Assembly (NCBI GenBank): GCA_018830105.1
Contig: JAHJTC010000004.1
Location: 186,001 to 250,000, forward strand
Reading direction: 5' to 3'
DNA from: Bacteroidota bacterium
Lineage (GTDB): Bacteria; Bacteroidota; Bacteroidia; Bacteroidales; F082
DNA length: 64,000 bases
Shown: positions 1-64,000 of the stretch, piece after piece
Layout of the letters: every line of letters starts with the position of its first letter
Position numbering within the stretch: the first letter of the stretch is position 1
The notes under the pieces: model-generated
Databases searched by the model: none
Seen by the model: the letters and a program-made list of their open reading frames with translations, nothing else
What the model was told of the DNA's origin: nothing
Made by a program: the position numbers and the translations under genes

Positions 1-483
1 CAAGTATTCCGAAAACTCATCTTCTGTTTTCGATGGACGGCCGGATTTCTTTCCGGTTTCCTGAATTTTGTCGTCATCAAACAAAATCCCGGCTTCCGAC
101 AACACGCTTTCGTAGGTATAAATTGGACATTGAAATCGAATTGCCAGTGCCACTGCATCAGATGTTCTGGCGTCGATTTCGCTTACAGTATTATTGTTTT
201 CACACACAAGAATAGCGTGAAATACGCCAGCTTCAAATTTGTTGATAATTATTTCCTTAAGGTGGATATGGTAGAAGTCAGCAAAATTTTTGAACAAGTC
301 ATGCGTCATGGGGCGCAAGGGTTGCATTTTTTCCATTCCTAATGCAATCGATTGCGCCTCAAATGTACCTATAATGATAGGCAGTTTTCGTTGTCCTTTT
401 AGCTCTCCAAGGATAAGGGCATAAGCGCCGCTTTGTGACTGACTATAGGACATTCCCGTAATTTCCATACTGATTTTTTCCAT
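1..483 (-). CDS. Bifunctional nuclease (BFN/DUF151) domain protein, 3' end outside window
   Basis: The minus strand reads open from an ATG at 483 to base 1, giving 161 residues with no stop, so the C-terminus lies outside the window. The protein starts MEKISMEITG and contains the conserved BFN/DUF151 blocks: a YALILGE strand, LPIIIGTFEAQSIAL, the THDLFKNF helix, and EIDARTSDAVALA followed by CPIYTYESVL. The BFN family includes proteins described as having DNase and RNase activity; in Bacteroidota they are usually small cytosolic proteins of about 180-200 residues, so most of this one is present. It is divergent from hppA with about 236 bp between the starts. Its cellular role is not established from sequence. 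Confidence 0.85.
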   Translation of the reverse strand, partial: MEKISMEITGMSYSQSQSGAYALILGELKGQRKLPIIIGTFEAQSIALGMEKMQPLRPMTHDLFKNFADFYHIHLKEIIINKFEAGVFHAILVCENNNTVSEIDARTSDAVALAIRFQCPIYTYESVLSEAGILFDDDKIQETGKKSGRPSKTEDEFSEYL

Positions 484-615
484 GCTTTTTGCCTATTTTT
501 AAAGAGGGATAAATATAGGCATAATTTTGAAGAAGGGAATAGACTTTGAGATTAGTTGTTGGCATTTTTTCAACAATGCAAGTTAATTTTTTTTTGGCTA
601 ATGATCAATTAATTC

Positions 616-646
616 TTTGAATAATCCATACAAGATAGTATTTTTG
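616..646 (+). promoter_or_regulatory. Bacteroidota-type promoter for hppA
   Basis: TTTG at 616-619 and TATTTTTG at 639-646 are separated by 19 bases. This matches the Bacteroides -33 TTTG / -7 TAnnTTTG consensus. It would give a leader of about 70 nt before the hppA ATG at 720. Confidence 0.6.
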
Positions 647-719
647 CGGCGTTTGAAGCTATTAATTAATTTTCAACTGACAAAATCACAAACTCAACTC
701 ACCTTACCAATTTAATTTT

Positions 720-3014
720 ATGAATCAATTAGTCTGGTTTATTCCGATTGCAGGTTTACTTGGTATAATCTTTATGATGTTCAAAATCAAATGGATAGAT
801 CGCCAGGAAGCAGGCACAGAAAAAATGCAACGGATTGCGGGATACATTGCCAAAGGGGCAATGGCCTTTCTTAGAGCAGAGTATCGGATACTGGCAATAT
901 TCGTTATTGCAGTTTCCGTTTTGCTGTTTGCAAAAAGTTACAATGAAGAAACTTCTAATGGTTTCATCGTAATTTCCTTTATTACTGGTGCAGTGCTTTC
1001 GGCACTGGCAGGATATATAGGAATGCGTGTTGCCACCAAAGCCAATGTTAGAACAGCTCATGCTGCCCGATCTTCATTGAATGAGGCTTTAAAGGTTGCC
1101 TTTAACGGCGGAAGCGTTATGGGAATCGGAGTAGTTACACTTGGCCTACTGGGACTTAGTTTATTGTTTATACTGTTTAACAACATCATTGGGCAAAGCT
1201 GGTCGCTTGAGGTGGTGCTCAATGTGCTGTCTGCTTTTTCGCTGGGAGCATCTTCAATAGCACTCTTTGCGCGTGTGGGCGGTGGAATTTATACCAAGGC
1301 TGCTGATGTAGGAGCAGATCTGGTAGGTAAAGTCGAAGCCGGAATCCCGGAAGATCATTACCTTAATCCTGCTACTATTGCCGATAATGTAGGAGATAAT
1401 GTGGGTGATGTTGCCGGAATGGGCGCCGATTTATTCGAGTCGTTTGTGGGATCAATAATTGCTTCCATGGTGTTGGGAGCGGCTTATACAATGTCGCCAC
1501 AGATTTCCGGCTATTTTGAGCTAGGACCGGTTATCCTGCCTTTAGCAATTGCTTCACTGGGTATTATCACCAGTATGGTGGGCACTTTCTTTGTGCGTGT
1601 TAGTGGAAAAGGCAGTCCACAAGCCGCTTTAAATAAAGGAGAATTTATTGCCACAGGACTGATGCTGGTAATTTCTTATTTCCTGATTGAGTTTATGTTG
1701 CCCGAAACCTGGAACTATTACCGGGCAGATGGTTCTGTGATCGCCATGACCTCAATTGGCGTGTTTTGGGCTACAATTGTCGGCCTGGCCATTGGAACTG
1801 CTATCGGCAAGATAACGGAGTATTACACCGGAACAGGCACAAAACCTGTTCGTTCAATCGTTGAACAGTCGCGCACTGGTGCTGCCACCAATATCATTGC
1901 CGGCCTTGAAGTGGGTATGAAATCAACGGCATATCCCATTTTGGGTCTGGGAATCGCTATCATTCTGGCTTATCATTTTGCAGGTCTCTACGGAATTGCT
2001 ATCGCTGCCGTTGCCATGCTTGCAAATACCGGAATTCAGCTTGCTGTTGATGCCTATGGACCAATTGCCGATAATGCCGGTGGTATTGCCCAGATGAGTG
2101 AATTGCCTAAAGAGGTACGCAAAAGAACAGATAAGCTTGATGCTGTGGGTAATACAACAGCTGCTATCGGAAAGGGTTTTGCAATTGCATCGGCTACGCT
2201 AACGGCCTTAGCCTTGTTCTCTGCATTTATGACTCAGGCAAATATCGTTACAATCGATATTTCTAAACCTATTATTATGGCAGGGCTTTTAGTGGGCGCC
2301 ATGCTGCCTTATTTGTTTTCGTCTATGGCTATGGGAGCTGTTGGGCGCGCTGCCAGAAAAATGATTACCGAAGTGCGACGTCAGTTTTTGGAAATCCCGG
2401 CACTGACCAAAGCATTGGCTGTTATGAAGAAGTATGATGGCAATATGGACAAGCTGTCCAGCGATGAAACCCAAATTATGCAAGATGCTGAACATGCAGC
2501 GGAATATGAAAAATGCGTAGCTATCTCTACCGATGCTTCCTTAAAAGAAATGGTTTTACCTGGTTTGTTGGCTATTGCTGCTCCTGCCCTGGTAGGTTTT
2601 GCTGGTGGAGCCGAAATGCTCGGCGGACTATTGGCCGGTGTAACAGCAAGTGGTGTTTTACTGGCTATATTTCAATCCAATGCCGGAGGCGCCTGGGATA
2701 ATGCTAAAAAAATGGTAGAGGAAGGCATTGTGATTGATGGTGTTGAGCATGGAAAAGGAAGCGAATCGCATAAAGCTGCTGTTGTCGGTGATACCGTTGG
2801 CGATCCTTTCAAAGATACCAGTGGCCCTTCCCTAAATATTTTATTAAAACTGATGTCAGTAGTGGCGCTTGTGATTGCACCCTCAATCGCTGTTGAAATC
2901 GATAAATCTATTGATATAGAACAAGCTATAAAATCCAAGGCTGCCCTGGATGCAGCCCAAGAACAAGCACTGGATGAAAAAGTTACCGCAAACTGGTACG
3001 ATTTCATGAAATAG
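720..3014 (+). CDS. hppA: Membrane-bound ion-pumping pyrophosphatase (K+-dependent type)
   Basis: This 764-residue polytopic inner-membrane protein hydrolyses pyrophosphate and uses the energy to pump H+ and/or Na+. The family motifs are intact: [18 protein letters not shown], then the DNVGDNVGD loop (about residues 220-235), [11 protein letters not shown], and a C-terminal [15 protein letters not shown] block, which carry the Asp/Lys residues that coordinate Mg-PPi. The K+-dependence segment reads [10 protein letters not shown]: Ala481 and Gly484 sit where K+-independent pumps have Lys and Thr, so this should be a K+-dependent enzyme, a class in which Na+ pumping is common. Whether it moves Na+, H+ or both is not decided here. 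It is monocistronic, with its own promoter and a terminator just downstream. Confidence 0.97.
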
Positions 3015-3040
3015 AATTTTCATTACGCACAATTAGTACA

Positions 3041-3070
3041 GGGAGTTTCAGAAATGGGACTCCCTTTTTT
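3041..3070 (+). terminator. Rho-independent terminator of hppA
   Basis: GGGAGT (3041-3046) pairs with ACTCCC (3059-3064) and is followed by a T run, 26 bases after the hppA stop codon. Confidence 0.75.
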
Positions 3071-3194
3071 GATGATTTGCACAAATTCCGGAAATTGTAT
3101 TTTTTAGGAAAAACCATCGAACATCATGGTGTTTTACCTGTTAATTTGTTAACAATATTTCAAGAAAAACAACTAAACTAAGACAAACAATTTC

Positions 3195-3202
3195 TACATT
3201 TG
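3195..3202 (+). promoter_or_regulatory. Candidate -7 box for gcvP
   Basis: TACATTTG is an exact match to TAnnTTTG, about 68 bases before the gcvP ATG. No clear TTTG is seen at the usual upstream spacing, so the call rests on the -7 element alone. Confidence 0.45.
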
Positions 3203-3269
3203 CAACTTCAATTTAACCTGTTAAAAGGTTAATCTTACTACAAATCAAAAAAATTAAAGGCCTATTATT

Positions 3270-6152
3270 ATGATCAGCAACAACTTTTTGCAGCGCCATC
3301 TTGGTCCAAATGATAAAGATATTCAGAAGATGCTGCGAGCCATTGGTTTAGATACTGTTGAACAGCTTATTGACGAAGTAATCCCGGAAAATATCCGACT
3401 CACTGAACCGCTCAACATTGGAGAGGGAATAAATGAATATGAATACCTGCAGCATTTAAAAAAAATTGCTGCTAAGAATAAGCTGTTCAAAAGTTATATT
3501 GGGATGGGTTATTACGACACTATAACACCAGGCGTGATTACCCGCAACGTACTCGAAAATGCTGGCTGGTACACTGCTTACACACCTTATCAGGCCGAAA
3601 TTTCGCAAGGCAGACTGGAAGCTTTACTGAATTTTCAAACCATGGTGAGCGACCTCACCGGGCTGCCGATTGCGAATGCTTCACTTTTAGATGAAGCCAC
3701 TGCTGCTGCTGAAGCTATGATTATGTTTCACAACGCCCGCAGCCGCGCACAGCAAAAAAATGGAGTGAATAAATTCTTTGTCGATAAGGGTGTATTTCCG
3801 CAAACAGCAGATGTTGTAAACACCCGCGCCCTGCCTCTCGGGATAGAAATAGTTGAAGGTGACTTTGATGCTGATAAATTGGATGACAGCTACTTTGGTG
3901 TGCTTTTGCAATACCCTGATCAATTCGGTCAAATAAAAGATTTTCAGCAAGCCGCTGAAATACTAAAAGAAAAGAATATACAGCTTGTTGTCGCTGCTGA
4001 TATACTGAGTCTAGCCTTGTTGACTCCTCCCGGCGAATGGGGGGCAGATGCTGTTGTTGGCTCCACGCAGCGATTTGGCGTTCCCATGGGATTTGGTGGC
4101 CCGCATGCCGGATATTTTGCCACACATGATGCCTACAAAAGAACAATTCCAGGCCGCATTATCGGAATCTCCAAGGATGCAAAGGGAAATCCTGCCTTGC
4201 GTATGGCGTTGCAAACCCGCGAACAGCACATCAAACGTGAAAGGGCAACCTCTAATATTTGCACAGCGCAGGCCTTATTGGCTTCTATGGCTGCTTTTTA
4301 TGCGATTTATCATGGTGCAGAGGGTATCAGAAAAATCGCCCGTCATATTCATATCCTGGCCAATGTTTTGGAGCGGGAAATGAAAAATATTGGCGTAAAG
4401 CAGCTTAATACAGCTTATTTTGATACGCTAAGATTCGTGTTGCCCGAAAATGTAACGATGGGAAAACTGATTCAGCTGACCCATGAAAATGAGCAGAATT
4501 TCCGTATAATCAATGAGAAAGAATTTGGAATCAGTCTGGACGAAACAACAAGCCTTGATGATGTGAATAAAATTGTTAAGGTATTGTGCCAACTCACAGA
4601 TCAAAAGCATACTGCCTATGTATGCGATCCTTCGGAATGTGAGCAGATGAGTGCTATTCCACTCGCATTTATGCGCCGAAGCGATTACCTTACACATGAA
4701 GTATTTAATCGCTATCAGTCTGAAACGGAACTCATGCGGTATCTGAAAAAACTTGAAAACAGAGATTTGGCACTCAACAGAAGTATGATACCCTTGGGTT
4801 CGTGCACTATGAAATTAAATGCTGCTGCTGAATTGTTTTCATTAAGCTGGCCCGAATTTGCACAATTACATCCTTTTGTTCCTGTCGAGCAGGCTGCAGG
4901 TTATATGGAGCTTATTGAAATTTTAGGAAAAGATTTATGCAATATTACCGGATTTGAAGCGATGTCGTTCCAGCCAAATTCCGGCGCAAGTGGCGAATAT
5001 ACAGGCTTATTGGTCATTAGAGCATACCTTGATTCCATTGGCGAATCACAACGTAATGTTTGTTTAATTCCTTCTTCAGCACATGGCACTAATCCTGCAA
5101 GTGCAGTAATGGCCGGCATGGAGGTGTTGGTGGTAAAATGTGATGAAAAGGGAAATATCGACCTGAATGATCTGCGCGAAAAAGCTGAGAAACATAAAGA
5201 AAAACTTGCTGCAATAATGGTTACCTATCCATCAACGCATGGCGTTTATGAATCCGGAATCCGGCAAATTATTGACATTGTGCATGATAATGGCGGCCAG
5301 GTTTATATGGACGGAGCCAATATGAATGCACAGGTTGGCCTGACTAGTCCCGGCTTAATAGGCGCTGATGTTTGTCACCTAAATCTGCATAAAACTTTTG
5401 CTATACCGCATGGTGGAGGCGGCCCCGGCGTAGGACCTATTGGTGTTGCTGCACATCTTTCACCATTTTTGCCCGGTCATAACCTCATCAAAACAGGAGG
5501 CGAAAAAGCGATTACAGCAGTTTCGGCTGCTCCATTTGGTAGTGCCATGATTTTACCGATCTCTTATGGGTATATCAAAATGCTGGGAGCTGATGGTCTT
5601 AAACGGTCAACTGAAATTGCTATTCTCAGTGCTAACTATCTGAAAGTTAAACTACAGGATCACTTTCCGATTCTCTATACCGGAAACAATGGTCATGTAG
5701 CTCATGAAATGATCCTTGACTTAAATCAGTTTAGCAAAACAGCCGACCTAACAGTCACCGATGTGGCCAAACGATTGATGGATTATGGATTCCATGCACC
5801 AACAGTTGCTTTTCCTGTTCATGGCACCCTGATGGTTGAACCCACCGAAAGTGAGCCATTGGCTGAGTTGGACAGATTTGTGGATGCCATGGTGTCTATT
5901 CGGAACGAAATAAAAAGTATTGAAACAGCTGAGACAGAAAAAGGAAACAATGTGGTTTCAAACGCGCCCTACACAGCAGAAATGTTGATCGCCTCAGCAT
6001 GGGATTACCCGTTTAGCAGAGAAACAGCTGCATTTCCAATGAAATCGGATTTGGCAGATAAATATTTTCCTCCGGTTACCCGCATTGATGACGCCTATGG
6101 CGATAGAAACCTCGTTTGCACTTGTGCTCCTATTGAGGATTATATGGATTAA
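3270..6152 (+). CDS. gcvP: Glycine dehydrogenase (decarboxylating), P-protein
   Basis: This is the full-length, single-chain 960-residue P-protein of the glycine cleavage system. It decarboxylates glycine through PLP and transfers the aminomethyl group to the lipoyl H-protein. Both homologous halves are fused: an N-terminal half with YTPYQAEISQGRLEALLNFQ and ICTAQALLA, and a catalytic C-terminal half with PLGSCTMKLN, SSAHGTNPASA and the PLP-lysine motif NLHKTFAIPHGGGGPG, Lys708. The other gcv genes (T, H) are not adjacent, so the system is scattered in this genome, as is common in Bacteroidota. The ORF starts at ATG 3270, and the first residues (MISNNFLQRHLGP) match the typical P-protein N-terminus. 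Confidence 0.98.
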   Translation: MISNNFLQRHLGPNDKDIQKMLRAIGLDTVEQLIDEVIPENIRLTEPLNIGEGINEYEYLQHLKKIAAKNKLFKSYIGMGYYDTITPGVITRNVLENAGWYTAYTPYQAEISQGRLEALLNFQTMVSDLTGLPIANASLLDEATAAAEAMIMFHNARSRAQQKNGVNKFFVDKGVFPQTADVVNTRALPLGIEIVEGDFDADKLDDSYFGVLLQYPDQFGQIKDFQQAAEILKEKNIQLVVAADILSLALLTPPGEWGADAVVGSTQRFGVPMGFGGPHAGYFATHDAYKRTIPGRIIGISKDAKGNPALRMALQTREQHIKRERATSNICTAQALLASMAAFYAIYHGAEGIRKIARHIHILANVLEREMKNIGVKQLNTAYFDTLRFVLPENVTMGKLIQLTHENEQNFRIINEKEFGISLDETTSLDDVNKIVKVLCQLTDQKHTAYVCDPSECEQMSAIPLAFMRRSDYLTHEVFNRYQSETELMRYLKKLENRDLALNRSMIPLGSCTMKLNAAAELFSLSWPEFAQLHPFVPVEQAAGYMELIEILGKDLCNITGFEAMSFQPNSGASGEYTGLLVIRAYLDSIGESQRNVCLIPSSAHGTNPASAVMAGMEVLVVKCDEKGNIDLNDLREKAEKHKEKLAAIMVTYPSTHGVYESGIRQIIDIVHDNGGQVYMDGANMNAQVGLTSPGLIGADVCHLNLHKTFAIPHGGGGPGVGPIGVAAHLSPFLPGHNLIKTGGEKAITAVSAAPFGSAMILPISYGYIKMLGADGLKRSTEIAILSANYLKVKLQDHFPILYTGNNGHVAHEMILDLNQFSKTADLTVTDVAKRLMDYGFHAPTVAFPVHGTLMVEPTESEPLAELDRFVDAMVSIRNEIKSIETAETEKGNNVVSNAPYTAEMLIASAWDYPFSRETAAFPMKSDLADKYFPPVTRIDDAYGDRNLVCTCAPIEDYMD

Positions 6153-6182
6153 TAGTCAATTTTTTAGGGTTTGACTATAAAA

Positions 6183-6210
6183 AAATGACCGGCCAAAAGC
6201 CGGTCATTTT
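6183..6210. terminator. Bidirectional terminator between gcvP and the gamma-lyase gene
   Basis: AAATGACCGGC pairs with GCCGGTCATTT across a CAAAA loop. A runs on the left and T runs on the right allow it to terminate both the plus-strand gcvP and the minus-strand gene that ends at 6237. Confidence 0.8.
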
Positions 6211-6236
6211 GTTTCTGATACTTTTTAATTCTGAAA

Positions 6237-7427
6237 TTATAAGGCTTGTAAACATTTATTGATGCGCTGCCAGCTACTTTCGATATCATGATCCAAACCC
6301 ACACTAAACCGAACCAGACCTTCTGATAAACCCATTACTTTCTGAATGTCTTCAGGAACTTCCGATGAGGTACTTTTCCCACTGTTGCTGAACAAAGTTT
6401 TAAAATAGCCCAGACTAACAGCGAGGTATCCTACATCTTCCAATTCCATCAATTCCATGAGTTTATTGGCTTTTTCGCTTGTCTCCATATCAATAGCAAT
6501 CATTCCGCCAAAACCAAAATCAGGATGCATCATGCTTTTCATCAAGTCGTGTCCTTTGAAATCTGGCATGCCGGGATAATAAAACTTTAGGCCCACTTCT
6601 TTAAATTTTTGAGCCAGATACATAGCATTATGGCTATGTTGTTTCATGCGGATATGTAAGGTGTGTAAGTTTTTCAATATACTGGAACTCCTGTAGGGGT
6701 CGAGCACAGGGCCAAGCAGCATTGCTGTTCCCGAGTTCACATCGATAAGGCTGTTGATGAATTCGCTGTCAGCGCAGATTGCACCAGCAACACAGTCATT
6801 TTTGCCATTTACAAATTTCGTAAGACTGTAAACAACTACATCAGCGCCAAGCTGAGCAGGCGCAAAAATCATAGGTGTAAAAGTGTTGTCAACAACCAGC
6901 TTCAATTGGTTTGACTTGGCAATTTTCGCCAATTCGGGCACATCACTTATTTGCAACAACGGATTAGTCATTGTCTCCGTATAGATCATTTTGGTGTTTG
7001 GTTTGATCGCTTTTTTTACGGCTTCCAGATCAGTAATGTTAAGAAAAGTTACTTCAATATTGAAGCGGGGAAGCCAGTTTTGCATAAATGCATATGTGCC
7101 GCCATAGGTTGTCATGCTTGAGATAATATGATCGCCGGCCTTACAAATGCCTAATATTGCCGTCGTTATAGCTCCCATGCCGCTGCCGGTAACCCAGCCC
7201 ATTTCTGTACCTTCCATTGCAGCTAAAGCATCTGCCAGGTATTTGTTACTTGGATTCCAGTGTCTTGAATATAAAAAACAGCCTTCAGCATCGCCATGAA
7301 AGGTATCTGTCATGGTTTTTGCCTGCATAAAAGTAAAAGTTGCTGAATCAGTTACCGAAGGATTTACGTCGCCAAATTCGCCAAATTGTTTTAGCTTTTG
7401 GATGTTTGTTGCCGGGTCAAATTTCAT
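6237..7427 (-). CDS. Cys/Met metabolism PLP enzyme (methionine gamma-lyase / cystathionine lyase-like)
   Basis: A 396-residue fold-type I PLP enzyme of the Cys/Met metabolism family, which carries out beta/gamma elimination or replacement on methionine, cystathionine or homocysteine. Visible motifs are the GSGMGAITT phosphate loop, VDNTFTPM (PLP Asp) and the Schiff-base lysine in YSLTKFVNG, Lys204. The usual GH after the active-site lysine reads GK here. In the segment where methionine gamma-lyases have YGC, this protein has YGG, which favours a broader or cystathionine-type lyase. It is divergent from an Lrp/AsnC regulator, an arrangement known for methionine gamma-lyase/regulator pairs. Exact substrate is undecided. 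Confidence 0.85.
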   Translation of the reverse strand: MKFDPATNIQKLKQFGEFGDVNPSVTDSATFTFMQAKTMTDTFHGDAEGCFLYSRHWNPSNKYLADALAAMEGTEMGWVTGSGMGAITTAILGICKAGDHIISSMTTYGGTYAFMQNWLPRFNIEVTFLNITDLEAVKKAIKPNTKMIYTETMTNPLLQISDVPELAKIAKSNQLKLVVDNTFTPMIFAPAQLGADVVVYSLTKFVNGKNDCVAGAICADSEFINSLIDVNSGTAMLLGPVLDPYRSSSILKNLHTLHIRMKQHSHNAMYLAQKFKEVGLKFYYPGMPDFKGHDLMKSMMHPDFGFGGMIAIDMETSEKANKLMELMELEDVGYLAVSLGYFKTLFSNSGKSTSSEVPEDIQKVMGLSEGLVRFSVGLDHDIESSWQRINKCLQAL

Positions 7428-7454
7428 TGCTCTAAATTTTTTTATTTATCGATA

Positions 7455-7462
7455 CAAATTTA
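7455..7462 (-). promoter_or_regulatory. Candidate -7 box for the gamma-lyase gene
   Basis: The minus strand reads TAAATTTG, an exact TAnnTTTG match, 28 bases upstream of the start codon. It lies in the 160-bp divergent region shared with the Lrp-type regulator, which is a likely site for control by that regulator. Confidence 0.5.
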
Positions 7463-7587
7463 TGAATTTGTTGAAAAATATCTGATAAACTTAAGTATTC
7501 TTTCGAAATAGGCCATAATATTTTAATTATATAACTAAAATTGCAAAATATTTAGAATAATGTAAAATTTCTTTAATTTTTAAACGA

Positions 7588-8052
7588 ATGAGCTTTCAAA
7601 TTGATATTTTAGACAAGCGAATTTTGGGGTTGCTAACTGAGAATGCGCGACTTCCTTTTGTAGAAATTGCCCGAAAGTGTCGTGTTTCTGGCGCTGCAAT
7701 TCACCAGCGTGTGGCCCGAATGATTGAAGCTGGTGTAATCTCCGGGTCACAATTCAGGCTGAGTCCCAAGGGTCTTGGGCTATTGACCTGTGCTTTTATA
7801 GGAATACAGGTTAATCTGGTTGCAAACAGCACCCACAATGAAGTTTTTGAGAAAATTCAGCAAATTCCTGAGATTGTTGAGTGCCATCATATTAGCGGAA
7901 AATATTCTTTGCTGGTTAAAATTTACACCAGAAATAATGAACATCTGAAAAAAATTATTGTCGAAAAAATTCAATCCATTCCTGAAATTACTTTTACCGA
8001 GACTTTTATATCTCTGGAAGCCGGTTTCGAGCGATCGCTTCCACTTTTGTGA
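7588..8052 (+). CDS. Lrp/AsnC family transcriptional regulator
   Basis: A 154-residue Lrp/AsnC regulator. The N-terminal winged helix-turn-helix is clear (DILDKRILGLLTENARLPF, then EIARKCRVSGAAIHQRVARM at about residues 27-46), followed by the alpha/beta RAM effector domain (about 70-150), which binds amino acids and forms octamers in this family. In the first HTH segment, LPFVEIA replaces the common RxSxxELA. Divergence from the Cys/Met gamma-lyase gene suggests it senses methionine or another sulfur amino acid and controls that gene; this is inference from position. No downstream co-directional partner is obviously linked, although a membrane protein starts 60 bp later. Confidence 0.92.
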   Translation: MSFQIDILDKRILGLLTENARLPFVEIARKCRVSGAAIHQRVARMIEAGVISGSQFRLSPKGLGLLTCAFIGIQVNLVANSTHNEVFEKIQQIPEIVECHHISGKYSLLVKIYTRNNEHLKKIIVEKIQSIPEITFTETFISLEAGFERSLPLL

Positions 8053-8112
8053 CAATATTCATTTCTTTGATGACAGTATTTCATTAATTTCGCCCATTAT
8101 ATTTTCATAATT

Positions 8113-9933
8113 ATGAGAACATTGGTTGTAAGTGGGATTTTATTGCTTTTTATTGTTGTTCAATTGGTGCAGGGAGTAAATGCAAAACACACTATTGATG
8201 GCGATGGAAGCGGTTATTATGCCTATTTAACAACGGTTTTGCGTTTTAAAACGACCGACTTTAAACAGGTCTTTGAATACGAGAAAACACAACGTGGCCT
8301 GGATTATATGGGGCATTATTTCCATGATTACAACGGGAAAACAGTGAATAAATACTACGCCGGAACAGCTGTGTTAATGCTTCCCTTTTACATCTTGGCA
8401 AGTGCCTATTCGAAGTTGGCCAATATGCCCCTCGATGGATATAATATCATTTATCAATATGCTGCCGCATTAGCTGCGGCTTTCTATCTGGCACTTGGCT
8501 TGTTGCTGGTCAATGCGTTGCTGAAAACTTTTGAGATCACAAAACCAGTTCGGCTGCTTACCATTTTGAGCGTGCTTCTTGGCACGAATTTGTTTTATTA
8601 TGCATTTCTGCATCCGGCACATTCGCATGTGTATTCATTTGCAGCGATAGCCGGCTTTGCCTATGCAGCAAGGGTTTTCATGCTGTCGGGGCGGACAAGG
8701 TATTTTTATTTGATGAGCCTGATGCTTGGCATTGTGGGGCTGATTCGTCCTACAAATTTGCTCCTGGTATTGCTGATTCCATTTTTTGCACCGAATTATC
8801 AGCTGGTTAAACAACGAATTACAGAAATAGTGATCCATCCACTCAAAATACTCTTCGCATTGGTGTTTTTTCTGAGTTTTTTTTCTATTCAAATCGGCTT
8901 CAATCTGATACAAACCGGAGAGTTTATTCTTTACACCTATAAAAATGAAGGGTTTCACTTTTTGCAGCCCGCAACTTTTTCTTTTTTGTTCAGTTACCGT
9001 AAAGGCTTATTTGTATACACACCACTGTTGTTGCTTTTGTTTTCAGGACTTTTGCTGCTATATCGCAGATCGCGCTTCCAATTTTATTGGCTATCAGGCT
9101 TTTTAGTTTTGTTGATTTATATATTGTCATCCTGGTGGAACTGGTTTTTTGGTGATAGTTTTGGCATGAGAGCGATGATTGATTACTATCCGATATTTGC
9201 AATTTTACTCGCTTTTGCCTTTAGCGCTTTCCTGAAAATTAGGGCCGGACAAGTATTTTTAACCGTTTTCCTGCTGTTGGTCGTCCCACTGAACCTGGTT
9301 CAGGCCTATCAATATGAAATTGGTATTCTTCACCCGGATTCGATGAGCAAAGAGAAATATTGGCATGTGTTTTTAAAGACAGATTCGCGCTATAAAAATA
9401 TTCTGGGAAGCCAGCCGGAGCCGGTTTTTAAATCACTGGATTCTTACAAACAACAGAATTTCTTTATGGACATGGAATCCAACTCACCGGTGTGGACTAA
9501 TAATAGTATTCGGTTATCGGGCGAGGCCCATTCGGGCATGTATCTTGCACAGATTGACGAAGCATCGTCTTTCAGCCCAACACTCGTTTTAAACAACACA
9601 CAGTTATTTCCCACATTTGGACCGATGTATGTTTCGGCGCACCTGATGTTTCGGGAGTTGAATCCCAATGCCGCTGCAAAGGCCCTGATGGTTTATGCAG
9701 CCACAAACAGAAATAACCAGTTGATATTCTATAAAGTACAGAAATTAAAGCAGTTGCCTGATAATATGACCAACTTGTGGCGCTACGCCGACTTTGGGAT
9801 GAAGGTTCCTGAATGGTCCGACGAAGTAGCTCAGGTTAAGATTTATATCTGGAATCCCGAGCCAACTTCATTTCAATTGGACGATTTTGCAGTCAGTATT
9901 TACTACAAAGACAATATTCAAGATGACGAATGA
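8113..9933 (+). CDS. Polytopic membrane protein, putative GT-C-like glycosyltransferase
   Basis: A 606-residue protein with an N-terminal membrane segment, a periplasmic loop, about ten further hydrophobic helices up to residue 400, and a soluble C-terminal domain (about 430-600) rich in beta strands. The first loop contains DGDGSGYYAYL, which resembles the acidic first-loop motif of lipid-linked GT-C glycosyltransferases. That resemblance and the topology are the only basis for the call; no specific family was recognised. The C-terminal part looks like a jelly-roll or carbohydrate-binding-type domain. The 3' end overlaps the DUF5522 gene by 11 bases, so they are probably co-transcribed. An imperfect promoter box (TAATTTCG) lies at 8085-8092. 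Confidence 0.6.
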   Translation: MRTLVVSGILLLFIVVQLVQGVNAKHTIDGDGSGYYAYLTTVLRFKTTDFKQVFEYEKTQRGLDYMGHYFHDYNGKTVNKYYAGTAVLMLPFYILASAYSKLANMPLDGYNIIYQYAAALAAAFYLALGLLLVNALLKTFEITKPVRLLTILSVLLGTNLFYYAFLHPAHSHVYSFAAIAGFAYAARVFMLSGRTRYFYLMSLMLGIVGLIRPTNLLLVLLIPFFAPNYQLVKQRITEIVIHPLKILFALVFFLSFFSIQIGFNLIQTGEFILYTYKNEGFHFLQPATFSFLFSYRKGLFVYTPLLLLLFSGLLLLYRRSRFQFYWLSGFLVLLIYILSSWWNWFFGDSFGMRAMIDYYPIFAILLAFAFSAFLKIRAGQVFLTVFLLLVVPLNLVQAYQYEIGILHPDSMSKEKYWHVFLKTDSRYKNILGSQPEPVFKSLDSYKQQNFFMDMESNSPVWTNNSIRLSGEAHSGMYLAQIDEASSFSPTLVLNNTQLFPTFGPMYVSAHLMFRELNPNAAAKALMVYAATNRNNQLIFYKVQKLKQLPDNMTNLWRYADFGMKVPEWSDEVAQVKIYIWNPEPTSFQLDDFAVSIYYKDNIQDDE

Positions 9934-10114
9934 TGATCGATTTTTTAGGTTTAACAACAAGCTTAAAGAAGGGGAGGACTTTTACCTGGAGAATGGCTTT
10001 AGGGTGATGACAAAACATTTTCTGACAAAACGTGGTTATTGCTGCGGAAACGGCTGCAGGCACTGTCCTTACAGCCCTCAACACATCAAGGGAAATACAG
10101 TTTTAATGGATTGA
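9923..10114 (+). CDS. DUF5522 domain protein (small CxxxxCxxC protein)
   Basis: A 63-residue protein starting MTNDDRFF. It carries the DUF5522 signature: a Tyr/Glu-Asn-Gly-rich strand (FYLENGFRVMT), then HFLTKRGYCCGNGCRHCPY. The four clustered cysteines suggest metal or Fe-S binding, but the function is unknown. The ATG at 9923 was chosen over upstream starts because it reduces overlap with the preceding gene to 11 bases and gives the normal family length. It is followed 21 bases later by rimM, so it probably belongs to a translation/RNA-modification gene group. Confidence 0.8.
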   Translation: MTNDDRFFRFNNKLKEGEDFYLENGFRVMTKHFLTKRGYCCGNGCRHCPYSPQHIKGNTVLMD

Positions 10115-10135
10115 TACGCTGAAAAACAAACCGAT

Positions 10136-10663
10136 ATGCAAAGAGAAGATTGTTTCTATTTTGGTAAAGTAATCAAAACACACGGGATTAAAGGCGAAAT
10201 CAGTATTCGTGTTGATGCTGATGATCCCGAAGCTTATCGCCGGCTGGAATATATACTGATGGAAGTGAACAACAAGCTGGTGCCTTATTTTATTGAGTCG
10301 TTCAAAATTCTGGGAGATAAAGCTTATGTGGCACTTGATGGCATTGATTCACATGAACAGGCGTTGACCTTTTCGGGTAAAGAAATTTTCCTGCCCCTGG
10401 ATTTGTTGCCAGAACTCAATGAGAATCAGTTTTATTATCATGAAGTTCCCGGCTATCTGATTATTGATGAAGTAGCTGGATTAATCGGCGAATTAACACA
10501 GGTTTTGGAATATCCGAATCAGGCGCTTTTTCAACTGTTTAAAGGCGATAAGGAAATTTTAATTCCCATTCAGGATGAGATAATTAAAAAAGTAGACAAG
10601 CCAAACAAAACGATCTACATCCGTGCCCCTGAAGGCCTAATAGATTTGTACCTGAATAGCTGA
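10136..10663 (+). CDS. rimM: Ribosome maturation factor RimM
   Basis: A 175-residue RimM, the 30S assembly factor that binds ribosomal protein S19 and assists 16S rRNA 3'-domain maturation. The N-terminal beta-barrel starts with FYFGKVIKTHGIKGEISIR (residues 7-25), and the C-terminal PRC-barrel includes FYYHEVPGYLIID and ILIPIQDEIIKKVD. Length fits the family. Its usual partners rpsP and trmD are not adjacent here. Its stop codon overlaps the ATG of the next gene by one base (TGATG), indicating translational coupling with the tRNA methyltransferase. Confidence 0.95.
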   Translation: MQREDCFYFGKVIKTHGIKGEISIRVDADDPEAYRRLEYILMEVNNKLVPYFIESFKILGDKAYVALDGIDSHEQALTFSGKEIFLPLDLLPELNENQFYYHEVPGYLIIDEVAGLIGELTQVLEYPNQALFQLFKGDKEILIPIQDEIIKKVDKPNKTIYIRAPEGLIDLYLNS

Positions 10664-11379
10664 TGAGTAGCAGACCCTTTCATTTCAAGCATTTTAGCTT
10701 GTTTCATCACCAATCGACCATGAAAGTGGGAACCGATGCGGTACTGCTGGGTTCATGGGTTTCTGTTGAGAAAGTGTCAGATGCGCTTGACATTGGAACA
10801 GGGTGTGGAATTTTACCCTTAATGCTTGCTCAGCGGTCAGTAAATCAGGTGGATGCTGTTGAAATGGATGCGTCCTCAGCAAAGGAAGCAGCGTATAATT
10901 TTTCTTGCTCGCAATGGCATCGGCAGTTGCAGGTTTATGAAATGGATATAAGGCGTTTTGTTGATGTTTTTCCCAATAAAAAATATGATTTGATCATATC
11001 TAATCCGCCATTTTTTACCAATAGTTTTAAAGGAGAGCAGCCCAGAAGAAATCAGGCACGACATACGGATAGCTTAAGTTTTGATGACATCCTGAATAGT
11101 GCAAAAAAAAGCTTAAACCCAGAAGGAAGTCTTGCGCTGGTACTACCTTATAATGAAGGCGTTAGTTTTATTAATTCTGCTAATGCAGCTGGACTTTTCC
11201 TTAAAGAAAAACTTTTGATTATAGCTGTTGAAGGACGTCAGCCTAACAGATTAAACCTGCTTTTTTCTTTTAACTCAGTACCTGAGCCGGACACTAAAAC
11301 CTTTACTATCCGTAATTTAGATGGGAGCTTTACAAAGCAGTATAAGGATTTATTGCAAGATTTTTATCTGGGACTTTAA
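10663..11379 (+). CDS. trmN6: tRNA1(Val) (adenine37-N6)-methyltransferase TrmN6-like
   Basis: A 238-residue Rossmann-fold methyltransferase of the YfiC/TrmN6 family, which methylates N6 of A37 in tRNA1(Val). The SAM site is DIGTGCGILPLMLAQR (residues 43-58), the acidic residue is in VEMDASS, and the catalytic N6-adenine motif is NPPF at residues 114-117 (SNPPFFTNS). It is translationally coupled to rimM by a one-base overlap and ends 36 bases before a convergent gene. Substrate assignment is by family; other N6-adenine targets are possible but less likely. Confidence 0.88.
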   Translation: MSSRPFHFKHFSLFHHQSTMKVGTDAVLLGSWVSVEKVSDALDIGTGCGILPLMLAQRSVNQVDAVEMDASSAKEAAYNFSCSQWHRQLQVYEMDIRRFVDVFPNKKYDLIISNPPFFTNSFKGEQPRRNQARHTDSLSFDDILNSAKKSLNPEGSLALVLPYNEGVSFINSANAAGLFLKEKLLIIAVEGRQPNRLNLLFSFNSVPEPDTKTFTIRNLDGSFTKQYKDLLQDFYLGL

Positions 11380-11414
11380 TTGCCTTTTTAGGTGGTATTA
11401 ATCCGGTAATTGAA

Positions 11415-12761
11415 TCATTTTATTTTCTGATCATGTGCAATTACAAGCGAAATTTGCTCTGCTTTGATGCGCTTGGCAATGATATTTCGCTTACTGTCAA
11501 GTACATAAATAACAGGAGTGCCATAGATATCGTATAAGTCATGAAAATCATCAGTCATGCTTTTCATGCCATTCACATTTACCCAATCAAGCTTGTGTTC
11601 CCGAATATAGTTTTTCCATGCCGGGAAATCAGCATTAGCCGAAATAGCAAAGACTTCAAAAAGGCTATCCGATGCGTGGTACAATTCCTGAAGCACCTTC
11701 AGCTCTTTTTTGCAGACGCCACATTCATGATCCCAAAAAAACAGCACAAGATAATCCGTGGTGATATCTTTAAATGTCCGGAAAGAATCGGTGGTATCAA
11801 CAAGCCATAAATTAGGAGCCGGCGAACCCAATGTTAAGTTACGAATTTGATCTGCACGGCTAAGGATTTTCTCACGAACAGATTCCGAGGTATTGGTAAT
11901 TTCCAGTTGTGAGAAATAAGTATCTGCCATGTGGATAAATACCTTGTCTAAACCCATTATTTTTGGGTTTTGGTACTGATCCGTAAAATGCCAAATTAAA
12001 TAATCCCTTACTTTTTTATTGCCGTTGGTTTGCTCAATAAGGCTATCAATTTCCATAGCAATAGAGTCAGAAACTTGCGGGACGAGTTGTTCAAAATATT
12101 GATCCAGCTTATTATAAATTAATGGCGTTCGCAGCAAACGATCATCCGAAAGATCGATATCATCCCAGAAATGGTTTTTGTAATAGTAATAAGCAGCCTT
12201 TTGATCTTGTTTGAGAGTTGCTGGAACTTCAGGCTCGTTCATCGCGAGTAATATTTTTGAGAGCAGACTGTCGGGATATTGCTCAATTATTTCGCTTTTA
12301 ATGGCCTTAAGTTCGTTGAGCAGTGAATCTATTTTTGGCCTGGAATCCTCGGTTTTAGCCTGTTCCTGTATCCTGGAATAAATTAGATTTGTTTGGTGCA
12401 TTTGTTCAAAGAAAAAGTCAGTCATTATACTGCCTTCACACCGAAGCTGATTGCCGTTTTCAGCTTGTGCAGAATAGATTTCGAATTGCTGATCCTCTTC
12501 GAGCAAAAATTCCATAAGACGGTTCTTTTTTGAATCCACAAGCAGATAGATTCCAGCAGGATGGTTTGTGTCACCTTCGAAAGTAATCCATTCATTGTCC
12601 GTAAAAGTGGTATCCACCAATTGAAACTTATCCCCATAATAGCGCGTCAGGTAGTACACGCTGTCAGTTGCCTGATCGACATGAATGCTGATTTTTACTT
12701 GGGAAATAGCTGAAAATGAATAAAATATAAGAAATAGCAACAGGATTTTTTTTGATATCAT
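11415..12761 (-). CDS. Periplasmic thioredoxin-like protein (DUF4369/DUF5106-type)
   Basis: A 448-residue exported protein with a signal peptide (LLLFLIFYSFSAISQ). A DUF4369-like beta domain follows (about 22-110), then a helical DUF5106-like region (about 115-300), then a C-terminal TlpA/AhpC-type thioredoxin fold with the redox pair Cys347-Gly-Val-Cys350 (FFWDHECGVCKKEL) and the cis-Pro region YGTPVIYVLD. Such proteins act as periplasmic disulfide reductases or thiol oxidoreductases, and their physiological partners in Bacteroidota are mostly unknown. The gene stands alone, convergent with trmN6 and divergent from a T9SS cargo gene. An exact TAnnTTTG box precedes it. Confidence 0.85.
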   Translation of the reverse strand: MISKKILLLFLIFYSFSAISQVKISIHVDQATDSVYYLTRYYGDKFQLVDTTFTDNEWITFEGDTNHPAGIYLLVDSKKNRLMEFLLEEDQQFEIYSAQAENGNQLRCEGSIMTDFFFEQMHQTNLIYSRIQEQAKTEDSRPKIDSLLNELKAIKSEIIEQYPDSLLSKILLAMNEPEVPATLKQDQKAAYYYYKNHFWDDIDLSDDRLLRTPLIYNKLDQYFEQLVPQVSDSIAMEIDSLIEQTNGNKKVRDYLIWHFTDQYQNPKIMGLDKVFIHMADTYFSQLEITNTSESVREKILSRADQIRNLTLGSPAPNLWLVDTTDSFRTFKDITTDYLVLFFWDHECGVCKKELKVLQELYHASDSLFEVFAISANADFPAWKNYIREHKLDWVNVNGMKSMTDDFHDLYDIYGTPVIYVLDSKRNIIAKRIKAEQISLVIAHDQKIK

Positions 12762-12821
12762 TTGTTAGGGCCTTTAAAAAAGTAATCAGTTTACAAATAG
12801 TTAGCGTAGTAGAATTTACTA

Positions 12822-12829
12822 CAAAGGTA
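12822..12829 (-). promoter_or_regulatory. Candidate -7 box for the thioredoxin-like gene
   Basis: The minus strand reads TACCTTTG, an exact TAnnTTTG match, about 60 bases upstream of the start codon at 12761. Confidence 0.5.
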
Positions 12830-12914
12830 CATGCTTCTTCCATTTTGATTACTTTTCTTTTGCTCAAAATATCTTTCCGGAAATCTAATTTTATGGTGGA
12901 TAGCTTGATTTAAG

Positions 12915-12930
12915 TTGATAATATTATCAA
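12915..12930. promoter_or_regulatory. Perfect 16-bp palindrome, possible operator
   Basis: TTGATAATATTATCAA is its own reverse complement. It lies between two divergent genes, about 85 bases upstream of the thioredoxin-like gene's -7 box and 286 bases upstream of the T9SS cargo gene. AT-rich composition makes chance occurrence possible. Confidence 0.3.
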
Positions 12931-13013
12931 TAATCTTTCGTGAAGTAGATTTTTTTTAGTAAATTTACAGTAACTTTGAGGTTGATTAGCACTTAGTATA
13001 AGTTAAAATCATT

Positions 13014-13050
13014 AGAAAGTTAACATAATGTTGAAGCAAAAACTTAAGTA
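13014..13050 (+). promoter_or_regulatory. Candidate alternative-sigma promoter, copy 1
   Basis: AGAAAGTTAACATAATGTT at 13014-13032 is identical to 19322-19340. In both places AGTA follows after exactly 14 bases (here 13047-13050). The word contains the inverted repeat AACAT-A-ATGTT. No TAnnTTTG box was found upstream of the T9SS cargo gene at 13216, so this may be its promoter. Assignment to the nearby ECF sigma factor is inference. Confidence 0.4.
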
Positions 13051-13215
13051 TTTACTTTTTATTTTGTTTCATAAACTACTGAAAAATAAATAAATAGAAT
13101 CGCATTCAAAAAAAAATAGAACTTTTTTAAAAAAAAATGATGCGTTTTTACTGTTTAATGACATATATGTAGTGAAAGGATGTGGTAGTTCTTTTAAATT
13201 TCTAAAAAAATAATT

Positions 13216-14430
13216 ATGAAAAGAGTATTATTTTTTATAGCATTAAGTTTAAGTACTGTGCTATTATTTGGCCAGAATTACATTGATGGTACACTGCTGT
13301 ATCATCAAAATCCGGAGTATCCGATTCCAGAGGTTGAAGCAACGCTTTATGATGGATCAGGTAATATTGCCGGAGTAGCAACTACGGATGACAATGGCTA
13401 TTTCGCTTTTGCCGATGTTCCTGATGGTGTATATGAGGTTGGATTTGAAACAACGCTCGAAGGCGGTGATATTGGAATAAATGATGCATTAAATGTATTG
13501 TTTTACATAATCGGCCTCACCGATTTTACGCCGATACAGGTGTTAGCAATGGATGTAACAGCTAACGGACAAGTCAATATGGCTGACTTTAACTTCATTC
13601 TTGTGCAGTATTTTGTGATGGGTCAACCATTTCCTGCCGGCGAGTGGGTGTTTGAAGATGTTGAGGTGAGCACCTTTACCAGAGATGGCGCTACTACCAT
13701 TGGAGGAAGCAGAACCGGAGATTCAGAAGGAGTTTTAGTTCCAACAGGTCGTGATATGGCAAATAGCTATCAAATAGCTGCTGCTGAATACAGCGAAGTT
13801 GTCGTTGGAGACATCATCGAATTGCCTTTGAATTTGAATGGATTCAACCAACAATTTATGGGCTACGGTCTTGTACTTTCTTTTGATCCGGAACTTGTAG
13901 AAGTAATTGATGTTGTTCCAACCGGACAAGATGCACAGTTGCTTATCGAAAGTAACGAAATTAGAATGAGTTGGTTAGATACACAGCTTGATGCCGAAAA
14001 TCTGCCAACTGATAAACTGGCTACTTTTAAGCTTCGGTTGTTAAGTAACGATTTGCCGGAAAATGGGATAATTTTTGAAATTAAACCGCAAAGTCATATC
14101 CTGGACGCAAATGGTAACAAAATGGATTATTTGAGTTTTGAAATGCCCGGCTTAAAACGTGCTGATGTATTCTTAACCAATTCAATTTATCCTAATCCGG
14201 CAGTCAACGAAACCCGGCTTTCTTTTGAACTTAAAGAGGCAGCCGAACTTGAATTACAGCTGTTTAATGCTGGTGGACAGTTAATCACTAAAATGCAATT
14301 TGATGCTGCTGAAGGTCTTCAAACAAAACAAATTTCATTGGCGGGAATTCCTGCCGGCACTTATCAGGTTTTACTCATCGAAATGAAAAACAAACAAATA
14401 ATAGCTAAACACAAACTGCTTATCCAATAG
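13216..14430 (+). CDS. Secreted T9SS cargo with dockerin-like and cohesin-like regions
   Basis: A 404-residue exported protein. It has a signal peptide (residues 1-19, ending LLFG), a carboxypeptidase-regulatory-like beta domain (about 22-80), then a dockerin-like pair of helices with Ca-loop-like segments (about 84-136: GDIGINDALNVL and MDVTANGQVNMADFNFIL). A cohesin-like beta sandwich follows (about 190-315: VVVGDIIELPLNLNG, SFDPELVEVIDVVP), and a C-terminal type IX sorting domain (about 325-404: NSIYPNPAVNETRLSF, GTYQVLLI). T9SS tails direct secretion and surface attachment. Finding dockerin-like and cohesin-like parts in one chain is unusual. The role is unknown; surface assembly or glycan binding is possible. 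Confidence 0.8.
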   Translation: MKRVLFFIALSLSTVLLFGQNYIDGTLLYHQNPEYPIPEVEATLYDGSGNIAGVATTDDNGYFAFADVPDGVYEVGFETTLEGGDIGINDALNVLFYIIGLTDFTPIQVLAMDVTANGQVNMADFNFILVQYFVMGQPFPAGEWVFEDVEVSTFTRDGATTIGGSRTGDSEGVLVPTGRDMANSYQIAAAEYSEVVVGDIIELPLNLNGFNQQFMGYGLVLSFDPELVEVIDVVPTGQDAQLLIESNEIRMSWLDTQLDAENLPTDKLATFKLRLLSNDLPENGIIFEIKPQSHILDANGNKMDYLSFEMPGLKRADVFLTNSIYPNPAVNETRLSFELKEAAELELQLFNAGGQLITKMQFDAAEGLQTKQISLAGIPAGTYQVLLIEMKNKQIIAKHKLLIQ

Positions 14431-14451
14431 GTTAATAGTTTAGCACTCAAT

Positions 14452-14490
14452 AAGGTGGGAGGGGTATTGTGCTTCTTCCACCTTTTTTTT
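14452..14490 (+). terminator. Terminator after the T9SS cargo gene
   Basis: AAGGTGG (14452-14458) pairs with CCACCTT (14478-14484), followed by T8, 22 bases after the stop codon. Confidence 0.65.
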
Positions 14491-14553
14491 GTGAAATGCT
14501 AATCAGAATGCAAAACCCTTCCCAAATTTTAGTATTTTCGTGGCATTAAGCCC

Positions 14554-17500
14554 ATGGGAATGCTTGTGAATTATCGTTTCTTCGTTTTTTTTGTTTTTTT
14601 AGTGCATTGTAGCTATCAATCAGTAGCTTCCAAGCTATTTCAGGCTGATGATAGCTGGAACAGCACTTCCTTAAAAAATAAAGCCCTGCTGTATAGCAAC
14701 GCTTCCAAGCCTGACAGTGCTATCTTGTTTTTTAAAAAGGCTCTTGAGTTATCTGATGATACGGATAGCACCCTTAAAATTATGTTGTTACTTGGTGAAG
14801 AATACAGACTTAGTAGCTACATTGATTTGGCATTAAATATAGTTCATCAGGCAGAAAGAATTTCGGTGGAAAGTGAGTTCACTGATTCAACTATTAATTA
14901 TGAACTGTTGCATTTGAAAGCAAAAATCTTCACAAATAATGGTAAATATTTGGAAGCGCTTCCATTATTTGATTCTGCAATTTCCATGATTGAAGGGATG
15001 TATGGTTCGTTTTCAATAAGATTAATCAAGGTACTTAATTTTAAAGGCATAACCTGTTATTATCTAGGTAATCAGAAGCAAGCCTTAGATAATTACCATA
15101 GAGCATTGCAAATAGCACTTGATGAAGATGTGTTTAATATAGATTTAGCAGACATATATCAAAATATTGCCATTTTGCACTCTTATAAGGGTGAATTTGA
15201 TAGTGCTTTCATTTATTTAACAGAATCAAAAGAAATTCGTGAAAAGTTATTCCCTGATGATGACCCTATAATGAGTGGGTTCTATATCAATTATGGAAGA
15301 ATTTTAAGTATGGTTGGAGATATGAATAATGCATACAGCTATTATAAAAAGGCTGAAAATATTATGAATAAACATGCCATGGACGATGATATTTGGTGGG
15401 GGCATTTACAAGTAAATATTGGTAGTTATTTGCAATTACGTAATGATTTTGAAAAGGCTTTAGTTTATTATTTAAATGCGCACCAAATTTATAAAAGAAT
15501 TTATGAGCCGAGTCACGCATTAAATGTTACTGTTGCTAATAACTTAGCAAATATTTATAATCAATTGGGAAATTTTGAGAAAGCCAGGCAAATCTCTGCG
15601 GAAGCCCTTGAAAAGGCAAAGAGCCCAATAACTAAGGTACAACTTATGAGGGGATTAGCCCGCTCACTGGCAGGGCTTGGCGAAGAAGACCGAGCTGTCT
15701 TTTATTTTCAGCAGGCCATAACGGTATCTTCTAAGGAATTGGGCGATAATCATTTTGAAACAGCCAATTCCCATGTTATTCTGGCAGATTTTTATATGCA
15801 GCATGCTGCATACCGGGATGCTTTTGAACATTATGGGTTTTCAAACCGGATTTTTGAGCAGATTTTTGGAAAAGGCGACACAGAACTTGCGGATGTGCTG
15901 TTAAAACAAGCTATTTGTAAAGTGTATTTAGCTGAATTCGAAGCCGCATTGGAGTTTATTACTGCAGCAGAATCAAATTTATTAATTAATTCATCAAGTG
16001 CTAACACAGATGTTTCAGGTTCTAACAGCTTGATAAATATTCGGTTGGTTGATGTTTATTTTTGGTGGGGCTCGCTTTACAACCAATGGTATGATCATCA
16101 ACCTGATCAGGAAAATTTGTTAAAAAGTATGGCTTACTTTGATAAAGCCGCCATACTTTTTGATCAGATCGGACTTTTTATCACCGATGAAAGCAGAATG
16201 ATATTAAATAAAGACGTGCGCTCAAAGCTTTATGAAGCAATCGTTGTGGCTGAAAAATTGCATAAAATTACTGAAGAAGATGAATACGTGGATAAGGCTT
16301 TTTATTATGCCGAGAAAAGCAGGGCATCAGTTTTGCTTTCCTCGATCAGAAAGTCGGAAGCCATGCAACTTTCCGGAATTAATGATTCAATTGCGAATAG
16401 AGAATTTGCGTTGCGCGAAGACCTGTCACTTATTCAAAAGCTAATTTATGAAGAGCAGCAGAAGAGTTTTCCCAATAATTTTCGGGTAGCTTTTCTTGAA
16501 AAAAGACAGTTGCAACTCATGCAGGATATCGATCAGCTGGTAACTTTTATTCAAGCAAATTATTCCGATTACAACAGGCTTGCTTTTAATACAGATGTGC
16601 TGTCACTTCCTGATATTCAGCAAAATTTGCAGGCCAACGAAACAATGATTGCCTATGTTTTGGGAGATGAGGAAGCTTATGCAATTGTCGCAGATCAGGA
16701 CGAAAAACATTTGGTAAAATTAATAAGTTCAGATACAATTTTACAGTTGACCGATGGGCTGCTCAAGCAACTCCAAACGGATTTTTCGCAGCATTCTGGT
16801 GCTGATTTCATGGCATATAAACATAGTGCACACAACTTGTACAATGCGCTACTGGCTGATTTAATTCCGTTTATCCATCATAAAAAACTTGTTGTTATTC
16901 CTGATGGCAGATTGGGATACTTACCCTTCGAGCTGTTGATTGTAAATAATGGTAAAGAACAGGGACGAATTGATTACCGGTCGCTTGATTACCTGATTTA
17001 TGATTATGCTATATCTTATTTATACTCCGCTACCTTAGGTTTCGACAAGGTTACCGAAAAAAGATCAGGAAACGGAAAATTATTGGCTATGGTGCCTGAT
17101 TATAGCAATTTCAAAACTGTTAAAAGGGAAGGCAACCAAAGTTTTGAACTTAGCGAACTGCCTTTTGCACAAACAGAATCAGAGGCGGTTTTGAAAAAAA
17201 TAGACGGAACCTTAGCAATGGGAGAGGAGGCGACTAAAACCCGCTTTTTGAAAGATGCAAGTGCTTATAGTGTTTTGCATTTGGCCATGCATACTGTTAT
17301 TGATGACGAAAACCCCATGTATTCAAGACTTATTTTTCAACAAATTGGAGATAGTCTTGATTATTATTCTTTGGGAACGTATGAATTGTTTGGTTTGCGA
17401 CTAAACGCCTCCATGGCTGTTTTAAGCGCATGCAATACCGGTTCTGGTAAATTGCGTCAGGGCGAAGGTATAATGAGTCTAACGCGTGGCTTTATCCATT

Positions 17501-17823
17501 CAGGGGTGCCTTCGATCGTTATGACGAATTGGGAAGTTCATGATCAAACCGGAGCATGGCTTATGGAGCGCTTTTATGAGTATTTAAGTCAGGGCATGGA
17601 AAAAGACATGGCCATGCAAAAAGCAAAAATTGAATTCCTGCAACAGGCAAATCAACTTAAAGCACACCCTTATTTCTGGGCTTCTTATGTTATAATTGGA
17701 GATACAGAGCCACTTAGCCTCAGTGGGTCAAATCGTTATATGATTTTATTCCTGTCGGCTTTTATCCTTGTGATGGTGGTTGTTTTTCTGGTTTTTAGAA
17801 AACAGTCTAAAAAAAGGACATAA
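14554..17823 (+). CDS. TPR-CHAT caspase-like protease-family protein, exported, membrane-anchored
   Basis: A 1089-residue protein with an N-terminal signal-like hydrophobic segment, about 12 TPR repeats (roughly 45-470), a helical linker, and a C-terminal CHAT (caspase HetF-associated with TPRs) domain (about 740-1050). The predicted catalytic dyad is His913 (LHLAMHTVI) and Cys960 (LSACNTG), followed by GEGIMSLTRGFIHSGVPSIV. A single membrane helix (about 1062-1081) ends in a Lys/Arg-rich tail. If the signal is cleaved, the CHAT domain would lie in the periplasm. Known CHAT proteins are cysteine proteases with mostly unknown targets. The gene is convergent with a sigma factor/TPR-membrane protein pair. 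Confidence 0.88.
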   Translation: MGMLVNYRFFVFFVFLVHCSYQSVASKLFQADDSWNSTSLKNKALLYSNASKPDSAILFFKKALELSDDTDSTLKIMLLLGEEYRLSSYIDLALNIVHQAERISVESEFTDSTINYELLHLKAKIFTNNGKYLEALPLFDSAISMIEGMYGSFSIRLIKVLNFKGITCYYLGNQKQALDNYHRALQIALDEDVFNIDLADIYQNIAILHSYKGEFDSAFIYLTESKEIREKLFPDDDPIMSGFYINYGRILSMVGDMNNAYSYYKKAENIMNKHAMDDDIWWGHLQVNIGSYLQLRNDFEKALVYYLNAHQIYKRIYEPSHALNVTVANNLANIYNQLGNFEKARQISAEALEKAKSPITKVQLMRGLARSLAGLGEEDRAVFYFQQAITVSSKELGDNHFETANSHVILADFYMQHAAYRDAFEHYGFSNRIFEQIFGKGDTELADVLLKQAICKVYLAEFEAALEFITAAESNLLINSSSANTDVSGSNSLINIRLVDVYFWWGSLYNQWYDHQPDQENLLKSMAYFDKAAILFDQIGLFITDESRMILNKDVRSKLYEAIVVAEKLHKITEEDEYVDKAFYYAEKSRASVLLSSIRKSEAMQLSGINDSIANREFALREDLSLIQKLIYEEQQKSFPNNFRVAFLEKRQLQLMQDIDQLVTFIQANYSDYNRLAFNTDVLSLPDIQQNLQANETMIAYVLGDEEAYAIVADQDEKHLVKLISSDTILQLTDGLLKQLQTDFSQHSGADFMAYKHSAHNLYNALLADLIPFIHHKKLVVIPDGRLGYLPFELLIVNNGKEQGRIDYRSLDYLIYDYAISYLYSATLGFDKVTEKRSGNGKLLAMVPDYSNFKTVKREGNQSFELSELPFAQTESEAVLKKIDGTLAMGEEATKTRFLKDASAYSVLHLAMHTVIDDENPMYSRLIFQQIGDSLDYYSLGTYELFGLRLNASMAVLSACNTGSGKLRQGEGIMSLTRGFIHSGVPSIVMTNWEVHDQTGAWLMERFYEYLSQGMEKDMAMQKAKIEFLQQANQLKAHPYFWASYVIIGDTEPLSLSGSNRYMILFLSAFILVMVVVFLVFRKQSKKRT

Positions 17824-17825
17824 AA

Positions 17826-17862
17826 AAAGCGCAAGTAAAAGCTCCCCGGATACTTGCGCTTT
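17826..17862. terminator. Terminator between the CHAT gene and the convergent sigma operon
   Basis: AAAGCGCAAGTA (17826-17837) pairs perfectly with TACTTGCGCTTT (17851-17862) across a 13-base loop. It lies immediately after the CHAT stop codon and probably works in both directions. Confidence 0.75.
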
Positions 17863-17902
17863 GAGAGATGTTGATTTTATAGATAATCAACCAAGTTGAA
17901 AG

Positions 17903-18634
17903 TTATTCCACTTTCAATTCATTGAGGATTTTTAATGATTTAGTCCGGTAAACACCGTTATCAGCAGCAATGCGCTTGAAATTTTCAATAGCCTTGCGTC
18001 TTTCACCTGTTCTTAGATAGCATAAGCTGATGTACCATTCTGCCTGATCGATAAACAGGTTGTCGTTGTGTTTCACAATAACATTAAACTTTTCAATGGC
18101 ATCGTCGTATTCTCCAAGCTCCATTAACGACAAGCCGCTGTATAGCCTGCCCATTAAGTTATTAGGGGCTTTGTTAAACATTTCGATGGCGGCATCGTAA
18201 TTGTGCAATTCATACAACTGCATTCCATCCATAACTGGCTGTTCCATTGAATGGCTTGCCGAACGTACATTAAAAGCAGCTGATTCGGTTTGGAAATAGG
18301 CATCATACAGCTTTATATTGCTGTTTTGTGTTTGCATGGTAAGCAATCCAATGCCTGCGGCAACAAGAATAATAAGGCTTGCTGCGACCGCATAAATACG
18401 CCTGAGGGGAAGCTGACGTACTTTTTTTGCTGGATTTTGCGCTTCATGAATTGAATTCAGCGATTCCATAAAAAGTTGCTTTTTATTAGTTTGGGTTTCT
18501 TGATGAATAGCTTTGTAAAGCTCAAATTGCTTTGCAAAGATAGTATCTTCTTCCAATGATTTTCGAAATTCCCAAAGGTCTCCTTCTTCAAGTTCACCTT
18601 TGATATACTTTTCAAATTTTTCAAGGTCTTTCAT
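17903..18634 (-). CDS. TPR-containing membrane protein, probable anti-sigma partner
   Basis: A 243-residue protein when started at MKDLEKFEKY. An upstream ATG at 18664 is possible, but would overlap the sigma gene by 44 instead of 14 bases. The N-terminal ~65 residues are acidic and helical, like the cytoplasmic part of anti-sigma factors (YIKGELEEGDLWEF). One membrane helix follows (AVAASLIILVAAGIGLL, about 80-97), then periplasmic TPR-like repeats (AAIEMFNKAPNN, DAIEKFNVIV, KAIENFKRIA). The overlap with the ECF sigma gene indicates co-translation. I infer that it holds the sigma factor at the membrane and senses envelope signals through its TPR part; there is no direct sequence proof of sigma binding. 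Confidence 0.75.
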   Translation of the reverse strand: MKDLEKFEKYIKGELEEGDLWEFRKSLEEDTIFAKQFELYKAIHQETQTNKKQLFMESLNSIHEAQNPAKKVRQLPLRRIYAVAASLIILVAAGIGLLTMQTQNSNIKLYDAYFQTESAAFNVRSASHSMEQPVMDGMQLYELHNYDAAIEMFNKAPNNLMGRLYSGLSLMELGEYDDAIEKFNVIVKHNDNLFIDQAEWYISLCYLRTGERRKAIENFKRIAADNGVYRTKSLKILNELKVE

Positions 18635-19220
18635 AATCGGATAGATTTTTGTAAGCTGGATCATCCATGATCTCTTTAATTAATTTTCTTAAACATTTTC
18701 GCTTTTGGTTGTAAACAGCCTGAGTAGAGTGGTAGTTCAATTTTTTTGCTATAAGGTCTGTTGCTATCCCCATACTGGAATATTTGATAAGCAATACACA
18801 GGATTTTTTCAATTTCGCGAGATGTTTTCGAGCCAGTTTACTGATTATCTGATTTCTTAACATTTCTCTTAGCATTTCATCGTCTTCCAACGGAAGCGTA
18901 TCCATGTCGAATTGAACAACTGATTGTGCTGATCTCCTATTCTTTGCATGGTCGTACCAAACAAAGCGAATAATCGTAAAAAAGAACGCCTGAAAAGAAA
19001 CTTTCAAAACAAAATCCTGTTTTTGAGAATAATCATAAAACACGCCCATCGCGTCCTGGAAAATATCCCAGGCATCATTCTCCGATCCCTTGCGTTTGTC
19101 AACATAGATACGAACCTTGTCAAAGTAAGTGTCATATACATATTGTAAAATCGCGCGGTCGTGATTTTTTATTCCAAACAGTATTTCATCAGAACTATAT
19201 TTGTCTTCCTCTTCACTCAT
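18621..19220 (-). CDS. ECF-type RNA polymerase sigma factor
   Basis: A 199-residue sigma-70 family protein from ATG 19220; a TTG three codons upstream is less likely. Region 2 runs from about residue 20 to 90 (AILQYVYDTYFDKVRIYV, ENDAWDIFQDAMGVFYDY, FFFTIIRFVWYDHAK), and region 4 from about 130 to 185 (LAKLKKSCVLLIKYSSMGIATDLIAKKLNY, then a recognition helix rich in Arg/Lys). It belongs to the extracytoplasmic-function type by size and lack of regions 1 and 3. It overlaps the next gene by 14 bases. A 19-nt motif in its upstream region also lies upstream of the T9SS cargo gene, suggesting a small local regulon. Confidence 0.9.
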   Translation of the reverse strand: MSEEEDKYSSDEILFGIKNHDRAILQYVYDTYFDKVRIYVDKRKGSENDAWDIFQDAMGVFYDYSQKQDFVLKVSFQAFFFTIIRFVWYDHAKNRRSAQSVVQFDMDTLPLEDDEMLREMLRNQIISKLARKHLAKLKKSCVLLIKYSSMGIATDLIAKKLNYHSTQAVYNQKRKCLRKLIKEIMDDPAYKNLSDYERP

Positions 19221-19321
19221 ATGTGCCAAAAATTACAAAATCTAATCACCTACTTTTTATAAAAACCCCTAAAAATGACCTTAAATTGCTGTAAATCAAA
19301 GAGAAAAAAAGTTAAAAAAAA

Positions 19322-19358
19322 AGAAAGTTAACATAATGTTTTTTCGCTTTTATTAGTA
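19322..19358 (+). promoter_or_regulatory. Candidate alternative-sigma promoter, copy 2
   Basis: AGAAAGTTAACATAATGTT at 19322-19340 is identical to 13014-13032, and AGTA follows at the same distance (19355-19358). It lies about 55 bases before the secreted EEP gene at 19414 and within the divergent region of the sigma operon. Confidence 0.4.
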
Positions 19359-19366
19359 CAAACTTA
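19359..19366 (-). promoter_or_regulatory. Candidate -7 box for the sigma operon
   Basis: The minus strand reads TAAGTTTG, an exact TAnnTTTG match, about 139 bases upstream of the sigma factor ATG. It abuts the plus-strand AGTA of the shared motif, so the two promoters would compete for space. Confidence 0.35.
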
Positions 19367-19413
19367 CTAAAAGCCTGCTTGAATTAGTTATTTTTACAGA
19401 AAATTTATTGTTT

Positions 19414-20484
19414 ATGATGTATTGCACACATACTAAAGGTAAAATTTGGTCACTTTTTTTAAGATTAATTCTATTGTTATTTTTCATAATTAATCTGGAC
19501 CTTGAAGTTAAATCACAGAATAGCAATCAGATAAGAATAGGTTTTTATAATGTTGAAAATTTTTTTGATCCTTTCGTTGATTCTACCCGGGAATACAATG
19601 AGTTTACGGAACAGGGAGAGCAGCGGTGGAATTATTTCCGTTATAAGAAAAAGCAAACCAATATTTACAAAACAATCATGGCGATGGGGGAGGGAAAGCC
19701 TCTTGGAATTCTTGGTTTGTGCGAAATAGAGAATGACTTTGTGCTTAAGGACTTGATTTATTACACGCCTCTAAAACGATTTAACTATCAATACATCAAT
19801 TATCCTTCGCCCGATCGTCGGGGTATTGATGTGGGCTTGATCTACCTCACTGATCAGTTTCGCCTGATTAATAGTCAGCCAATAGCATTGATTGATCCCG
19901 AAAATGACAGGTTTAGGTCGCGGGATATGTTGTATGCTTCCTTTTTAGTTGATGGGATAGATACGCTTCATGTTTACATCAATCATTGGCCTTCGCGCTG
20001 GGGAGGCGAACTGGCGACTAAACCTCTAAGAATGCTTGCGGCTGAGCGGTTGCGCCGTCATGTAGATTCTATTCAGCAGCAGTTTAATTCAAAAGCCAAA
20101 ATCGTGATTATGGGTGATTTTAACGACACCCCTGAAGAAGCTAGTATAACAAAGGGCTTAAGAGCCATGCCAATCGAAGCCATTGATAATTCTGATGATT
20201 TGATAAATCTTTTTGCCGCAGGACAAGAGCTGGGCCATATGGGGACACTCAAGTATCAATACGACTGGCAGGTTTTCGATATGTTAATAGTTTCGCAGCC
20301 ACTTTATAATGCGCACAATGGTTTTCGTTACATAAAAGCCTCTGCAAGCATTTTTACTGCACCGTTTTTATTTGTTGAGGATGAACGTTATTTAGGAAAT
20401 AAATTATACCGAACCTATATCGGTCCCAGATATCAGGGAGGGTTTAGCGACCACTTACCCATTTTTATTGATCTTGAGTTTTAA
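19414..20484 (+). CDS. Secreted endonuclease/exonuclease/phosphatase family protein
   Basis: A 356-residue exported protein from ATG 19414 (a TTG at 19408 is unlikely), with a signal peptide (LILLLFFIINLDLEVKSQ). The EEP fold is clear: IRIGFYNVENFFDP at the start, LCEIEND (metal-binding Glu), RRGIDVGLIY, VYINHWPSRWGG (catalytic His), IVIMGDFNDTPEE (Asp/Asn) and the terminal GGFSDHLPIFIDLEF (Asp-His). All metal and catalytic residues appear to be present. Family members cut nucleic acids or hydrolyse phosphoesters; the periplasmic or secreted location suggests nutrient phosphate scavenging or extracellular DNA degradation. It is divergent from the ECF sigma operon and carries the shared 19-nt motif upstream. 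Confidence 0.88.
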   Translation: MMYCTHTKGKIWSLFLRLILLLFFIINLDLEVKSQNSNQIRIGFYNVENFFDPFVDSTREYNEFTEQGEQRWNYFRYKKKQTNIYKTIMAMGEGKPLGILGLCEIENDFVLKDLIYYTPLKRFNYQYINYPSPDRRGIDVGLIYLTDQFRLINSQPIALIDPENDRFRSRDMLYASFLVDGIDTLHVYINHWPSRWGGELATKPLRMLAAERLRRHVDSIQQQFNSKAKIVIMGDFNDTPEEASITKGLRAMPIEAIDNSDDLINLFAAGQELGHMGTLKYQYDWQVFDMLIVSQPLYNAHNGFRYIKASASIFTAPFLFVEDERYLGNKLYRTYIGPRYQGGFSDHLPIFIDLEF

Positions 20485-20598
20485 TTATCTTACTGTTTTC
20501 CGAGAGCTTATTTAACAGACATTCATACATCGCTTTTTTTAAAATCTAATCAAACTGCTAAAATATAGTTAGTTGAGTGAATACAAACTTATAGTGCC

Positions 20599-21165
20599 TT
20601 AAGTTTTACAAAGTTTATTGAGCAATTCAGCAATTTCTTCCAGGTTAACAACATAATCGATGCAGCCACTGCTGATGGCTGTTTGGGGCATTATGGGCAC
20701 TTCTGCTGTTGCCGGGTTTTGTGCAATTGTTAAGCCTCCTTTTTTTTGAATATACATCATTCCTTTTGCACCGTCGTGATTAGCACCCGTGAGAATTACT
20801 CCTATCAAATGATGCTGATAAGCTTCGGCAGCCGTTTCAAAAAGTACGTCAATTGAAGGACGCGCAAAATTAACCTTCTCTTCAACGGTGAGGCTAAGGC
20901 TAAAGTCTTCTTCAACCAATAAATGAAAATTTGGAGGAGCCAAATAAATATGCCTTTCGGTTATTAGCTCTTTTTCATCAGCTTCCTTTACCAAAAGAGG
21001 CGTTAGTTCATTTAGAAACTGAACCATAAAACTATCAGAATAAGGACTCCTATGCTGGCATATGATGATCGGGATTTTAAAGTGTGGTGAAAGACCACTG
21101 ATGATGGTTTTAAGCGCTTGTAAACCACCGGCTGATGAACCGATTACAATGGCATGGTAATTCAT
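20599..21165 (-). CDS. cheB: CheB-type protein-glutamate methylesterase (catalytic domain only)
   Basis: A 188-residue stand-alone CheB methylesterase/amidase domain without the usual N-terminal receiver. The catalytic triad is visible: Ser11 (IGSSAGGL), His38 (ICQHRS) and Asp131 (GANHDGAKGM). It follows cheR with a two-base gap and ends a four-gene minus-strand operon. No classical chemoreceptor, CheA or CheW gene is in the window, so it more likely adjusts methylation or deamidation of the HAMP-containing kinase encoded upstream, or another receptor, than canonical flagellar chemotaxis. The lack of a receiver means control by phosphorylation would have to act in trans. Confidence 0.9.
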   Translation of the reverse strand: MNYHAIVIGSSAGGLQALKTIISGLSPHFKIPIIICQHRSPYSDSFMVQFLNELTPLLVKEADEKELITERHIYLAPPNFHLLVEEDFSLSLTVEEKVNFARPSIDVLFETAAEAYQHHLIGVILTGANHDGAKGMMYIQKKGGLTIAQNPATAEVPIMPQTAISSGCIDYVVNLEEIAELLNKLCKT

Positions 21166-21167
21166 GC

Positions 21168-22007
21168 TTAGACGAATTTTTTTTGATAAATTTTTTGCTC
21201 AGCATCAAGTACTTTAAATAAGCTTTCGACGGGTGAAAACATGATATTTTCTTTGGTTCCAAGCCCTAAGAAACCACCTTTTATCAAACTTTCGGCAAAA
21301 AGCTCCATGACTTTGTTTTGTAAGCTGCGGTTGAAATAGATCAGCACGTTGCGGCAGATGATCAGGTTTACTTCTGAAAATACGCTATCAGTCACGAGAT
21401 TGTGCTCAGCAAAAACGATATTTTTTTTTAATTCCGGGTCAAACAATGCAGCATCATAACGTGCAGTATAATACTTGCTGAACGATTCTTTTCCGCCTGC
21501 AGCCTGGTAGTTTAAGGTGTACTCCTTCATGCGTGAGGTTGGATAAATACCTTTTTGCGCGGTTTCTAATACATCCGTATTAAAATCAGTTGCATAGATC
21601 TGCGATCGTTCGTAAAGCCCTTCTTCCATGAGTAGAATTGCAAAGGAATAAACCTCTTCGCCGGTTGCACAGCCTGCATGCCAGATTTTTATATAGGGGT
21701 AGGTTTTTAAAATTGGAATAACTTCAGCTCGAAGACTGGCATAAAACGCAGGATCGCGAAACATCTCCGTTACATTAATCGACAAATCGCGAAGCACTTC
21801 ATGAAAAACAGTAACATCATATAGGATTGCATGTTGCAATTGAGAAAAAGATGCCAGCTCATGTTGCCTCAGGCGATTATACAATCTGCGTTTTACATGT
21901 GCTCTGCTGTAATTTCTGAAGTCGTAGCCGTATTGTCTGAAAATTGCCTCAAGCAATAACTCCAACTCAATTTGTGAAGTAACGTCTTCTTCATGATTAT
22001 TCTGCAT
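21168..22007 (-). CDS. cheR: CheR-type protein-glutamate methyltransferase
   Basis: A 279-residue CheR methyltransferase, which transfers methyl groups from SAM to receptor glutamates. The N-terminal helical domain (about 10-75: YSRAHVKRRLYNRLRQHEL) is followed by the SAM domain with NVTEMFRDPAFYASLR, IWHAGCATGEEVYSFAILL (motif I), YATDFNTDVLETA (motif II) and LIICRNVLIYF. It is encoded between a hybrid histidine kinase (29-base gap) and cheB (2-base gap). Such CheR/CheB/hybrid-kinase units are frequent in Bacteroidota and usually do not accompany flagellar genes. Confidence 0.93.
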   Translation of the reverse strand: MQNNHEEDVTSQIELELLLEAIFRQYGYDFRNYSRAHVKRRLYNRLRQHELASFSQLQHAILYDVTVFHEVLRDLSINVTEMFRDPAFYASLRAEVIPILKTYPYIKIWHAGCATGEEVYSFAILLMEEGLYERSQIYATDFNTDVLETAQKGIYPTSRMKEYTLNYQAAGGKESFSKYYTARYDAALFDPELKKNIVFAEHNLVTDSVFSEVNLIICRNVLIYFNRSLQNKVMELFAESLIKGGFLGLGTKENIMFSPVESLFKVLDAEQKIYQKKFV

Positions 22008-22036
22008 AAGCAGCTAACTGATTTTAAGTGAAATCA

Positions 22037-25000
22037 CTAATTATAAAGCCATACCCTTAATATGGAGATGAGTTTAGTCGCATCCACAGGTTTTGAAAGA
22101 TATTCATTAGCGCCGGCTGCAAGACATTTCTCACGATCATCTTTCATTGCTTTGGCAGTGAGGGCGATAATTGGCAGTTTCTGGTATTTTTTTTCTTTTC
22201 GGATTTGTTTCATCGCCTCATAACCATCCATTTCGGGCATCATAATGTCCATTAGCACGAGATTAACGGCTTTATTTGCTTTAAGCTTTTCAATTCCTTC
22301 CCGCCCGTTTTTTGCAAAAATTACATTGATCTCATAGTTTTCTAAAACACTGGTAAGGGCAAATACATTGCGCATATCATCATCAACGATTAATACGGTT
22401 TTGCCGCTTAACACATCTTCGCGTGGCTGAATTTTACGAAGCATCTCCTGCTTCTTCTGCGATAATCCGGCTTGTACCTGATGCAAAAACAGCGTTGTTT
22501 CTGAAAGTAGCCGCTCGAATGATCTTGCTCCTTTAAGAACGATGCTATTGGCATACTGCTGAAGCATTAAGTCTTCTTCACGGCTTAAATCCTGAGCAGT
22601 GTAAACAACAACAGGCAGATGTTGGGTCTCAGGATTCGCTTTGATGGCTTCGAGCAATTCAAATCCTGACATATTCTTTAAACCAAGATCCAGGATCATA
22701 CAGTCGAATCGCTGCTTAGAAATCTTTTCAAGTGCTTCCTCACCAGAATCAACTGTCAGTATTTCTATGTTTTCACTTTTCATTAAATTGGCAATGCTAA
22801 TGCGCATGCTTTCCTCGTCTTCTACGATTATTAGTCGTTTTAGGGGATTGGAAATAATTTTTTCAATTTTGGAAAAAGCCTCATCAAGCGTTTCTTTGCT
22901 CACAGGCTTGCTTAAATAGCCAATTGCGCCTTGCTTGAGGTGCTCTATTGATTTGTCTGCTGCCGAAACATAGTGAACCGGAATATGTCGTGTGCGTGAA
23001 TTCTGTTTGAGTCGTGTCATCACCTCATAGCCATCAATCCCCGGCAATCCAATATCCAGAATAATTGCATGGGGCAGGTAATAATCAGCATAATGCAATC
23101 CCGATTCACCATCGTGCGCTATCAGGCATTTAAAACGATGTTCGTGGGCCAGTTCATAAAGCAGGCGGGTAAAGTTCTTATCATCATCAATAATTAATAA
23201 AACCATATCGCCTTCCATGATCGAATTTCTGTCGTCGTTGGTTCCTTCCAAGGATTTTAATTGCTTGGCTTCATCCTTGTTAGTTTGACCAGAATCGGTT
23301 GGCTCAATGGAAGGCGTACTTTCAGAATTGTCTATTTGTTGCGGCTTTTCAGCTTCTTCCGACTGCATTTCGTCTGTATCAACTGTTTCTTTTGCGGTAT
23401 ATTCAATTGGTAGAATAACCGTAAAAGTAGTTCCTTCACCTACTTTGCTTTCTACTTTTATCTCGCCTCCAAGGATTTCTGAAAAACCTTTCGAAATACT
23501 CAAGCCAAGGCCTGTTCCTCCATATTTGCGACTTGTTGTTCCATCAGCTTGCTTAAAGGCTTCAAAAATGAGCTGTAGTTTGTCTGTTGGGATACCAATT
23601 CCAGTATCGGTAACAGAAAAAGCAACACTGTTTTGGCTGCTGAGGTGGTCGTGTTTGAAGTTAAAGTCTTTGGCGGGATGAAAAATATTGAGTGAAATAC
23701 TTCCTTCATGCGTAAACTTTATCGCGTTGGAATAGAGGTTTTTAATAATCTGATGGAAGCGTTGTACATCAGTTCTGATATGTTTAGGCAAGTCATTGGC
23801 TATATTTACAAAGAGTTCGAGGCCTTTTTTGTCTGCAACAGGACCAAAACTCTTTTTGATGAAGAGGGCAAGATCATCGAGGTAAAGATTTTCGATAAAG
23901 AGTTCGATCTTTCCTGATTCTACCTTGCTCAGGTCAAGAATTTCGTTGATCAATTCGAGCAAATCACTTCCTGAACCATTGATGGTACGTGCGTATTCCA
24001 GCTCCTTCCCGTCGAGGTGCTCTTTTTTGTTTTCGGCCAGCAATTGCGAAAGCACTAAAATACTGTTCAGCGGCGTGCGCAGTTCATGCGACATATTGGC
24101 CAAAAACTCAGATTTGTACTGTGATGCTTGCTCCAGATCACGGGCTTTTTGTTCGATTTCTTTTCGTGCGGTTTCAAGCTCAGTATTTTTGTGCTTTATG
24201 GCATCGCGTTGTAATTTGAGGGCTTTTGTGCGCTCTTCGAGTTCTTCGTTGGTTACTTTTAGTTCTTCCTGTTGGGTCTGCAGGCTTTCCTCAGAAATCT
24301 TAAGGGCATTGGTTTGCTCTTGCAGCTCTTCGTTTGCCTGACGCAATTCTTCCTGTTGCACTGCCAGCTCGTTGGCTTGATTTTGAGTTTGTTCCAGCAA
24401 TTTTTTGACGGTTTCAGCTGCCATTACTGTTTTGATTGCAATAGCCATATTTACTCCCGACAATTCAAGGAAAGTGATCTTTAATTCATCAAAAGGACTT
24501 ATGGTAGCATATTCAAGCACCCCTAAAGTTTTGCCTTCATGAACTAAAGGGAACAGGATGTATTGCTTGGGTTGCAGTGTGCCTTCTCCAATTTCAATGG
24601 CTTGCTGTTCTGTGTTTTCATTAAGTAAGATCATTTTTTGATCTTTAGCTACCTGTCCTATAAGCCCTTCTCCGGTTTTGAAGCTTTGTTTGATCTTGTT
24701 ATTCCGTTTGTCGGCGGCAAAACTGGCTTTTAAAATAAATTCTTCCGCTTGCTCCTCATAAATATATATCAAGCCAAGCTGCGTCTGCAGGTACCTGCTG
24801 GTAAAATCAATGATTGACTGCGCAAGTATGAGGGTGTCAGGCTGCCCACTAAGACCAGAATCTAATTCGTTGATGCCGCTTTTAAGCCAGTTTTGTTCTT
24901 TGTTCTGTTTCGCGTTTTCTTCCAGCGTGCGTGTCATTTTGTACAAAGCAACATTCAAAGTATCCTTGTCGCTTCTTGGTACAACGGTAACGCTGTAATC

Positions 25001-26437
25001 ACCTTGTGCTATGCGGTTTGCCTGATCAACTACCTGGCGAAAACTTTCCACCATTTGGTTCATCGAGGTTCCCAGTAAGTCGTTTTCGCTGCGGATTTCA
25101 ACTTTTTCAGTATAATCGCCTTTGGCCATCATTTTAGCAACATCGGCATAGGTTTGCAGCGCATGAATCAACCTGTTAAAGGTATCAACCATTTCTCCGA
25201 TTTCGTTTTTTGGTGCTTTAATCTGCTTACTGGTTACTTCACCAACAGCAACCTCCTTTGCCCATGACGACAGCTGTTTGATGGGATTAACAAACCAACG
25301 TGTAACAAGTATTGAAGTAAAGAAAACAAGCACTATGGTAATGATAAAGGACAATTTAACGATGTCGGAAAGTTTGCGGGCGTAAGCAAAGGCTTCGCTA
25401 TGATCTATTTCCTCGATCAAAGTCCAGTTCACTCCCATCGGTTCGAGGGCCGAAAGATTGCGATAAATGCCCAAAACATACCTGCCGCTTTGGTCAGAAT
25501 CGTAGGTAGAAACTTTTTCTATGTCGAGCTCATTTTCCTTTAGTACCTGCGGATTATGCCTGTTCTGCAGGTAAAACAACCAATCAGTAACTTTTTGATT
25601 GTTAATTTTTGTTTCCATAATCTCAGCTTCAATGCCAAAACGCATTGAAGACCGTAAGAGCCGATCATTGCCAACGATATAGGCTTGCCCGGTTTCGCCA
25701 TATCCGGCATCCTGCTGGATAATATTATTGATGCGATCCATGGTCACCTGTAAGGCTATCAAGCCAATCAATTCTCCGCTATTGTTACTGACAGGCTGCA
25801 CAAAATGTCCGGTAAGCGCATTGAATGAAGGTTCATAAAATTCCAGATCGGAAAATCGCAGGCTGTTGGTTTCAATGGCTTTGCGTGCTGCGTCAGCAAA
25901 ATGCGTAAAGCGGTATGGTCCGGTAAATAAATTAGTGCCCAAATCGGTTTCCTCGCGCAAACTAAAAAGGATATTGCCTTTGAAATCCATAAAATAAACA
26001 TCATGGTAGCCATTTTTTTTGGCCAGGTCTTTAAACTCATCGCGATGTTCGGCTGTTATCTGATCCCATTGCGTTGTTTTGGTAAACTCTTTTAAGTCCA
26101 GGTTGCTTTTTTGCCAGGTGGAATCAAGCTCAACAATAAAGTTGATATCGACATTTTGTCTGCTGTTCAGCTCCAGAAAATCTACAATTTCATTAAAAAA
26201 AGTATTGATATAGGCTACCCTTAATTGCGAGGTCGTATTGAGCGACTTCTCGGCTACAATGGTAAGGCCATGATAGGCGTTTAAAAAATTTATAAAACTG
26301 ATAGAAGCTAAAGGGACAATTGAAATGGTTAGAAACCAGAGGAGCAGCGATTTGCCTACTCCAATATAACGCCAGGAACGAAAAGAATATTTGATTTTTT
26401 CCCAGGTAGTTGCTTTATTGTAGTCCAGATTTTCCAT
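22037..26437 (-). CDS. Membrane hybrid histidine kinase: Cache-HAMP-GAF-HisKA-HATPase-REC-REC-REC
   Basis: A 1466-residue sensor. TM1 is at about 30-52, an extracytoplasmic Cache-type domain at about 55-355, TM2 at about 361-382 and HAMP at about 380-435. A second HAMP-like segment (about 436-490) and a GAF domain (about 520-670) follow, then a Glu/Gln-rich coiled coil (about 675-770). HisKA has the phospho-acceptor His784 (NMSHELRTPLN), and HATPase_c has N904 plus DTGIGIP and GGTGLGL boxes. Three receivers have Asp1128, Asp1250 and Asp1397. The GAF and coiled coil could transmit a second input. It is co-transcribed with another hybrid kinase, cheR and cheB; ligand unknown. Confidence 0.93.
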   Translation of the reverse strand: MENLDYNKATTWEKIKYSFRSWRYIGVGKSLLLWFLTISIVPLASISFINFLNAYHGLTIVAEKSLNTTSQLRVAYINTFFNEIVDFLELNSRQNVDINFIVELDSTWQKSNLDLKEFTKTTQWDQITAEHRDEFKDLAKKNGYHDVYFMDFKGNILFSLREETDLGTNLFTGPYRFTHFADAARKAIETNSLRFSDLEFYEPSFNALTGHFVQPVSNNSGELIGLIALQVTMDRINNIIQQDAGYGETGQAYIVGNDRLLRSSMRFGIEAEIMETKINNQKVTDWLFYLQNRHNPQVLKENELDIEKVSTYDSDQSGRYVLGIYRNLSALEPMGVNWTLIEEIDHSEAFAYARKLSDIVKLSFIITIVLVFFTSILVTRWFVNPIKQLSSWAKEVAVGEVTSKQIKAPKNEIGEMVDTFNRLIHALQTYADVAKMMAKGDYTEKVEIRSENDLLGTSMNQMVESFRQVVDQANRIAQGDYSVTVVPRSDKDTLNVALYKMTRTLEENAKQNKEQNWLKSGINELDSGLSGQPDTLILAQSIIDFTSRYLQTQLGLIYIYEEQAEEFILKASFAADKRNNKIKQSFKTGEGLIGQVAKDQKMILLNENTEQQAIEIGEGTLQPKQYILFPLVHEGKTLGVLEYATISPFDELKITFLELSGVNMAIAIKTVMAAETVKKLLEQTQNQANELAVQQEELRQANEELQEQTNALKISEESLQTQQEELKVTNEELEERTKALKLQRDAIKHKNTELETARKEIEQKARDLEQASQYKSEFLANMSHELRTPLNSILVLSQLLAENKKEHLDGKELEYARTINGSGSDLLELINEILDLSKVESGKIELFIENLYLDDLALFIKKSFGPVADKKGLELFVNIANDLPKHIRTDVQRFHQIIKNLYSNAIKFTHEGSISLNIFHPAKDFNFKHDHLSSQNSVAFSVTDTGIGIPTDKLQLIFEAFKQADGTTSRKYGGTGLGLSISKGFSEILGGEIKVESKVGEGTTFTVILPIEYTAKETVDTDEMQSEEAEKPQQIDNSESTPSIEPTDSGQTNKDEAKQLKSLEGTNDDRNSIMEGDMVLLIIDDDKNFTRLLYELAHEHRFKCLIAHDGESGLHYADYYLPHAIILDIGLPGIDGYEVMTRLKQNSRTRHIPVHYVSAADKSIEHLKQGAIGYLSKPVSKETLDEAFSKIEKIISNPLKRLIIVEDEESMRISIANLMKSENIEILTVDSGEEALEKISKQRFDCMILDLGLKNMSGFELLEAIKANPETQHLPVVVYTAQDLSREEDLMLQQYANSIVLKGARSFERLLSETTLFLHQVQAGLSQKKQEMLRKIQPREDVLSGKTVLIVDDDMRNVFALTSVLENYEINVIFAKNGREGIEKLKANKAVNLVLMDIMMPEMDGYEAMKQIRKEKKYQKLPIIALTAKAMKDDREKCLAAGANEYLSKPVDATKLISILRVWLYN

Positions 26438-26461
26438 AGGGTGTTTTCAGTCAGTCTGTTA

Positions 26462-28498
26462 TTACTTATTGTCCTGTGGGATATGTGCGAATTTTTCGAT
26501 GGTATTGTATAATTCGTTTGGATTTACGGGTTTAGTAATGTAATAATCCATTCCGGCGGCAAGGCATTTCTCGCGGTCGCCTTTCATGGCATGAGCGGTC
26601 ATTGCTACAATAGGTGTGTGAAAATCCTTGTCTTTTTCAAACTTCCTGATACTTCGTGTAGCATCAAAGCCATCCATTTCAGGCATCTGAACGTCCATTA
26701 ATATGATATCGTAATTCTTTTCCTGGACTGCTTCAAAAGCCAGTTTCCCATTTTCAACAGCCAATACCTTCCATCCCTTCTTTTCCAGAAGCTGCACAAC
26801 AATTTTTCGGTTGATGATTTGATCTTCGGCAACAAGTATTTGAAGTACTTTATCCGGAGTTATGGGTTCGGCAGGAGTTAGTTTTTTCTGTTGTTGCTGA
26901 ATTTGTTCTTTGGAACCGAATAGCGCGATAAGCAAATGTCGCAAATCGTTTTGAAGTACTGGCTTGGTGAGAAACTCATATTTCTGTGCTTTCTTTAACT
27001 TCAGAATTTCGATGCTGGCTTTTGATGGCGATAACAAAATAAAGGCGGGTTGCGGTTTATTTCCCAAAAGCTGTTTAATTTCTTCAGCAACCTCTACACC
27101 ATTTTTTGTCTTCAGGTAATAATCTATAAGAATCAGGTCATATTTCTCCTCGGCTAGCAGGTCAAAACACTTTTTACAATCGCTGGCATAAGTGTGTTTA
27201 ATGCCCCAATAATCAAGTAGTTTAGTAATAACTTTGGCTGATTTCTCATGATCATCAATAACTAACACACGAAATTCGTTATTGGGTTTTTTAAGCTTTA
27301 GTTCCCATGGTTTTTCTATTTGCGTGCCAGTAACCATATTTATTTTAAAGAAAAACCGGCTACCTCGTCCAAGTTCGCTCTCAACATTAATCTTTCCACC
27401 CATTAATTTGACAAGGCGCTGCGAAATGTTAAGGCCTAAACCGGTGCCGCCATGTGTGCGTGTGGTAGATTTTTCTGCTTGTGTATAGGATTCAAATAGT
27501 TGATTTTGTTTCTTTTCCGGGATGCCAATGCCAGTGTCTGTTATGGAAAATTCCAGGGTAATTTGTTCCTCAATATGTTCCAGCATTTTAACAGCAATGC
27601 TAATTGTTCCCTCTTCCGTAAATTTTACGGCATTGCTCAACAAATTAATTAAGATTTGTCTGATACGTAATGGGTCGCCAATCAGTATATCTGGTAGGTT
27701 GGGGTCAATTTCACAAACAAACTCGAGCTTTTCCTGAAATATTTTTATCGACAAGAGGTTAACAACTTTTTGAATAAGGTCTCTTATGCTGAATTCAATT
27801 TCTTCCAATTCAAGTTTGTCAGCTTCAATTTTCGAAATATCAAGTATTTCATTGATGATTTCGAGCAGCGATTCGCCGGATGTTTTAATATCGAGCAGGC
27901 GCTCGCGTTCCAAGGCCTTTATCTCTTCGTCCATAAGACCTAATTCGGCCATTCCGATAATACCATTGAGTGGTGTTCTTATTTCATGGCTCATAGTTGC
28001 CAAAAATGCACTCTTTGCTGTTGTTGCTTCTTCAGCAATTCTTTTCGCTTCGTTTAGCTCTGAAATTGTTTGGCTAAGCTTTCGCGTACTATCCTCAAGT
28101 GCATTTTTGTGCTGGAAAAATTCAATGAATGCTTTGATTTTGCTTTTAAGTATCTCTAAATCAAGAGGTTTATAAAGATAATCAACGGCACCTGATTCGT
28201 AACCTTTGAAGATGTGCTGACGTTGTTTGCTTATGGCCGTAATAAAAATAATCGGAATGTATTTGGTTCTGTCGCTGCTTCGCATAATTTCGGCTACTTC
28301 AAATCCATCCATCCCAGGCATTTGTACATCCATCAGTACCAGCGAAATATTATGCTCAAGCATTATACCCAGTGCTTCGTTACCAGAGTTTGCTTTTATT
28401 ATGTTAAGGTTCTCATTATCAAGAATTCCCTCCAGAGTGAGTAGGTTCTCAGGACGATCATCAACGATCAGTACATTGAATTTAATGACGTTGCTCAT
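26462..28498 (-). CDS. Cytosolic hybrid kinase/response regulator: REC-HisKA-HATPase-REC-REC
   Basis: A 678-residue protein started at MSNVIKFNVL. An upstream ATG at 28537 lies on the predicted -7 box and is rejected. The order is an N-terminal receiver (Asp57, VLMDVQMPGMDG), a short coiled coil, HisKA (His171 in TMSHEIRTPLNG), HATPase_c (NAVKF, DTGIGIP, GGTGLGLNIS), a second receiver (LILIDYYLKTKNG, about 395-510) and a third (IILMDVQMPEMDG, about 550-665). No membrane segment is present, so it should act in the cytosol as a phosphorelay node. It is the first gene of the four-gene signalling operon, 24 bases before the membrane hybrid kinase. Confidence 0.92.
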   Translation of the reverse strand: MSNVIKFNVLIVDDRPENLLTLEGILDNENLNIIKANSGNEALGIMLEHNISLVLMDVQMPGMDGFEVAEIMRSSDRTKYIPIIFITAISKQRQHIFKGYESGAVDYLYKPLDLEILKSKIKAFIEFFQHKNALEDSTRKLSQTISELNEAKRIAEEATTAKSAFLATMSHEIRTPLNGIIGMAELGLMDEEIKALERERLLDIKTSGESLLEIINEILDISKIEADKLELEEIEFSIRDLIQKVVNLLSIKIFQEKLEFVCEIDPNLPDILIGDPLRIRQILINLLSNAVKFTEEGTISIAVKMLEHIEEQITLEFSITDTGIGIPEKKQNQLFESYTQAEKSTTRTHGGTGLGLNISQRLVKLMGGKINVESELGRGSRFFFKINMVTGTQIEKPWELKLKKPNNEFRVLVIDDHEKSAKVITKLLDYWGIKHTYASDCKKCFDLLAEEKYDLILIDYYLKTKNGVEVAEEIKQLLGNKPQPAFILLSPSKASIEILKLKKAQKYEFLTKPVLQNDLRHLLIALFGSKEQIQQQQKKLTPAEPITPDKVLQILVAEDQIINRKIVVQLLEKKGWKVLAVENGKLAFEAVQEKNYDIILMDVQMPEMDGFDATRSIRKFEKDKDFHTPIVAMTAHAMKGDREKCLAAGMDYYITKPVNPNELYNTIEKFAHIPQDNK

Positions 28499-28804
28499 AG
28501 CTATTATTTTATGTTGTTCCACCTCAATGGCAAGCAAATTTAGTTATTTACTCCTATTTGATCTAATATTTTTTTAAAACAGTTGATTTCTCGCTGTTTC
28601 CAAATAGAAGTGAAGCAATTCTTATAATTTTTTAACATGTTTCTTCAATATATTAATAACCAAAAAATTAAGTGGCTGTTTATTGTTGAATTAATATTTC
28701 TAACGGGCAATTAGTATTTGGCAGCTTTTGTAATTGTTTAATGTTATGTAATATTGCCACTAAAGCATTATGCTTGAATTATTAACCCCAAAAATTTGGT
28801 ACTT
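28499..28804. other. AT-rich divergent intergenic region, no gene
   Basis: This region of about 306 bases holds the signalling-operon promoter box near its left end. A near-match TATGCTTG at 28769-28776 could serve the DUF4168 gene. I see no open frame or RNA structure I can support. Confidence 0.6.
28535..28542 (-). promoter_or_regulatory. Candidate -7 box of the signalling operon
   Basis: The minus strand reads TAAATTTG, an exact TAnnTTTG match, 36 bases upstream of the MSNV start. It supports that start over the longer reading from 28537. Confidence 0.5.
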
Positions 28805-29290
28805 ATGACATTTATGCGAAAACTATCAATTTTAACTTTAAGTTTAAACTTCATTGTGATTGGTCTGATGGCTCAGGTTCAGCCTCAAAGCCCTCAAAAA
28901 AGTCCTGTTAAACAGGAAAAAGAACAAATTTCAGATTCAACCCTTAAACTGTTTGCCGGCGCAATACAAATTGTTCAGGTAGTTAATCAGCAAGCCCAGC
29001 AGCAAATGGGCAAAGCAGTGGTTGATGCCGGATTGGAAGTTGAGCGTTATCAGGAGATTCAGATGGCAAGTCAAAATCCTGATGCCGAAGTTGATATAAC
29101 CAAAGAAGAAATGGAAAAAGTGAAGCTTGTAAGTCAGGATCTACAGCAGATTCAAACAAAAGCGCAAGCTGAAATGCAGGAAAAAATTGGCAAAGAAGGC
29201 CTTACTCTTGAACGCTATCAGGAATTGGCTTCAATTATACAAAGTGATCCTGAACTTATGCAGCGATTTCAGCAGATGATGCAAAATTGA
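28805..29290 (+). CDS. DUF4168 family secreted protein
   Basis: A 161-residue exported protein from ATG 28805; the reading three codons upstream starts with TTG and was not used. The signal peptide is LSILTLSLNFIVIGLMAQ, followed by a Gln-rich linker and a DUF4168 domain in two similar halves (LEVERYQEIQMASQNPDAEV and LTLERYQELASIIQSDPEL, each preceded by a Gln-rich helix with QMGKAV or MQEKIG). The family is a small, helical, periplasmic or envelope protein of unknown function. It stands alone, with a strong terminator downstream. Confidence 0.82.
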   Translation: MTFMRKLSILTLSLNFIVIGLMAQVQPQSPQKSPVKQEKEQISDSTLKLFAGAIQIVQVVNQQAQQQMGKAVVDAGLEVERYQEIQMASQNPDAEVDITKEEMEKVKLVSQDLQQIQTKAQAEMQEKIGKEGLTLERYQELASIIQSDPELMQRFQQMMQN

Positions 29291-29320
29291 TCCAAGATGC
29301 TGTTTTGTTAAAAATTTACC

Positions 29321-29352
29321 TAAAGTCTCCCGTAATTCATCGGGAGACTTTA
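29321..29352 (+). terminator. Strong terminator after the DUF4168 gene
   Basis: TAAAGTCTCCCG and CGGGAGACTTTA form a perfect 12-bp stem with an 8-base loop. The right arm is not followed by a long T run. Confidence 0.7.
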
Positions 29353-29461
29353 GTATTTCAGTGCTCTTCAGTAATTTCATTTTTAATAAATTATTGAAGT
29401 GTCAACAACAACAATCCAAGGTTTCTGTAAAGAAAATGTACTGTATTTAGAGTGCCTGATT

Positions 29462-30574
29462 TTACATGTCGCGGAGCATGTTCTGAAATTGTTCAGGCCA
29501 GTTAATATTGTCGTCCGATTTTCCCAATCTTACAATAATTACTTGTTTTTCAGGGTTTACGTATAGGTACTGACCTAAAATTCCTTTAGCAAAAAAACTG
29601 CCATCTTCGAGGGTGCGCCAGTGATAGGTGTATGGGAAACCTCCTGAATCCCGTGAATCAGTCTGAATCTGTAAACTTTCGGCTATCCAAGCTTTTGGAA
29701 TTATTTGTTCGTCTTTCCATTTGCCATTGTTGAGGTATAACTTGCCAAATTTTGCCAGGTCGCGTGCCCTCAAATTAATGCAGCAAAAAGCCTTGATACG
29801 TTTATTTTTTTTGCTGTCAACGCTCCAGGAAGCATCAAACTCCATATCGGTTTTTTGCCAAATCCATTCTTCAAGAAGCCGGGCAGGACTTTTTTGAGTA
29901 GCATTTTCAAGGGCTATTCCGAGAAGTAAAGTATTTACACTCTGATAATTATATCTTAATCCGGGTTCTTCGGCCAACTTAATTTTCGACACATAGTTGT
30001 CCAAATTTTTCCCATAATAATACTTAGCCATGTCAGCAAAGGGCGAGTTATACTTTTCCTGATAATCCAGGCCTGAACGCATTTCGAGTAAGTTTTTTAT
30101 ACTAATCTGTTCCAGTCCTTTGCCACGTAATTCCGGAATGTACAAGGTGATGGAATCATTAATGCTATTAAAAAAACCTTTATCTATGGCAATTCCGGTA
30201 AGCGCTGAAATATAAGATTTGGCAACCGAAAAGACCGGTATTACGGCCATCGAATCATAGTCATCAAAATAATATTCATGCCGTATGGTGTCGTTCCTGA
30301 TGAACAAAAAGGCCAGCGTTTTATGGTTTTCCAGGTAATCATGCAATGACGTTGCAACAGCGTAGCCATCAAAGCTTTGTTGCACAAATAACGCTTCCGG
30401 CGCTTTAACAAAACTTGTTTGAGATGCAGTTGAATCTCTGCCTATTTTCTGAGCCGGGTACTTTTGAAAGTCATTTACGTCAGCAAAATTATAGTAGAAA
30501 AACCGGCCTACATGGCAGGAGCTTAGCAAAAAAAATATTATTGCCGTAAAAATCAGACGAATAAAAAGATTCAT
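29462..30574 (-). CDS. Class C beta-lactamase-like serine hydrolase lipoprotein
   Basis: A 370-residue lipoprotein (signal ending LLSSC, lipid Cys20) of the serine beta-lactamase/penicillin-binding-protein-like family. The nucleophile motif is SVAK with Ser116 and Lys119 (VFSVAKSYIS), the second motif is Tyr-based (YNYQSVNTLLLG), and the C-terminal motif region lies near AKGILGQYLYVNP. Members include peptidases and esterases as well as beta-lactamases; this subfamily in Bacteroidota is mostly uncharacterised, so drug resistance should not be assumed. It is monocistronic with a TACTTTTG box upstream (30595-30602). Substrate unknown. Confidence 0.87.
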   Translation of the reverse strand: MNLFIRLIFTAIIFFLLSSCHVGRFFYYNFADVNDFQKYPAQKIGRDSTASQTSFVKAPEALFVQQSFDGYAVATSLHDYLENHKTLAFLFIRNDTIRHEYYFDDYDSMAVIPVFSVAKSYISALTGIAIDKGFFNSINDSITLYIPELRGKGLEQISIKNLLEMRSGLDYQEKYNSPFADMAKYYYGKNLDNYVSKIKLAEEPGLRYNYQSVNTLLLGIALENATQKSPARLLEEWIWQKTDMEFDASWSVDSKKNKRIKAFCCINLRARDLAKFGKLYLNNGKWKDEQIIPKAWIAESLQIQTDSRDSGGFPYTYHWRTLEDGSFFAKGILGQYLYVNPEKQVIIVRLGKSDDNINWPEQFQNMLRDM

Positions 30575-30594
30575 AGCAGTGCAGGATTCTTCAT

Positions 30595-30602
30595 CAAAAG
30601 TA
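30595..30602 (-). promoter_or_regulatory. Candidate -7 box of the serine hydrolase gene
   Basis: The minus strand reads TACTTTTG, an exact TAnnTTTG match, 20 bases before the start codon. Confidence 0.45.
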
Positions 30603-30670
30603 CATAAAAGTAAGCTTAATTTCAGTTTTAAAAAAAACTGATCACTGCTGTAATTTTTGCATGAAGGCTT

Positions 30671-32899
30671 TTAATCGGCCATATCCATAAACGTTTCGCT
30701 CAGTTCCAGGTTGGTATATTCCGAAGTAATTTCAAACGGATAATCCTCATATTGATAAATATGTTGCAAGGGCTCCGTTTCGCCAATACTATAGCCAAAA
30801 ATGCTTTGATATTCAGTCTTATCTTCGCCCATATCTTCCAGCTGATGCAGGTATTCATCAACTGATTTGGATTCGATGATCACTACTTTTCCCATTTCGT
30901 GAATGATGGGGCTGTGTTTGCGGGTGCTGTCATGGTCAAATTCTAAAATTCTTCTTCCATGTCGCGAAAGTCCTATCGTTCTGTATGTTAAGCTCTTTCC
31001 TACACCTGGCAGGTTTAATACATTCCGATCAGTAGCCAGAAAAGGAATACCAGCTTCTGCTCTTAGCTGTGCGATATTTTTGACCATCAGCTCTGCATTT
31101 TGAGCAAAACTGCTAATTGCTTTATTGTATTGTTTGTCGATTTTACCAAATTCCTTTTCCTCCAATTGTTCCTGCACTGCGCGTTCGTTTGTGGCGAAAT
31201 TGTGGCTGTTTTCTTTGTAACCTTTAACCGTGAAGGTATAATAGGTGAGCACGCCGATATCATTAAGCACTTTGCGCAATTTTGCGGTATGACCGCGGCG
31301 GGAGGCAGCGGCGGTAAAAACCATTTGGTTCGTTACAATCCAGCCGGCACTTAGCAACATTTCAATGGCATTTTTTACCTCCGGGGTCACCTCCATGGCA
31401 GTTTCAAAATGTGTTTGTATCACAAATTGTTTAATGCCGGCTGTGGTTCCTTTTTGTTTAAAATCAGCCAGTATAGCAATCAGTTCGTTAGTAATGCGTT
31501 GGGGTAGAAAAACGGGCAAACGTGTTCCAAGTCGTACCCGACTAATTTCAGCAATTTTCTTCCCTTCGGGCAGTTTGATATTAATCTCTTTTTTACGTGC
31601 TGCCATTTCATAAACTGCATTTAAAATTGTTTGCATGGATTTATCGCTGCTCATCAGTGCATCACCACCTGTAATCAAAATATCCCGCAACTGTGTATCT
31701 TCTTCAAAATAATCCATCAGTTTTTGAAGTTTCTGCGGCCAGGTTTCTTTCGGCTTCAGTTTGTCGAGATTAAAATTGAGATGACCACTTTGAAAATCGT
31801 ACATGCGTTGACAACTGACACATAGTCCTCCGCAAGCACGTCCAACCGTATCGGGTATCATAATGGCAACTTCGGGATAGCGCCTGTGCAAATTGTGGAT
31901 GGTGGGTAAAATCCAACCGGCGGCATTTGGTCTGCCTGGCTCCATAAGATCTTCTTTTTCCCAGGCAACAATCTGTCCAAACTCTTTGATTAGCTGTTTG
32001 CTGTAGATCACATAATCACGTATTGCTAGATCGGAACCGATCGCAAAATTAGGTTCTGTAACATTGAGCAGGGATAAGTAATACGGATTTACGAAAAATG
32101 GAATTCCGGCATCTCGCGCTTCATGCAGTATCTCCATTGTTTTGGTGCTCAGTGAATTATTGAGCATTTCGTTCAGCATTTTAGGCGACCTGACAGCAAA
32201 TTTCAAATGAAAGTTCATATCGTTCCACCAGTTGCAGGCTCGTAGAAATTTCTGCTCGAAAGTCATATTTTCCTCAAATTGATAGCGCTGACTTTTCAAT
32301 TCGCCTTCATCCATTTTTTCAATAATGACTTTTATGATGCGGTCACGGTTATGCTTTCTTATTTTCATTACCTCGTCCTCAAGCCCCGAAGGATGCCGAT
32401 TCATCCATGTTTCAAGTTGCTCTCTGCTGGGCATTTCTCTTTTCAGAATACCTTTTATTTGCCTGAAAAGCATAAGTGTATCATAGAAAAAATGTTTATT
32501 GGCACCACCGGTTCCATACTTTATGGCAAGCCAGAGGTATTTTATCGGGTTGCTGCCAACAAGTTCACCGCGCAGGTTCAGATCTTCGAAAATACGACCG
32601 GCATGCTTAATGTAATCCATCATTCTTATGGCACCATAATCAGACCAGCTAAGTTTGTCGAAAGCTTCTCTGCCCGTGATTTCTCCGCTGTAATAAGCCA
32701 TCGCATGCGGATTTTTATCGAAATATGGTAAAATCCAACGCCTCATCCCTTCCAATGCTTCCTCCTTGTCACCAGCTTCAAGCATAATGGTTTCTATCTC
32801 GGGGTTTTCCTCTAATAACTGCCGTAAAAGCCTGTGCGACTTCACACTAATGGCAATTTTATCAAGTCGTTTGAATTTTTGTTTACTTTTTACGTTCAT
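30671..32899 (-). CDS. KamA-family radical SAM aminomutase, glutamate 2,3-aminomutase-like substrate residues
   Basis: A 742-residue member of the lysine 2,3-aminomutase family, about 300 residues longer than classical forms. An uncharacterised N-terminal extension (~230 residues) precedes the radical-SAM core, whose cluster motif is C356-GGL-C360-VS-C363. The PLP lysine motif is PGVGK, Lys635 (classical PGGGGK). By eye, KIRVRPYYIYQCD of lysine 2,3-aminomutase aligns with DIGVLTYYTFTVK, placing Lys559 at the substrate-binding Asp293, and DAPGG aligns with NLPGV, placing Asn629 at Asp330. Lys and Asn there are what has been reported for glutamate 2,3-aminomutase. It is divergent from pruA, a glutamate-forming enzyme. 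Beta-glutamate as an osmolyte is a possible product. Confidence 0.8.
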   Translation of the reverse strand: MNVKSKQKFKRLDKIAISVKSHRLLRQLLEENPEIETIMLEAGDKEEALEGMRRWILPYFDKNPHAMAYYSGEITGREAFDKLSWSDYGAIRMMDYIKHAGRIFEDLNLRGELVGSNPIKYLWLAIKYGTGGANKHFFYDTLMLFRQIKGILKREMPSREQLETWMNRHPSGLEDEVMKIRKHNRDRIIKVIIEKMDEGELKSQRYQFEENMTFEQKFLRACNWWNDMNFHLKFAVRSPKMLNEMLNNSLSTKTMEILHEARDAGIPFFVNPYYLSLLNVTEPNFAIGSDLAIRDYVIYSKQLIKEFGQIVAWEKEDLMEPGRPNAAGWILPTIHNLHRRYPEVAIMIPDTVGRACGGLCVSCQRMYDFQSGHLNFNLDKLKPKETWPQKLQKLMDYFEEDTQLRDILITGGDALMSSDKSMQTILNAVYEMAARKKEINIKLPEGKKIAEISRVRLGTRLPVFLPQRITNELIAILADFKQKGTTAGIKQFVIQTHFETAMEVTPEVKNAIEMLLSAGWIVTNQMVFTAAASRRGHTAKLRKVLNDIGVLTYYTFTVKGYKENSHNFATNERAVQEQLEEKEFGKIDKQYNKAISSFAQNAELMVKNIAQLRAEAGIPFLATDRNVLNLPGVGKSLTYRTIGLSRHGRRILEFDHDSTRKHSPIIHEMGKVVIIESKSVDEYLHQLEDMGEDKTEYQSIFGYSIGETEPLQHIYQYEDYPFEITSEYTNLELSETFMDMAD

Positions 32900-32938
32900 T
32901 AAATTCTACTTTCTAATTCTTGTATTTTATGCTTTTCT

Positions 32939-32971
32939 AATGTAAAATATTGGTAAACACTATTTTACATT
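32939..32971. promoter_or_regulatory. Perfect 11-bp inverted repeat in the aminomutase leader
   Basis: AATGTAAAATA (32939-32949) and TATTTTACATT (32961-32971) are exact reverse complements separated by 11 bases. The repeat lies between the predicted aminomutase -7 box (32991-32998) and its start codon at 32899, i.e. downstream of the transcription start. It may be a repressor operator or an AU-rich hairpin in the mRNA. Confidence 0.5.
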
Positions 32972-32990
32972 GATTTGAGCTGATTTTGGA

Positions 32991-32998
32991 CAAAATTA
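32991..32998 (-). promoter_or_regulatory. Candidate -7 box of the aminomutase gene
   Basis: The minus strand reads TAATTTTG, an exact TAnnTTTG match, giving a leader of about 85 nt that contains the inverted repeat. Confidence 0.45.
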
Positions 32999-33097
32999 CA
33001 AAAAATGCGTTTAATAGTCAGTTAACTGCTATTGGGCTTAAGTGTATCGTATTCGTGAAACACTAATTTAGTAAGATTCTAAATAGCTGTATTTTTG

Positions 33098-33105
33098 TAT
33101 CTTTG
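33098..33105 (+). promoter_or_regulatory. Candidate -7 box of pruA
   Basis: TATCTTTG is an exact TAnnTTTG match, 47 bases before the pruA start codon. Confidence 0.5.
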
Positions 33106-33152
33106 CAGCAGATTTACGCCTTAAAACTAACCCTTAAATACTTGTAAAATAT

Positions 33153-34784
33153 ATGTATAGTGGATTTTATAAGGTTCCCAAACCTTACAACGAAACAGTT
33201 AAGTCTTATGCTCCGGGAAGCCCTGAGCGTGCCGAAGTAAAAAGCATGTTATCACAAATGCGATCGGAAGAAATTGAAGTGCCCATGGTAATTGGTGGAG
33301 AGCGTGTTACAACAGAAAAAAAGCTTCGTCTTGCGCCTCCTCACGATATAGCGCACACCTTGGGCTATTATTACCAGGGCGATGGTGAGCATGTAAATAG
33401 AGCCATTGAGGCAGCGCTAAAAGTACGCCAGCAATGGCAAGCGCTGGAGTGGGAAGATCGCGCCACTATTTTTCTTAAAGCAGCCGATCTGATTTCAGGT
33501 CCTTATCGTGCGAAAATCAATGCTGCCACCATGCTTGGGCAATCAAAAACTGTTCATCAGGCTGAGATTGATGCCGCATGCGAGTTTGCTGATTTTTTAA
33601 GATACAATGTGCACTTTATGTCTCAAATTTATGATCAGCAACCGATCTCAGACCACGGTGTATGGAATCGCATAGAATACAGACCATTGGAAGGATTTAT
33701 TTATGCTTTGACACCTTTTAATTTTACTGCAATCGCCGGAAATTTGCCTTCTGCACCCGCATTGATGGGTAATGTAGTGGTATGGAAACCTTCCAATACA
33801 CAAATTTATTCGGCAAAGGTAATTATGGAAATTTTTGAAGAAGCAGGATTACCGGATGGGGTTATTAATTTGATTTTTGTGCCAGGGCCTGTTGCAGGTA
33901 AGATTCTTGCTGCACATCCCGATTTTGTAGGTATCCATTATACGGGCTCAACGGCCGTTTTTTCGAAAATCTGGAAAGCTATTGGTGACAATGTTACAGT
34001 TCACAATACCTATCCAAAAATTGTGGGTGAAACAGGCGGAAAAGATTTTGTGATGGCTCATGAAACAGCTGATGTTAAAGCCCTCGCAACGGCATTGATT
34101 AGAGGCGCTTTTGAATATCAGGGACAAAAATGCTCTGCAGCATCCAGGGCTTATATTCCTTCGAATATCTGGCCGGAAGTATGGCAACTTATGGAGAAGG
34201 ATTTGAAGCAGGTTAAAATGGGGCCGATCGAAGACTTTTCTAATTTTATGGGCGCTGTAATTGATGAAGCTTCTTTCGACAAGCTGTCGATGTTTATAGA
34301 TAATGCGAAACAGGACAAAGAGGCAACGATCCTCTTTGGCGGAAATTATGATAAATCTGAGGGCTATTTTATTGAGCCAACGGTTATTTTAACTTCTGAT
34401 CCTCACTATGTGACAATGCATGAAGAGCTTTTTGGCCCCGTACTTACAATTTTTGTTTATGACGCAAAAAACTGGAAAGAAACGCTAAAGCTTGTTGATA
34501 CCACTACACATTACTCGCTTACCGGCGCTGTTTTTGCAAAGGATCGTTTTGCCATTGAAGAAGCAAATATTGCATTAACCAATGCTGCGGGTAATTATTA
34601 CATCAACGATAAACCTACGGGTGCGGTCGTTGGCCAACAGCCTTTTGGTGGCGCCAGAGCCTCCGGAACAAATGATAAATCAGGATCTTATCTTAATTTG
34701 CTACGTTGGGTTTCTCCGCGTACGATTAAAGAGAATTTTAATCCGCCAACCGATTTCCGATATCCATTTATGCAGGAATCGTAA
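33153..34784 (+). CDS. pruA: L-glutamate gamma-semialdehyde (1-pyrroline-5-carboxylate) dehydrogenase
   Basis: A 543-residue aldehyde dehydrogenase that oxidises glutamate gamma-semialdehyde to glutamate with NAD+, the last step of proline breakdown. It is the single-domain form without a fused proline dehydrogenase. Motifs: catalytic Cys327 (YQGQKCSAASRAYIP), general base Glu293 (VGETGGKDFVM), the NAD-binding GSTAVF segment and PTGAVVGQQPFGGARASGTNDK near the C-terminus, typical of P5C dehydrogenases. No proline dehydrogenase gene (putA/prodh) is adjacent. It is divergent from the KamA-type aminomutase; glutamate made here could feed that enzyme if its predicted specificity is right. Confidence 0.95.
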   Translation: MYSGFYKVPKPYNETVKSYAPGSPERAEVKSMLSQMRSEEIEVPMVIGGERVTTEKKLRLAPPHDIAHTLGYYYQGDGEHVNRAIEAALKVRQQWQALEWEDRATIFLKAADLISGPYRAKINAATMLGQSKTVHQAEIDAACEFADFLRYNVHFMSQIYDQQPISDHGVWNRIEYRPLEGFIYALTPFNFTAIAGNLPSAPALMGNVVVWKPSNTQIYSAKVIMEIFEEAGLPDGVINLIFVPGPVAGKILAAHPDFVGIHYTGSTAVFSKIWKAIGDNVTVHNTYPKIVGETGGKDFVMAHETADVKALATALIRGAFEYQGQKCSAASRAYIPSNIWPEVWQLMEKDLKQVKMGPIEDFSNFMGAVIDEASFDKLSMFIDNAKQDKEATILFGGNYDKSEGYFIEPTVILTSDPHYVTMHEELFGPVLTIFVYDAKNWKETLKLVDTTTHYSLTGAVFAKDRFAIEEANIALTNAAGNYYINDKPTGAVVGQQPFGGARASGTNDKSGSYLNLLRWVSPRTIKENFNPPTDFRYPFMQES

Positions 34785-34803
34785 TCCAAGCCCATTATAA
34801 CAT

Positions 34804-34839
34804 AAAAAGCAGCTCAATTCAATGTTGGGCTGCTTTTTT
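34804..34839. terminator. Terminator between pruA and the small lipoprotein gene
   Basis: AAAAAGCAGC (34804-34813) pairs with GCTGCTTTTT (34829-34838), with further CAA/TTG pairing below the loop. It is flanked by A and T runs and may serve both convergent genes. Confidence 0.75.
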
Positions 34840-34859
34840 GTATTTTTTTTTGAGGTTTC

Positions 34860-35084
34860 TTATTTCGGATTGATCTGTCCCAGGTAGGTTTTACTTCCCC
34901 GCTTGATAACAAACTTTTTGGGAACAGGCTGACTTTTTTGACTAACAGGATTAAAACTTGATTTATTCTTTCCCGCAGTTCTGCCGGCAATTGGATTTGA
35001 CCTAGCCGGTGAACATGCTGTTATTGCTAAAATAAAGAAAAATATTAGGGCGAAATACAAATGTATTTTTAGTATCAGTTTCAT
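34860..35084 (-). CDS. Small lipoprotein, unknown function
   Basis: A 74-residue protein with a lipoprotein signal (FALIFFFILAITAC, lipid Cys24) followed by a short basic, Ser/Pro/Lys-rich tail ending YLGQINPK. Nothing else is recognisable. Small lipoproteins with basic, low-complexity tails are common in Bacteroidota envelopes. The gene is convergent with pruA and divergent from the cobalamin riboswitch operon. Because it is short and low in complexity, the call relies mainly on the well-formed signal and lipobox. Confidence 0.6.
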   Translation of the reverse strand: MKLILKIHLYFALIFFFILAITACSPARSNPIAGRTAGKNKSSFNPVSQKSQPVPKKFVIKRGSKTYLGQINPK

Positions 35085-35239
35085 AGTCGGACTTCAATTT
35101 TGTGCCGTAAAATTAGTAATTTTAAATAAACCGGACTTTCAATTTGCTGCTTCGTTAACAATTTACTGTTAAAAACTTGCAATTTATTTATTTTACTAAA
35201 GGGTGATGATCAGATAAACTTTCCTATTTTTGCATCAGT

Positions 35240-35415
35240 TAATTGGTGTTAGCTGTTTTTTTAGCTAGCTTAATAGGGAATCAGGTGTGAGTCCTGAACA
35301 GTTCCCGCTGCTGTAAGCTCTTTAAGTACTTTCGGTATCCTCAGCCACTGTTCCTGCTATCCGGAATGGGAAGGCGCCGAAAGGGAGTAAGTCAGAAGAC
35401 CTGCCATATAACTTG
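35240..35415 (+). promoter_or_regulatory. Cobalamin (adenosylcobalamin-type) riboswitch
   Basis: The aptamer shows the ordered B12 riboswitch blocks: GGGAA and GGTGTGAGTCC (35277-35294), CAGTTCCCGCTGCTGTAA, GCCACTG (35344-35350), GGGAAGGCGCC and the B12 box AAGTCAGAAGACCTGCC (35389-35405). About 113 bases follow before the ATG at 35528. It lies directly upstream of the four-gene surface/receptor operon and should repress it when cobalamin is sufficient. The exact 5' and 3' aptamer limits are approximate. Confidence 0.93.
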
Positions 35416-35527
35416 TTTTGCAAAGCTTTCGGGACAAAAGCTTGTCGACGGTTAAAACCAATACACTTTCGGCACATTTTTTCCTGTAAGTTTTGAGGTA
35501 ATTTTTTTTAACCTTAAAACTTTTTTT

Positions 35528-36811
35528 ATGAAAAAATTTACTTTTTACAAACTTCATGTTGCATTAGCCATGCTTTTTATGCATACCGCAGTCTTGGCTC
35601 AAATGCAATCACAGCTTTATGTAGTGAGTGGCGGAGCATTCTCCGATCCAAACGATTTTGTGGAAATCACACACTTTGATCCGCAAAACAGCGATAATTT
35701 GACATTTGGAACCATTTACACCCAGGCGGCACAGGATGCTTTAATCCAAGCTGCGAATTTACTAGTTACAGCGACAGATTCTCTCGTAATCTTCGACCTT
35801 GAAAGTGGCTCAAAGTTGGCTGCTACTGCTGTTTCTGGTGCTAACCTATTGACCGTAAGCGAGGAAAATATTTTCATGTCGGTTCAGTACCCGCAAACAA
35901 GTGGTTTTTTGAAAATATTTGATAGAAATACCCTGGAACTTAAACAAACTGTCGATGAAATTTCGGGAGAAACAGCTGGATTATTAGTCGTGGAAAACAA
36001 GCTCTTCGTTGCCGTACCAGGCAGTTATGGCAGCACAAACGGTGCTATCGCAATAGTCGATCCTGCTTCAGGTCAGTTGATTGAAGAAATAGATATGGGA
36101 GCTGCTGCACTAGGGATTTATGATTTGTACTTATTTAATGGTCAGCTAATCGCGCTATGCAAAACACCTTATGGTGAGAGTATCGGCAATTTGATACGCT
36201 TTGATCCGGAAACAAATGCTTTTGAGCATTTTAGCTTTAATCATGCATTTGGGAAAGGGATTGCAATAATTGAATCTAAACTCTATTTAATGGTTGACAA
36301 TGGCGTAGGAATTATCGATCTTGAAAGTATGCAGATGCTTGATTCACAATTTATTTCTGATCCAGGGAGCTCAAATTATATCTATTTTTCTGATATTGTC
36401 TTTGATAGTATTCACCAGCAATTTTATGCGGCAACAACAGATTATTTTTCATTTGGTGAAGGAATAATCATGGATATGCAGGCCAATATTACCGGTAGTT
36501 TTGATGCAGGTATTTCTGCCGAAGCACTGGCAGTTGATTACAAACAAACTACTTCATTGCCTTTGGTGGAAATCAATTCAGTACAGCTGTATCCTAATCC
36601 GGCGGAAAACTTACTTCAATTGAAGTCGATCTCAAATAGAACAATTCAAACTGTGAGCATTTTGCATGTTTCCGGACAACTTGCTGTTGAACAGCAGATA
36701 AACGCCAAAAACGCAACATTAAATGTTTCTGTTTTGCCTTCCGGATTTTATTTAATAGACATTTTATTTGAAGATCAATCGCATAGTATCAAGCAGTTTG
36801 TTAAGAATTAG
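35528..36811 (+). CDS. T9SS-sorted beta-propeller protein in the cobalamin operon
   Basis: A 427-residue exported protein with a signal peptide ending HTAVLAQ. The middle (about 30-345) is a beta-propeller-like repeat region resembling BtuG/YncE folds (repeated units such as TVDEISGETAGLLVVENKLF and LYDLYLFNGQLIAL types). The C-terminal ~75 residues form a type IX sorting domain (VQLYPNPAENLLQL, PSGFYLIDILF). It is the first gene after the cobalamin riboswitch and lies two bases before the next gene. In Bacteroides, BtuG propellers capture B12 as lipoproteins; here the same job may be done by a T9SS-attached protein. B12 binding is inferred from fold and context only. Confidence 0.75.
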   Translation: MKKFTFYKLHVALAMLFMHTAVLAQMQSQLYVVSGGAFSDPNDFVEITHFDPQNSDNLTFGTIYTQAAQDALIQAANLLVTATDSLVIFDLESGSKLAATAVSGANLLTVSEENIFMSVQYPQTSGFLKIFDRNTLELKQTVDEISGETAGLLVVENKLFVAVPGSYGSTNGAIAIVDPASGQLIEEIDMGAAALGIYDLYLFNGQLIALCKTPYGESIGNLIRFDPETNAFEHFSFNHAFGKGIAIIESKLYLMVDNGVGIIDLESMQMLDSQFISDPGSSNYIYFSDIVFDSIHQQFYAATTDYFSFGEGIIMDMQANITGSFDAGISAEALAVDYKQTTSLPLVEINSVQLYPNPAENLLQLKSISNRTIQTVSILHVSGQLAVEQQINAKNATLNVSVLPSGFYLIDILFEDQSHSIKQFVKN

Positions 36812-36813
36812 GT

Positions 36814-37797
36814 ATGATTAATCGCATTATTTTTAGTGTTTTGTTGTTTGCTGCGTTTTTGCCGATGAGAGGCAATGCCCAGTTTGCTCCCCCTGCCGGT
36901 GAGCCGGGAACAGATGCTATTCATGCGGATAGTGCCTGCTTTATCAACTGGGCAACGACCTGTTTGGTTAGCAGAGGTTTGATGCAGATAGATAATCAAG
37001 CGCTTGGTAGCGTTACATTCGGCGACGAAACAGATGCACTTGATAAGGCTGACAATATCGTAGTTAGTCTTGGCGATGGGGGAGAAGCCTTACTTCAGTT
37101 TGAATTTCCGATATGGAACGGTCCGGGGTTTGATTTTGCAGTTTTTGAGAATAGTTTCACGGATTCTTTTCTTGAATTGGCGCATGTCGCAGTCAGCAGC
37201 GATGGCTTAACTTTTTTTACTTTTCCTTCAATTTCGTTCACGCAAACCGATGAGCAGGTTGATGGGTTTGGCAGTCTCGATGCTACCAAAATTCACCATT
37301 TGGCGGGTAAATACCGGGCATTTTATGGTACGCCATTCGATCTGGATAGTCTTCCTGATAGCCCGCTGCTTGATAAAATGTCAATAACTCATATTCGTGT
37401 TACGGATGTGGTTGGGAAATTAGACAGCGAACTTGGTACTTATGATTCTAAAAATCATTTGATAAACGACCCATGGCCTTCACCTTTTCCCTCTTCGGGT
37501 TTCGATTTGGATGGGATAGGTGTAATTCATGACGCATCGAACTTGCAGGTATTGGAAGCATCAAGGCTGCCAATAAACCTTTACCCAAACCCATTTGCGA
37601 ACAGGATTTATGTGAGGAATTTTGATCACGAACGCATGAAAATTTCAATCTTTAATAATCATGGAATCCAGCTCGTTGAGGGTGTTTATTCTGAAAACAT
37701 TCATACTATCTGGACTTCTGCTTGGGAAAGTGGTATTTATCTAATTCGGATTGAAAGTGAAAATAAGGTGTATAATTTTAAAATGTTAAAGTTATGA
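36814..37797 (+). CDS. T9SS-sorted cell-surface protein, cobalamin-operon family
   Basis: A 327-residue exported protein (signal ending MRGNAQ). The main domain (about 20-245) belongs to a family of surface proteins with GPGFDFAVFENSF, ELAHVAVSSDGLTFFTFPS, HLAGKYRAFYGTPFDLDSLP, ITHIRVTDVVG and a GFDLDGIGVIH ending, a beta-sandwich-like fold seen in secreted proteins of many phyla. The C-terminus is a type IX sorting domain (INLYPNPFANRIYV, ESGIYLIRI). Its ATGA overlap with the receptor gene shows tight coupling. I infer a role in surface capture of cobalamin or a related corrinoid from its position; the family's function is unknown to me. Confidence 0.75.
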   Translation: MINRIIFSVLLFAAFLPMRGNAQFAPPAGEPGTDAIHADSACFINWATTCLVSRGLMQIDNQALGSVTFGDETDALDKADNIVVSLGDGGEALLQFEFPIWNGPGFDFAVFENSFTDSFLELAHVAVSSDGLTFFTFPSISFTQTDEQVDGFGSLDATKIHHLAGKYRAFYGTPFDLDSLPDSPLLDKMSITHIRVTDVVGKLDSELGTYDSKNHLINDPWPSPFPSSGFDLDGIGVIHDASNLQVLEASRLPINLYPNPFANRIYVRNFDHERMKISIFNNHGIQLVEGVYSENIHTIWTSAWESGIYLIRIESENKVYNFKMLKL

Positions 37798-39746
37798 AAG
37801 CCTTAAAAGTTTTACTGTTTGGAATTATTTTTAGCCAGATGCATTTTTTTAGTGCCATTGCCCAAACCCCGGATACCCTCTTGCTTGATCAAATTGAAGT
37901 AACCGCTTTATCACAGAATTCCAATAACGACATGTTGCAGCATCAGTTTGACTCTGAAATACTTGCATCGAATAGATCAGCCACTTTTGCTGATTTTTTA
38001 CAGCAGAATAGCCAGGTTTTCATCAAGGATTACGGGCCGGGATCGCTGGCAACAGCATCTTTTAGGGGCACAACAGCAAGTCATACAAAAGTGCTTTGGA
38101 ACGGAATGCCAGTGAACGCTCCAAATCACGGACAGGTAGATTTTAACCGACTGCCCGTATTTTTTGTAGATGAGGCCCAACTCGCATGGGGGGCTCATGC
38201 AGCCAATCAACAAGGCGGGATAGGAGGTGTTGTGGCACTCAACAATAAGTCTCAGTTTAATAAGGGGGTCGAACTGACTGCTAAACAGGCTTTTGGTAGT
38301 TTTAACAGCTATGGATCTTATATGGATATTTCCTGGTCAGGTGCTCAATTAAATAGCCGAACACGTGTTTTCAGGGCGTCGAGCGATAATGATTTTGAAT
38401 ACCTCAATACAGCGCCAATTCAAACTCAAAAAATGAGACAAAAGGATGCGGATTTTCTTGATAGGGGATTTATGCAGGAACTGTATTGGCAGGTCGGAAA
38501 AGGAATTTTTAGTCTAATCAGTTGGAATCAATGGAACGAGAGGAACCTGCCGCCAATTATGACAAATCTGGAACGTGGAGGAAATCCTGAAGAGTTTCAG
38601 AACGACCGTTTTCATCGCCAGATATTGGGGTATAAGCATTTTTGGGAAAAGGCTTCTCTGGAAATCAAGACTGCCTATTTCGACGAGAGACAACATTATT
38701 TCCTAAGAACGACCTCTAATTTTAACGATCATGCTACAGTTAGTTTGATCAATTCAAAAAATGATATTCGGGTTTACCAATTTTTAACAAGCTATCTGCA
38801 ACAAATTGGTAAACGTTGGGAGTTGACTACTGCAATAGATATCAACAAGCAAATGGCGTTTTCTACCAATTATGAGGAACCGCAGCATAGAAATCAAATG
38901 TCGCTTTTGGTCAATGCAATGTATAAAGACTTGAAGGGAAATAAGCTGCAGCTGGGTGCTCATCAGGATGATGTGGATGGCCAGCTTATGGTTTTTTCGC
39001 CATTTATGATGTATTCTGCAAGGCTGCCACTGACAGAAAATTGGCGCTATACAGCCGGAGTAAGTCGCAATTTCAGGGTTCCCGGCATGAATGACCTGTA
39101 TTGGTATCCGGGAGGAAATCCCGGCCTGAAAGAAGAAGTTGCATCACAAGCTGATTTCTCGCTTCATTATGAAAAAACCTGGAATAAAGCTTCCTTAAAC
39201 ATAAGGGGCGGAATTTATGCTTCTGACATTCGGGAATGGATTCAATGGCGTCCGACAGCCTTTCGCTATTGGGTTCCTGAAAATGTTTCACGTGTTTTTG
39301 CCCGTGGCACCGAATTGACGCTGGGAGGGAAGCTTGATGATGGTTTATTTAACCATCAGATTCAAATCAATTTTGCCTACACCCGAACAACTGACGAAAG
39401 CACCGTAGCTCAGATCGAAAATACTCAGGGCAGGCAGTTGATCTATATTCCTATGCATCATGGAAATCTGTTTTACAAAATGGGTTTCAGAACCTGGGAA
39501 CTTCAATATACCCTGGTTTATACCGGAAGCCGGAATACCAGCTTGAACAAAGTTGATTTTTATGGATTTCAACTTCCGGCATATACCTTACATCATATTG
39601 CTATAACCAAAAAATGGCATGAATTCACTGCTGAAATACGCATAAATAATCTATTTGATAAAGATTATCAGGCTATTAGATGGCGGGCAATGCCCGGCAG
39701 AAACTTTGCCATTGCACTTAGCTATCAGCTTAAATCAAAACCGTAA
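37794..39746 (+). CDS. btuB: TonB-dependent outer-membrane receptor, BtuB-like
   Basis: A 650-residue TonB-dependent receptor. The signal peptide ends FFSAIAQ, and a TonB-box-like stretch (QIEVTALSQ) is followed by the plug domain (about 35-150: TFADFLQQNSQVFIKDYGPG, ASFRGTTASHTKVLWNGMPVNAPNHG, GGIGGVVAL). The remainder is a beta-barrel ending near AMPGRNFAIALSYQL. The size matches BtuB-type receptors rather than ~1000-residue SusC proteins. It overlaps the preceding gene by 4 bases and the following lipoprotein gene by one base. With the riboswitch and BtuG-like partner, transport of cobalamin or a corrinoid precursor across the outer membrane is the likely role. Confidence 0.88.
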   Translation: MKALKVLLFGIIFSQMHFFSAIAQTPDTLLLDQIEVTALSQNSNNDMLQHQFDSEILASNRSATFADFLQQNSQVFIKDYGPGSLATASFRGTTASHTKVLWNGMPVNAPNHGQVDFNRLPVFFVDEAQLAWGAHAANQQGGIGGVVALNNKSQFNKGVELTAKQAFGSFNSYGSYMDISWSGAQLNSRTRVFRASSDNDFEYLNTAPIQTQKMRQKDADFLDRGFMQELYWQVGKGIFSLISWNQWNERNLPPIMTNLERGGNPEEFQNDRFHRQILGYKHFWEKASLEIKTAYFDERQHYFLRTTSNFNDHATVSLINSKNDIRVYQFLTSYLQQIGKRWELTTAIDINKQMAFSTNYEEPQHRNQMSLLVNAMYKDLKGNKLQLGAHQDDVDGQLMVFSPFMMYSARLPLTENWRYTAGVSRNFRVPGMNDLYWYPGGNPGLKEEVASQADFSLHYEKTWNKASLNIRGGIYASDIREWIQWRPTAFRYWVPENVSRVFARGTELTLGGKLDDGLFNHQIQINFAYTRTTDESTVAQIENTQGRQLIYIPMHHGNLFYKMGFRTWELQYTLVYTGSRNTSLNKVDFYGFQLPAYTLHHIAITKKWHEFTAEIRINNLFDKDYQAIRWRAMPGRNFAIALSYQLKSKP

Positions 39747-40804
39747 TGAAAAAACTGTCTTATTTATTTTTTCTCTCCATTATTGTGCTGTCGGCTTGCA
39801 CCAAATTAGACGATGATGAACCGCTAATTCCGCCACATAATCAGTTGGGTGATGGATTTTTTGTCCTGAATCAGGGCAATTTCACCTCAGGAAATGCTTC
39901 CCTGTCCTTTTTCGAAGAAGGCAGTGGGACTATGACAAATAATTTGTTTTTTAAGAAAAATGGCGCTCCGCTTGGCGATGTTGCACAAAGCATCACTTTC
40001 TGGAAAGAGGAGGCTTTCTTGGTTGTTAATAACAGCGCTTATATCTATGTTATTGATTCAAAAACAGGTTTATACAAACGTAAAATTGCCGAGTTGGAAT
40101 CGCCACGTTACCTGCAGATTGTAAATGCTGATAAAGCTTATGTGTCAGATTTTCAGCTTAAAGGAATTTTTGTGTTTAATCCCATTACCATGCAACCACA
40201 AGGGGTTATTGAGACCGGAAAAAGTACAGAGGCAATGGTGATGGTTGATTATGAAGTTTTTGTGACAAACTGGTCAGCATATAACCAAAGCACAGCCAAC
40301 AATACCGTGCAGGTAATTGATGTTGCTGTCGACGCGCTGGTTGACAGTATTGTTGTGGGTAAAGAGCCGAACAGTATTGTGGTAGATCAAAATAAAAAAC
40401 TTTGGGTGTTGTGCAGTGGTGGCTACTTGAACGAGGAAATTCCTTCCTTAATTAGGATAGACCCGGCATCACGAACGATAGAGAAACGCTATAATTTTTC
40501 CACTATTGAAAGTGCTCCCGAACAGCTCAAAATCAATGCAGCCGGGAATACTCTGTATTATTTGAATGATGGAATTTACACGATGGATATTGCTGACGCT
40601 GAGCTTCCTGCAAGCCCACTCATTAGTTCGGAAGGTCGTAATTTTTTTGCGCTCGGTCTCCATCCTTATGAGCAGACTATTTTAGCTTCCGATGCCGGCA
40701 ATTATGTTCAGAATGGTTGGGTTTACAGGTTTAAGACAGATGGCATGCTTGTTGATTCATTGCAGTCTGGTATTATTCCAGGTCATTTTGGATTCAATTA
40801 TTAA
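39746..40804 (+). CDS. BtuG-like surface lipoprotein (DUF5074-type beta-propeller)
   Basis: A 352-residue lipoprotein (signal ending IIVLSAC, Cys18) with a YncE-like beta-propeller covering almost the whole mature chain: DGFFVLNQGNFTSGNASLSF, then repeated blades such as AYIYVIDSKTGLYK, YVSDFQLKGIFVFNP, EVFVTNWSAY, VQVIDVAVDALVDSIVVGKEPNSIVV. This is the architecture of Bacteroides BtuG, which sits on the BtuB receptor and binds cobalamin very tightly. It is the last gene of the riboswitch operon, overlapping btuB by one base. The assignment combines fold and context; B12-contact residues cannot be checked here. Confidence 0.82.
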   Translation: MKKLSYLFFLSIIVLSACTKLDDDEPLIPPHNQLGDGFFVLNQGNFTSGNASLSFFEEGSGTMTNNLFFKKNGAPLGDVAQSITFWKEEAFLVVNNSAYIYVIDSKTGLYKRKIAELESPRYLQIVNADKAYVSDFQLKGIFVFNPITMQPQGVIETGKSTEAMVMVDYEVFVTNWSAYNQSTANNTVQVIDVAVDALVDSIVVGKEPNSIVVDQNKKLWVLCSGGYLNEEIPSLIRIDPASRTIEKRYNFSTIESAPEQLKINAAGNTLYYLNDGIYTMDIADAELPASPLISSEGRNFFALGLHPYEQTILASDAGNYVQNGWVYRFKTDGMLVDSLQSGIIPGHFGFNY

Positions 40805-40814
40805 AACTAAACAT

Positions 40815-41231
40815 ATGGAAAAAGTAGCAGTAAATTGGACGGGCGATATGTCCTTTGAAGTTGACGTTAATGGATTTAAAATTCCAATTGACGCAGATGA
40901 AAAAGTAGGTGGAAAAAATGGTGGCCCACGCCCCAAACCACTTATTTTAGCCTCCCTGGGAGGTTGCACAGGCATGGATGTAATTTCTATCTTAAAGAAG
41001 ATGCGTGTTGAGCCTGACCATTTCAATGTAGATGTTGATGGGCAATTAAGCGAAGAACATCCCAGGTATTACGAAAAGATCCACATTACCTATACCTTAA
41101 AAGGTAAAGAGCTGGATCGTGAAAAAATTGAAAAAGCTGTCAATTTGTCACAGGAACGTTACTGTGGAGTAAGTGCCATGTTGGTTAAAAGTTCTGTTTT
41201 AACGCACGAAATTATAATTGAAGAAGCATAA
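40815..41231 (+). CDS. OsmC family protein
   Basis: A 138-residue OsmC/Ohr-family protein. The start is ATG 40815, 11 bases after the BtuG stop; the longer in-frame reading from 40692 lies inside the btuG gene. The family signature is visible: GGKNGGPRPKPLILASLGGCTGMDVISIL, with the peroxidatic-type Cys in GGCTGMD, and the second conserved Cys in SQERYCGVSAML. OsmC-type proteins reduce organic hydroperoxides with thiols, though many members are of unclear substrate. It may be read through from the cobalamin operon, but its function suggests only a positional link. Confidence 0.88.
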   Translation: MEKVAVNWTGDMSFEVDVNGFKIPIDADEKVGGKNGGPRPKPLILASLGGCTGMDVISILKKMRVEPDHFNVDVDGQLSEEHPRYYEKIHITYTLKGKELDREKIEKAVNLSQERYCGVSAMLVKSSVLTHEIIIEEA

Positions 41232-41250
41232 ATTGCCTGCTTCTTTTTTT
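41221..41250 (+). terminator. Terminator at the end of the osmC gene
   Basis: AAGAAGCA (41221-41228) pairs with TGCTTCTT (41238-41245), followed by T5. The left arm overlaps the last codons of the gene. Confidence 0.65.
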
Positions 41251-41258
41251 GTGACGGC

Positions 41259-41918
41259 TTAAGCTATATTGTATATTGGGGAGATTATTTCAACGAATTC
41301 ATTTAGAATCATTGAGGTAGCTCCCCAAATTATTTTGTCGTCCACGGTAAAACAAGGCACTGTTAGCCGCTGTTTGTTACTCAGCATAATTTCTTCTTCT
41401 CTTTTGCAAACTGGATCAATTAACTGGGATAGTGAAACGCAAAAAGCAGCAGAAACTTCCATCGGATCTATCTTTAAAATCGGTGCCTTGGGTGTCCAGC
41501 CTACAACAGGTAAAACATCAAAATTGCTTGGCGGAATGTAAATTTTTGTGAGTTGTCCGATAGGATGAATAGCAGCTGTCGCCACACCCACCTCTTCCTC
41601 AGTTTCCCTTAAAGCAGTATTGATCAGGTTTTTGTCAAAAAGTTCATAGCGCCCACCCGGAAAAGCGATTTGCCCGCTGTGAACGCCATCATAAATGTTG
41701 CGTTGAATAAAAATGGTTTTAATGTCTTCATTTTCAGGAAATAGTAATATTAACACCGCACTTTGTCGGGGCGAAGTAGGATGTGACCAATTCGATTCAA
41801 AATTACGTCTTGTTGCCGGCTCCATAAGCCTGTGTGCAACAATTCCCGGTAATGGTTTTTGTAGTTCGAGTTGCAGCCTTCTTATAAAATCTGGCAGGAC
41901 TGTAGTTGGATTTTTCAT
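41259..41918 (-). CDS. Nudix hydrolase, CoA pyrophosphatase (NudL-like)
   Basis: A 219-residue Nudix protein of the CoA-pyrophosphatase group. The NudL-type signature IFIQRNIYDGVHSGQIAFPGG (residues 69-89) runs into the Nudix box FDKNLINTALRETEEEVGV (about 94-112), where the REtEEEvG metal ligands are intact. Such enzymes split CoA and its derivatives into 4'-phosphopantetheine and ADP. The gene is convergent with osmC and separated from clpS by about 200 bases. The exact substrate preference is by family only. Confidence 0.87.
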   Translation of the reverse strand: MKNPTTVLPDFIRRLQLELQKPLPGIVAHRLMEPATRRNFESNWSHPTSPRQSAVLILLFPENEDIKTIFIQRNIYDGVHSGQIAFPGGRYELFDKNLINTALRETEEEVGVATAAIHPIGQLTKIYIPPSNFDVLPVVGWTPKAPILKIDPMEVSAAFCVSLSQLIDPVCKREEEIMLSNKQRLTVPCFTVDDKIIWGATSMILNEFVEIISPIYNIA

Positions 41919-42072
41919 GACGCAAATTTAAGCATTCATCTGATGTTGGATAAGTCTGGAAATTCATTGTCCTATCGATTTTGTCATGGATAAATGAGCT
42001 GATCGTAATGAAAAATATTTTCAGCTTAAACAATTAATAGATTTTAACGACATATTAACTGCTTTCTCGTTT

Positions 42073-42080
42073 TATCTTTG
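42073..42080 (+). promoter_or_regulatory. Candidate -7 box of the clpS-nfeD-floA unit
   Basis: TATCTTTG is an exact TAnnTTTG match, 34 bases before the clpS start codon. Confidence 0.5.
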
Positions 42081-42114
42081 TAATTTTATACGCGCAAAGT
42101 AAACCTTAAAATTC

Positions 42115-42387
42115 ATGAGCAAGGAGAAAGAAGCATTATTACCATCCAGCGAAACGAAAGCTGAAAAAGAGAAAAATCTTATTCTTTTTAATGATGATAT
42201 CAATAGCTTTGATTTTGTAATCCAGACACTGATGGAAATATGTGATCATAGCCCTGAGCAAGCTGAAACTTGTGCCTGGGTCACACATTTTAAGGGAAAA
42301 TGCCCGATTAAATCTGGCTCATATGATCAGCTTAATCCTTATAAGCTGGCTTTATTGGAGCGAAAACTCACAGTTAGCATTCAATAA
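42115..42387 (+). CDS. clpS: ATP-dependent Clp protease adaptor ClpS
   Basis: A 90-residue ClpS adaptor, which delivers N-end-rule substrates to ClpAP/ClpCP. After a charged N-terminal tail it has the core motif LILFNDDINSFDFVIQTLME, with the NDD residues that bind the substrate alpha-amino group, then the HFKGKCPIKSG stretch equivalent to the family's conserved His-Glu-Gly-Lys region, and a final ERKLTVSIQ strand. The length is normal. It precedes nfeD by two bases, so it shares a transcript with the flotillin genes; no functional link is evident. Confidence 0.9.
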   Translation: MSKEKEALLPSSETKAEKEKNLILFNDDINSFDFVIQTLMEICDHSPEQAETCAWVTHFKGKCPIKSGSYDQLNPYKLALLERKLTVSIQ

Positions 42388-42389
42388 TT

Positions 42390-42860
42390 ATGTGGACAAT
42401 AATTTTAGCATTGATATTTGTTGGCTTATTAATGGTTTTACTTGAAATATTAGTAATACCGGGAGGCGGTGTTGCAGGTATTCTTGGATTTGCACTTATG
42501 GTTGTTGCTGTGTTTTTGGGTTACTCAAGATTTGGGACGCCGGAGGGGCATTATATTTTAGCAGGCACTTTGCTGCTCAACATTGCTTTTTTAGTGCTCG
42601 CCCTTCGATCAAAAACATGGGACAGATTAATGCTTGTTAAAAATGTTGACAGCCGCGTTAATCTTGTGGATGACAAAGATTTAAATGTTGGCGACAAAGG
42701 AGTGACGATTTCACGTTGCACTCCTTCGGGAAAAGCCTTAATAAACAACAAGTTTTTCGAAGTGCATGCACGTTCTGAGTTTATTGATGAAGAACAAGCG
42801 ATAGAAGTGATTAAAATTGAACGAAATAAAATATTTGTTAAAACCCTAAACAATAATTAG
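42390..42860 (+). CDS. NfeD-like membrane protein (flotillin partner)
   Basis: A 156-residue protein with two to three membrane helices ([50 protein letters not shown]) and a C-terminal OB-like soluble domain (about 90-156: [23 protein letters not shown]), typical of short NfeD proteins lacking the ClpP-type serine-protease domain. It lies two bases before the flotillin gene floA. NfeD proteins are usually paired with flotillin/SPFH proteins and are thought to act with them in membrane organisation; the mechanism is not established. Confidence 0.87.
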
Positions 42861-42862
42861 TT

Positions 42863-43873
42863 ATGGAAGATTTGTATGTCCTTATTGCCATTGGATTGGG
42901 AGCGTTGTTCCTGATATGGTTTTTGTTTTACTTTATTCCTGTCGGCCTGTGGTTTACAGCTTTGGTTTCAGGAGTTCGTATTTCGCTGCTTCAACTTATT
43001 TTAATGCGTTGGCGTAAGGTGCCGCCGTCTGTGATCGTAAATAGTATGATTGCTGCTACGAAAGCTGGAATTCATCTCGAAAGGGATGATCTGGAGGCTC
43101 ATTATCTGGCTGGAGGTCGTGTGCAGGAAGTGGTAAATGCTTTAATTTCAGCAGATAAGGCTAATATGGACTTAAATTTTCAAACTGCTACCGCCATTGA
43201 TTTAGCGGGACGTGATGTATTTGAAGCCGTTAGGATGTCCGTAAATCCAAAAGTGATCGACACAAAAAAAGTAGCTGCCGTTGCTAAGGATGGTATTCAG
43301 CTGATTGCCCTGGCTCGCGTAACGGTGCGTGCCAATATCCGCCAATTGGTAGGTGGGGCTGGAGAGGAAACAATCCTTGCCAGAGTTGGCGAAGGAATCG
43401 TTTCTTCCATTGGATCAGCCGATTCACACAAACAGGTGCTTGAAAATCCTGATTCTATCTCTAAAGTGGTGCTAAAAAAGGGCTTAGACTCCGGAACAGC
43501 ATTTGAAATTCTTTCTATTGATATAGCAGATATTGATATCGGGAAAAATATTGGAGCGGTGTTGCAGATGGATCAGGCCAATGCTGATAAGAATATCGCA
43601 CAAGCCAAGGCCGAGGAACGCCGGGCAATGGCCGTTGCCGAAGAACAGGAAATGAGAGCTAAAGCTCAGGAAGCCCGTGCAAATGTTATTCAAGCAGAAG
43701 CTTTGATTCCTCAAGCAATAGCTGATGCGTTTAAACAAGGAAATCTGGGCATTATGGATTATTATAAGTTCCAAAATATTCAGGCCGACACAAAAATGAG
43801 AGATTCAATTTCTGATACTGATAATCAATCTTTAGGAAGAAGAGAAAACGATAATTCCAAAGATGATAAATAA
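42863..43873 (+). CDS. floA: Flotillin-like protein FloA
   Basis: A 336-residue FloA-type protein (UPF0365). An N-terminal membrane hairpin region (about 5-45: [21 protein letters not shown]) precedes the cytosolic SPFH-like domain and a long alanine/glutamate-rich helix ([20 protein letters not shown] and following, about 238-295). FloA assembles in functional membrane microdomains and affects membrane fluidity. It follows nfeD with two bases between and has its own strong terminator, so clpS-nfeD-floA forms a compact unit. Confidence 0.95.
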
Positions 43874-43883
43874 TGGATGAACA

Positions 43884-43921
43884 AAAAAACGTTTGTGTCA
43901 ATTTTGGCACAAACGTTTTTT
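43884..43921 (+). terminator. Terminator after floA
   Basis: AAAAAACGTTTGTG (43884-43897) pairs perfectly with CACAAACGTTTTTT (43908-43921) across a 10-base loop. Confidence 0.8.
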
Positions 43922-43948
43922 AATCTTTTGAAAAAACACGCGCTGTAA

Positions 43949-46144
43949 ATGGCAGTAACAGAAAAAGAAAAAACTTTATTGGAAGAAAAATATGAGGAGT
44001 TAAAAACGTTATTGACTCCAAATATTGACGAGGAAAAGCAGAAGTTAATCAGGGAAGCTTATGAGCTTGCTGGTCAGGCTTATGCCGAACTGCGCCTAAA
44101 ATCCGGAAAACCCTATCTTTTTCATTTGCTCGAATTGGCAATTATTGTGGTTAAGGAGCTGGGGCTGGGTGCTTCAACAGTGATGGCCGCTTTTCTGCAT
44201 GGTATCAATGTACGGACAACTATTGAACTCAAGCAAATTGAGGATCAATTTGGAAATAATGTTGCCGTAATTGTTGAAGGATTCAACAAGGTTTCAACGA
44301 TACAAACCAAAAGGCTTTCATTTCAGTCGGATAATTTCAGGAAACTTTTTTTAAGCCTGATTGATGATATTCGGGTGGTTTTATTAAAAATCGCACACAG
44401 GTTATATGACTTGCGTCATCCTGAAGATGTGGATGATGAGAAGCATGCTATTTTTTTCCATGAAGTAAAGCACCTTTATATCCCAATTGCGCATCGCCTT
44501 GGATTGTATATCATTAAGGCAGAGTTTGAAGAACTGGTAATGCTTCACGAAAACCCCGAAATTTATCACGAGCTCAGTAATAAGATCGCGGCCTCAAAAG
44601 CGAAACAGGATGTGTTGATGCAGGAATTCATTCAGCCAATTCAACGCGAACTGATAGCCCAGCGATTTGATTGTAGTTTTAAATGGCGCACGAAGTCAAT
44701 ACCTTCCATCTATGCAAAGATGATAGCACAAAATGTTGATTTTGAGCAGGTTTATGATATTTTTGCTATCCGGATTATCAGCAATAGTCAGCTGAAAAAG
44801 GAAAAAGAAGATTGCTGGCGAATTTATTCTATTGTCACAGATTTGTACCAGCCAAACCCTAAACGTTTGCGCGACTGGATCACAACCCCCAAAGCCTCAG
44901 GTTATGAATCGCTGCATACTACCGTGAAAATGAATGATGGCAAATGGGTTGAGGTGCAAATCAGATCAAAGCGCATGGATGAAATTGCCGAAAAGGGACA
45001 GGCAGCCCATTGGCAATACAAGGATTCGGAGCGCAAAATTGATGCTGAGGACTGGCTGAATCAGGTGAGAGATATTCTCGAAAACCCTGACCAGATCAAT
45101 TTCGATTATTCTTATCGCAACAGCAATAGGTTTCAAAATGACAAGATGTTCATTTTTACACCAAATGGTGATCTAAAACAATTACCAAAAGGGGCTACAG
45201 TGCTCGACTTTGCTTACGAAGTGCATACCCATGTTGGTGCTAGTTGCAATGGAGCAAAGGTGAATAATAAAATTGTCCCGATCCGACATGAGCTGACCAA
45301 TGGTGATAAGGTGGAGATTATGACCAGTAAAAAGCAAATTCCAAAATCTGATTGGTTAAGTTTTGTTGTTACAGATAGAGCCCGTTCAAAAATCAAACGC
45401 TATCTGAAAGAAGAGGAGCTCAAAGAAGCTGAAATTGGTAAGGACATCTTGCTGAGGAAGCTAAAGAATTGGCGGATTCAGAATTTTGATGAGGTGGTTA
45501 ATAAATTGGTAAAACACTTTAAAACAAATACTTCCATCGAACTTTATCATGCTTTGGCCACCGAAAAAATTGAACTCTCGGCCTTAAAAAAAGTGCTCAT
45601 GCAGGAGCAAAATCCTGATAAAGAGGCAGTTGCTGAAACGGAAATTGACACGACGGATAAGAAACCCAAGAACTTTGATGGCAGAGACGACTATCTCATT
45701 ATCGATAATAGTTTAAGTAATGTTGATTATCGGCTGGCAAAATGTTGTAATCCTATTCCGGGAGATCAGGTTTTTGGATTTGTAACCATTGGCGGTGGCA
45801 TTACTATTCACCGTTTGAGTTGCCCCAATGCCAAGCGACTTAAAGACAGATACAGTTATCGCGTAATGCCGGTAAAATGGAAAGAGGCTATTGACAATAC
45901 AAGCTTTCAAACTGCCATTCGGATTGGAGGACACGATACCTTGGGATTGGTTGGCGAGATCACAAAAGTGGTTTCGGATGATATGAAAGTTAATATGCGA
46001 ACTATTTCGTTTGATACCCGCGATGGTCGCTTTGAAGGCAGGCTTGTGCTTCAGATAAAAGATACCAGCCACCTGGAACAATTGATTCATAAAATTGGAA
46101 AAATTGCGGGTGTAGAACGTGTTCAGCGTGTTGATCAGCTATAA
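43949..46144 (+). CDS. RelA/SpoT family (p)ppGpp synthetase with degenerate hydrolase domain
   Basis: A 731-residue RSH protein. Order: HD-like N-terminal domain (about 40-190), synthetase (about 235-355: RTKSIPSIYAKM, VYDIFAIRII, DWITTPKASGYESLHTTVK), TGS (about 397-460: DKMFIFTPNGDLKQLPKGATV), linker, a CC/zinc-finger segment (LAKCCNPIPGDQVFGF) and a C-terminal ACT domain (about 655-731). The hydrolase HDxxED motif reads HG-INVR: His84 is kept, but the partner Asp is Gly85 and the catalytic Glu-Asp is Val88-Arg89. The synthetase motifs look intact, so this should make but not hydrolyse (p)ppGpp. Another RSH is probably encoded elsewhere. Confidence 0.92.
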   Translation: MAVTEKEKTLLEEKYEELKTLLTPNIDEEKQKLIREAYELAGQAYAELRLKSGKPYLFHLLELAIIVVKELGLGASTVMAAFLHGINVRTTIELKQIEDQFGNNVAVIVEGFNKVSTIQTKRLSFQSDNFRKLFLSLIDDIRVVLLKIAHRLYDLRHPEDVDDEKHAIFFHEVKHLYIPIAHRLGLYIIKAEFEELVMLHENPEIYHELSNKIAASKAKQDVLMQEFIQPIQRELIAQRFDCSFKWRTKSIPSIYAKMIAQNVDFEQVYDIFAIRIISNSQLKKEKEDCWRIYSIVTDLYQPNPKRLRDWITTPKASGYESLHTTVKMNDGKWVEVQIRSKRMDEIAEKGQAAHWQYKDSERKIDAEDWLNQVRDILENPDQINFDYSYRNSNRFQNDKMFIFTPNGDLKQLPKGATVLDFAYEVHTHVGASCNGAKVNNKIVPIRHELTNGDKVEIMTSKKQIPKSDWLSFVVTDRARSKIKRYLKEEELKEAEIGKDILLRKLKNWRIQNFDEVVNKLVKHFKTNTSIELYHALATEKIELSALKKVLMQEQNPDKEAVAETEIDTTDKKPKNFDGRDDYLIIDNSLSNVDYRLAKCCNPIPGDQVFGFVTIGGGITIHRLSCPNAKRLKDRYSYRVMPVKWKEAIDNTSFQTAIRIGGHDTLGLVGEITKVVSDDMKVNMRTISFDTRDGRFEGRLVLQIKDTSHLEQLIHKIGKIAGVERVQRVDQL

Positions 46145-46153
46145 TGAAAAGAA

Positions 46154-46321
46154 ATGATAATACAACTTTTGATTTTTGCGGTTATATTTTTCGGTTTGGC
46201 CGGCTGGTTTTTTTACAGGCGTAAAAATGTGCTTGGATTTACTTTTGGAGCGATCGGACTATTGGTACTTCTGTTGTTTTTCTTTGTGAGGTATCTGTAT
46301 CCGCATTCTGTACCATTTTAG
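46154..46321 (+). CDS. Small membrane protein, 55 residues
   Basis: ATG 46154 to TAG 46319-46321. The peptide is very hydrophobic with two predicted helices (LLIFAVIFFGLAGWFF and GAIGLLVLLLFFFVRYL) separated by a basic turn (YRRKN). It begins nine bases after the RSH stop codon, so it could be translated from the same transcript. No family was recognised. It is supported by topology and close spacing only. Confidence 0.5.
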   Translation: MIIQLLIFAVIFFGLAGWFFYRRKNVLGFTFGAIGLLVLLLFFFVRYLYPHSVPF

Positions 46322-46363
46322 CGATGCTTTACTAAAACTTACACAAAAAACAGGACATTTATC

Positions 46364-47848
46364 TTATTTATCGGATAAATCAAACCATTTTGTAACCCAA
46401 ACTGTTTTGTCTTCAGGTTCGCTTTTATGACGAAATTCATTGGTATGACGATTATAAACATAATCCGCTTCCCATTCTTTCGCGTTTTGGGCGATTTGTG
46501 CTACTGCTTCAATTAGAAAATCTACTTCCTCATCGGTCATGGTAGGATGCAATGAAGCCCTTATCCAGCCGGGTTTTTGAGATAAATCACCATGATTTAT
46601 CAGATCGGTTATTTGTTTGCTTTTATCGTGGCTCACATCCAGTAAATAGTGTCCGTAGGTTCCGGCGCAAGCACATCCCCCTCTAACTTGTATGCCAAAC
46701 CGGTCATTCATGAGCTTTACAACGAGATTAAAATGCACGTTGTCAATGTAAAACGACAAAACGCCAAGTCGATTTTCAATATTATCAGCCAGGATATGCA
46801 CACCGTCAATAGGGCGTAAGCCTTTAAAAGCCTTTTGAACCAGTTCATGCTCCCGCTGGCGTATTTTTAGTGTGGTCATTTGGTTCTTTACCTCAATCGC
46901 CAAAGCGGTTCTCATAGCCTGTAAAAAACCCGGAGTACCGCCATCTTCGCGCAATTCAATATCGTCGATGTATTTATATTCGCCCCAGGGATTTGTCCAA
47001 TCAACGGTTCCGCCCCCGGGATTATCCGGTGTTTCATTTTTATAAAGACTGCCGTCGAAAACCAAAACTCCGGAACTACCGGGACCGCCCAAAAACTTGT
47101 GAGGACTGAAGTAGATGGCATCAAGTTTTTTCATTTCATCATCTGCCGGGTGCATATCAATATCCACATAAGGAGCTGATGCAGCGAAATCTACAAAGGC
47201 TACACCGCCATATTCATGCATGATGCGGGCCATTTCGTGATAGGGCGTTTCAATTCCTGTAACGTTTGAACATGCGGTAAATGCACCGATCTTAAAGGGT
47301 CGGTTTTTATGAATTTCTAACTGCCGACGTAGCTCAGACAGATCAACTAGAAGATCTTTATTTGGCTTCAAAACAACCACATCAACATTGGTTTCTATCC
47401 AACTGGTGTGATTGGAATGATGCTCCATATGCGTAATAAAAACCACAGGCCTGTCCTGCTGTTCCTGGATGCATTTTCCTTTTCTCAATATCCCGCAGCT
47501 TTTCAAGCCCATTATTCTTTGCAACTTATTCACTACAGTGGTCATGCCTGACCCGGCTGTTATAATCACATCTTTAGCGTCTGCATTAATATGTTGCTTA
47601 ATTTTTTTTTGCGCCAGATGGTAGGCTTTTGTCATGAGTGTGCCCGTTTCGCTGGTCTCGGTATGGGTGTTGCCAACATAGGGGCCAATTACATTCGTAA
47701 GTCGATCTTCGATAGGACGGTATAGCCTGCCACTTGCTATCCAGTCGGCATAAATCATCTTTTTTATTCCGTTGGGTGTTTTGAACGCAAGCTCATTCCC
47801 GATTGTTTGTTTTCTGAATGGTTCAAAATAGGATTCTAACGTACTCAT
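46364..47848 (-). CDS. Class V aminotransferase, cysteine desulfurase-like
   Basis: A 494-residue class V PLP enzyme resembling SufS/Csd cysteine desulfurases. The Schiff-base lysine is Lys251 (YFSPHKFLGGPGSSG), the PLP Asp/His region is VAFVDFAASAPYVDIDMHP, and a conserved Cys-containing loop IQVRGGCACAGTYGHYL carries Cys392 and Cys394, near where SufS-type enzymes have the persulfide Cys. The N-terminal AGSGMTTVVNKLQ is the phosphate loop. It is longer than SufS (~405), mainly through a central insertion and C-terminal extension. No suf or isc genes flank it. It may be a cysteine desulfurase or selenocysteine lyase-type enzyme of another pathway. Confidence 0.82.
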   Translation of the reverse strand: MSTLESYFEPFRKQTIGNELAFKTPNGIKKMIYADWIASGRLYRPIEDRLTNVIGPYVGNTHTETSETGTLMTKAYHLAQKKIKQHINADAKDVIITAGSGMTTVVNKLQRIMGLKSCGILRKGKCIQEQQDRPVVFITHMEHHSNHTSWIETNVDVVVLKPNKDLLVDLSELRRQLEIHKNRPFKIGAFTACSNVTGIETPYHEMARIMHEYGGVAFVDFAASAPYVDIDMHPADDEMKKLDAIYFSPHKFLGGPGSSGVLVFDGSLYKNETPDNPGGGTVDWTNPWGEYKYIDDIELREDGGTPGFLQAMRTALAIEVKNQMTTLKIRQREHELVQKAFKGLRPIDGVHILADNIENRLGVLSFYIDNVHFNLVVKLMNDRFGIQVRGGCACAGTYGHYLLDVSHDKSKQITDLINHGDLSQKPGWIRASLHPTMTDEEVDFLIEAVAQIAQNAKEWEADYVYNRHTNEFRHKSEPEDKTVWVTKWFDLSDK

Positions 47849-48060
47849 GTAGTTGTGTTTTTGGCGAAAAATAACATGCTATAGACAACACCAAAGTCAT
47901 TTTGGTTTCCAGCCATAGAAAATTCTGGCCTGCGCAAATATACATGAAATTTAATCAAATGATTAAACCCAGGCTGTCGAAGGGTGGTAAGTAGAGCGAG
48001 TAAGTAATTTACCGGTATGGCAAACGCTTTAGCAAAAGGATTGAAAAATGCAGCTATTGA

Positions 48061-51000
48061 CTAAAATCCCCGCGAAATCTGCGTTATTCCCAGTTCTACT
48101 TCCCCGTTTTCGGGTAGTATTTCGATCCAGGTATTATCTTCACTGAACCATTTGTATTGAGATCCAATGCGTACGACAAAATCATGGTATTCCTGATCAT
48201 CTGGAATAGGGAGAACAAAACCGCCATTGCGCCCATTTTTACTGCCAAAGCTAATTATCAACGGAAATCCTTTTTGACCTGTATTCCTGGCTTTTATCAG
48301 AATGTAATTTGTGCGTCGTTCAGTAATGCTAACAGGTTCAAATTCAAATCTTTTTGTTGCTCCTGATGGGACCACAACAGGGTTCAGATTAAGTTCAACG
48401 AGCTTATTATCCTGAATAGTTTGCGTGATCTGTGCAATCATTTCAGCTGGATAAGTCTCTCCTGTTTTTAAAAGTGCTGCCTTATTGTACTGATCTATAG
48501 CCTTGTCGAATGTTTTTGCGTTATAGTGTTGGTCTGCTTCCTTGATGATTTTGGTATAGGCTGTCATGAGTTTCAATTTCTCTTCCCTGATAATATTATC
48601 CAGCTGTTCTATTTTTGCCTTAACGGTTTCATCCTCAGGAAATATTCCCATGGCAATTTTATATTGTTTTAATGCATCCTGATAGGATTTATCTGCCAAA
48701 AACTGCTCTCCAGAAGCCATGGCTTCTTCAAAACGCTGTTGTCTTTCGGCTGCAGCTGCCTTTAATTGTATGTTTATTTCTGCTGATCGTGAAAGTGCAG
48801 CTGCGTTTGCTGGATCCAGTGTTAGTATTTCAGCATAAAGTTGTTGCGCTTTTTCTAGCTTTTGGTCTTCAAATGCCTGGTCTGCTTGATTTATGAGTTT
48901 AGAAATCTGTGCTTCAAGGGCTTTGGATGCTGCAATAGCATTGAGTTTTTCTTCAATCATTGTAACCTGATCCTTTGGATAAGTTGCTGATGGATTGAGG
49001 TCTAGAGCTTCCTGATAGCTAAGCTGAGCTTGTTCCCAGTTTTCCAGAACATAAAGACTGTCAGCTATTTCAATTTTTTGTACATAGGCCTGATTAAGAG
49101 CTTCTGCTTCAGCTATTTCGGCAAGTGTTACATTAATTTTTGCAATTTGTTCTTCGGCATAGGTGCTCAACTTGATAGCAAGAGCAGCTTCATAAAGTTG
49201 TTTGGCTTCTTCCAGCTTTTCAGCTGTAAAGGCTGCATCAGCATTTTGGAGTGTATTGTTAAATTCTGCTTCAAGTGCTTCAGTAGCTGCTAATTCCTCT
49301 TGAATTTGTGCTATTGCTGTGATTTTCTCTTTTGGATAAGTTCTGTCGCCAAACAAACGATCTGCCTCTTGGTAGTTGGTTTTTGCATCAGCAAAATTAC
49401 CTGCTTCAAAGTACTGGTCGGCTGTCTCAATCAATTGAGAATAATTGTTTTCGCGCTGTTGCAATTGCTGCTGTTCATTCATCAAGGCGTTAATTTCGCC
49501 AATCTTAGCACTTAACTGATCCTGATCGGGCTTCAAGGCTGCTGCTTGCTGATAGTAGTCGAGTGCTAAATCAAGTTCCTGATTGTCGTACGACTGACTC
49601 GCCAGACTAATCAAGCGCGTATATTCATTTTCTATTGCTGCTTCTTGCAATGCATTAGCTGCTAATTGCTGGTCGATTTGATATATTTTTTCTTGGGGCT
49701 CAGTCCTGGAAGGCATAATATTGAAGGCTTCAACATATTTAGCACGGGCTTCGCGCAAGGATTCTTGTTCAAGTAAAGTCGCAGCGGTTTGCATCACCAA
49801 TTGGTAGGTGGATTCAATTTCTTGTGCTTCAGCTAATATTTGCTGTAAAGAAGTGATTTTTTCGGTGATACCTGCTTCATCTGGACTGATCGTAAGGATT
49901 TGCTCATAAATATTTATGGCATTCTCAAATGCTTTATCCTCTTCGGCCTGCGAGGCCTGTTCCAACAAATCATTTACCTGTGATGCAATTTGAGTTGCCT
50001 GTTCGCGTGCCTGTATTGTTGCTTCAATGGCTTCGATTTTTTCTAAAGCCAGTTCATCATTCTCCTTTAAGAGAAGTGCTTCCTCATAACTGCTTAGCGC
50101 AAGCTCCAATTCACCTTCGGCTTCATAATTGGCAGCAGCTGCAATCGCTTCGTTATATTGTTGTTGCGCCAGATAGTTTTCACTTTCAAGGGTTTGGTTA
50201 ATGCGTTGAATCATATCTTCAGCATAGGATTGACCTGGCCAAACTTTGAGCGCTGCATTGTAATGCTCACGGGCTTTTTCAAAATTTTTGTTCGCATATT
50301 GCTGATCAGCTTGAGCCAGAATTTCGCTGTAAGTGGCAGCTTTCTGCGATAGGAGTTCCGTCTCTTCGATTAGCTGAGCAAGGGTTATATCTGTTGGGGT
50401 AAGTGCTTGTGCTTCTTTAAGTTTAAGGAGTGCATTTTCAAATTCTTTTCTTCTAATTAGTTCTTCTGCTGCTGCGCGAAGCTCAGCGGATTTTGTTTCC
50501 GCCACTTTTCTTTTCTCCAGCAATTGTGTTGTTTCATTCAGCTTTTCGCGCGGAAGAGCCTGCTCCGGATACAAATCAATGGCCAGCTGAAACTGTAGCA
50601 TGGCTTCCTCGTATTTTTTTTGCTCTAGCAAAGATGTCCCAAGTGCCAGCGCATTCTCGTAATTTTCCAGCTTGTTTTTTTCTTCCTCCAGCGTTTTGTT
50701 TATGTTTTTGAGTTGTTCCAGGGTGTATTTATCATCCGGGAAAACCTGTAGCGCTTCTTCGTAAGCCTTTTTTGCCTCCTCCAGTTTGTTTGCATCGCGT
50801 AAACGGTCTCCCTGATCGAGCTTCAGGTAAAACCCTTCTTGTTTTTGCATCTGTAATTTGATGTTCTCAACGGTTTCATCGAGTTTTTGTTGAGCTTCGG
50901 CATCGTCTTTTTCCTTCTGTAAAGCCATTTCAAAATAGGTCTTGGCGCTAATGAAGTCTCCTGAATTAAGCTTTTCATTGCCGGATTGCATCAGTGCTTC

Positions 51001-51093
51001 GTACGACTGTACAACTTCCTGAGCAGTTGATTGCTGAGATAAAACGCTACTAATCAATACTATAAAAAGGAGTGTAAAAAAACGCTTTTGCAT
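48061..51093 (-). CDS. Envelope protein with ~15 TPR-plus-coil repeats and a beta C-terminal domain
   Basis: A 1010-residue exported protein from ATG 51093 (signal LLFIVLISSVLSQQSTAQ). A start at 51234 would overlap lolD and is rejected. About 15 units of ~57-62 residues each combine a TPR-like hairpin (pattern A-E/D...E.A...Y..AL.L.P...Y....I) with a long Gln/Glu/Ala-rich helix, filling residues 30-905. The C-terminal ~105 residues are beta-rich (VPSGATKRFEFEP, TNYILIKARN, GRNGGFVLPIP). A long periplasmic or surface solenoid is likely, with the tail as a binding or anchoring domain. It follows lolD in the same direction after 67 bases. Function unknown. Confidence 0.8.
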   Translation of the reverse strand: MQKRFFTLLFIVLISSVLSQQSTAQEVVQSYEALMQSGNEKLNSGDFISAKTYFEMALQKEKDDAEAQQKLDETVENIKLQMQKQEGFYLKLDQGDRLRDANKLEEAKKAYEEALQVFPDDKYTLEQLKNINKTLEEEKNKLENYENALALGTSLLEQKKYEEAMLQFQLAIDLYPEQALPREKLNETTQLLEKRKVAETKSAELRAAAEELIRRKEFENALLKLKEAQALTPTDITLAQLIEETELLSQKAATYSEILAQADQQYANKNFEKAREHYNAALKVWPGQSYAEDMIQRINQTLESENYLAQQQYNEAIAAAANYEAEGELELALSSYEEALLLKENDELALEKIEAIEATIQAREQATQIASQVNDLLEQASQAEEDKAFENAINIYEQILTISPDEAGITEKITSLQQILAEAQEIESTYQLVMQTAATLLEQESLREARAKYVEAFNIMPSRTEPQEKIYQIDQQLAANALQEAAIENEYTRLISLASQSYDNQELDLALDYYQQAAALKPDQDQLSAKIGEINALMNEQQQLQQRENNYSQLIETADQYFEAGNFADAKTNYQEADRLFGDRTYPKEKITAIAQIQEELAATEALEAEFNNTLQNADAAFTAEKLEEAKQLYEAALAIKLSTYAEEQIAKINVTLAEIAEAEALNQAYVQKIEIADSLYVLENWEQAQLSYQEALDLNPSATYPKDQVTMIEEKLNAIAASKALEAQISKLINQADQAFEDQKLEKAQQLYAEILTLDPANAAALSRSAEINIQLKAAAAERQQRFEEAMASGEQFLADKSYQDALKQYKIAMGIFPEDETVKAKIEQLDNIIREEKLKLMTAYTKIIKEADQHYNAKTFDKAIDQYNKAALLKTGETYPAEMIAQITQTIQDNKLVELNLNPVVVPSGATKRFEFEPVSITERRTNYILIKARNTGQKGFPLIISFGSKNGRNGGFVLPIPDDQEYHDFVVRIGSQYKWFSEDNTWIEILPENGEVELGITQISRGF

Positions 51094-51160
51094 ATAATGA
51101 ATGGAGATTAACTTAACCTTGTTGAAACGCTTATTGTGGTGCATTATTGTCTGTAATCTT

Positions 51161-51811
51161 TCATTGCCAAACGCCATCGGCAAGGGTAAAACTTCTGTCG
51201 GCCATGCTTGCCAAATCGGGATTATGGGTAACAATCACAAAGGTTTGATTGAATTGTTTTCTCAAATCCAGAAAAAGTTTGTGTAATTCGGTTGCCGAGT
51301 TGGTGTCAAGATTTCCTGAGGGTTCATCGGCCAAAACTACGACAGGCTTGTTGATCAGGGCTCTGGCCACAGCAACTCTTTGTTGCTCACCGCCCGACAT
51401 GGCTGCTGGCTTATGGTCAGCTCTGTCGCTCAGCTTCAAATAATCCAGTAGCTGGTGCGCCTCTTTTTCGGCTTGTTTTCTGGACTTTCCTGCAATAAAT
51501 GCCGGGATACAAACATTTTCCAAAGCGGTGAACTCAGGAAATAAATGGTGAAACTGAAAAACAAAACCAATTTTTTGATTACGAAAAGCGGCCAGGGATT
51601 TACTATTGAGCTGAGACATGTCCATATCATCAATTTTCAAACTCCCGCTATCTGCTTGCTCAATAGTGCCCAAAATTTGTAAAAGCGTTGATTTTCCTGC
51701 ACCGGAGGGACCTACAATACTCACTATTTCTCCTGTTGAAACCAGGAGGTCTATCTGTTTTAGGACATTAACTTTACCGAATGATTTGGAAATTCCTGTG
51801 GCTGCTATCAT
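51161..51811 (-). CDS. lolD: ABC transporter ATP-binding protein, LolD-like
   Basis: A 216-residue ABC ATPase of the LolD/MacB type. Walker A is GPSGAGKST with Lys40, the Q-loop is near [13 protein letters not shown], the signature is [15 protein letters not shown], and Walker B is [12 protein letters not shown]. LolD-type subunits power lipoprotein release (LolCDE) or related mechanotransmission systems. The membrane subunits are not adjacent. A TACTTTTG promoter box lies at 51834-51841. The gene precedes the repeat-rich envelope protein, which could be co-transcribed. Other ABC exporters of this group are possible. Confidence 0.88.
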
Positions 51812-51833
51812 AATGATGAATCATGCTGAGCTG

Positions 51834-51841
51834 CAAAAGTA
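51834..51841 (-). promoter_or_regulatory. Candidate -7 box of lolD
   Basis: The minus strand reads TACTTTTG, an exact TAnnTTTG match, 22 bases before the start codon. Confidence 0.45.
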
Positions 51842-51945
51842 CAAAAAATGCCCGCTGCCGTATGCGCTTTTCGCTTATTGGCTTCAAATGAAAATTTTGA
51901 GAATAAAATCCGTTGATTTATGCTTCAATTCTCATCAAATAGTCC

Positions 51946-51953
51946 TATTTTTG
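51946..51953 (+). promoter_or_regulatory. Candidate -7 box of sucC
   Basis: TATTTTTG is an exact TAnnTTTG match, 36 bases before the sucC start codon. Confidence 0.5.
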
Positions 51954-51989
51954 GACTTCAAAAAAATTTCACCAATTAACAGTTTTATT

Positions 51990-53183
51990 ATGAATTTACA
52001 CGAGTTTCAGGGGAAACAAATATTAAGCGGATATGGTGTATCTGTTCCATTAGGTATTATTGCCGATTCACCGGCTAAAGCGGTTGAAGCTGCTAAAGAA
52101 ATCCAGAAAAGAACGGGTTCTGACCGTTGGGCGGTTAAAGCGCAGATTCATGCCGGTGGCCGTGGAAAAGGGGGAGGAGTAAAAATTGCCAAATCGCTCG
52201 AGGAAGTGGAACAGTTTACAGATCAAATTATTGGAATGATGCTGGTTACTCCTCAAACTAGTGCCGAAGGTAAACTGGTAAGACGTGTATTAATTGAGCA
52301 AAATATTTACTATCCCGGCCCTGCAAAAGTTGAAGAGTATTATGTTAGCATCTTGCTCAACCGGTCAACAGGACGCAATATGATTATGTATTCGCCAAGG
52401 GGTGGAATGGATATTGAAAAAGTTGCTGAGGAAACCCCTGAGTTGATTTTTAACGAAGAAATTGATCCTGCCGTTGGGTTACAGGCTTTTCAGGCGCGAC
52501 AAATTGCCTTTAACCTTGGATTGAGTGGAATCTCTTTTAAGGAAATGCAGAAGTTTATCCGGGCGCTTTATAATGCTTATGAGGGCAGTGATGCCAGCCT
52601 TTTTGAAATCAATCCTGTGATAAAAGCAGCCGACGACCGTGTTTATGCAGCTGATGCAAAAGTAGCAATTGATAATAATGCCCTCTTCCGCCATAATGAT
52701 ATCGCTGAGATGCGCGATCTTAATGAAGAGGATCCGATAGAAGTGGAAGCCAGTCGATTTGATCTTAATTATGTTAAACTGGACGGTAATGTGGGCTGCA
52801 TGGTTAATGGAGCCGGGCTGGCAATGGCAACCATGGACATGATAAAAATGTATGGTGGTGAACCGGCCAACTTCCTGGATGTTGGTGGTACTGCCAATGC
52901 AAAGCGCGTTGAAGAAGCCTTCCGGATTATTCTGAAAGATCCCAATGTGAAAGCAATTTTGGTGAATATTTTTGGTGGCATTGTTCGCTGCGATCGTGTA
53001 GCTCAGGGTATTGTTGATGCTTACCACAATATAGGCGAGATAAAAGTCCCCATAATTGTTAGGCTTCAGGGGACTAATGCGGTTGAAGGAAAAGAACTTA
53101 TTGATCAATCAGGATTAAAGGTTTTTTCAGCAATTAAGCTTGAAGATGCTGCTTTATTGGTGAATGAAGTTTTGCATAAATAG
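51990..53183 (+). CDS. sucC: Succinate-CoA ligase, beta subunit
   Basis: A 397-residue ATP-grasp beta subunit of succinyl-CoA synthetase, which forms succinate and ATP (or GTP) from succinyl-CoA. The start ATG 51990 gives the typical [12 protein letters not shown]; a longer in-frame reading back to 51618 runs antisense through lolD and is rejected. ATP-grasp features include [17 protein letters not shown] (residues 43-59) and the Mg/nucleotide part EINPVI. The C-terminal CoA-ligase region has [26 protein letters not shown] and [17 protein letters not shown]. The alpha subunit gene sucD is not in this window, so the two subunits are encoded apart here. Confidence 0.95.
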
Positions 53184-53227
53184 AAGCTAGCTTACGGCTG
53201 AAACTCTATGCCTTTAAGCGAAAAATC

Positions 53228-53395
53228 AGGGCTAAAGCCCTTATGCGTTTGGGGTTCAATATCCACGGCCTGAAGACCGTGGACACTGCTAACCAGGGCT
53301 TGTCCATAGCGTCACGAGTAGCTATTAAGAAAGTTTCAGTGGTGTTACAGCATGCTTAAAAATAAGGCATGCAAAAACATTAAACCGCAGGTTTA
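53228..53395. repeat. Cluster of four REP-like palindromes
   Basis: Four short hairpins lie in the 271-base gap after sucC: AGGGCT/AGCCCT (53228-53241), TCCACGG/CCGTGGA (53262-53283), GCATGC/GCATGC around TTAAAAATAAG (53350-53372) and TAAACC/GGTTTA around GCA (53381-53395). Their form (GGGCTAAAGCCC and CCACGG..CCGTGG) resembles the dispersed REP/MITE-type elements seen between Bacteroidota genes. The rest of the gap (53184-53454) shows no gene. Copy number elsewhere cannot be judged from one window. Confidence 0.55.
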
Positions 53396-53454
53396 AGTAT
53401 TGGAAGATATAAAACTACTGCAGCAAGGCAGATATCGGACATTATGGACAGATA

Positions 53455-54288
53455 CTAATTGGACTCGAGTTCAATAACACTTGACATAGTCATTGGAATG
53501 GTTTGTCCCTGCTGTTGCATTTCCATCTCAAGGGTTTGCATGGTCGTTGCTTTTTCAAGCCAACCGGTTTTTGTACTTATTTCGGCCTTACCACTGATAT
53601 TACCTGAGAGTTTCGCTTCAGTTCCATTCATTTCACTTCCGGTTATGGTTCCTTCATAGCTGATAATCGCCACCTTGCCTTTAATTTCATCGAGCGTATA
53701 GACCGAGTTGATAACAAAATCGCTGTTAGGATCAGGCTGGGTGCTTACTTCCCAACTGTCTCCCTGGCCAACTTCATAATCAGGAAACACGATCAGCATG
53801 CCCATCTCAAAGCCTGAAACATTGGTGCTGCCCATAACCTCGGAATTATTATTTGCGATAGGATTTCCAAATTCGTCGATGGTGGCATTAACTTTTTTGT
53901 CGATGGCCTGCTGCATCTGTGCGGAAATTTGTTGCACCATGATGTCATCTTTACCTGCATCGGGCTGGTCAGAATCCCAGTTAACTTCCATACCCATAGC
54001 ATTTTGATTGAAACGAATCCTGTCGTAAGAGATTTCAAAGTTGGTGTTACCTTCATCAGAAACACTCAGAATTTCAGCAGATTGATTGAGCGTAATATTT
54101 TGCTTTATCACCATGCTTTGGCCACCCATATTCATGGATATGTTTTGCTGCGTTCTTATTTCCAGCTTAAACTTGTCTCCTGAATTAAAGTCATATTTTA
54201 ATCGAATCGTTTTTTTTGGCGTAAAAGCCAAAAAAATCATGCTGAAAACCAACAACAGCAGAGCGTGTGAAAATAGTTTCTTTTTCAT
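53455..54288 (-). CDS. DUF6263 family secreted protein
   Basis: A 277-residue exported protein with a signal peptide (ALLLLVFSMIFLAFTP). The DUF6263-type pattern is an N-terminal LKYDFNSGDKFKLEIRTQQN strand followed by repeated beta strands (LNQSAEILSVSDEG, TNFEISYDRIRF) and EVGQGDSWEV in the centre, ending with a Thr/Met-rich strand. These proteins are probably beta-sheet lipid- or ligand-binding envelope proteins; function is unknown. It is encoded downstream of dnaB on the same strand, 21 bases after its stop, so it may be in the same transcript. Confidence 0.78.
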   Translation of the reverse strand: MKKKLFSHALLLLVFSMIFLAFTPKKTIRLKYDFNSGDKFKLEIRTQQNISMNMGGQSMVIKQNITLNQSAEILSVSDEGNTNFEISYDRIRFNQNAMGMEVNWDSDQPDAGKDDIMVQQISAQMQQAIDKKVNATIDEFGNPIANNNSEVMGSTNVSGFEMGMLIVFPDYEVGQGDSWEVSTQPDPNSDFVINSVYTLDEIKGKVAIISYEGTITGSEMNGTEAKLSGNISGKAEISTKTGWLEKATTMQTLEMEMQQQGQTIPMTMSSVIELESN

Positions 54289-54309
54289 AAATTGAAGTTT
54301 TTAGGGTTA

Positions 54310-55836
54310 TTAAAATGGTTCGTCATGATCTGGCGTGAGGTCGAAATCATCATTCATTTTCGATCCAAAAGTTTTGGTATTTTGCATTTCAAATCCGGTA
54401 TTGGGACTCAAATCCTGATGTTGCTCAAAATTCTCAAGTTCTTCAAAACGAGCATATTGGCCAACGAACTTCAGGTTTACATCGCCAAGTTTACCATTCC
54501 TGTGCTTGGCAATATTAATTACAGCAAGGCCCTGAACCGAGTTTCCTTCACCATCGTCATTAATGCCATAATACTCAGGTCTATAAATAAATATCACCAT
54601 ATCTGCATCTTGCTCGATGGCGCCTGATTCACGCAAGTCGGATAAGATCGGCTTTTTAGAACCTGGACGACTTTCTACATTACGACTAAGCTGCGAAAGC
54701 GCTAAAACAGGCACATCCAATTCCTTTGCCAGGCTTTTTAGGGATCGTGAAATATTACTGATTTCCTGTTCGCGATTGCCACGATTATCACCTCCGGCAG
54801 TCATTAATTGCAGATAATCCACGTAAACCATTTGTATATCAAATTGTTGCTTAAGCCTTCGACATTTTGCGCGCAACTCAAAAATTGACAGCTGCGGCGT
54901 GTCATCGATATACATCTTCGCATTGACTAAGGGATTGATTTTGGTATTCAATTGCTGCCATTCGTATTCTTCCAAATCACCTTTACGCAGTTTTTCTGCA
55001 GGAAGGTAGGTTTCGCTCGAAATCAAACGCGTAACAAGCTGTACCGAAGACATTTCAAGTGAGAAAAAAGCAACAGGTTTATTGAAATCAACGGCGGCAT
55101 TACGCGCCAGGTTGAGTGCAAGAGCTGTTTTCCCCATACTGGGTCGAGCCGCCAGAATAATTAGATCCGATTTTTGCCATCCTTGTGTAATCCGGTCTAA
55201 ATCAGTGTATCCCGAAGGAACACCTCTCAAATTTGAATCGCTGTCTTTGGCTTTCTCAATATCCTCAATGGCCTGTTTTACCAATTCAGGCATGGCACTA
55301 AAGCTTCTGCGCAGGTTGCTTTCGCTAACCGAAAACAAGCCGCTTTCAGCCTTGTCGAGCAGGTCGAACACATCCGTAGTGTCCTCATAGGCATCCTTGA
55401 TGATGTCGGACGAGATATGTATCAGCTCGCGCTGAATGAATTTCTGAATCAGGATGCGGGCATGAAACTCAATATTGGCAGCTGATACAACGCGGTTTGT
55501 GAGCTGTGAAATGAAGTAGGCTCCACCTACCATTTCTAATTCTCCCATTGTCTTGAGCTCATTAGTGACCGTCAGAATATCTATGGCTTCTGATTTTGAA
55601 AAGAGATTGTAAATCGCCGTAAATATCTTTTTGTGCGCATCTTTGTAAAAGACTTCCGGCTTTAAGATATCGATAATTGCATTTACAGCATCTTTTTCGA
55701 GCATCATCGCTCCAAGTACAACTTCCTCTAAGTCAACTGCCTGAGGAGGTACCCGACCATGCTGCATCATAACCTCTTTAAGCTGATCTCCAGCGGTTTG
55801 GGTTGATTTTGTGGAACGTTTGGTGTTTTGATTCAT
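54310..55836 (-). CDS. dnaB: Replicative DNA helicase DnaB
   Basis: A 508-residue DnaB, the hexameric 5'-3' helicase at the replication fork. The N-terminal primase-interaction domain (about 30-135, including DLEEVVLGAMMLEKDAVNA) is followed by the RecA-like domain with Walker A AARPSMGKTALALN (Lys236), Walker B IQMVYVDYLQLM, the SQLSRNVESRPGSKKPILSD arginine-rich loop and the ESGAIEQDADMV motif. No intein is present. A possible TACTTTTG box lies only 5 bases before the ATG (55841-55848). It shares the strand with the DUF6263 gene. Confidence 0.97.
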   Translation of the reverse strand: MNQNTKRSTKSTQTAGDQLKEVMMQHGRVPPQAVDLEEVVLGAMMLEKDAVNAIIDILKPEVFYKDAHKKIFTAIYNLFSKSEAIDILTVTNELKTMGELEMVGGAYFISQLTNRVVSAANIEFHARILIQKFIQRELIHISSDIIKDAYEDTTDVFDLLDKAESGLFSVSESNLRRSFSAMPELVKQAIEDIEKAKDSDSNLRGVPSGYTDLDRITQGWQKSDLIILAARPSMGKTALALNLARNAAVDFNKPVAFFSLEMSSVQLVTRLISSETYLPAEKLRKGDLEEYEWQQLNTKINPLVNAKMYIDDTPQLSIFELRAKCRRLKQQFDIQMVYVDYLQLMTAGGDNRGNREQEISNISRSLKSLAKELDVPVLALSQLSRNVESRPGSKKPILSDLRESGAIEQDADMVIFIYRPEYYGINDDGEGNSVQGLAVINIAKHRNGKLGDVNLKFVGQYARFEELENFEQHQDLSPNTGFEMQNTKTFGSKMNDDFDLTPDHDEPF

Positions 55837-55955
55837 CGCTCAAAAGTACAAATTAGCATGCTTCGAATTCGTTTTGTTCATAAATTTTGAAGGGATTTTT
55901 TTTGATCTTTATTATCAGCCTTTGTCTGTCTTTATTTGTTTTAAGGCAAAGCAAG

Positions 55956-57380
55956 CTAATCTGCGGTTTTAATTTTGTCCGATATAAAATTTGCTAATGC
56001 CATTATTGATGAAGCATAAGCTTGTAATCGCGGGATTACCATTTCTCTGCTTTTTGACGGATCTTCCAGTAAGTCCTTCAACAACCAGGCTTCATCTTTT
56101 AGTGGGGTAAACTTGTCAAGCAAAAAGCTACAAATTGTATCTAATTGCAATTCAGTATTGATTAGTGGGACATAGAAATCTGAATCTTTTAGGAACTCCC
56201 ATAAATCAATTATCTTAACAGATTTGAGGCCAGATGAATAGCTTTGAATCAATGGATTTAAAAAGCTATCCTTGAAGGATATGAACACATCTGCTTTGGT
56301 GCTAAGAGATGCCAAAAAATCAAAACCCGACTGCCATTCATCATGATTTTCACTACAATCCCAATTGTGTAATTCTTGTTGCAATCCATCGGTGATCACC
56401 ACTGAAATCGCCAAAAAATAAGGTGAATAAGCTTTGGTATGTTGCAACACGGGAATAGCTGGCTGGTTGTAAAGCACTTTGATGAATGCAAGTTTCTGCT
56501 TATTGAAATCGGCACTCAATTGCAAAAACTTTTCATTATTAATGGTAAAAGACTGTTTCTGCAAGGCTTTGTCTTGTTCACGAATCAGCGGTGTTATTTG
56601 ATTTTCAGAAAGTTGATTTACCTGATGGATGCCATTATGAAAAAGCTCAAAACGTTTATCGGCAGGAATGGCAGCTATATAGAGCAAACTATTTTTGGGG
56701 ATATTCTTCCAGCAATGGCCTAAAAAATCGCAGGGATAAGGATTTCGGCATTGTGGGCCTATTTTTATTTCGGGCGATTTATTCAGTTCCAGTGTTTCTT
56801 TGGCGAGACTAATTTTGCTGTCAGTTTGCGTAAGATGCGCTTCTGCCTCTTGCATAACAGATTCGCTAATAAATAGTTCTCTTAGATTTAGTTCACCATT
56901 GAGGATATAATTTTCGTTGATATACATCAGCTCAAAATCAGCCAGCGCTACCTGATTTCCTTTCAAAACAAAGTATTGCAGGTACGCATCCTCCCTATAT
57001 GTTTCTGAAAGACCGCGAGAGCTTTTTACCTCAATTGCACGCCATTGATCAGCTTCTCTGACTAAAATATCCAGCATGATTAAAACTTCATCATATTGAA
57101 ATACAGCTTCATAGATTACTGAAACCTGGGGATCAGCCATGGCTTGCAGGGTTTCTGATCTTTTGATTTGATATTGAGAGGGAGACTTCGGCGTCATATC
57201 AATGCCACCTGGAAATAAATCGCGTGCTATTTTTCCAACGGCTGTGCCTCTCCGGAATTTTGCAAGTTGAGAAGCCAACATCTTGTCGCGTAAAAAGGGA
57301 CGTTTTTTATGCAGATAAAGTGATTTTTGACATTGAAGGCTTCGGATATAGGTAGATTTTGAGAGCTGGTGTCTGGCCAT
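55956..57380 (-). CDS. DUF2779-type protein: Cas4-like PD-(D/E)XK nuclease plus degenerate exonuclease domain
   Basis: A 474-residue protein. The N-terminal PD-(D/E)XK nuclease part has YIRSLQCQKSLYLHKKRP (Cys17) and the core LDILVREADQWRAIEVKSS. Cys211, Cys217 and Cys223 (PQCRNPYPCDFLGHCW) complete a Cas4/AddB-like 4Fe-4S set with Cys17. The C-terminal DUF2779 RNase-H-like domain keeps the PAIP motif, but the usual DFE catalytic stretch reads KVL at residues 301-303, so it is probably inactive. It follows a DEDDy exonuclease gene with a seven-base gap. No CRISPR array or cas gene is nearby. Function is unknown; DNA end processing or repair is plausible. Confidence 0.78.
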   Translation of the reverse strand: MARHQLSKSTYIRSLQCQKSLYLHKKRPFLRDKMLASQLAKFRRGTAVGKIARDLFPGGIDMTPKSPSQYQIKRSETLQAMADPQVSVIYEAVFQYDEVLIMLDILVREADQWRAIEVKSSRGLSETYREDAYLQYFVLKGNQVALADFELMYINENYILNGELNLRELFISESVMQEAEAHLTQTDSKISLAKETLELNKSPEIKIGPQCRNPYPCDFLGHCWKNIPKNSLLYIAAIPADKRFELFHNGIHQVNQLSENQITPLIREQDKALQKQSFTINNEKFLQLSADFNKQKLAFIKVLYNQPAIPVLQHTKAYSPYFLAISVVITDGLQQELHNWDCSENHDEWQSGFDFLASLSTKADVFISFKDSFLNPLIQSYSSGLKSVKIIDLWEFLKDSDFYVPLINTELQLDTICSFLLDKFTPLKDEAWLLKDLLEDPSKSREMVIPRLQAYASSIMALANFISDKIKTAD

Positions 57381-57387
57381 AGTTTAT

Positions 57388-58101
57388 TTATTGTTGGGCT
57401 AAAACGATTTGGTCTTCTGCAAGTAGTGGTTGATTGAGATAACGCCGCATCAGCTGTGCTATAGCCAAAACATCTTTCTGACAATACTCCTTGATGCGTT
57501 CCAAATCATGCTGCTCCCAATAGATACCTCCAACCATGCTGCCATCGATATCATCTTTTGGCGTTGGGATATCAAAAATGGCGGTCAATAAATCGAGCGA
57601 GGTATAGTTTTTGTAATCACCAAATTTCCATAACTCCATGGTGTCGAGATGCTTAATTTCCCATGGCTTTTTGCCAGCTATTTGTAAAATCAGCGGAAGA
57701 TCGATGCCATTGATTACCATGCGTCTGGCGATGTAGGGGAAATCAAATTCCTTCCCGTTATGGGCGCAGAGCAGGCTGTCGGGATAGTTGTAATAACGAT
57801 TCAGTAGTTCTGCAAACTCTTCAAGCAGTAGTTTTTCATTATCGGAGTAAAACGACTTGATGCGGAACTCATGGCCATTTAAAAAACCAACAGAAATAAC
57901 AATGATTTTTCCGAATTCTGAATAAATGCCGGCACGACTATAGAGCTCTCCCGCAGTCTCATCCTCACTTTTGCGAATTTTATCAGCTTTCTTAACCCAT
58001 AATTTTTGCATTCTTTCCGAAAGATCATCAAATTTTGGACTTGCCGGAACGGTTTCAATATCAAGAAATAAAACCTGAGAGAATTGAAGGTTGTAAAGCA
58101 T
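57388..58101 (-). CDS. DEDDy-type 3'-5' exonuclease (PolB exo2-like)
   Basis: A 237-residue protein of the DNA polymerase B exonuclease-2-like family, without a polymerase domain. The ExoI motif is FLDIETVP (Asp14, Glu16), ExoII is AHNGKEFDFPYI, and ExoIII is the Tyr/Asp pair in EYCQKDVLAI. All catalytic acidic residues are present. It should degrade DNA or RNA 3'-to-5'. It is the first gene of a two-gene unit with the Cas4-like DUF2779 gene, seven bases upstream of it, so they may act together. It is divergent from a lipoprotein gene with 69 bases between starts. Confidence 0.88.
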   Translation of the reverse strand: MLYNLQFSQVLFLDIETVPASPKFDDLSERMQKLWVKKADKIRKSEDETAGELYSRAGIYSEFGKIIVISVGFLNGHEFRIKSFYSDNEKLLLEEFAELLNRYYNYPDSLLCAHNGKEFDFPYIARRMVINGIDLPLILQIAGKKPWEIKHLDTMELWKFGDYKNYTSLDLLTAIFDIPTPKDDIDGSMVGGIYWEQHDLERIKEYCQKDVLAIAQLMRRYLNQPLLAEDQIVLAQQ

Positions 58102-58170
58102 GGTGATAATTTTTAGGTGAGCGTTTTTGTTTTCATTAATTTAGCCAAAGTTAATCAGCTCCAACTTGCC

Positions 58171-59451
58171 ATGCAAATAAGAACGATAACTTTTTTGCTT
58201 TTTACACTGTTTATTGCGTTGTCATGCAGCAAAGATGCTAAAAATCAGCGTCCTGTTGTTAATTTCATTAAGCCGTTAGGGGATGAGGCGCTTTTCAGCC
58301 GCGTAAAGGATACCGTTCTTTTTCGGGTAAGCGATGATCAATTGGTGAAGGCAGTAGGCATTAGTTTTGTGAATGAAGAATTGATTGCAATGAATCAGAC
58401 TGTTTGGTTTGATATTAATAGCAAAGATACTGTTATACAGTATATTATGAATCTGAATGGTGTTGATGTGGATAAAGGATATATTTTAGTTCGGGCAGAG
58501 GATGGCACCCATTCAAAATTGAAGTATCAGCCGGTTATTTTAAATGATGAACCATTGCCCATTGAGAAAATTGTGCATGGCTTCAGGCTGGAAAATGAAA
58601 CCAAAATCGGACTGTTTGAACCGGCTATTGGCATGAATACGGATTTGGGATCGATAGATTATTCACTCTCAACCATCACGGGCAACGGCGAAGATGAACT
58701 GCTGTTATGTTGGCCGGAGAATAGACGCTTTGTTGAAGTGTGGTCGGTAAATAGCTTCAAACCACTGTGGAGGCTAGAAGCAGCTTTTCCTCAGCCTGAG
58801 TATCATGATTTCTTTCTGCGAGCAGACAGATTACTGCTGGCCGACAGAAATGGCAACTTGCGATTACATCAATTTCATACAGGTAACGTGCTTATTAACG
58901 CGAATTTAGAGTCTTCAAAACTGATCAACGCCATTGCTTTTGATGAGCTGTACCTTTATGCTGCCGTTCAGGATTTGCAGACTTCAAAATATTGGTTGAT
59001 GTGCTTTTTTAGGGCCAGTGGCGTTTTTTACAAACGCTTTGAATTGGAGTTTAAAGCTATGGATATGCTGCCGCTCTTTAATAAAAATGGTGTCATGATT
59101 TTTGCAACCGATGCGCAGGAGACTACAAAGCTATTTCAATTTAATGCCACGTCCGAAATTATTGTGTTAGAGGAGGTGTTTCCTGATTTTGCATTTGTTC
59201 CTCCCGTAATTTCACAAAATGAGATGTTTTTTTTACAGAATCAGCGACAAATTATTGGCTGGTCCTCAGAAAGCCAGCAATCAAGAATTTTTGCTGAAGG
59301 CACTGATATCAAGGGAATGGTTAGTTCGCCCACGCTGATTGACCGCATTTATTATATCGACAATACTGCTATTTACCAAACTAATAACGCTGGTGTAGAG
59401 GTTTTTTTGTTTGATGAACCAGCGAATCTTATTGCATTGATTATTGAATGA
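58171..59451 (+). CDS. Lipoprotein with Ig-like and beta-propeller-like regions
   Basis: A 426-residue lipoprotein (FLLFTLFIALSC, lipid Cys19) from ATG 58171; an upstream ATG at 58117 would place the signal inside the chain. After the signal comes an Ig-like domain (about 25-125: RPVVNFIKPLGDEALFSRV, VDKGYILVRAEDGTHSK). A propeller-like C-terminal region with repeated W/F-rich strands follows (LLLCWPENRRFVEVWSVNSF, LYAAVQDLQ). No family was recognised. It overlaps mnmD by four bases (ATGA), indicating co-translation, though a functional link to tRNA modification seems unlikely. Confidence 0.7.
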   Translation: MQIRTITFLLFTLFIALSCSKDAKNQRPVVNFIKPLGDEALFSRVKDTVLFRVSDDQLVKAVGISFVNEELIAMNQTVWFDINSKDTVIQYIMNLNGVDVDKGYILVRAEDGTHSKLKYQPVILNDEPLPIEKIVHGFRLENETKIGLFEPAIGMNTDLGSIDYSLSTITGNGEDELLLCWPENRRFVEVWSVNSFKPLWRLEAAFPQPEYHDFFLRADRLLLADRNGNLRLHQFHTGNVLINANLESSKLINAIAFDELYLYAAVQDLQTSKYWLMCFFRASGVFYKRFELEFKAMDMLPLFNKNGVMIFATDAQETTKLFQFNATSEIIVLEEVFPDFAFVPPVISQNEMFFLQNQRQIIGWSSESQQSRIFAEGTDIKGMVSSPTLIDRIYYIDNTAIYQTNNAGVEVFLFDEPANLIALIIE

Positions 59452-60149
59452 AAGAGAAAAAATTTCAAGCTTTGGCAAATAGAAAACTGATTGTTACCGC
59501 CGATGGAAGCACAAGCATATTCGATGGGGCAACAGGAGAGAGCTTTCATTCAGTTAATGGAGCTTATACGGAATCAATGCTGGTTTTTATTGAAAATGGA
59601 CTTGAATTCAGGAAGCAGCAAGCGCCTTCAACCCAATACCGCATTTTGGAAATAGGGTTTGGAACAGGTTTAAATGCCTGGTTAAGTCTTAAAAAGGGGG
59701 AGGAATGGCAACAGTTAATTGACTACACGGCTATCGAAGCTTTTCCTTTGGAGATGGATTTAGCTACGAAATTAAATTTTATTCAAAATGCTGAGAATCA
59801 TAAGAATGATCAGTATTTTATGGCATTGCATACCTCGGTCTGGGGTGAAACTGTTCCCATTTCTACTTATTTTACATTGACAAAACTTCACCAGAATATC
59901 AGCGATTACCAAAATGAAGAAGGTAGCTTTGATGTAATTTATTTTGATGCCTTTAGTCCAAATGTACAACCGGAATTATGGACGGAAGAGATTTTTTTAA
60001 AGCTTTATCACAGCTTAAAAAGTGGTGGTGTTTTGGTGACTTACAGCGCGCGTGGCGATGTAAAAAATGCGTTAAGATCGGTAGGATTTATTGTAAAACG
60101 GCTTCCCGGCCCGCCCGGCAAAAGACATGTTATCAGGGTATTTCGCTAA
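59448..60149 (+). CDS. mnmD: tRNA 5-methylaminomethyl-2-thiouridine methyltransferase MnmD
   Basis: A 233-residue SAM-dependent methyltransferase that forms mnm5 from nm5 at U34 of several tRNAs. It has the SAM motif EIGFGTGLNAWL (residues 68-79), the acidic loop AIEAFPLEM, and VIYFDAFSPNVQPELWTEE with the DAFSP motif typical of MnmC1/MnmD. The end KRLPGPPGKRHVIRVFR matches the family. The MnmC2 oxidase domain is absent, as in stand-alone MnmD proteins of Bacteroidota and Firmicutes. It is translationally coupled to a lipoprotein gene by a four-base overlap. Confidence 0.92.
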   Translation: MKEKKFQALANRKLIVTADGSTSIFDGATGESFHSVNGAYTESMLVFIENGLEFRKQQAPSTQYRILEIGFGTGLNAWLSLKKGEEWQQLIDYTAIEAFPLEMDLATKLNFIQNAENHKNDQYFMALHTSVWGETVPISTYFTLTKLHQNISDYQNEEGSFDVIYFDAFSPNVQPELWTEEIFLKLYHSLKSGGVLVTYSARGDVKNALRSVGFIVKRLPGPPGKRHVIRVFR

Positions 60150-60537
60150 AATAATTGTAGGTTCTCTTTTTTTTTAAAAATTTCATACTTTAAAACAAAA
60201 ATTTCATTAATATTGTACCTTAATACATTTAGACAAATGCCTATTGGAATCCTCAGTCAGGTTTCTAAAGATAATAATAGTAGAATTAACTTCAATATTT
60301 CAGTGAGGGGTTTCTTGTTAGTAAGTTTTTTTTACTCACTTTCCCTAAACTTGCTTTTTTACACAAAATGTCAACCTTATTGCGATACCAAATATATTTT
60401 TAAAATTGGGAAGAATAAATTTGATATACATAGCCACTTCCGAAATGCAGGTTGGCGTGAAGTGGCGTTTTATAAATTAAGTACTATTAACTTGCACAAT
60501 TTTTAAAGTTTTAATATTTATTTCAAAATTTAAAAAC
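60150..60537 (+). other. AT-rich region before the cysteine-peptide gene, no supported gene
   Basis: A 388-base gap between mnmD and the small secreted peptide gene. It contains an open frame of 97 codons from a TTG at 60213, which I do not support. The rest is AT-rich sequence that may hold the promoter of the peptide gene. Confidence 0.6.
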
Positions 60538-60735
60538 ATGAAAAAAGGATTTATTTTTCTAGCTGTATTGGGCTTATTTATTTTCGCATCACCCAAAATT
60601 GCAGATGCAGCAGAGCAACCATGTCATACTGGAGTTTTGACTTGCCCTGATGGTTCAGAACATACTGTTTTCTATTGCGGAGCTGGAGACTGGTGGGCAT
60701 GGGCAGATATATTATGTGATGTACAAATTAGTTAA
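60538..60735 (+). CDS. Small secreted four-cysteine peptide
   Basis: A 65-residue preprotein with a clear signal peptide (FIFLAVLGLFIFASPKIADA). Cleavage after residue 24 would leave about 41 residues with four cysteines (29, 36, 47, 60) and a Gly-Asp-Trp-Trp-Ala-Trp cluster. The CxxxxxxCPDG start resembles other tiny Bacteroidota secreted peptides. It has its own strong terminator, about 100 bases before a GLPGLI-family gene and a TonB-dependent-receptor-like gene, so the three may work together, the latter two in export or uptake of the peptide. No bacteriocin immunity gene is visible. Confidence 0.7.
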   Translation: MKKGFIFLAVLGLFIFASPKIADAAEQPCHTGVLTCPDGSEHTVFYCGAGDWWAWADILCDVQIS

Positions 60736-60749
60736 AGTTTACATCAAAT

Positions 60750-60806
60750 AACTAACAAATGGACGGTGGTATTTTATCTGTCCGTTTGTTAGTTGCATTT
60801 TTTTCT
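60750..60806 (+). terminator. Terminator after the cysteine-peptide gene
   Basis: AACTAACAAATGGAC (60750-60764) pairs with GTCCGTTTGTTAGTT (60780-60794), 15 pairs including one G-U, and is followed by a T-rich tract. Confidence 0.8.
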
Positions 60807-60834
60807 TTTTCAAAGACTTCTTAAATAGAACAAG

Positions 60835-61695
60835 ATGTGTAATTTCATGAACAAATTAATGCTCGTTCGTTATATAGGTTTCCTGTTTCTATCTGTAATA
60901 TTTTCACCCTCATTTGCCCAGACCGTATTTCATTTTCCTAAAGAAAACATTGAATTAGTTGAACATATTGTGACCTATTCTTTGGAATTTCAGGAAGATT
61001 CTATGTATCAAAACTTTAAACGGCAAGAGGATATGCTGCTCTTTATTGGCCCAACGGTAAGCAGATTTGTAAGTTATAATTATTTTATAGGCGATAGCAT
61101 GGCACGCACGGCTACTTCACAAGAAGATTTTCAAAGAATAGCTTCTGACAAATCAAATCCTTTACCCGTTGTAAGGTTGCGCTATGAGATTTTCAAAAAC
61201 TTTCCGAAAGGCAAAGAAACATTTATTGATAATGTTTTAGGAAGTGGTATGTTTAAATTTGAGGAGGATCTTGGCCTATTCAAATGGGAATTGCTCAATG
61301 AAACTGCAACTATTTCCGGCTATAATGCCCAAAAAGCCACTACCGAATTTGGAGGTAGAAAATGGGTTGCCTGGTTTAGTACTGAGATACCGTATAACGA
61401 CGGACCCTATAAATTCAATGGTTTACCCGGGCTAATTGTTAAGATTTACGACACGCGCTTGCATTACGCATTCGAGTTAATATCCATTAAGAAACCTGGA
61501 TATGATCTTTTTATAGAGTTTCCGGAATTAGATTATATTGAGTGTTCAAAAAAAGAGTATTTCAGGGCAAAGGATGCCATGCGCGACAACATAATTACCC
61601 ATGCAAAAACAGCCGGTCTCAATAGCGAGGTTCAGCAGAAGGTTGCCAAATTGATGCAGCAACGTAACAATCCTATTGAATTAAGTAGGAAATAA
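60835..61695 (+). CDS. GLPGLI family protein
   Basis: A 286-residue exported protein (signal LFLSVIFSPSFAQ) of the GLPGLI family, named for its motif, which appears here as YKFNGLPGLIVKIYD. Other family features are EVAWFST-type WVAWFSTEIPYNDGPY and the C-terminal charged region. The function of the family is not established; members usually precede or follow outer-membrane receptor-like genes in Bacteroidota. It lies directly before the receptor-like gene (11 bases between stop and ATG) and after the cysteine peptide. Confidence 0.88.
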   Translation: MCNFMNKLMLVRYIGFLFLSVIFSPSFAQTVFHFPKENIELVEHIVTYSLEFQEDSMYQNFKRQEDMLLFIGPTVSRFVSYNYFIGDSMARTATSQEDFQRIASDKSNPLPVVRLRYEIFKNFPKGKETFIDNVLGSGMFKFEEDLGLFKWELLNETATISGYNAQKATTEFGGRKWVAWFSTEIPYNDGPYKFNGLPGLIVKIYDTRLHYAFELISIKKPGYDLFIEFPELDYIECSKKEYFRAKDAMRDNIITHAKTAGLNSEVQQKVAKLMQQRNNPIELSRK

Positions 61696-61706
61696 TTAGT
61701 GAATGA

Positions 61707-64000
61707 ATGAGATCATTCTTTCTATTTTTCGTTTTTTATTTTTTATTAAATAACATTTTCGGTCAAATTATACTGAGCGGGAAAATTATAAACAGCCATG
61801 AAGAATCCATACCATATATCAATATTCTGATTTATGAATTGGATGAATCAGTTGTGATTGGTTTTGGAGTTTCCGACTTGGATGGGCAGTTTTCAATTGA
61901 ACTAACCACTAGTGCAGACAGTTTGCGCATAGAAACCAGTGCCATACATTACAAAAAGGAAACACAAGAAATCGCCAATCACACACAGGAAATACCTTTT
62001 GTTTTAGAAGTTGACGAAAAAACCCTAGAAACATTTACTTTAAGGGCTTCTCCAATCTTACGTAGAGGAGATACTTTGAGCTTTTTGGTAGATGCATTTA
62101 CAGCAAAAAATGACCGATCAATTGCTGAAGTTTTGCGCAGAATGCCGGGCATTGAAGTTGAAACAAACGGTCAAATACTATATCAGGGACTACCAATACA
62201 GAAATTTTATATCGAAGGTCTCGATCTGATGGATGGGCGTTATGCGATGGTAAGCAATAATTTACCGCATCAATCGGTGGCCACAATTGAAGTATATGAA
62301 AATCATCAACCTATTCGAATTCTTGAAGAAAAAGTAGCTTCACAACAGGCATCACTGAATTTAAAGTTAAAGCAGGATGTTACCACCACCGGAAAAGGAA
62401 GTTTAGGGACTGGCTTCACGCCCTTTGTATGGGATGTAAATATTACACCAATGACCTTTACACGTAAGTTACAATTTGTTGCATCCTATCAAACAAATAA
62501 TATCGGGAAAGACGCATCAAAACAGCTTACAAGTCACTTGCCTGATGAGTTCCGAAAAAGCCGAAATCATCCGGACGAAACACCTGAGTTGTTAATTATT
62601 CAAACATTGAATCCTCCTTATGATTTTGACCCTACACTATACCTGAACAATAATATCCATTTATTAAATCTCAATACACTCACAAAGTTGAACAACAATT
62701 TGCAGCTGCGTTCAAATTTGCACTTTATCACTGATTTTCAACAAGAGCGAGCCAGTGCTTCCCATACAATATTTACACCTGAAGACACGGTTACTTTTAA
62801 CGAAAACTTTAATAATGAGTACACTAGCAACTATTTACAAGCTGTTTTTACATTAAGCAGAAATGTGAAGTCGAATTTTTTGGAAAATAAACTAAGTTTT
62901 AAATCAAACTGGAATAGTAGTTTTGGGTTGTTGAGCAATAATAGTGAACAAATCTCTCAAAAACTTAAATCACCGGCGAAAAGTATTTCAAACGATTTGC
63001 ACTCAATTTATCCTCTTGGCAAAAAGCTCATTGAGATTAGGTCATATATTTCTTATGACGAAAACCTGCATCAACTTCAAATCAGTCCCGGGGTTTTCCC
63101 CAACATCTTAAATGATGAAATTGCTTACGAAAACAGCCTTCAGGACGTTGAATTGAACAGGTTTTTTACAGAAAATTCTATCGGAATGGTTTACACATTT
63201 AAAGGCATTGTTATTAGTCCAAAGGCTGGTTTTATAATAAGACAACAAACACTGCAATCAATAATACGGGTTGATGACTTACAAGTATCCTCAGTTTTTG
63301 AAAATGATCAAAATATCTTTAATTCACAAGCCTATTTGCAAACTGAAATAGAATACCAAAAAAAAGCGCTTACCATCATTTTTAATTTGCCGCTAATATA
63401 TCAAACCTTGACAATCGATGATCAAATCAACAACCTGGGTCAGGATTTAAACCGTGCTTTTTTAAAACCTCGTCTTTTTGTCAATTACAAATTAAAAGGC
63501 TTTTGGGAAGCCTCAGCTTCATGGAGCTATTCAAACAGTTTTGGAGATTTGGATGGAGTTAATTATGGTTTTCTCCTCAGATCATATCGAAATTTAAGTC
63601 AAAATAATGCACCTATCGCTATCAATTCAAAAAACAATTTAGGCGTTCAATTGAAGTATTCAAACGCGATTATATCTTTCTTCCATTCATCGAGTTTCTT
63701 ATACGTCAAATTGCGAAGTAATCTATTCTATAACAGCTTAATTAATGAGTTTGGAGCTTCAGTAATTAAGGCAGTTGAGTATCCAAATCAGGGGCAATAT
63801 TTCAGTTTTCAAGCAAATACAAGTAAATATTATTCAGCTATACGCTCGACATTTAGTTTACGTTTGGGTGCAAGCCAACAGGAAGGAATGGTTTTGATGA
63901 ATACTGAAATCTTTAATGCCATCAATCGCTTTTATCAATTTAGTCCTCATGTTTTATACCACTTTAGAAATTGGTTCAACATTGATTATGGTTTGAATTT
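61707..64000 (+). CDS. TonB-dependent-receptor-like outer-membrane protein with carboxypeptidase-regulatory domain, 3' end outside window
   Basis: From ATG 61707 the frame stays open to the window end (764 codons visible). After a signal peptide (FVFYFLLNNIFG), a carboxypeptidase-regulatory-like domain (about 19-110: ILSGKIINSHEESIPYINIL, GVSDLDGQFSIEL) is followed by a TonB plug-like part (RSIAEVLRRMPGIEVETNGQ, LPIQKFYIEGLDLMDGRYAMV) and a long beta-barrel region. These features are those of the CarboxypepD-reg/TonB-receptor proteins that accompany GLPGLI genes. It starts 11 bases after the GLPGLI stop. Ligand unknown; peptide uptake or export is a hypothesis. Confidence 0.85.
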   Translation, partial: MRSFFLFFVFYFLLNNIFGQIILSGKIINSHEESIPYINILIYELDESVVIGFGVSDLDGQFSIELTTSADSLRIETSAIHYKKETQEIANHTQEIPFVLEVDEKTLETFTLRASPILRRGDTLSFLVDAFTAKNDRSIAEVLRRMPGIEVETNGQILYQGLPIQKFYIEGLDLMDGRYAMVSNNLPHQSVATIEVYENHQPIRILEEKVASQQASLNLKLKQDVTTTGKGSLGTGFTPFVWDVNITPMTFTRKLQFVASYQTNNIGKDASKQLTSHLPDEFRKSRNHPDETPELLIIQTLNPPYDFDPTLYLNNNIHLLNLNTLTKLNNNLQLRSNLHFITDFQQERASASHTIFTPEDTVTFNENFNNEYTSNYLQAVFTLSRNVKSNFLENKLSFKSNWNSSFGLLSNNSEQISQKLKSPAKSISNDLHSIYPLGKKLIEIRSYISYDENLHQLQISPGVFPNILNDEIAYENSLQDVELNRFFTENSIGMVYTFKGIVISPKAGFIIRQQTLQSIIRVDDLQVSSVFENDQNIFNSQAYLQTEIEYQKKALTIIFNLPLIYQTLTIDDQINNLGQDLNRAFLKPRLFVNYKLKGFWEASASWSYSNSFGDLDGVNYGFLLRSYRNLSQNNAPIAINSKNNLGVQLKYSNAIISFFHSSSFLYVKLRSNLFYNSLINEFGASVIKAVEYPNQGQYFSFQANTSKYYSAIRSTFSLRLGASQQEGMVLMNTEIFNAINRFYQFSPHVLYHFRNWFNIDYGLN

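Follow-up and report, generated by a model that had tools for sequence, protein, structure and literature searches.

Within the window (the whole stretch of DNA that was analysed, 64,000 nucleotides), a gene for a TPR-CHAT protease-like protein of 1089 aa (14554..17823, + strand) converges with two genes on the − strand, which encode a membrane anti-sigma factor of 243 aa (17903..18634; start taken as the ATG at 18634) and an ECF-like sigma factor of 199 aa (18621..19220). For the sigma gene the ATG at 19220 was adopted, and the longer TTG start proposed by the program was not needed. The sigma and anti-sigma genes overlap by 14 nt, and the 79 bp between the converging CHAT and anti-sigma genes (17824..17902) contain a strong terminator-like hairpin (z −4.5). 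Upstream of the TPR-CHAT gene and co-directional with it lies a gene for a T9SS-tailed secreted protein with a cohesin domain (13216..14430, + strand). The initial annotation had described an exported TPR-CHAT protein convergent with a sigma factor and a TPR-membrane protein, and the genes, their overlap and their domains were found as it described them. The trio is not a chance arrangement, because it recurs across Bacteroidota. Within the genus, a block conserved just 5' of the sigma start codon, GTGATTAGATTTTG, was seen in the alignment only (L033–L037).

We then describe the TPR-CHAT protein, which carries an N-terminal export signal, a TPR array at about residues 37–680, a CHAT domain at about 690–1050 and a C-terminal membrane helix with a K/R tail (residues 1059–1088). 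The Pfam CHAT model (PF12770) matched residues 758–1050 at 8e-55, and its score of 186.7 bits against a cut-off of 24, together with a His/Cys dyad, places the domain in this family; several TPR models matched the protein as well. The predicted catalytic residues are located at exactly the positions named in the initial annotation, His913 (codon 17290..17292, + strand) and Cys960 (codon 17431..17433, + strand), and both are kept in all linked CHATs whose sequence extends over these positions. One CHAT gene (L060, 9709–12525) stops before the catalytic Cys near a contig end, and the anti-sigma at that locus has Met at position 124. The structure model of the TPR-CHAT protein matched Csx29 (Z 26.9), residues 293–991 of DdvA (Z 22.1) and, as the closest protease-domain fold, the protease domain of separase (Z 25.2 over 318 residues). 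When the PDB was queried with the CHAT domain, one sequence alone returned nothing, whereas a profile did find matches; the profile of the whole protein was swamped by TPR matches. For this protein PADLOC returned nothing beyond generic TPR matches. No sigma gene of the same group adjoins the second CHAT gene of the genome (contig C29).

The residues that would form the S1 pocket were assigned by secondary structure and fold position, in analogy with gingipain Asp163, MALT1 Asp365 and separase. Separase cleaves after Arg, and in a model acidic S1 residues hold its P1 Arg; gingipain and MALT1 hold the P1 Arg via an Asp in helix α1, to which the separase model adds an Asp near the start of helix α4 (PMC4626109). 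The likely equivalents in the TPR-CHAT protein are Glu875 (codon 17176..17178, + strand), where the CHAT helix 872–882 begins, and Asp997 (codon 17542..17544, + strand), in a W-x-V-x-D motif before helix 999–1012. Glu875 was found in the linked CHATs save three clades. Both residues also occur in many CHATs that have no anti-sigma nearby, which marks the pocket as a trait of the family.

We further examined the topology of the linked CHATs. Counted by hydropathy and not by a trained predictor, an N-terminal hydrophobic segment was present in 124 of the 131 complete linked CHATs, a C-terminal membrane helix in 114 and a net positive tail after this helix in 112. A periplasmic location of the CHAT domain is supported by these conserved topology signals. 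The N-terminal signal and C-terminal helix noted earlier for this protein were both predicted here as well, and the suggestion that the protease-like domain faces the periplasm stands as a prediction. Such a place is less unusual for a caspase-like enzyme than was remarked: gingipains are clan-CD proteases outside the cytoplasm, and DdvA is another example. The CHATs of one family found near TPR anti-sigmas (f39; L249–L269) carry no C-terminal membrane helix and therefore would be soluble periplasmic proteins.

The sigma protein scored 19.7 bits against Sigma70_r2, under the Pfam cut-off of 24. Its family profile matched the solved structures of SigW at 4e-10 (over residues 12–181) and of E. 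coli sigma-E at 6e-8. Among the sigma relatives, 19 of 24 matched Sigma70_r2 at E 0.01, and region 4 was matched by only one. By these profile comparisons the protein is probably an ECF-type sigma factor, although a divergent and weak member. Cysteines 141 and 176 are invariant among the 24 sigmas of alignment A1 (reference 18621–19220), at identities down to 18%.

Hydropathy, alignment and the structure model all predicted that the anti-sigma spans the membrane once and has a periplasmic C-terminal domain. Its regions are a cytoplasmic helical N-domain, a membrane helix at about residues 82–103 and periplasmic TPRs at 132–242; in the model, helices occupy residues 2–65, a long helix (78–113) spans the membrane and the TPRs begin at 132. 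Between the membrane helix and the TPRs the model shows a low-confidence loop at about residues 121–131. This linker, variable in length and just outside the membrane, holds Arg124 (codon 18263..18265, − strand), the predicted P1 residue of an R↓S site. In alignment A4 of 47 anti-sigmas, with a mean column identity of 28%, Arg124 is the sole invariant residue (47/47), and it is conserved in 65 of 69 distinct anti-sigma proteins. The residue that follows is small in 131 of 142 cases (Ser 69, Gly 49, Ala 13). Arg124 with its small neighbour looks like a P1 cleavage site. A weak PADLOC match of the anti-sigma to Csx19 (E 0.018) was read as chance.

The initial annotation had called for a survey of co-occurrence across Bacteroidota, and the outcome was strongly positive, in several gene layouts. 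Judged by its close relatives among named genomes, which are MAGs of that order, the genome studied here falls in Bacteroidales. Among 41 relatives, the sigma was found in 24, the anti-sigma in 29 and a related TPR-CHAT in 24; in their gene maps the trio adjoins, mostly convergent, with divergent and co-directional arrangements elsewhere. The sigma alignment was scanned against 84,980 species genomes and returned 80 loci, from Bacteroidales, Saprospiraceae, Chitinophagaceae, Sphingobacteria and Aquimarina, among others. A CHAT gene lay within 8 kb at 35 of 43 loci with a TPR-type anti-sigma, compared with 5 of 28 loci of the same sigma group that have only a partial anti-sigma match (Fisher 1e-7). 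The first 35 linked loci comprised 20 convergent, 14 divergent and 1 co-directional arrangement; a layout that varies around a constant partner points to function and not to frozen synteny. An out-of-sample even draw of 198 Bacteroidota genomes gave a linked CHAT at 31 of 40 loci. Overall, a CHAT gene was located within about 9 kb in 131 of 164 non-redundant TPR-anti-sigma loci. At the other 33 no CHAT was nearby, and in 23 of these the anti-sigma keeps its Arg; two of them have a CHAT elsewhere in the genome (G018 and G020).

We rejected the idea that a CHAT invariably accompanies the anti-sigmas of this sigma group, as trypsin-fused and C39-transporter variants exist. At Sphingobacteria/Chitinophaga-type loci (L106, L113, L117, L119, L120, L139 and others; about 8500–9700), a related sigma is followed by a trypsin-fused anti-sigma-like protein. 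These proteins carry a periplasmic Trypsin_2 domain (matched at 2e-25 and 2e-27 in the two proteins that were checked) and keep the His, Asp and GNSGGP motifs, usually with no CHAT; judged by these motifs, each is a predicted serine-protease counterpart in one polypeptide. At another locus (L046, 9256–11439) a Peptidase_C39 ABC exporter adjoins a sigma of the same group, and similar-sized genes (728–731 aa, as in L046) stand beside the sigma at L050, L086, L104, L105 and L108. Arg124 is lost in the anti-sigmas of L046 and L050.

The T9SS-tailed protein (cohesin domain, T9SS C-terminal sorting tail, and a dockerin match in relatives) represents a fourth gene, often present in Bacteroidales-type modules, that the earlier three-gene description did not include. 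Its homologues adjoin the CHAT in convergent and divergent Bacteroidales modules and also stand beside CHATs whose stretch of sequence carries no sigma gene. Across the phylum it lies directly upstream of the CHAT in 17 of 137 linked cases, and therefore is a lineage-specific partner and not part of the core.

We next compared Glu875 of the CHAT with Arg124 of the anti-sigma locus by locus. Both were present at 115 loci and neither at 11; Glu without an aligned Arg occurred at 5 loci and Arg without Glu at none (Fisher 1.4e-12, not phylogeny-corrected). The five loci with Glu and no aligned Arg comprised one Lys, three Arg residues 2–3 positions off and one degenerate CHAT. The eleven loci lacking both fall into three clades of the CHAT tree. 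In the first, the anti-sigma carries DPGL...M↓S and Glu875 is changed to Ala or Leu; in the second, confined to one genus, Lys lies at or near the Arg124 position and Glu875 is changed to Met, Val or Ile; in the third, Ser or Ala replaces Glu875. Asp997 is changed to Glu at 8 of these 11 loci. On the tree there are three Glu losses, each on the same stem as an Arg loss. A random placement of five Arg changes, weighted by branch length, struck all three stems with a probability of about 5e-6; the three near misses (L230, L280 and L302, with Arg 2–3 residues from the aligned position) were scored as Arg by eye in this test, and treating them as losses gave about 3e-5. The co-variation is partly post hoc, because it was noticed in the second sample and then widened by the third, and the treekit paired sign test is unable to reach 0.05 because there are only three independent switches. 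The co-variation suggests that the protease cuts the anti-sigma outside the cytoplasm at the conserved Arg. The earlier proposal, that the periplasmic CHAT protein cleaves or senses something that releases the sigma factor, is well supported at the sequence level; the conservation of Arg124 and the parallel changes in the predicted S1 pocket speak for a protease–substrate link.

Taken together, these results make it probable that the module is a proteolytic envelope-signalling switch, in which a TPR-CHAT cut behind Arg124 and a subsequent site-2 step release the sigma factor from its anti-sigma. The anti-sigma N-terminal domain would keep the sigma factor at the inner membrane. The exported, membrane-anchored TPR-CHAT protein would be a separase-like cysteine protease, whose long TPR array would detect an envelope signal and dock on the periplasmic TPRs of the anti-sigma. 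Once activated, it would make the site-1 cut on the C-terminal side of Arg124, about 20 residues out from the membrane helix. The remaining stub would become the substrate of a site-2 protease, and the sigma factor would then be released; the genome encodes one M50 site-2 protease, and M50 was universal in the controls. In this scheme we infer catalysis, docking, the site-2 step, sigma release and the signal.

It appears unlikely to us that the CHAT works in this pathway without cutting the anti-sigma, in which case TPR–TPR binding would free the sigma through a change of conformation and Arg124 would serve structure or docking. Both partners do carry TPRs, and binding and cutting are separable in Csx29, because it binds Csx30 with or without protease activation (PMC10028731). 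However, the linked CHAT copies keep the dyad, and Arg124 lies outside the TPRs, in a flexible linker, and co-varies with a predicted S1-pocket residue. Slightly less likely still is that the TPR-CHAT protein and the upstream secreted protein are mere members of the sigma regulon encoded near the sigma gene and act on an unrelated envelope substrate. ECF sigmas often control neighbouring genes, and the CHAT pairs with the secreted protein even without a sigma on the same stretch (L161 and L164), but this reading leaves the near-invariant Arg and its co-variation with Glu875 unexplained. Cleavage in the cytoplasm of the anti-sigma N-domain or of the sigma, modelled on the related CRISPR TPR-CHAT Csx29, which acts on a sigma inhibitor, serves intracellular crRNA-guided complexes and is presumed to cleave in the cytoplasm, is hardly credible given the conserved export signal, the C-terminal helix with its positive tail and the co-varying Arg on the periplasmic side of the anti-sigma.

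The proposed cleavage of the anti-sigma after Arg124 was compared with known systems. In Craspase, Csx29 (a TPR-CHAT) cleaves the inhibitor Csx30 and relieves inhibition of CASP-sigma (PMC10028731), at sites (A↓S, L↓D, M↓K) that are not conserved (PMC11106740). Craspase, of type III-E CRISPR, and the present module both place a TPR-CHAT beside a sigma inhibitor and an ECF-type sigma. In contrast to Craspase, which is activated by Cas7-11 and target RNA and whose TPR-CHAT has neither export signal nor anchor, the protein here conserves both and is paired with a conserved Arg site; the aligned Csx29 lacks an Asp at the D997 position. CalpL in the CalpL/CalpT/CalpS system also cleaves an anti-sigma and frees an ECF sigma (PMC11417357), but it is a Lon protease activated by cA4. 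Separase is eukaryotic and has cohesin as its substrate. In ECF54, CHAT proteins are conserved near the ECF sigma and proteolysis has been proposed, but this group was described without an anti-sigma, with an actinobacterium as the example (PMC8999054), whereas here the anti-sigma gene overlaps the sigma gene. In Myxococcus xanthus, DdvS is active once DdvA is inactivated (PMC4374960). The PDB entry titled 'transmembrane anti-sigma factor DdvA' names its chain a CHAT domain-containing protein, and by analogy DdvA would in effect be a fused form of the present anti-sigma and TPR-CHAT; it combines anti-sigma and CHAT in one polypeptide, whereas here there are two genes, and the predicted cut falls in the stretch from the membrane to the TPRs. 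DegS is a PDZ serine protease. In the DegS–RseA–RseP pathway, a periplasmic site-1 cut of a membrane anti-sigma is followed by a site-2 cut (PMC10028731). As in that pathway, the anti-sigma here is a predicted single-span protein with a periplasmic C-terminal domain and M50 is present, but the linked protease is a clan-CD cysteine CHAT with TPRs and no PDZ-trypsin. The closest mechanistic picture is probably a site-1 cut in a single-span anti-sigma, after which an M50 protease acts.

A wider scenario can be drawn, which as a whole strikes us as improbable. A separase-like periplasmic site-1 pathway would extend across the phylum with P1 and S1 re-specified at least three times, and the T9SS-tailed protein would be the ligand. 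On a stall of type IX secretion this cargo would remain in the periplasm, bind the TPR array and trigger cleavage, and Craspase and DdvA would be offshoots of such envelope systems.

In the literature that we searched, which did not include the ECF re-classification paper, we found no Bacteroidota example of a TPR anti-sigma whose neighbour is a periplasmic CHAT protein encoded on its own. Related logic is already known from Craspase, CalpL, DegS–RseA and DdvA; what is new here is Arg124 as a candidate cut site and its co-variation with the predicted S1 residue Glu875. For a large and mostly unstudied group of Bacteroidota sigma factors, the module offers a proposed route of activation that specifies both cut site and pocket. 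The changes of Arg to Met and to Lys are natural switches of specificity by which the protease–substrate link can be tested directly. It would place separase and caspase relatives in ordinary envelope signalling, beyond CRISPR defence.

Follow-up and report, generated by a model that had tools for sequence, protein, structure and literature searches.

By sequence homology, a small four-cysteine precursor encoded near the 3′ end of the window (the whole 64,000-nucleotide stretch of Bacteroidales DNA analysed here) belongs to a conserved peptide family that is, in the samples searched, confined to the window's order. Its gene recurrently lies directly ahead of a GLPGLI gene and a TonB-receptor-like gene, and upstream of it runs a conserved leader that also precedes other exported-peptide operons. 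On sequence grounds the arrangement may represent a self-contained exported-peptide cassette under an attenuation-type leader, a reading that we prefer with nearly even confidence. Its features, all on the + strand, are as follows.

60237–60506, +: leader ORF, 89 aa from a candidate ATG start, holding the conserved motif, running through the leader hairpin and lacking a poly-C tract; dN/dS 0.52 against the orthologue in G005
60390–60425, +: conserved leader motif KYIFKIGKNKFD, from pattern and alignment
60433–60466, +: leader hairpin GCCACTTC...GAAGTGGC, then GTTTTATAA, from the inverted repeat and 65 copies compared
60538–60735, +: predicted four-cysteine exported peptide precursor, 65 aa, mature form about 40 aa with a net charge of about −6
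60749–60795, +: intergenic hairpin, 18 bp with G-U pairs, plus a T-run, from the inverted repeat, conservation and shuffles
60835–61695, +: GLPGLI family protein, 286 aa (TIGR01200), whose model is like the PNGase F-II N-terminal domain and less like LolA
61707–64000, past the window end to contig C31:250331, +: TonB-receptor-like protein, 874 aa, with sub-threshold Pfam matches

The original prediction of a 65-residue preprotein with a signal peptide and four cysteines was borne out by the ORF, its homologues and the purifying selection on them. Translation of the ORF places the cysteines at C29, C36, C47 and C60, and the N-terminus is hydrophobic and of the Sec type as judged by eye rather than with a signal-peptide program. 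Such a peptide would be exported through Sec and would then form two disulfides. The Trp-rich patch that had also been predicted is present in the window peptide as WWAW, but it marks one subgroup and not the whole family, since WW occurs in only 4 of the 28 mature peptides among those listed. Six of seven computable homologue pairs gave dN/dS values of 0.21–0.42, indicating purifying selection, while the closest pair, with few changes between the two, gave 0.82. A chance ORF was ruled out by the homologues and the linkage described below: the ORF is more than chance because its homologues are under mostly purifying selection and because it is linked to GLPGLI even though such genes are sparse, with only four GLPGLI matches in the window's genome.

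A search of 393 genomes of the order at E≤0.01 gave peptide matches in 65. The weaker matches among those listed mostly reached no further than the signal peptide and were set aside, members being counted down to E 1.2e-7; two loci below that level (L104 and L105) had no GLPGLI gene beside the match. In a sample of 395 genomes from the phylum, the peptide profile at E≤1e-5 found the window's own genome only. No known peptide family emerged from several searches with the window peptide: Pfam returned no family; NCBIfam returned a single model, far below its cut-off and covering the signal peptide, and no RiPP precursor model; a PDB sequence search gave no convincing relative (best E 0.34); and a fold search with the peptide model gave no Foldseek match at E≤0.001 and a best VIA Z of 2.2. 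A phage or plasmid origin was rejected, as tblastn with the peptide matched nothing in either the phage or the plasmid collection. NVEALA peptides are small exported cysteine peptides of Bacteroides and the Bacteroidales. The window peptide resembles them in its small size, predicted export, cysteines and host order, but it differs in matching no Pfam family.

A same-strand GLPGLI gene lies directly 3′ of the peptide gene in 19 of 22 matches (E≤0.01, 198 genomes); of the other three, two are at contig ends, where the neighbour is not assessable, and one is spurious. Members from six other families also sit directly upstream of GLPGLI in every case (6/6), so that cysteine peptides beside GLPGLI genes, whose absence from other loci had been named as a refutation, do recur there and the idea was not refuted. 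An ORF of at least 600 aa resembling a receptor comes next in 18 of 20 cassettes, and these receptor-like genes encode about 860–890 aa across several families of the order. Distances among the peptides correlate with those among the GLPGLI proteins (Mantel r 0.77, 0/5000 permutations, in 20 cassettes and with the species tree not corrected for). Because the linkage holds in 19/22 and 6/6 cases, a functional link between the peptide and the gene pair appears well founded from sequence, and to this extent the suggestion that the peptide is the cargo or signal of the pair stands.

The linkage is no rule for GLPGLI, however, and many genes of that family have no such peptide beside them. GLPGLI scored over the cut-off in 14 of 60 genomes. 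Among the 13 besides the window's own, seven inspected genomes without an already counted cassette showed a four-cysteine peptide in one, a RiPP precursor in one, neither in four and no callable ORF in one. In the parts of the literature available to our search, nothing was found on this system.

The 99-nt gap between the peptide and GLPGLI genes carries a 15-nt inverted repeat (60750–60764/60780–60794, 93% complementary) followed by a T-run, and none of 60 shuffles of this gap reached the stem score. Across the family the hairpin occurs in 24 of 26 cassettes with stems of 10–18 bp, and of the 25 gaps of testable length, 24 were equalled by no more than one shuffle in 60. The terminator originally assigned to the peptide gene thus holds up as a conserved hairpin with a T-run, although it was absent from the output of a simple terminator scan. 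The hairpin fits a peptide produced in excess; by protecting or ending a short mRNA, it could raise peptide levels above those of the genes that follow.

The second cassette gene is a clear member of TIGR01200 (183 bits against a cut-off of 50; Pfam name Porph_ging), with the GLPGLI signature, G196–I201, invariant among 31 aligned members. Its structure model (pLDDT 88.9) matched the N-terminal domain of PNGase F-II (PNGF-II) at Z 14.8 over 174 aligned residues (rmsd 3.5). LolA 2w7q followed at Z 8.5 (139 aligned, rmsd 3.7), LolA-type values of 7–9 being near the tool's background, and Porphyromonas gingivalis LolA 8cgm reached Z 7.8, against the 14.8 of PNGF-II. Among fold matches of the predicted structure, only PNGF-II stands out. 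By sequence, the GLPGLI profile reached PNGF-II at E 0.012 only, and Pfam PNGase_F-II_N was below its cut-off. The predicted likeness is therefore to the N-terminal domain fold of that enzyme, and the GLPGLI protein differs in having no glycanase catalytic domain; any likeness in fold to LolA/LolB carriers is weaker, at Z 7–9. A LolA-like groove in GLPGLI might hold the peptide in the periplasm, for which the Borrelia LolA-like export cluster, as seen in the part of the report available (PMC13078400), offers an analogy only. Neither the family models nor the available parts of PMC9603813 and PMC8757827 gave an assigned function for GLPGLI, and those parts mention no peptide partner for the family. 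A strictly linked peptide, predicted to be exported, makes the role directly testable through GLPGLI binding and through release or import by the barrel.

The neighbouring gene had been described as encoding a carboxypeptidase-regulatory/TonB-type receptor. A receptor-like ORF does start at 61707, but its CarboxypepD_reg and Plug matches in Pfam are both sub-threshold, and Plug (PF07715) reached 14.3 bits against a gathering score of 23.9. Four of six cassette receptors matched Plug at E≤1 (best E 0.056), and a PDB sequence search with the receptor-like protein found no relative. An outer-membrane barrel of this kind may release the peptide or take it back. Alternatively, the peptide might not be released at all: GLPGLI would pass it in the periplasm to the receptor complex, where it would serve as a small subunit. 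Its strict linkage to GLPGLI and the correlated divergence of the two speak for such a subunit, as does the fact that neither a protease nor an export gene was read in the cassettes. We nevertheless consider it unlikely, given that the intergenic hairpin points to a peptide probably made in excess and that one genome (G166) has a TIGR04149 peptide, a RiPP precursor over the cut-off, in the same slot before GLPGLI.

Upstream of the cassette, and outside the interval covered by the original prediction, which missed it, lies the conserved leader, with a C-terminus reading ..KYIFxLGKNKFD and the hairpin next. The leader pattern matched 66 times in 33 of 198 genomes, and a reversed-pattern control gave no match. 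A leader profile search found 15 of 295 genomes, 7 of the 23 loci read being without the motif. In 38 of the 66 pattern matches a poly-C tract (C6–C15) precedes the motif. Among these copies, some of them near-duplicates, 35 keep an open motif frame all the way back to the tract, against 9 and 3 for the other two frames; for this reason the leader is, from its sequence, very probably translated. Values of dN/dS were 0.11–0.70 in the computable pairs, many pairs being saturated. Selection thus acts on the leader's reading frame.

A second explanation of the leader is that it is a conserved promoter or RNA element only and remains untranslated. The hairpin sits at a fixed place in most copies, many copies lack a nearby in-frame ATG, and the position of the ATG relative to the tract is no better than chance, all of which would agree with an untranslated element. 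The open frames and the bias of change towards synonymous sites argue the other way, as do the short ORFs MRQLSKIGKNKFIG, MKTIWMLGKNRFIL and MFQIGKNFFL, each ending at a stop, seen by eye ahead of distant peptide genes. An Rfam scan of window positions 60140–60840 gave six matches, all below gathering scores, which rejects a known RNA there. We regard the untranslated alternative as very unlikely. Frameshifting by −1 in the leader was also discounted, inspection by eye having found no conserved slippery heptamer.

For the hairpin comparison one match was dropped because it lies inside a different coding gene (L067), leaving 65 of the 66 copies. The folding energy (MFE) z-score was below −2 in 41 of these and above it in 24, and the best stem begins 34–39 nt from the element start in 50 and elsewhere in 15. 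Since a U-run after the hairpin is often absent and present only in some copies, transcription termination at this point is not general; the window leader ORF itself continues through the hairpin. In the preferred cassette reading, a ribosome at the GKNKFD end of the leader would meet the hairpin a few nucleotides downstream and thereby alter expression of the next gene. At one locus (L054) a stop in the leader frame accompanies a shifted peptide frame, and this copy was treated as decayed.

The same leader also stands upstream of RiPP precursors and other exported proteins. At the C10 copies in the window's own genome, TIGR04192 and TIGR04148 maturases score over the cut-off, and a class I lanthipeptide leader does so at another locus (L189). 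The leader module is thus common to the window peptide and to RiPP precursors of Bacteroidota (TIGR04149, class I lanthipeptide leader NF038153, grasp-with-spasm); unlike those precursors, the window peptide carries a Sec-type N-terminus, matches no precursor family and lacks a maturase gene in its cassette, where GLPGLI and receptor-like genes come next and more distant genes were read as ORFs only. The interpretation of the locus as a secreted-peptide system gains support because RiPP precursors sit under the same leader, and like these neighbours the peptide may act outside the cell, most likely toward other bacteria.

A classical bacteriocin cassette would take this further, the peptide killing relatives and GLPGLI or the receptor-like protein providing immunity or export. 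Sharing a leader with RiPP and lanthipeptide precursors would suit it, and so would a peptide that diverges faster than GLPGLI. All 28 mature peptides are anionic, however, with net charges of −1 to −12 and a mean of −6.5 (the mature start being set by rule), and the net positive charge expected of membrane-active cationic antimicrobials is absent in all 28. Together with cassettes that, as read, hold neither a C39 exporter nor an extra gene, this leaves the bacteriocin doubtful.

The acidic character could instead point to scavenging. Methanobactin with MbnT is a metallophore system, and by analogy an acidic Cys/His/Asp peptide might bind a metal or cofactor outside the cell and be retrieved through the receptor, to be accepted in the periplasm by GLPGLI. 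The uniformly negative charge, the conserved cysteines, and an operon that also encodes a LolA-like protein and a receptor-like barrel are compatible with this, but His is not conserved across the family, four cysteines suit two disulfides equally well, and the other genes behind the leader encode RiPP precursors and exported proteins, with no metal gene recognised among the minority scanned. We judge nutrient scavenging improbable.

More broadly, and with less confidence than in the cassette itself, it is possible that IFxLGKNKFD leaders, 10–14 residues long before some distant peptide genes, form a new regulatory class of nascent peptides in the Bacteroidales. Such leaders would stall or time the ribosome before the hairpin and gate exported peptides (four-cysteine peptides, RiPPs and lipoproteins), with poly-C tracts switching operons at random, while the four-cysteine peptide, GLPGLI and the barrel would form a dedicated delivery or recapture route, a first function for GLPGLI. 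The leader ties together otherwise unrelated exported-peptide operons, RiPP clusters included, by a mechanism that can be tested with reporters. The GKNKF leader with its hairpin, often accompanied by poly-C, also offers a search handle for unannotated exported peptides in the order.

The nearest precedent is the pil1 pilus of S. gallolyticus, which is controlled by phase-variable leader-peptide attenuation according to the available part of the report (PMC3894217). A leader ORF whose repeat varies in length, with a hairpin behind it and exported products encoded further on, occurs in pil1, as far as that part describes, and may exist here too; the repeats are GCAGA there and poly-C here, and the phyla differ. 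Unlike pil1 as described there, the leader here has a conserved C-terminus, is reused before many operons, lacks the tract in the window copy and has an effect predicted from sequence.

The poly-C tract is absent from 28 of the 66 pattern matches, the window copy among them, so that no switching of the poly-C kind would be expected there. As an exclusive feature of the leader, poly-C was rejected. The window's own genome has eight tracts of at least eight C; three of these belong to leader copies, and its only C9 and C10 tracts are among the three. Seven genomes of the genus hold 26 tracts of C9 or more, of which eight have the strict leader element next; the other 18, in 17 regions, comprise four with a diverged GKN[NR]F leader and 14 without a demonstrated leader. 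In copies with a tract, loss or gain of one C could let a different upstream ATG read into the motif, and the operon might switch in this way. Among 25 poly-C copies, three had no ATG-started frame entering the tract, and of the 27 such frames, 11 were in the motif frame, 10 one C short and 6 one C long; since 11 of 27 is near the one third expected by chance, these frames lend no support of their own to an ATG start ahead of the tract. At L053 the second ATG is in frame and the first is not. Tracts differing by one C do occur between near-identical leaders, with 9 against 8 C in two copies at L052 and again between L063 and L053.

By sequence, the four-cysteine peptide encoded next to GLPGLI is a real family, and its genes form part of a recurrent cassette, in which the peptide gene is followed by one or more GLPGLI genes and then, in most cases, by a receptor-like gene. 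When the ORFs were re-read in the window, the coordinates and description of the original prediction proved correct, and the locus can be laid out with its upstream leader as follows:

last 3.8 kb of the window, + strand: leader ORF, 65-aa exported peptide, GLPGLI gene, receptor-like gene (first 764 codons)

The GLPGLI gene scores 183 bits against TIGR01200 (cut-off 50). The third gene encodes 874 aa in the genome, only the first 764 codons of which lie in the window. Its product matches CarboxypepD_reg and Plug, both under the Pfam gathering scores, and for this reason is named only receptor-like; each domain was found in four of six cassette receptors at E≤1, with best E values of 0.0023 and 0.056, respectively. 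Directly upstream of the locus, at 59448-60146, is an MnmC2-type tRNA methyltransferase gene (NF033855, 182 bits) with no apparent relation to the cassette.

A search of 198 genomes, including the window's own, returned 22 peptide matches at E≤0.01, and 19 of these sit directly 5′ of a same-strand GLPGLI gene. Contig ends made linkage unassessable for the match in G031 and for the second copy in a congeneric genome (G005), while the match in G141 was spurious. Two peptide cassettes are present in the window's own genome and between them account for three of the four GLPGLI matches there. When 21 members were built into a profile, it recovered six additional members from six other families (E≤1.2e-7; 393 Bacteroidales genomes), all six adjoining GLPGLI, and another four-cysteine peptide lies 5′ of GLPGLI in G142. 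Among 20 cassettes inspected closely, 18 have a receptor-like ORF of 600 aa or more after GLPGLI, the remaining two showing a 244-codon frame in one case and truncation by a contig end in the other; some cassettes contain a tandem pair of GLPGLI genes. M1, K2, C29, C47, D51, and C60 are invariant in the 21-member alignment, and all 28 members listed carry four or more cysteines and are negatively charged in their mature region. The AlphaFold model of the peptide predicts a beta hairpin (residues 30-35 and 41-46) that precedes a helix (49-60), with a mean pLDDT of 93-94 over residues 31-60, and no clear match to it was found among PDB structures.

Two cassettes, L059 (G060) and L054 (G001), are decayed, one having a stop within the peptide gene and the other a leader stop and a shifted peptide frame. 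At L195 (G475) and L199 (G142), a small HTH-regulator-like gene lies 5′ of the peptide and contains, close to the 3′ end, a homopolymer run that perhaps offers another way to switch the cassette; the L195 gene matched no family over cut-off. At L201 (G177:C5:138000-151000), six or more GLPGLI genes stand in an array with a receptor-like gene, and no peptide was visible upstream.

The peptide gene had been predicted to have its own terminator. A stem of 10-18 bp is indeed conserved between peptide and GLPGLI in 24 of 26 cassettes, but a T-run follows it in only some. Of the 25 gaps of sufficient length for a shuffling test, 24 have a stem score that no more than one shuffle in 60 could reach. 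Intergenic hairpins of this sort usually stand between a gene with an abundant product and a following gene that yields less, so the conserved stem is what would be predicted if the peptide were the cargo. The predicted GLPGLI model (pLDDT 88.9, pTM 0.81) resembles the N-terminal domain of PNGase F-II (Z 14.8) and proteins of the LolA, LolB, and RseB type (mostly Z 6-9), and this fold, together with the linkage, suggests that GLPGLI may be a carrier or chaperone for the peptide.

The leader falls outside the interval of the original prediction. Upstream of 19 of 20 peptide genes (all but that of L022), a 40-nt element and a hairpin can be aligned. A strict pattern for this leader gave 66 matches in 33 of the 198 genomes, all inspected and one lying inside another gene, and its reversed control gave none. 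The element is the 3′ end of an open frame, ..CTTKYIFWLGKNKFD, with 60 distinct translations. In 38 copies, a C6-C15 tract precedes the motif, and between tract and motif the motif frame is open in 35, compared with 9 and 3 for the other two frames. The search pattern favours third-position changes, but solely inside the motif, and the upstream stretch is therefore a fair test of the open frame, albeit with some copies being near-duplicates. Leader dN/dS was 0.11-0.70 in computable pairs, many pairs being saturated. Before distant peptide genes, the leader is shortened, by eye, to MRQLSKIGKNKFIG, MKTIWMLGKNRFIL, or MFQIGKNFFL, each ending in a stop. In 50 of 65 copies, the best stem of the leader hairpin begins 34-39 nt from the element start, 4-9 nt past the Asp codon; its sequence varies between copies, and its MFE z lies below -2 in 41 of 65. 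In genus g14, a TTTG/TATATTTG pair, which we take to be promoter-like, lies upstream of the leader. A leader profile hit 15 of 295 Bacteroidales genomes at E≤0.001, with the motif visible in 16 of 23 loci inspected (and poly-C in f49, f51, and f6) and absent from the other seven.

The count of ATG-started frames speaks against free switching and does not in itself favour a start upstream of the tract. The 27 such frames that enter the tract in 25 copies agree with the motif frame at near chance (11 are in frame, 10 fall short by one C, and 6 exceed it by one), and three copies have no such frame. One-C differences between near-identical copies support slippage: the two G004 copies (L052) have tracts of 9 and 8 C, as do L063 and L053, where the one-C difference determines the choice between two ATGs as the in-frame one. 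The window's own leader is without poly-C, and switching is consequently not claimed for it.

Taken from sequence and predicted models, the most likely mechanism is an export cassette under leader control. The peptide would be produced in excess, exported via Sec, and oxidised; GLPGLI would escort it; and the outer-membrane barrel would pass or sense it. Translation of the leader towards its hairpin would set expression. A precedent is the phase-variable leader-peptide attenuation of the S. gallolyticus pil1 pilus (PMC3894217), in which the length of a repeat changes within a leader ORF that precedes a hairpin; in the present leader, the strong conservation of the leader C-terminus suggests that the nascent chain itself may also matter. 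The cassette parts are similar in kind to known exported peptides with outer-membrane partners, and the leader to known leader attenuation. Neither the Pfam, NCBIfam, and Rfam libraries nor the literature searched yielded the peptide family, its GLPGLI linkage, or the leader.

The leader also precedes other genes. By eye, 14 of 65 copies stand before four-cysteine cassettes (one decayed) and about 10 before precursors of the GG or lanthipeptide type, one of these deduced from its maturase; the remainder mostly precede Sec or lipoprotein-type ORFs, and a few have no clear ORF. NCBIfam matches over cut-off include the grasp-with-spasm maturase TIGR04192 and radical SAM maturase TIGR04148 near two leader copies on contig C10 of the window's own genome, a class I lanthipeptide leader at L189 (L190 falls just under), and a TIGR04149 precursor preceding tandem GLPGLI genes in G166. 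The C10 locus (L182, C10:134000-146000) is a RiPP island whose two leader copies have C9 and C10 tracts. It encodes a pair of Cys-rich GG precursors that resemble each other, with a 419-aa protein after each one. The grasp-with-spasm ATP-grasp, the TIGR04148 radical SAM maturase, and a pseudo-rSAM protein that scores below cut-off are also encoded there, and a short C39-peptidase-like fragment, seen by eye, lies in between. At L068, L071, L072, and L186, the leader precedes a family of exported proteins of about 175-180 aa, with a second exported ORF next in three.
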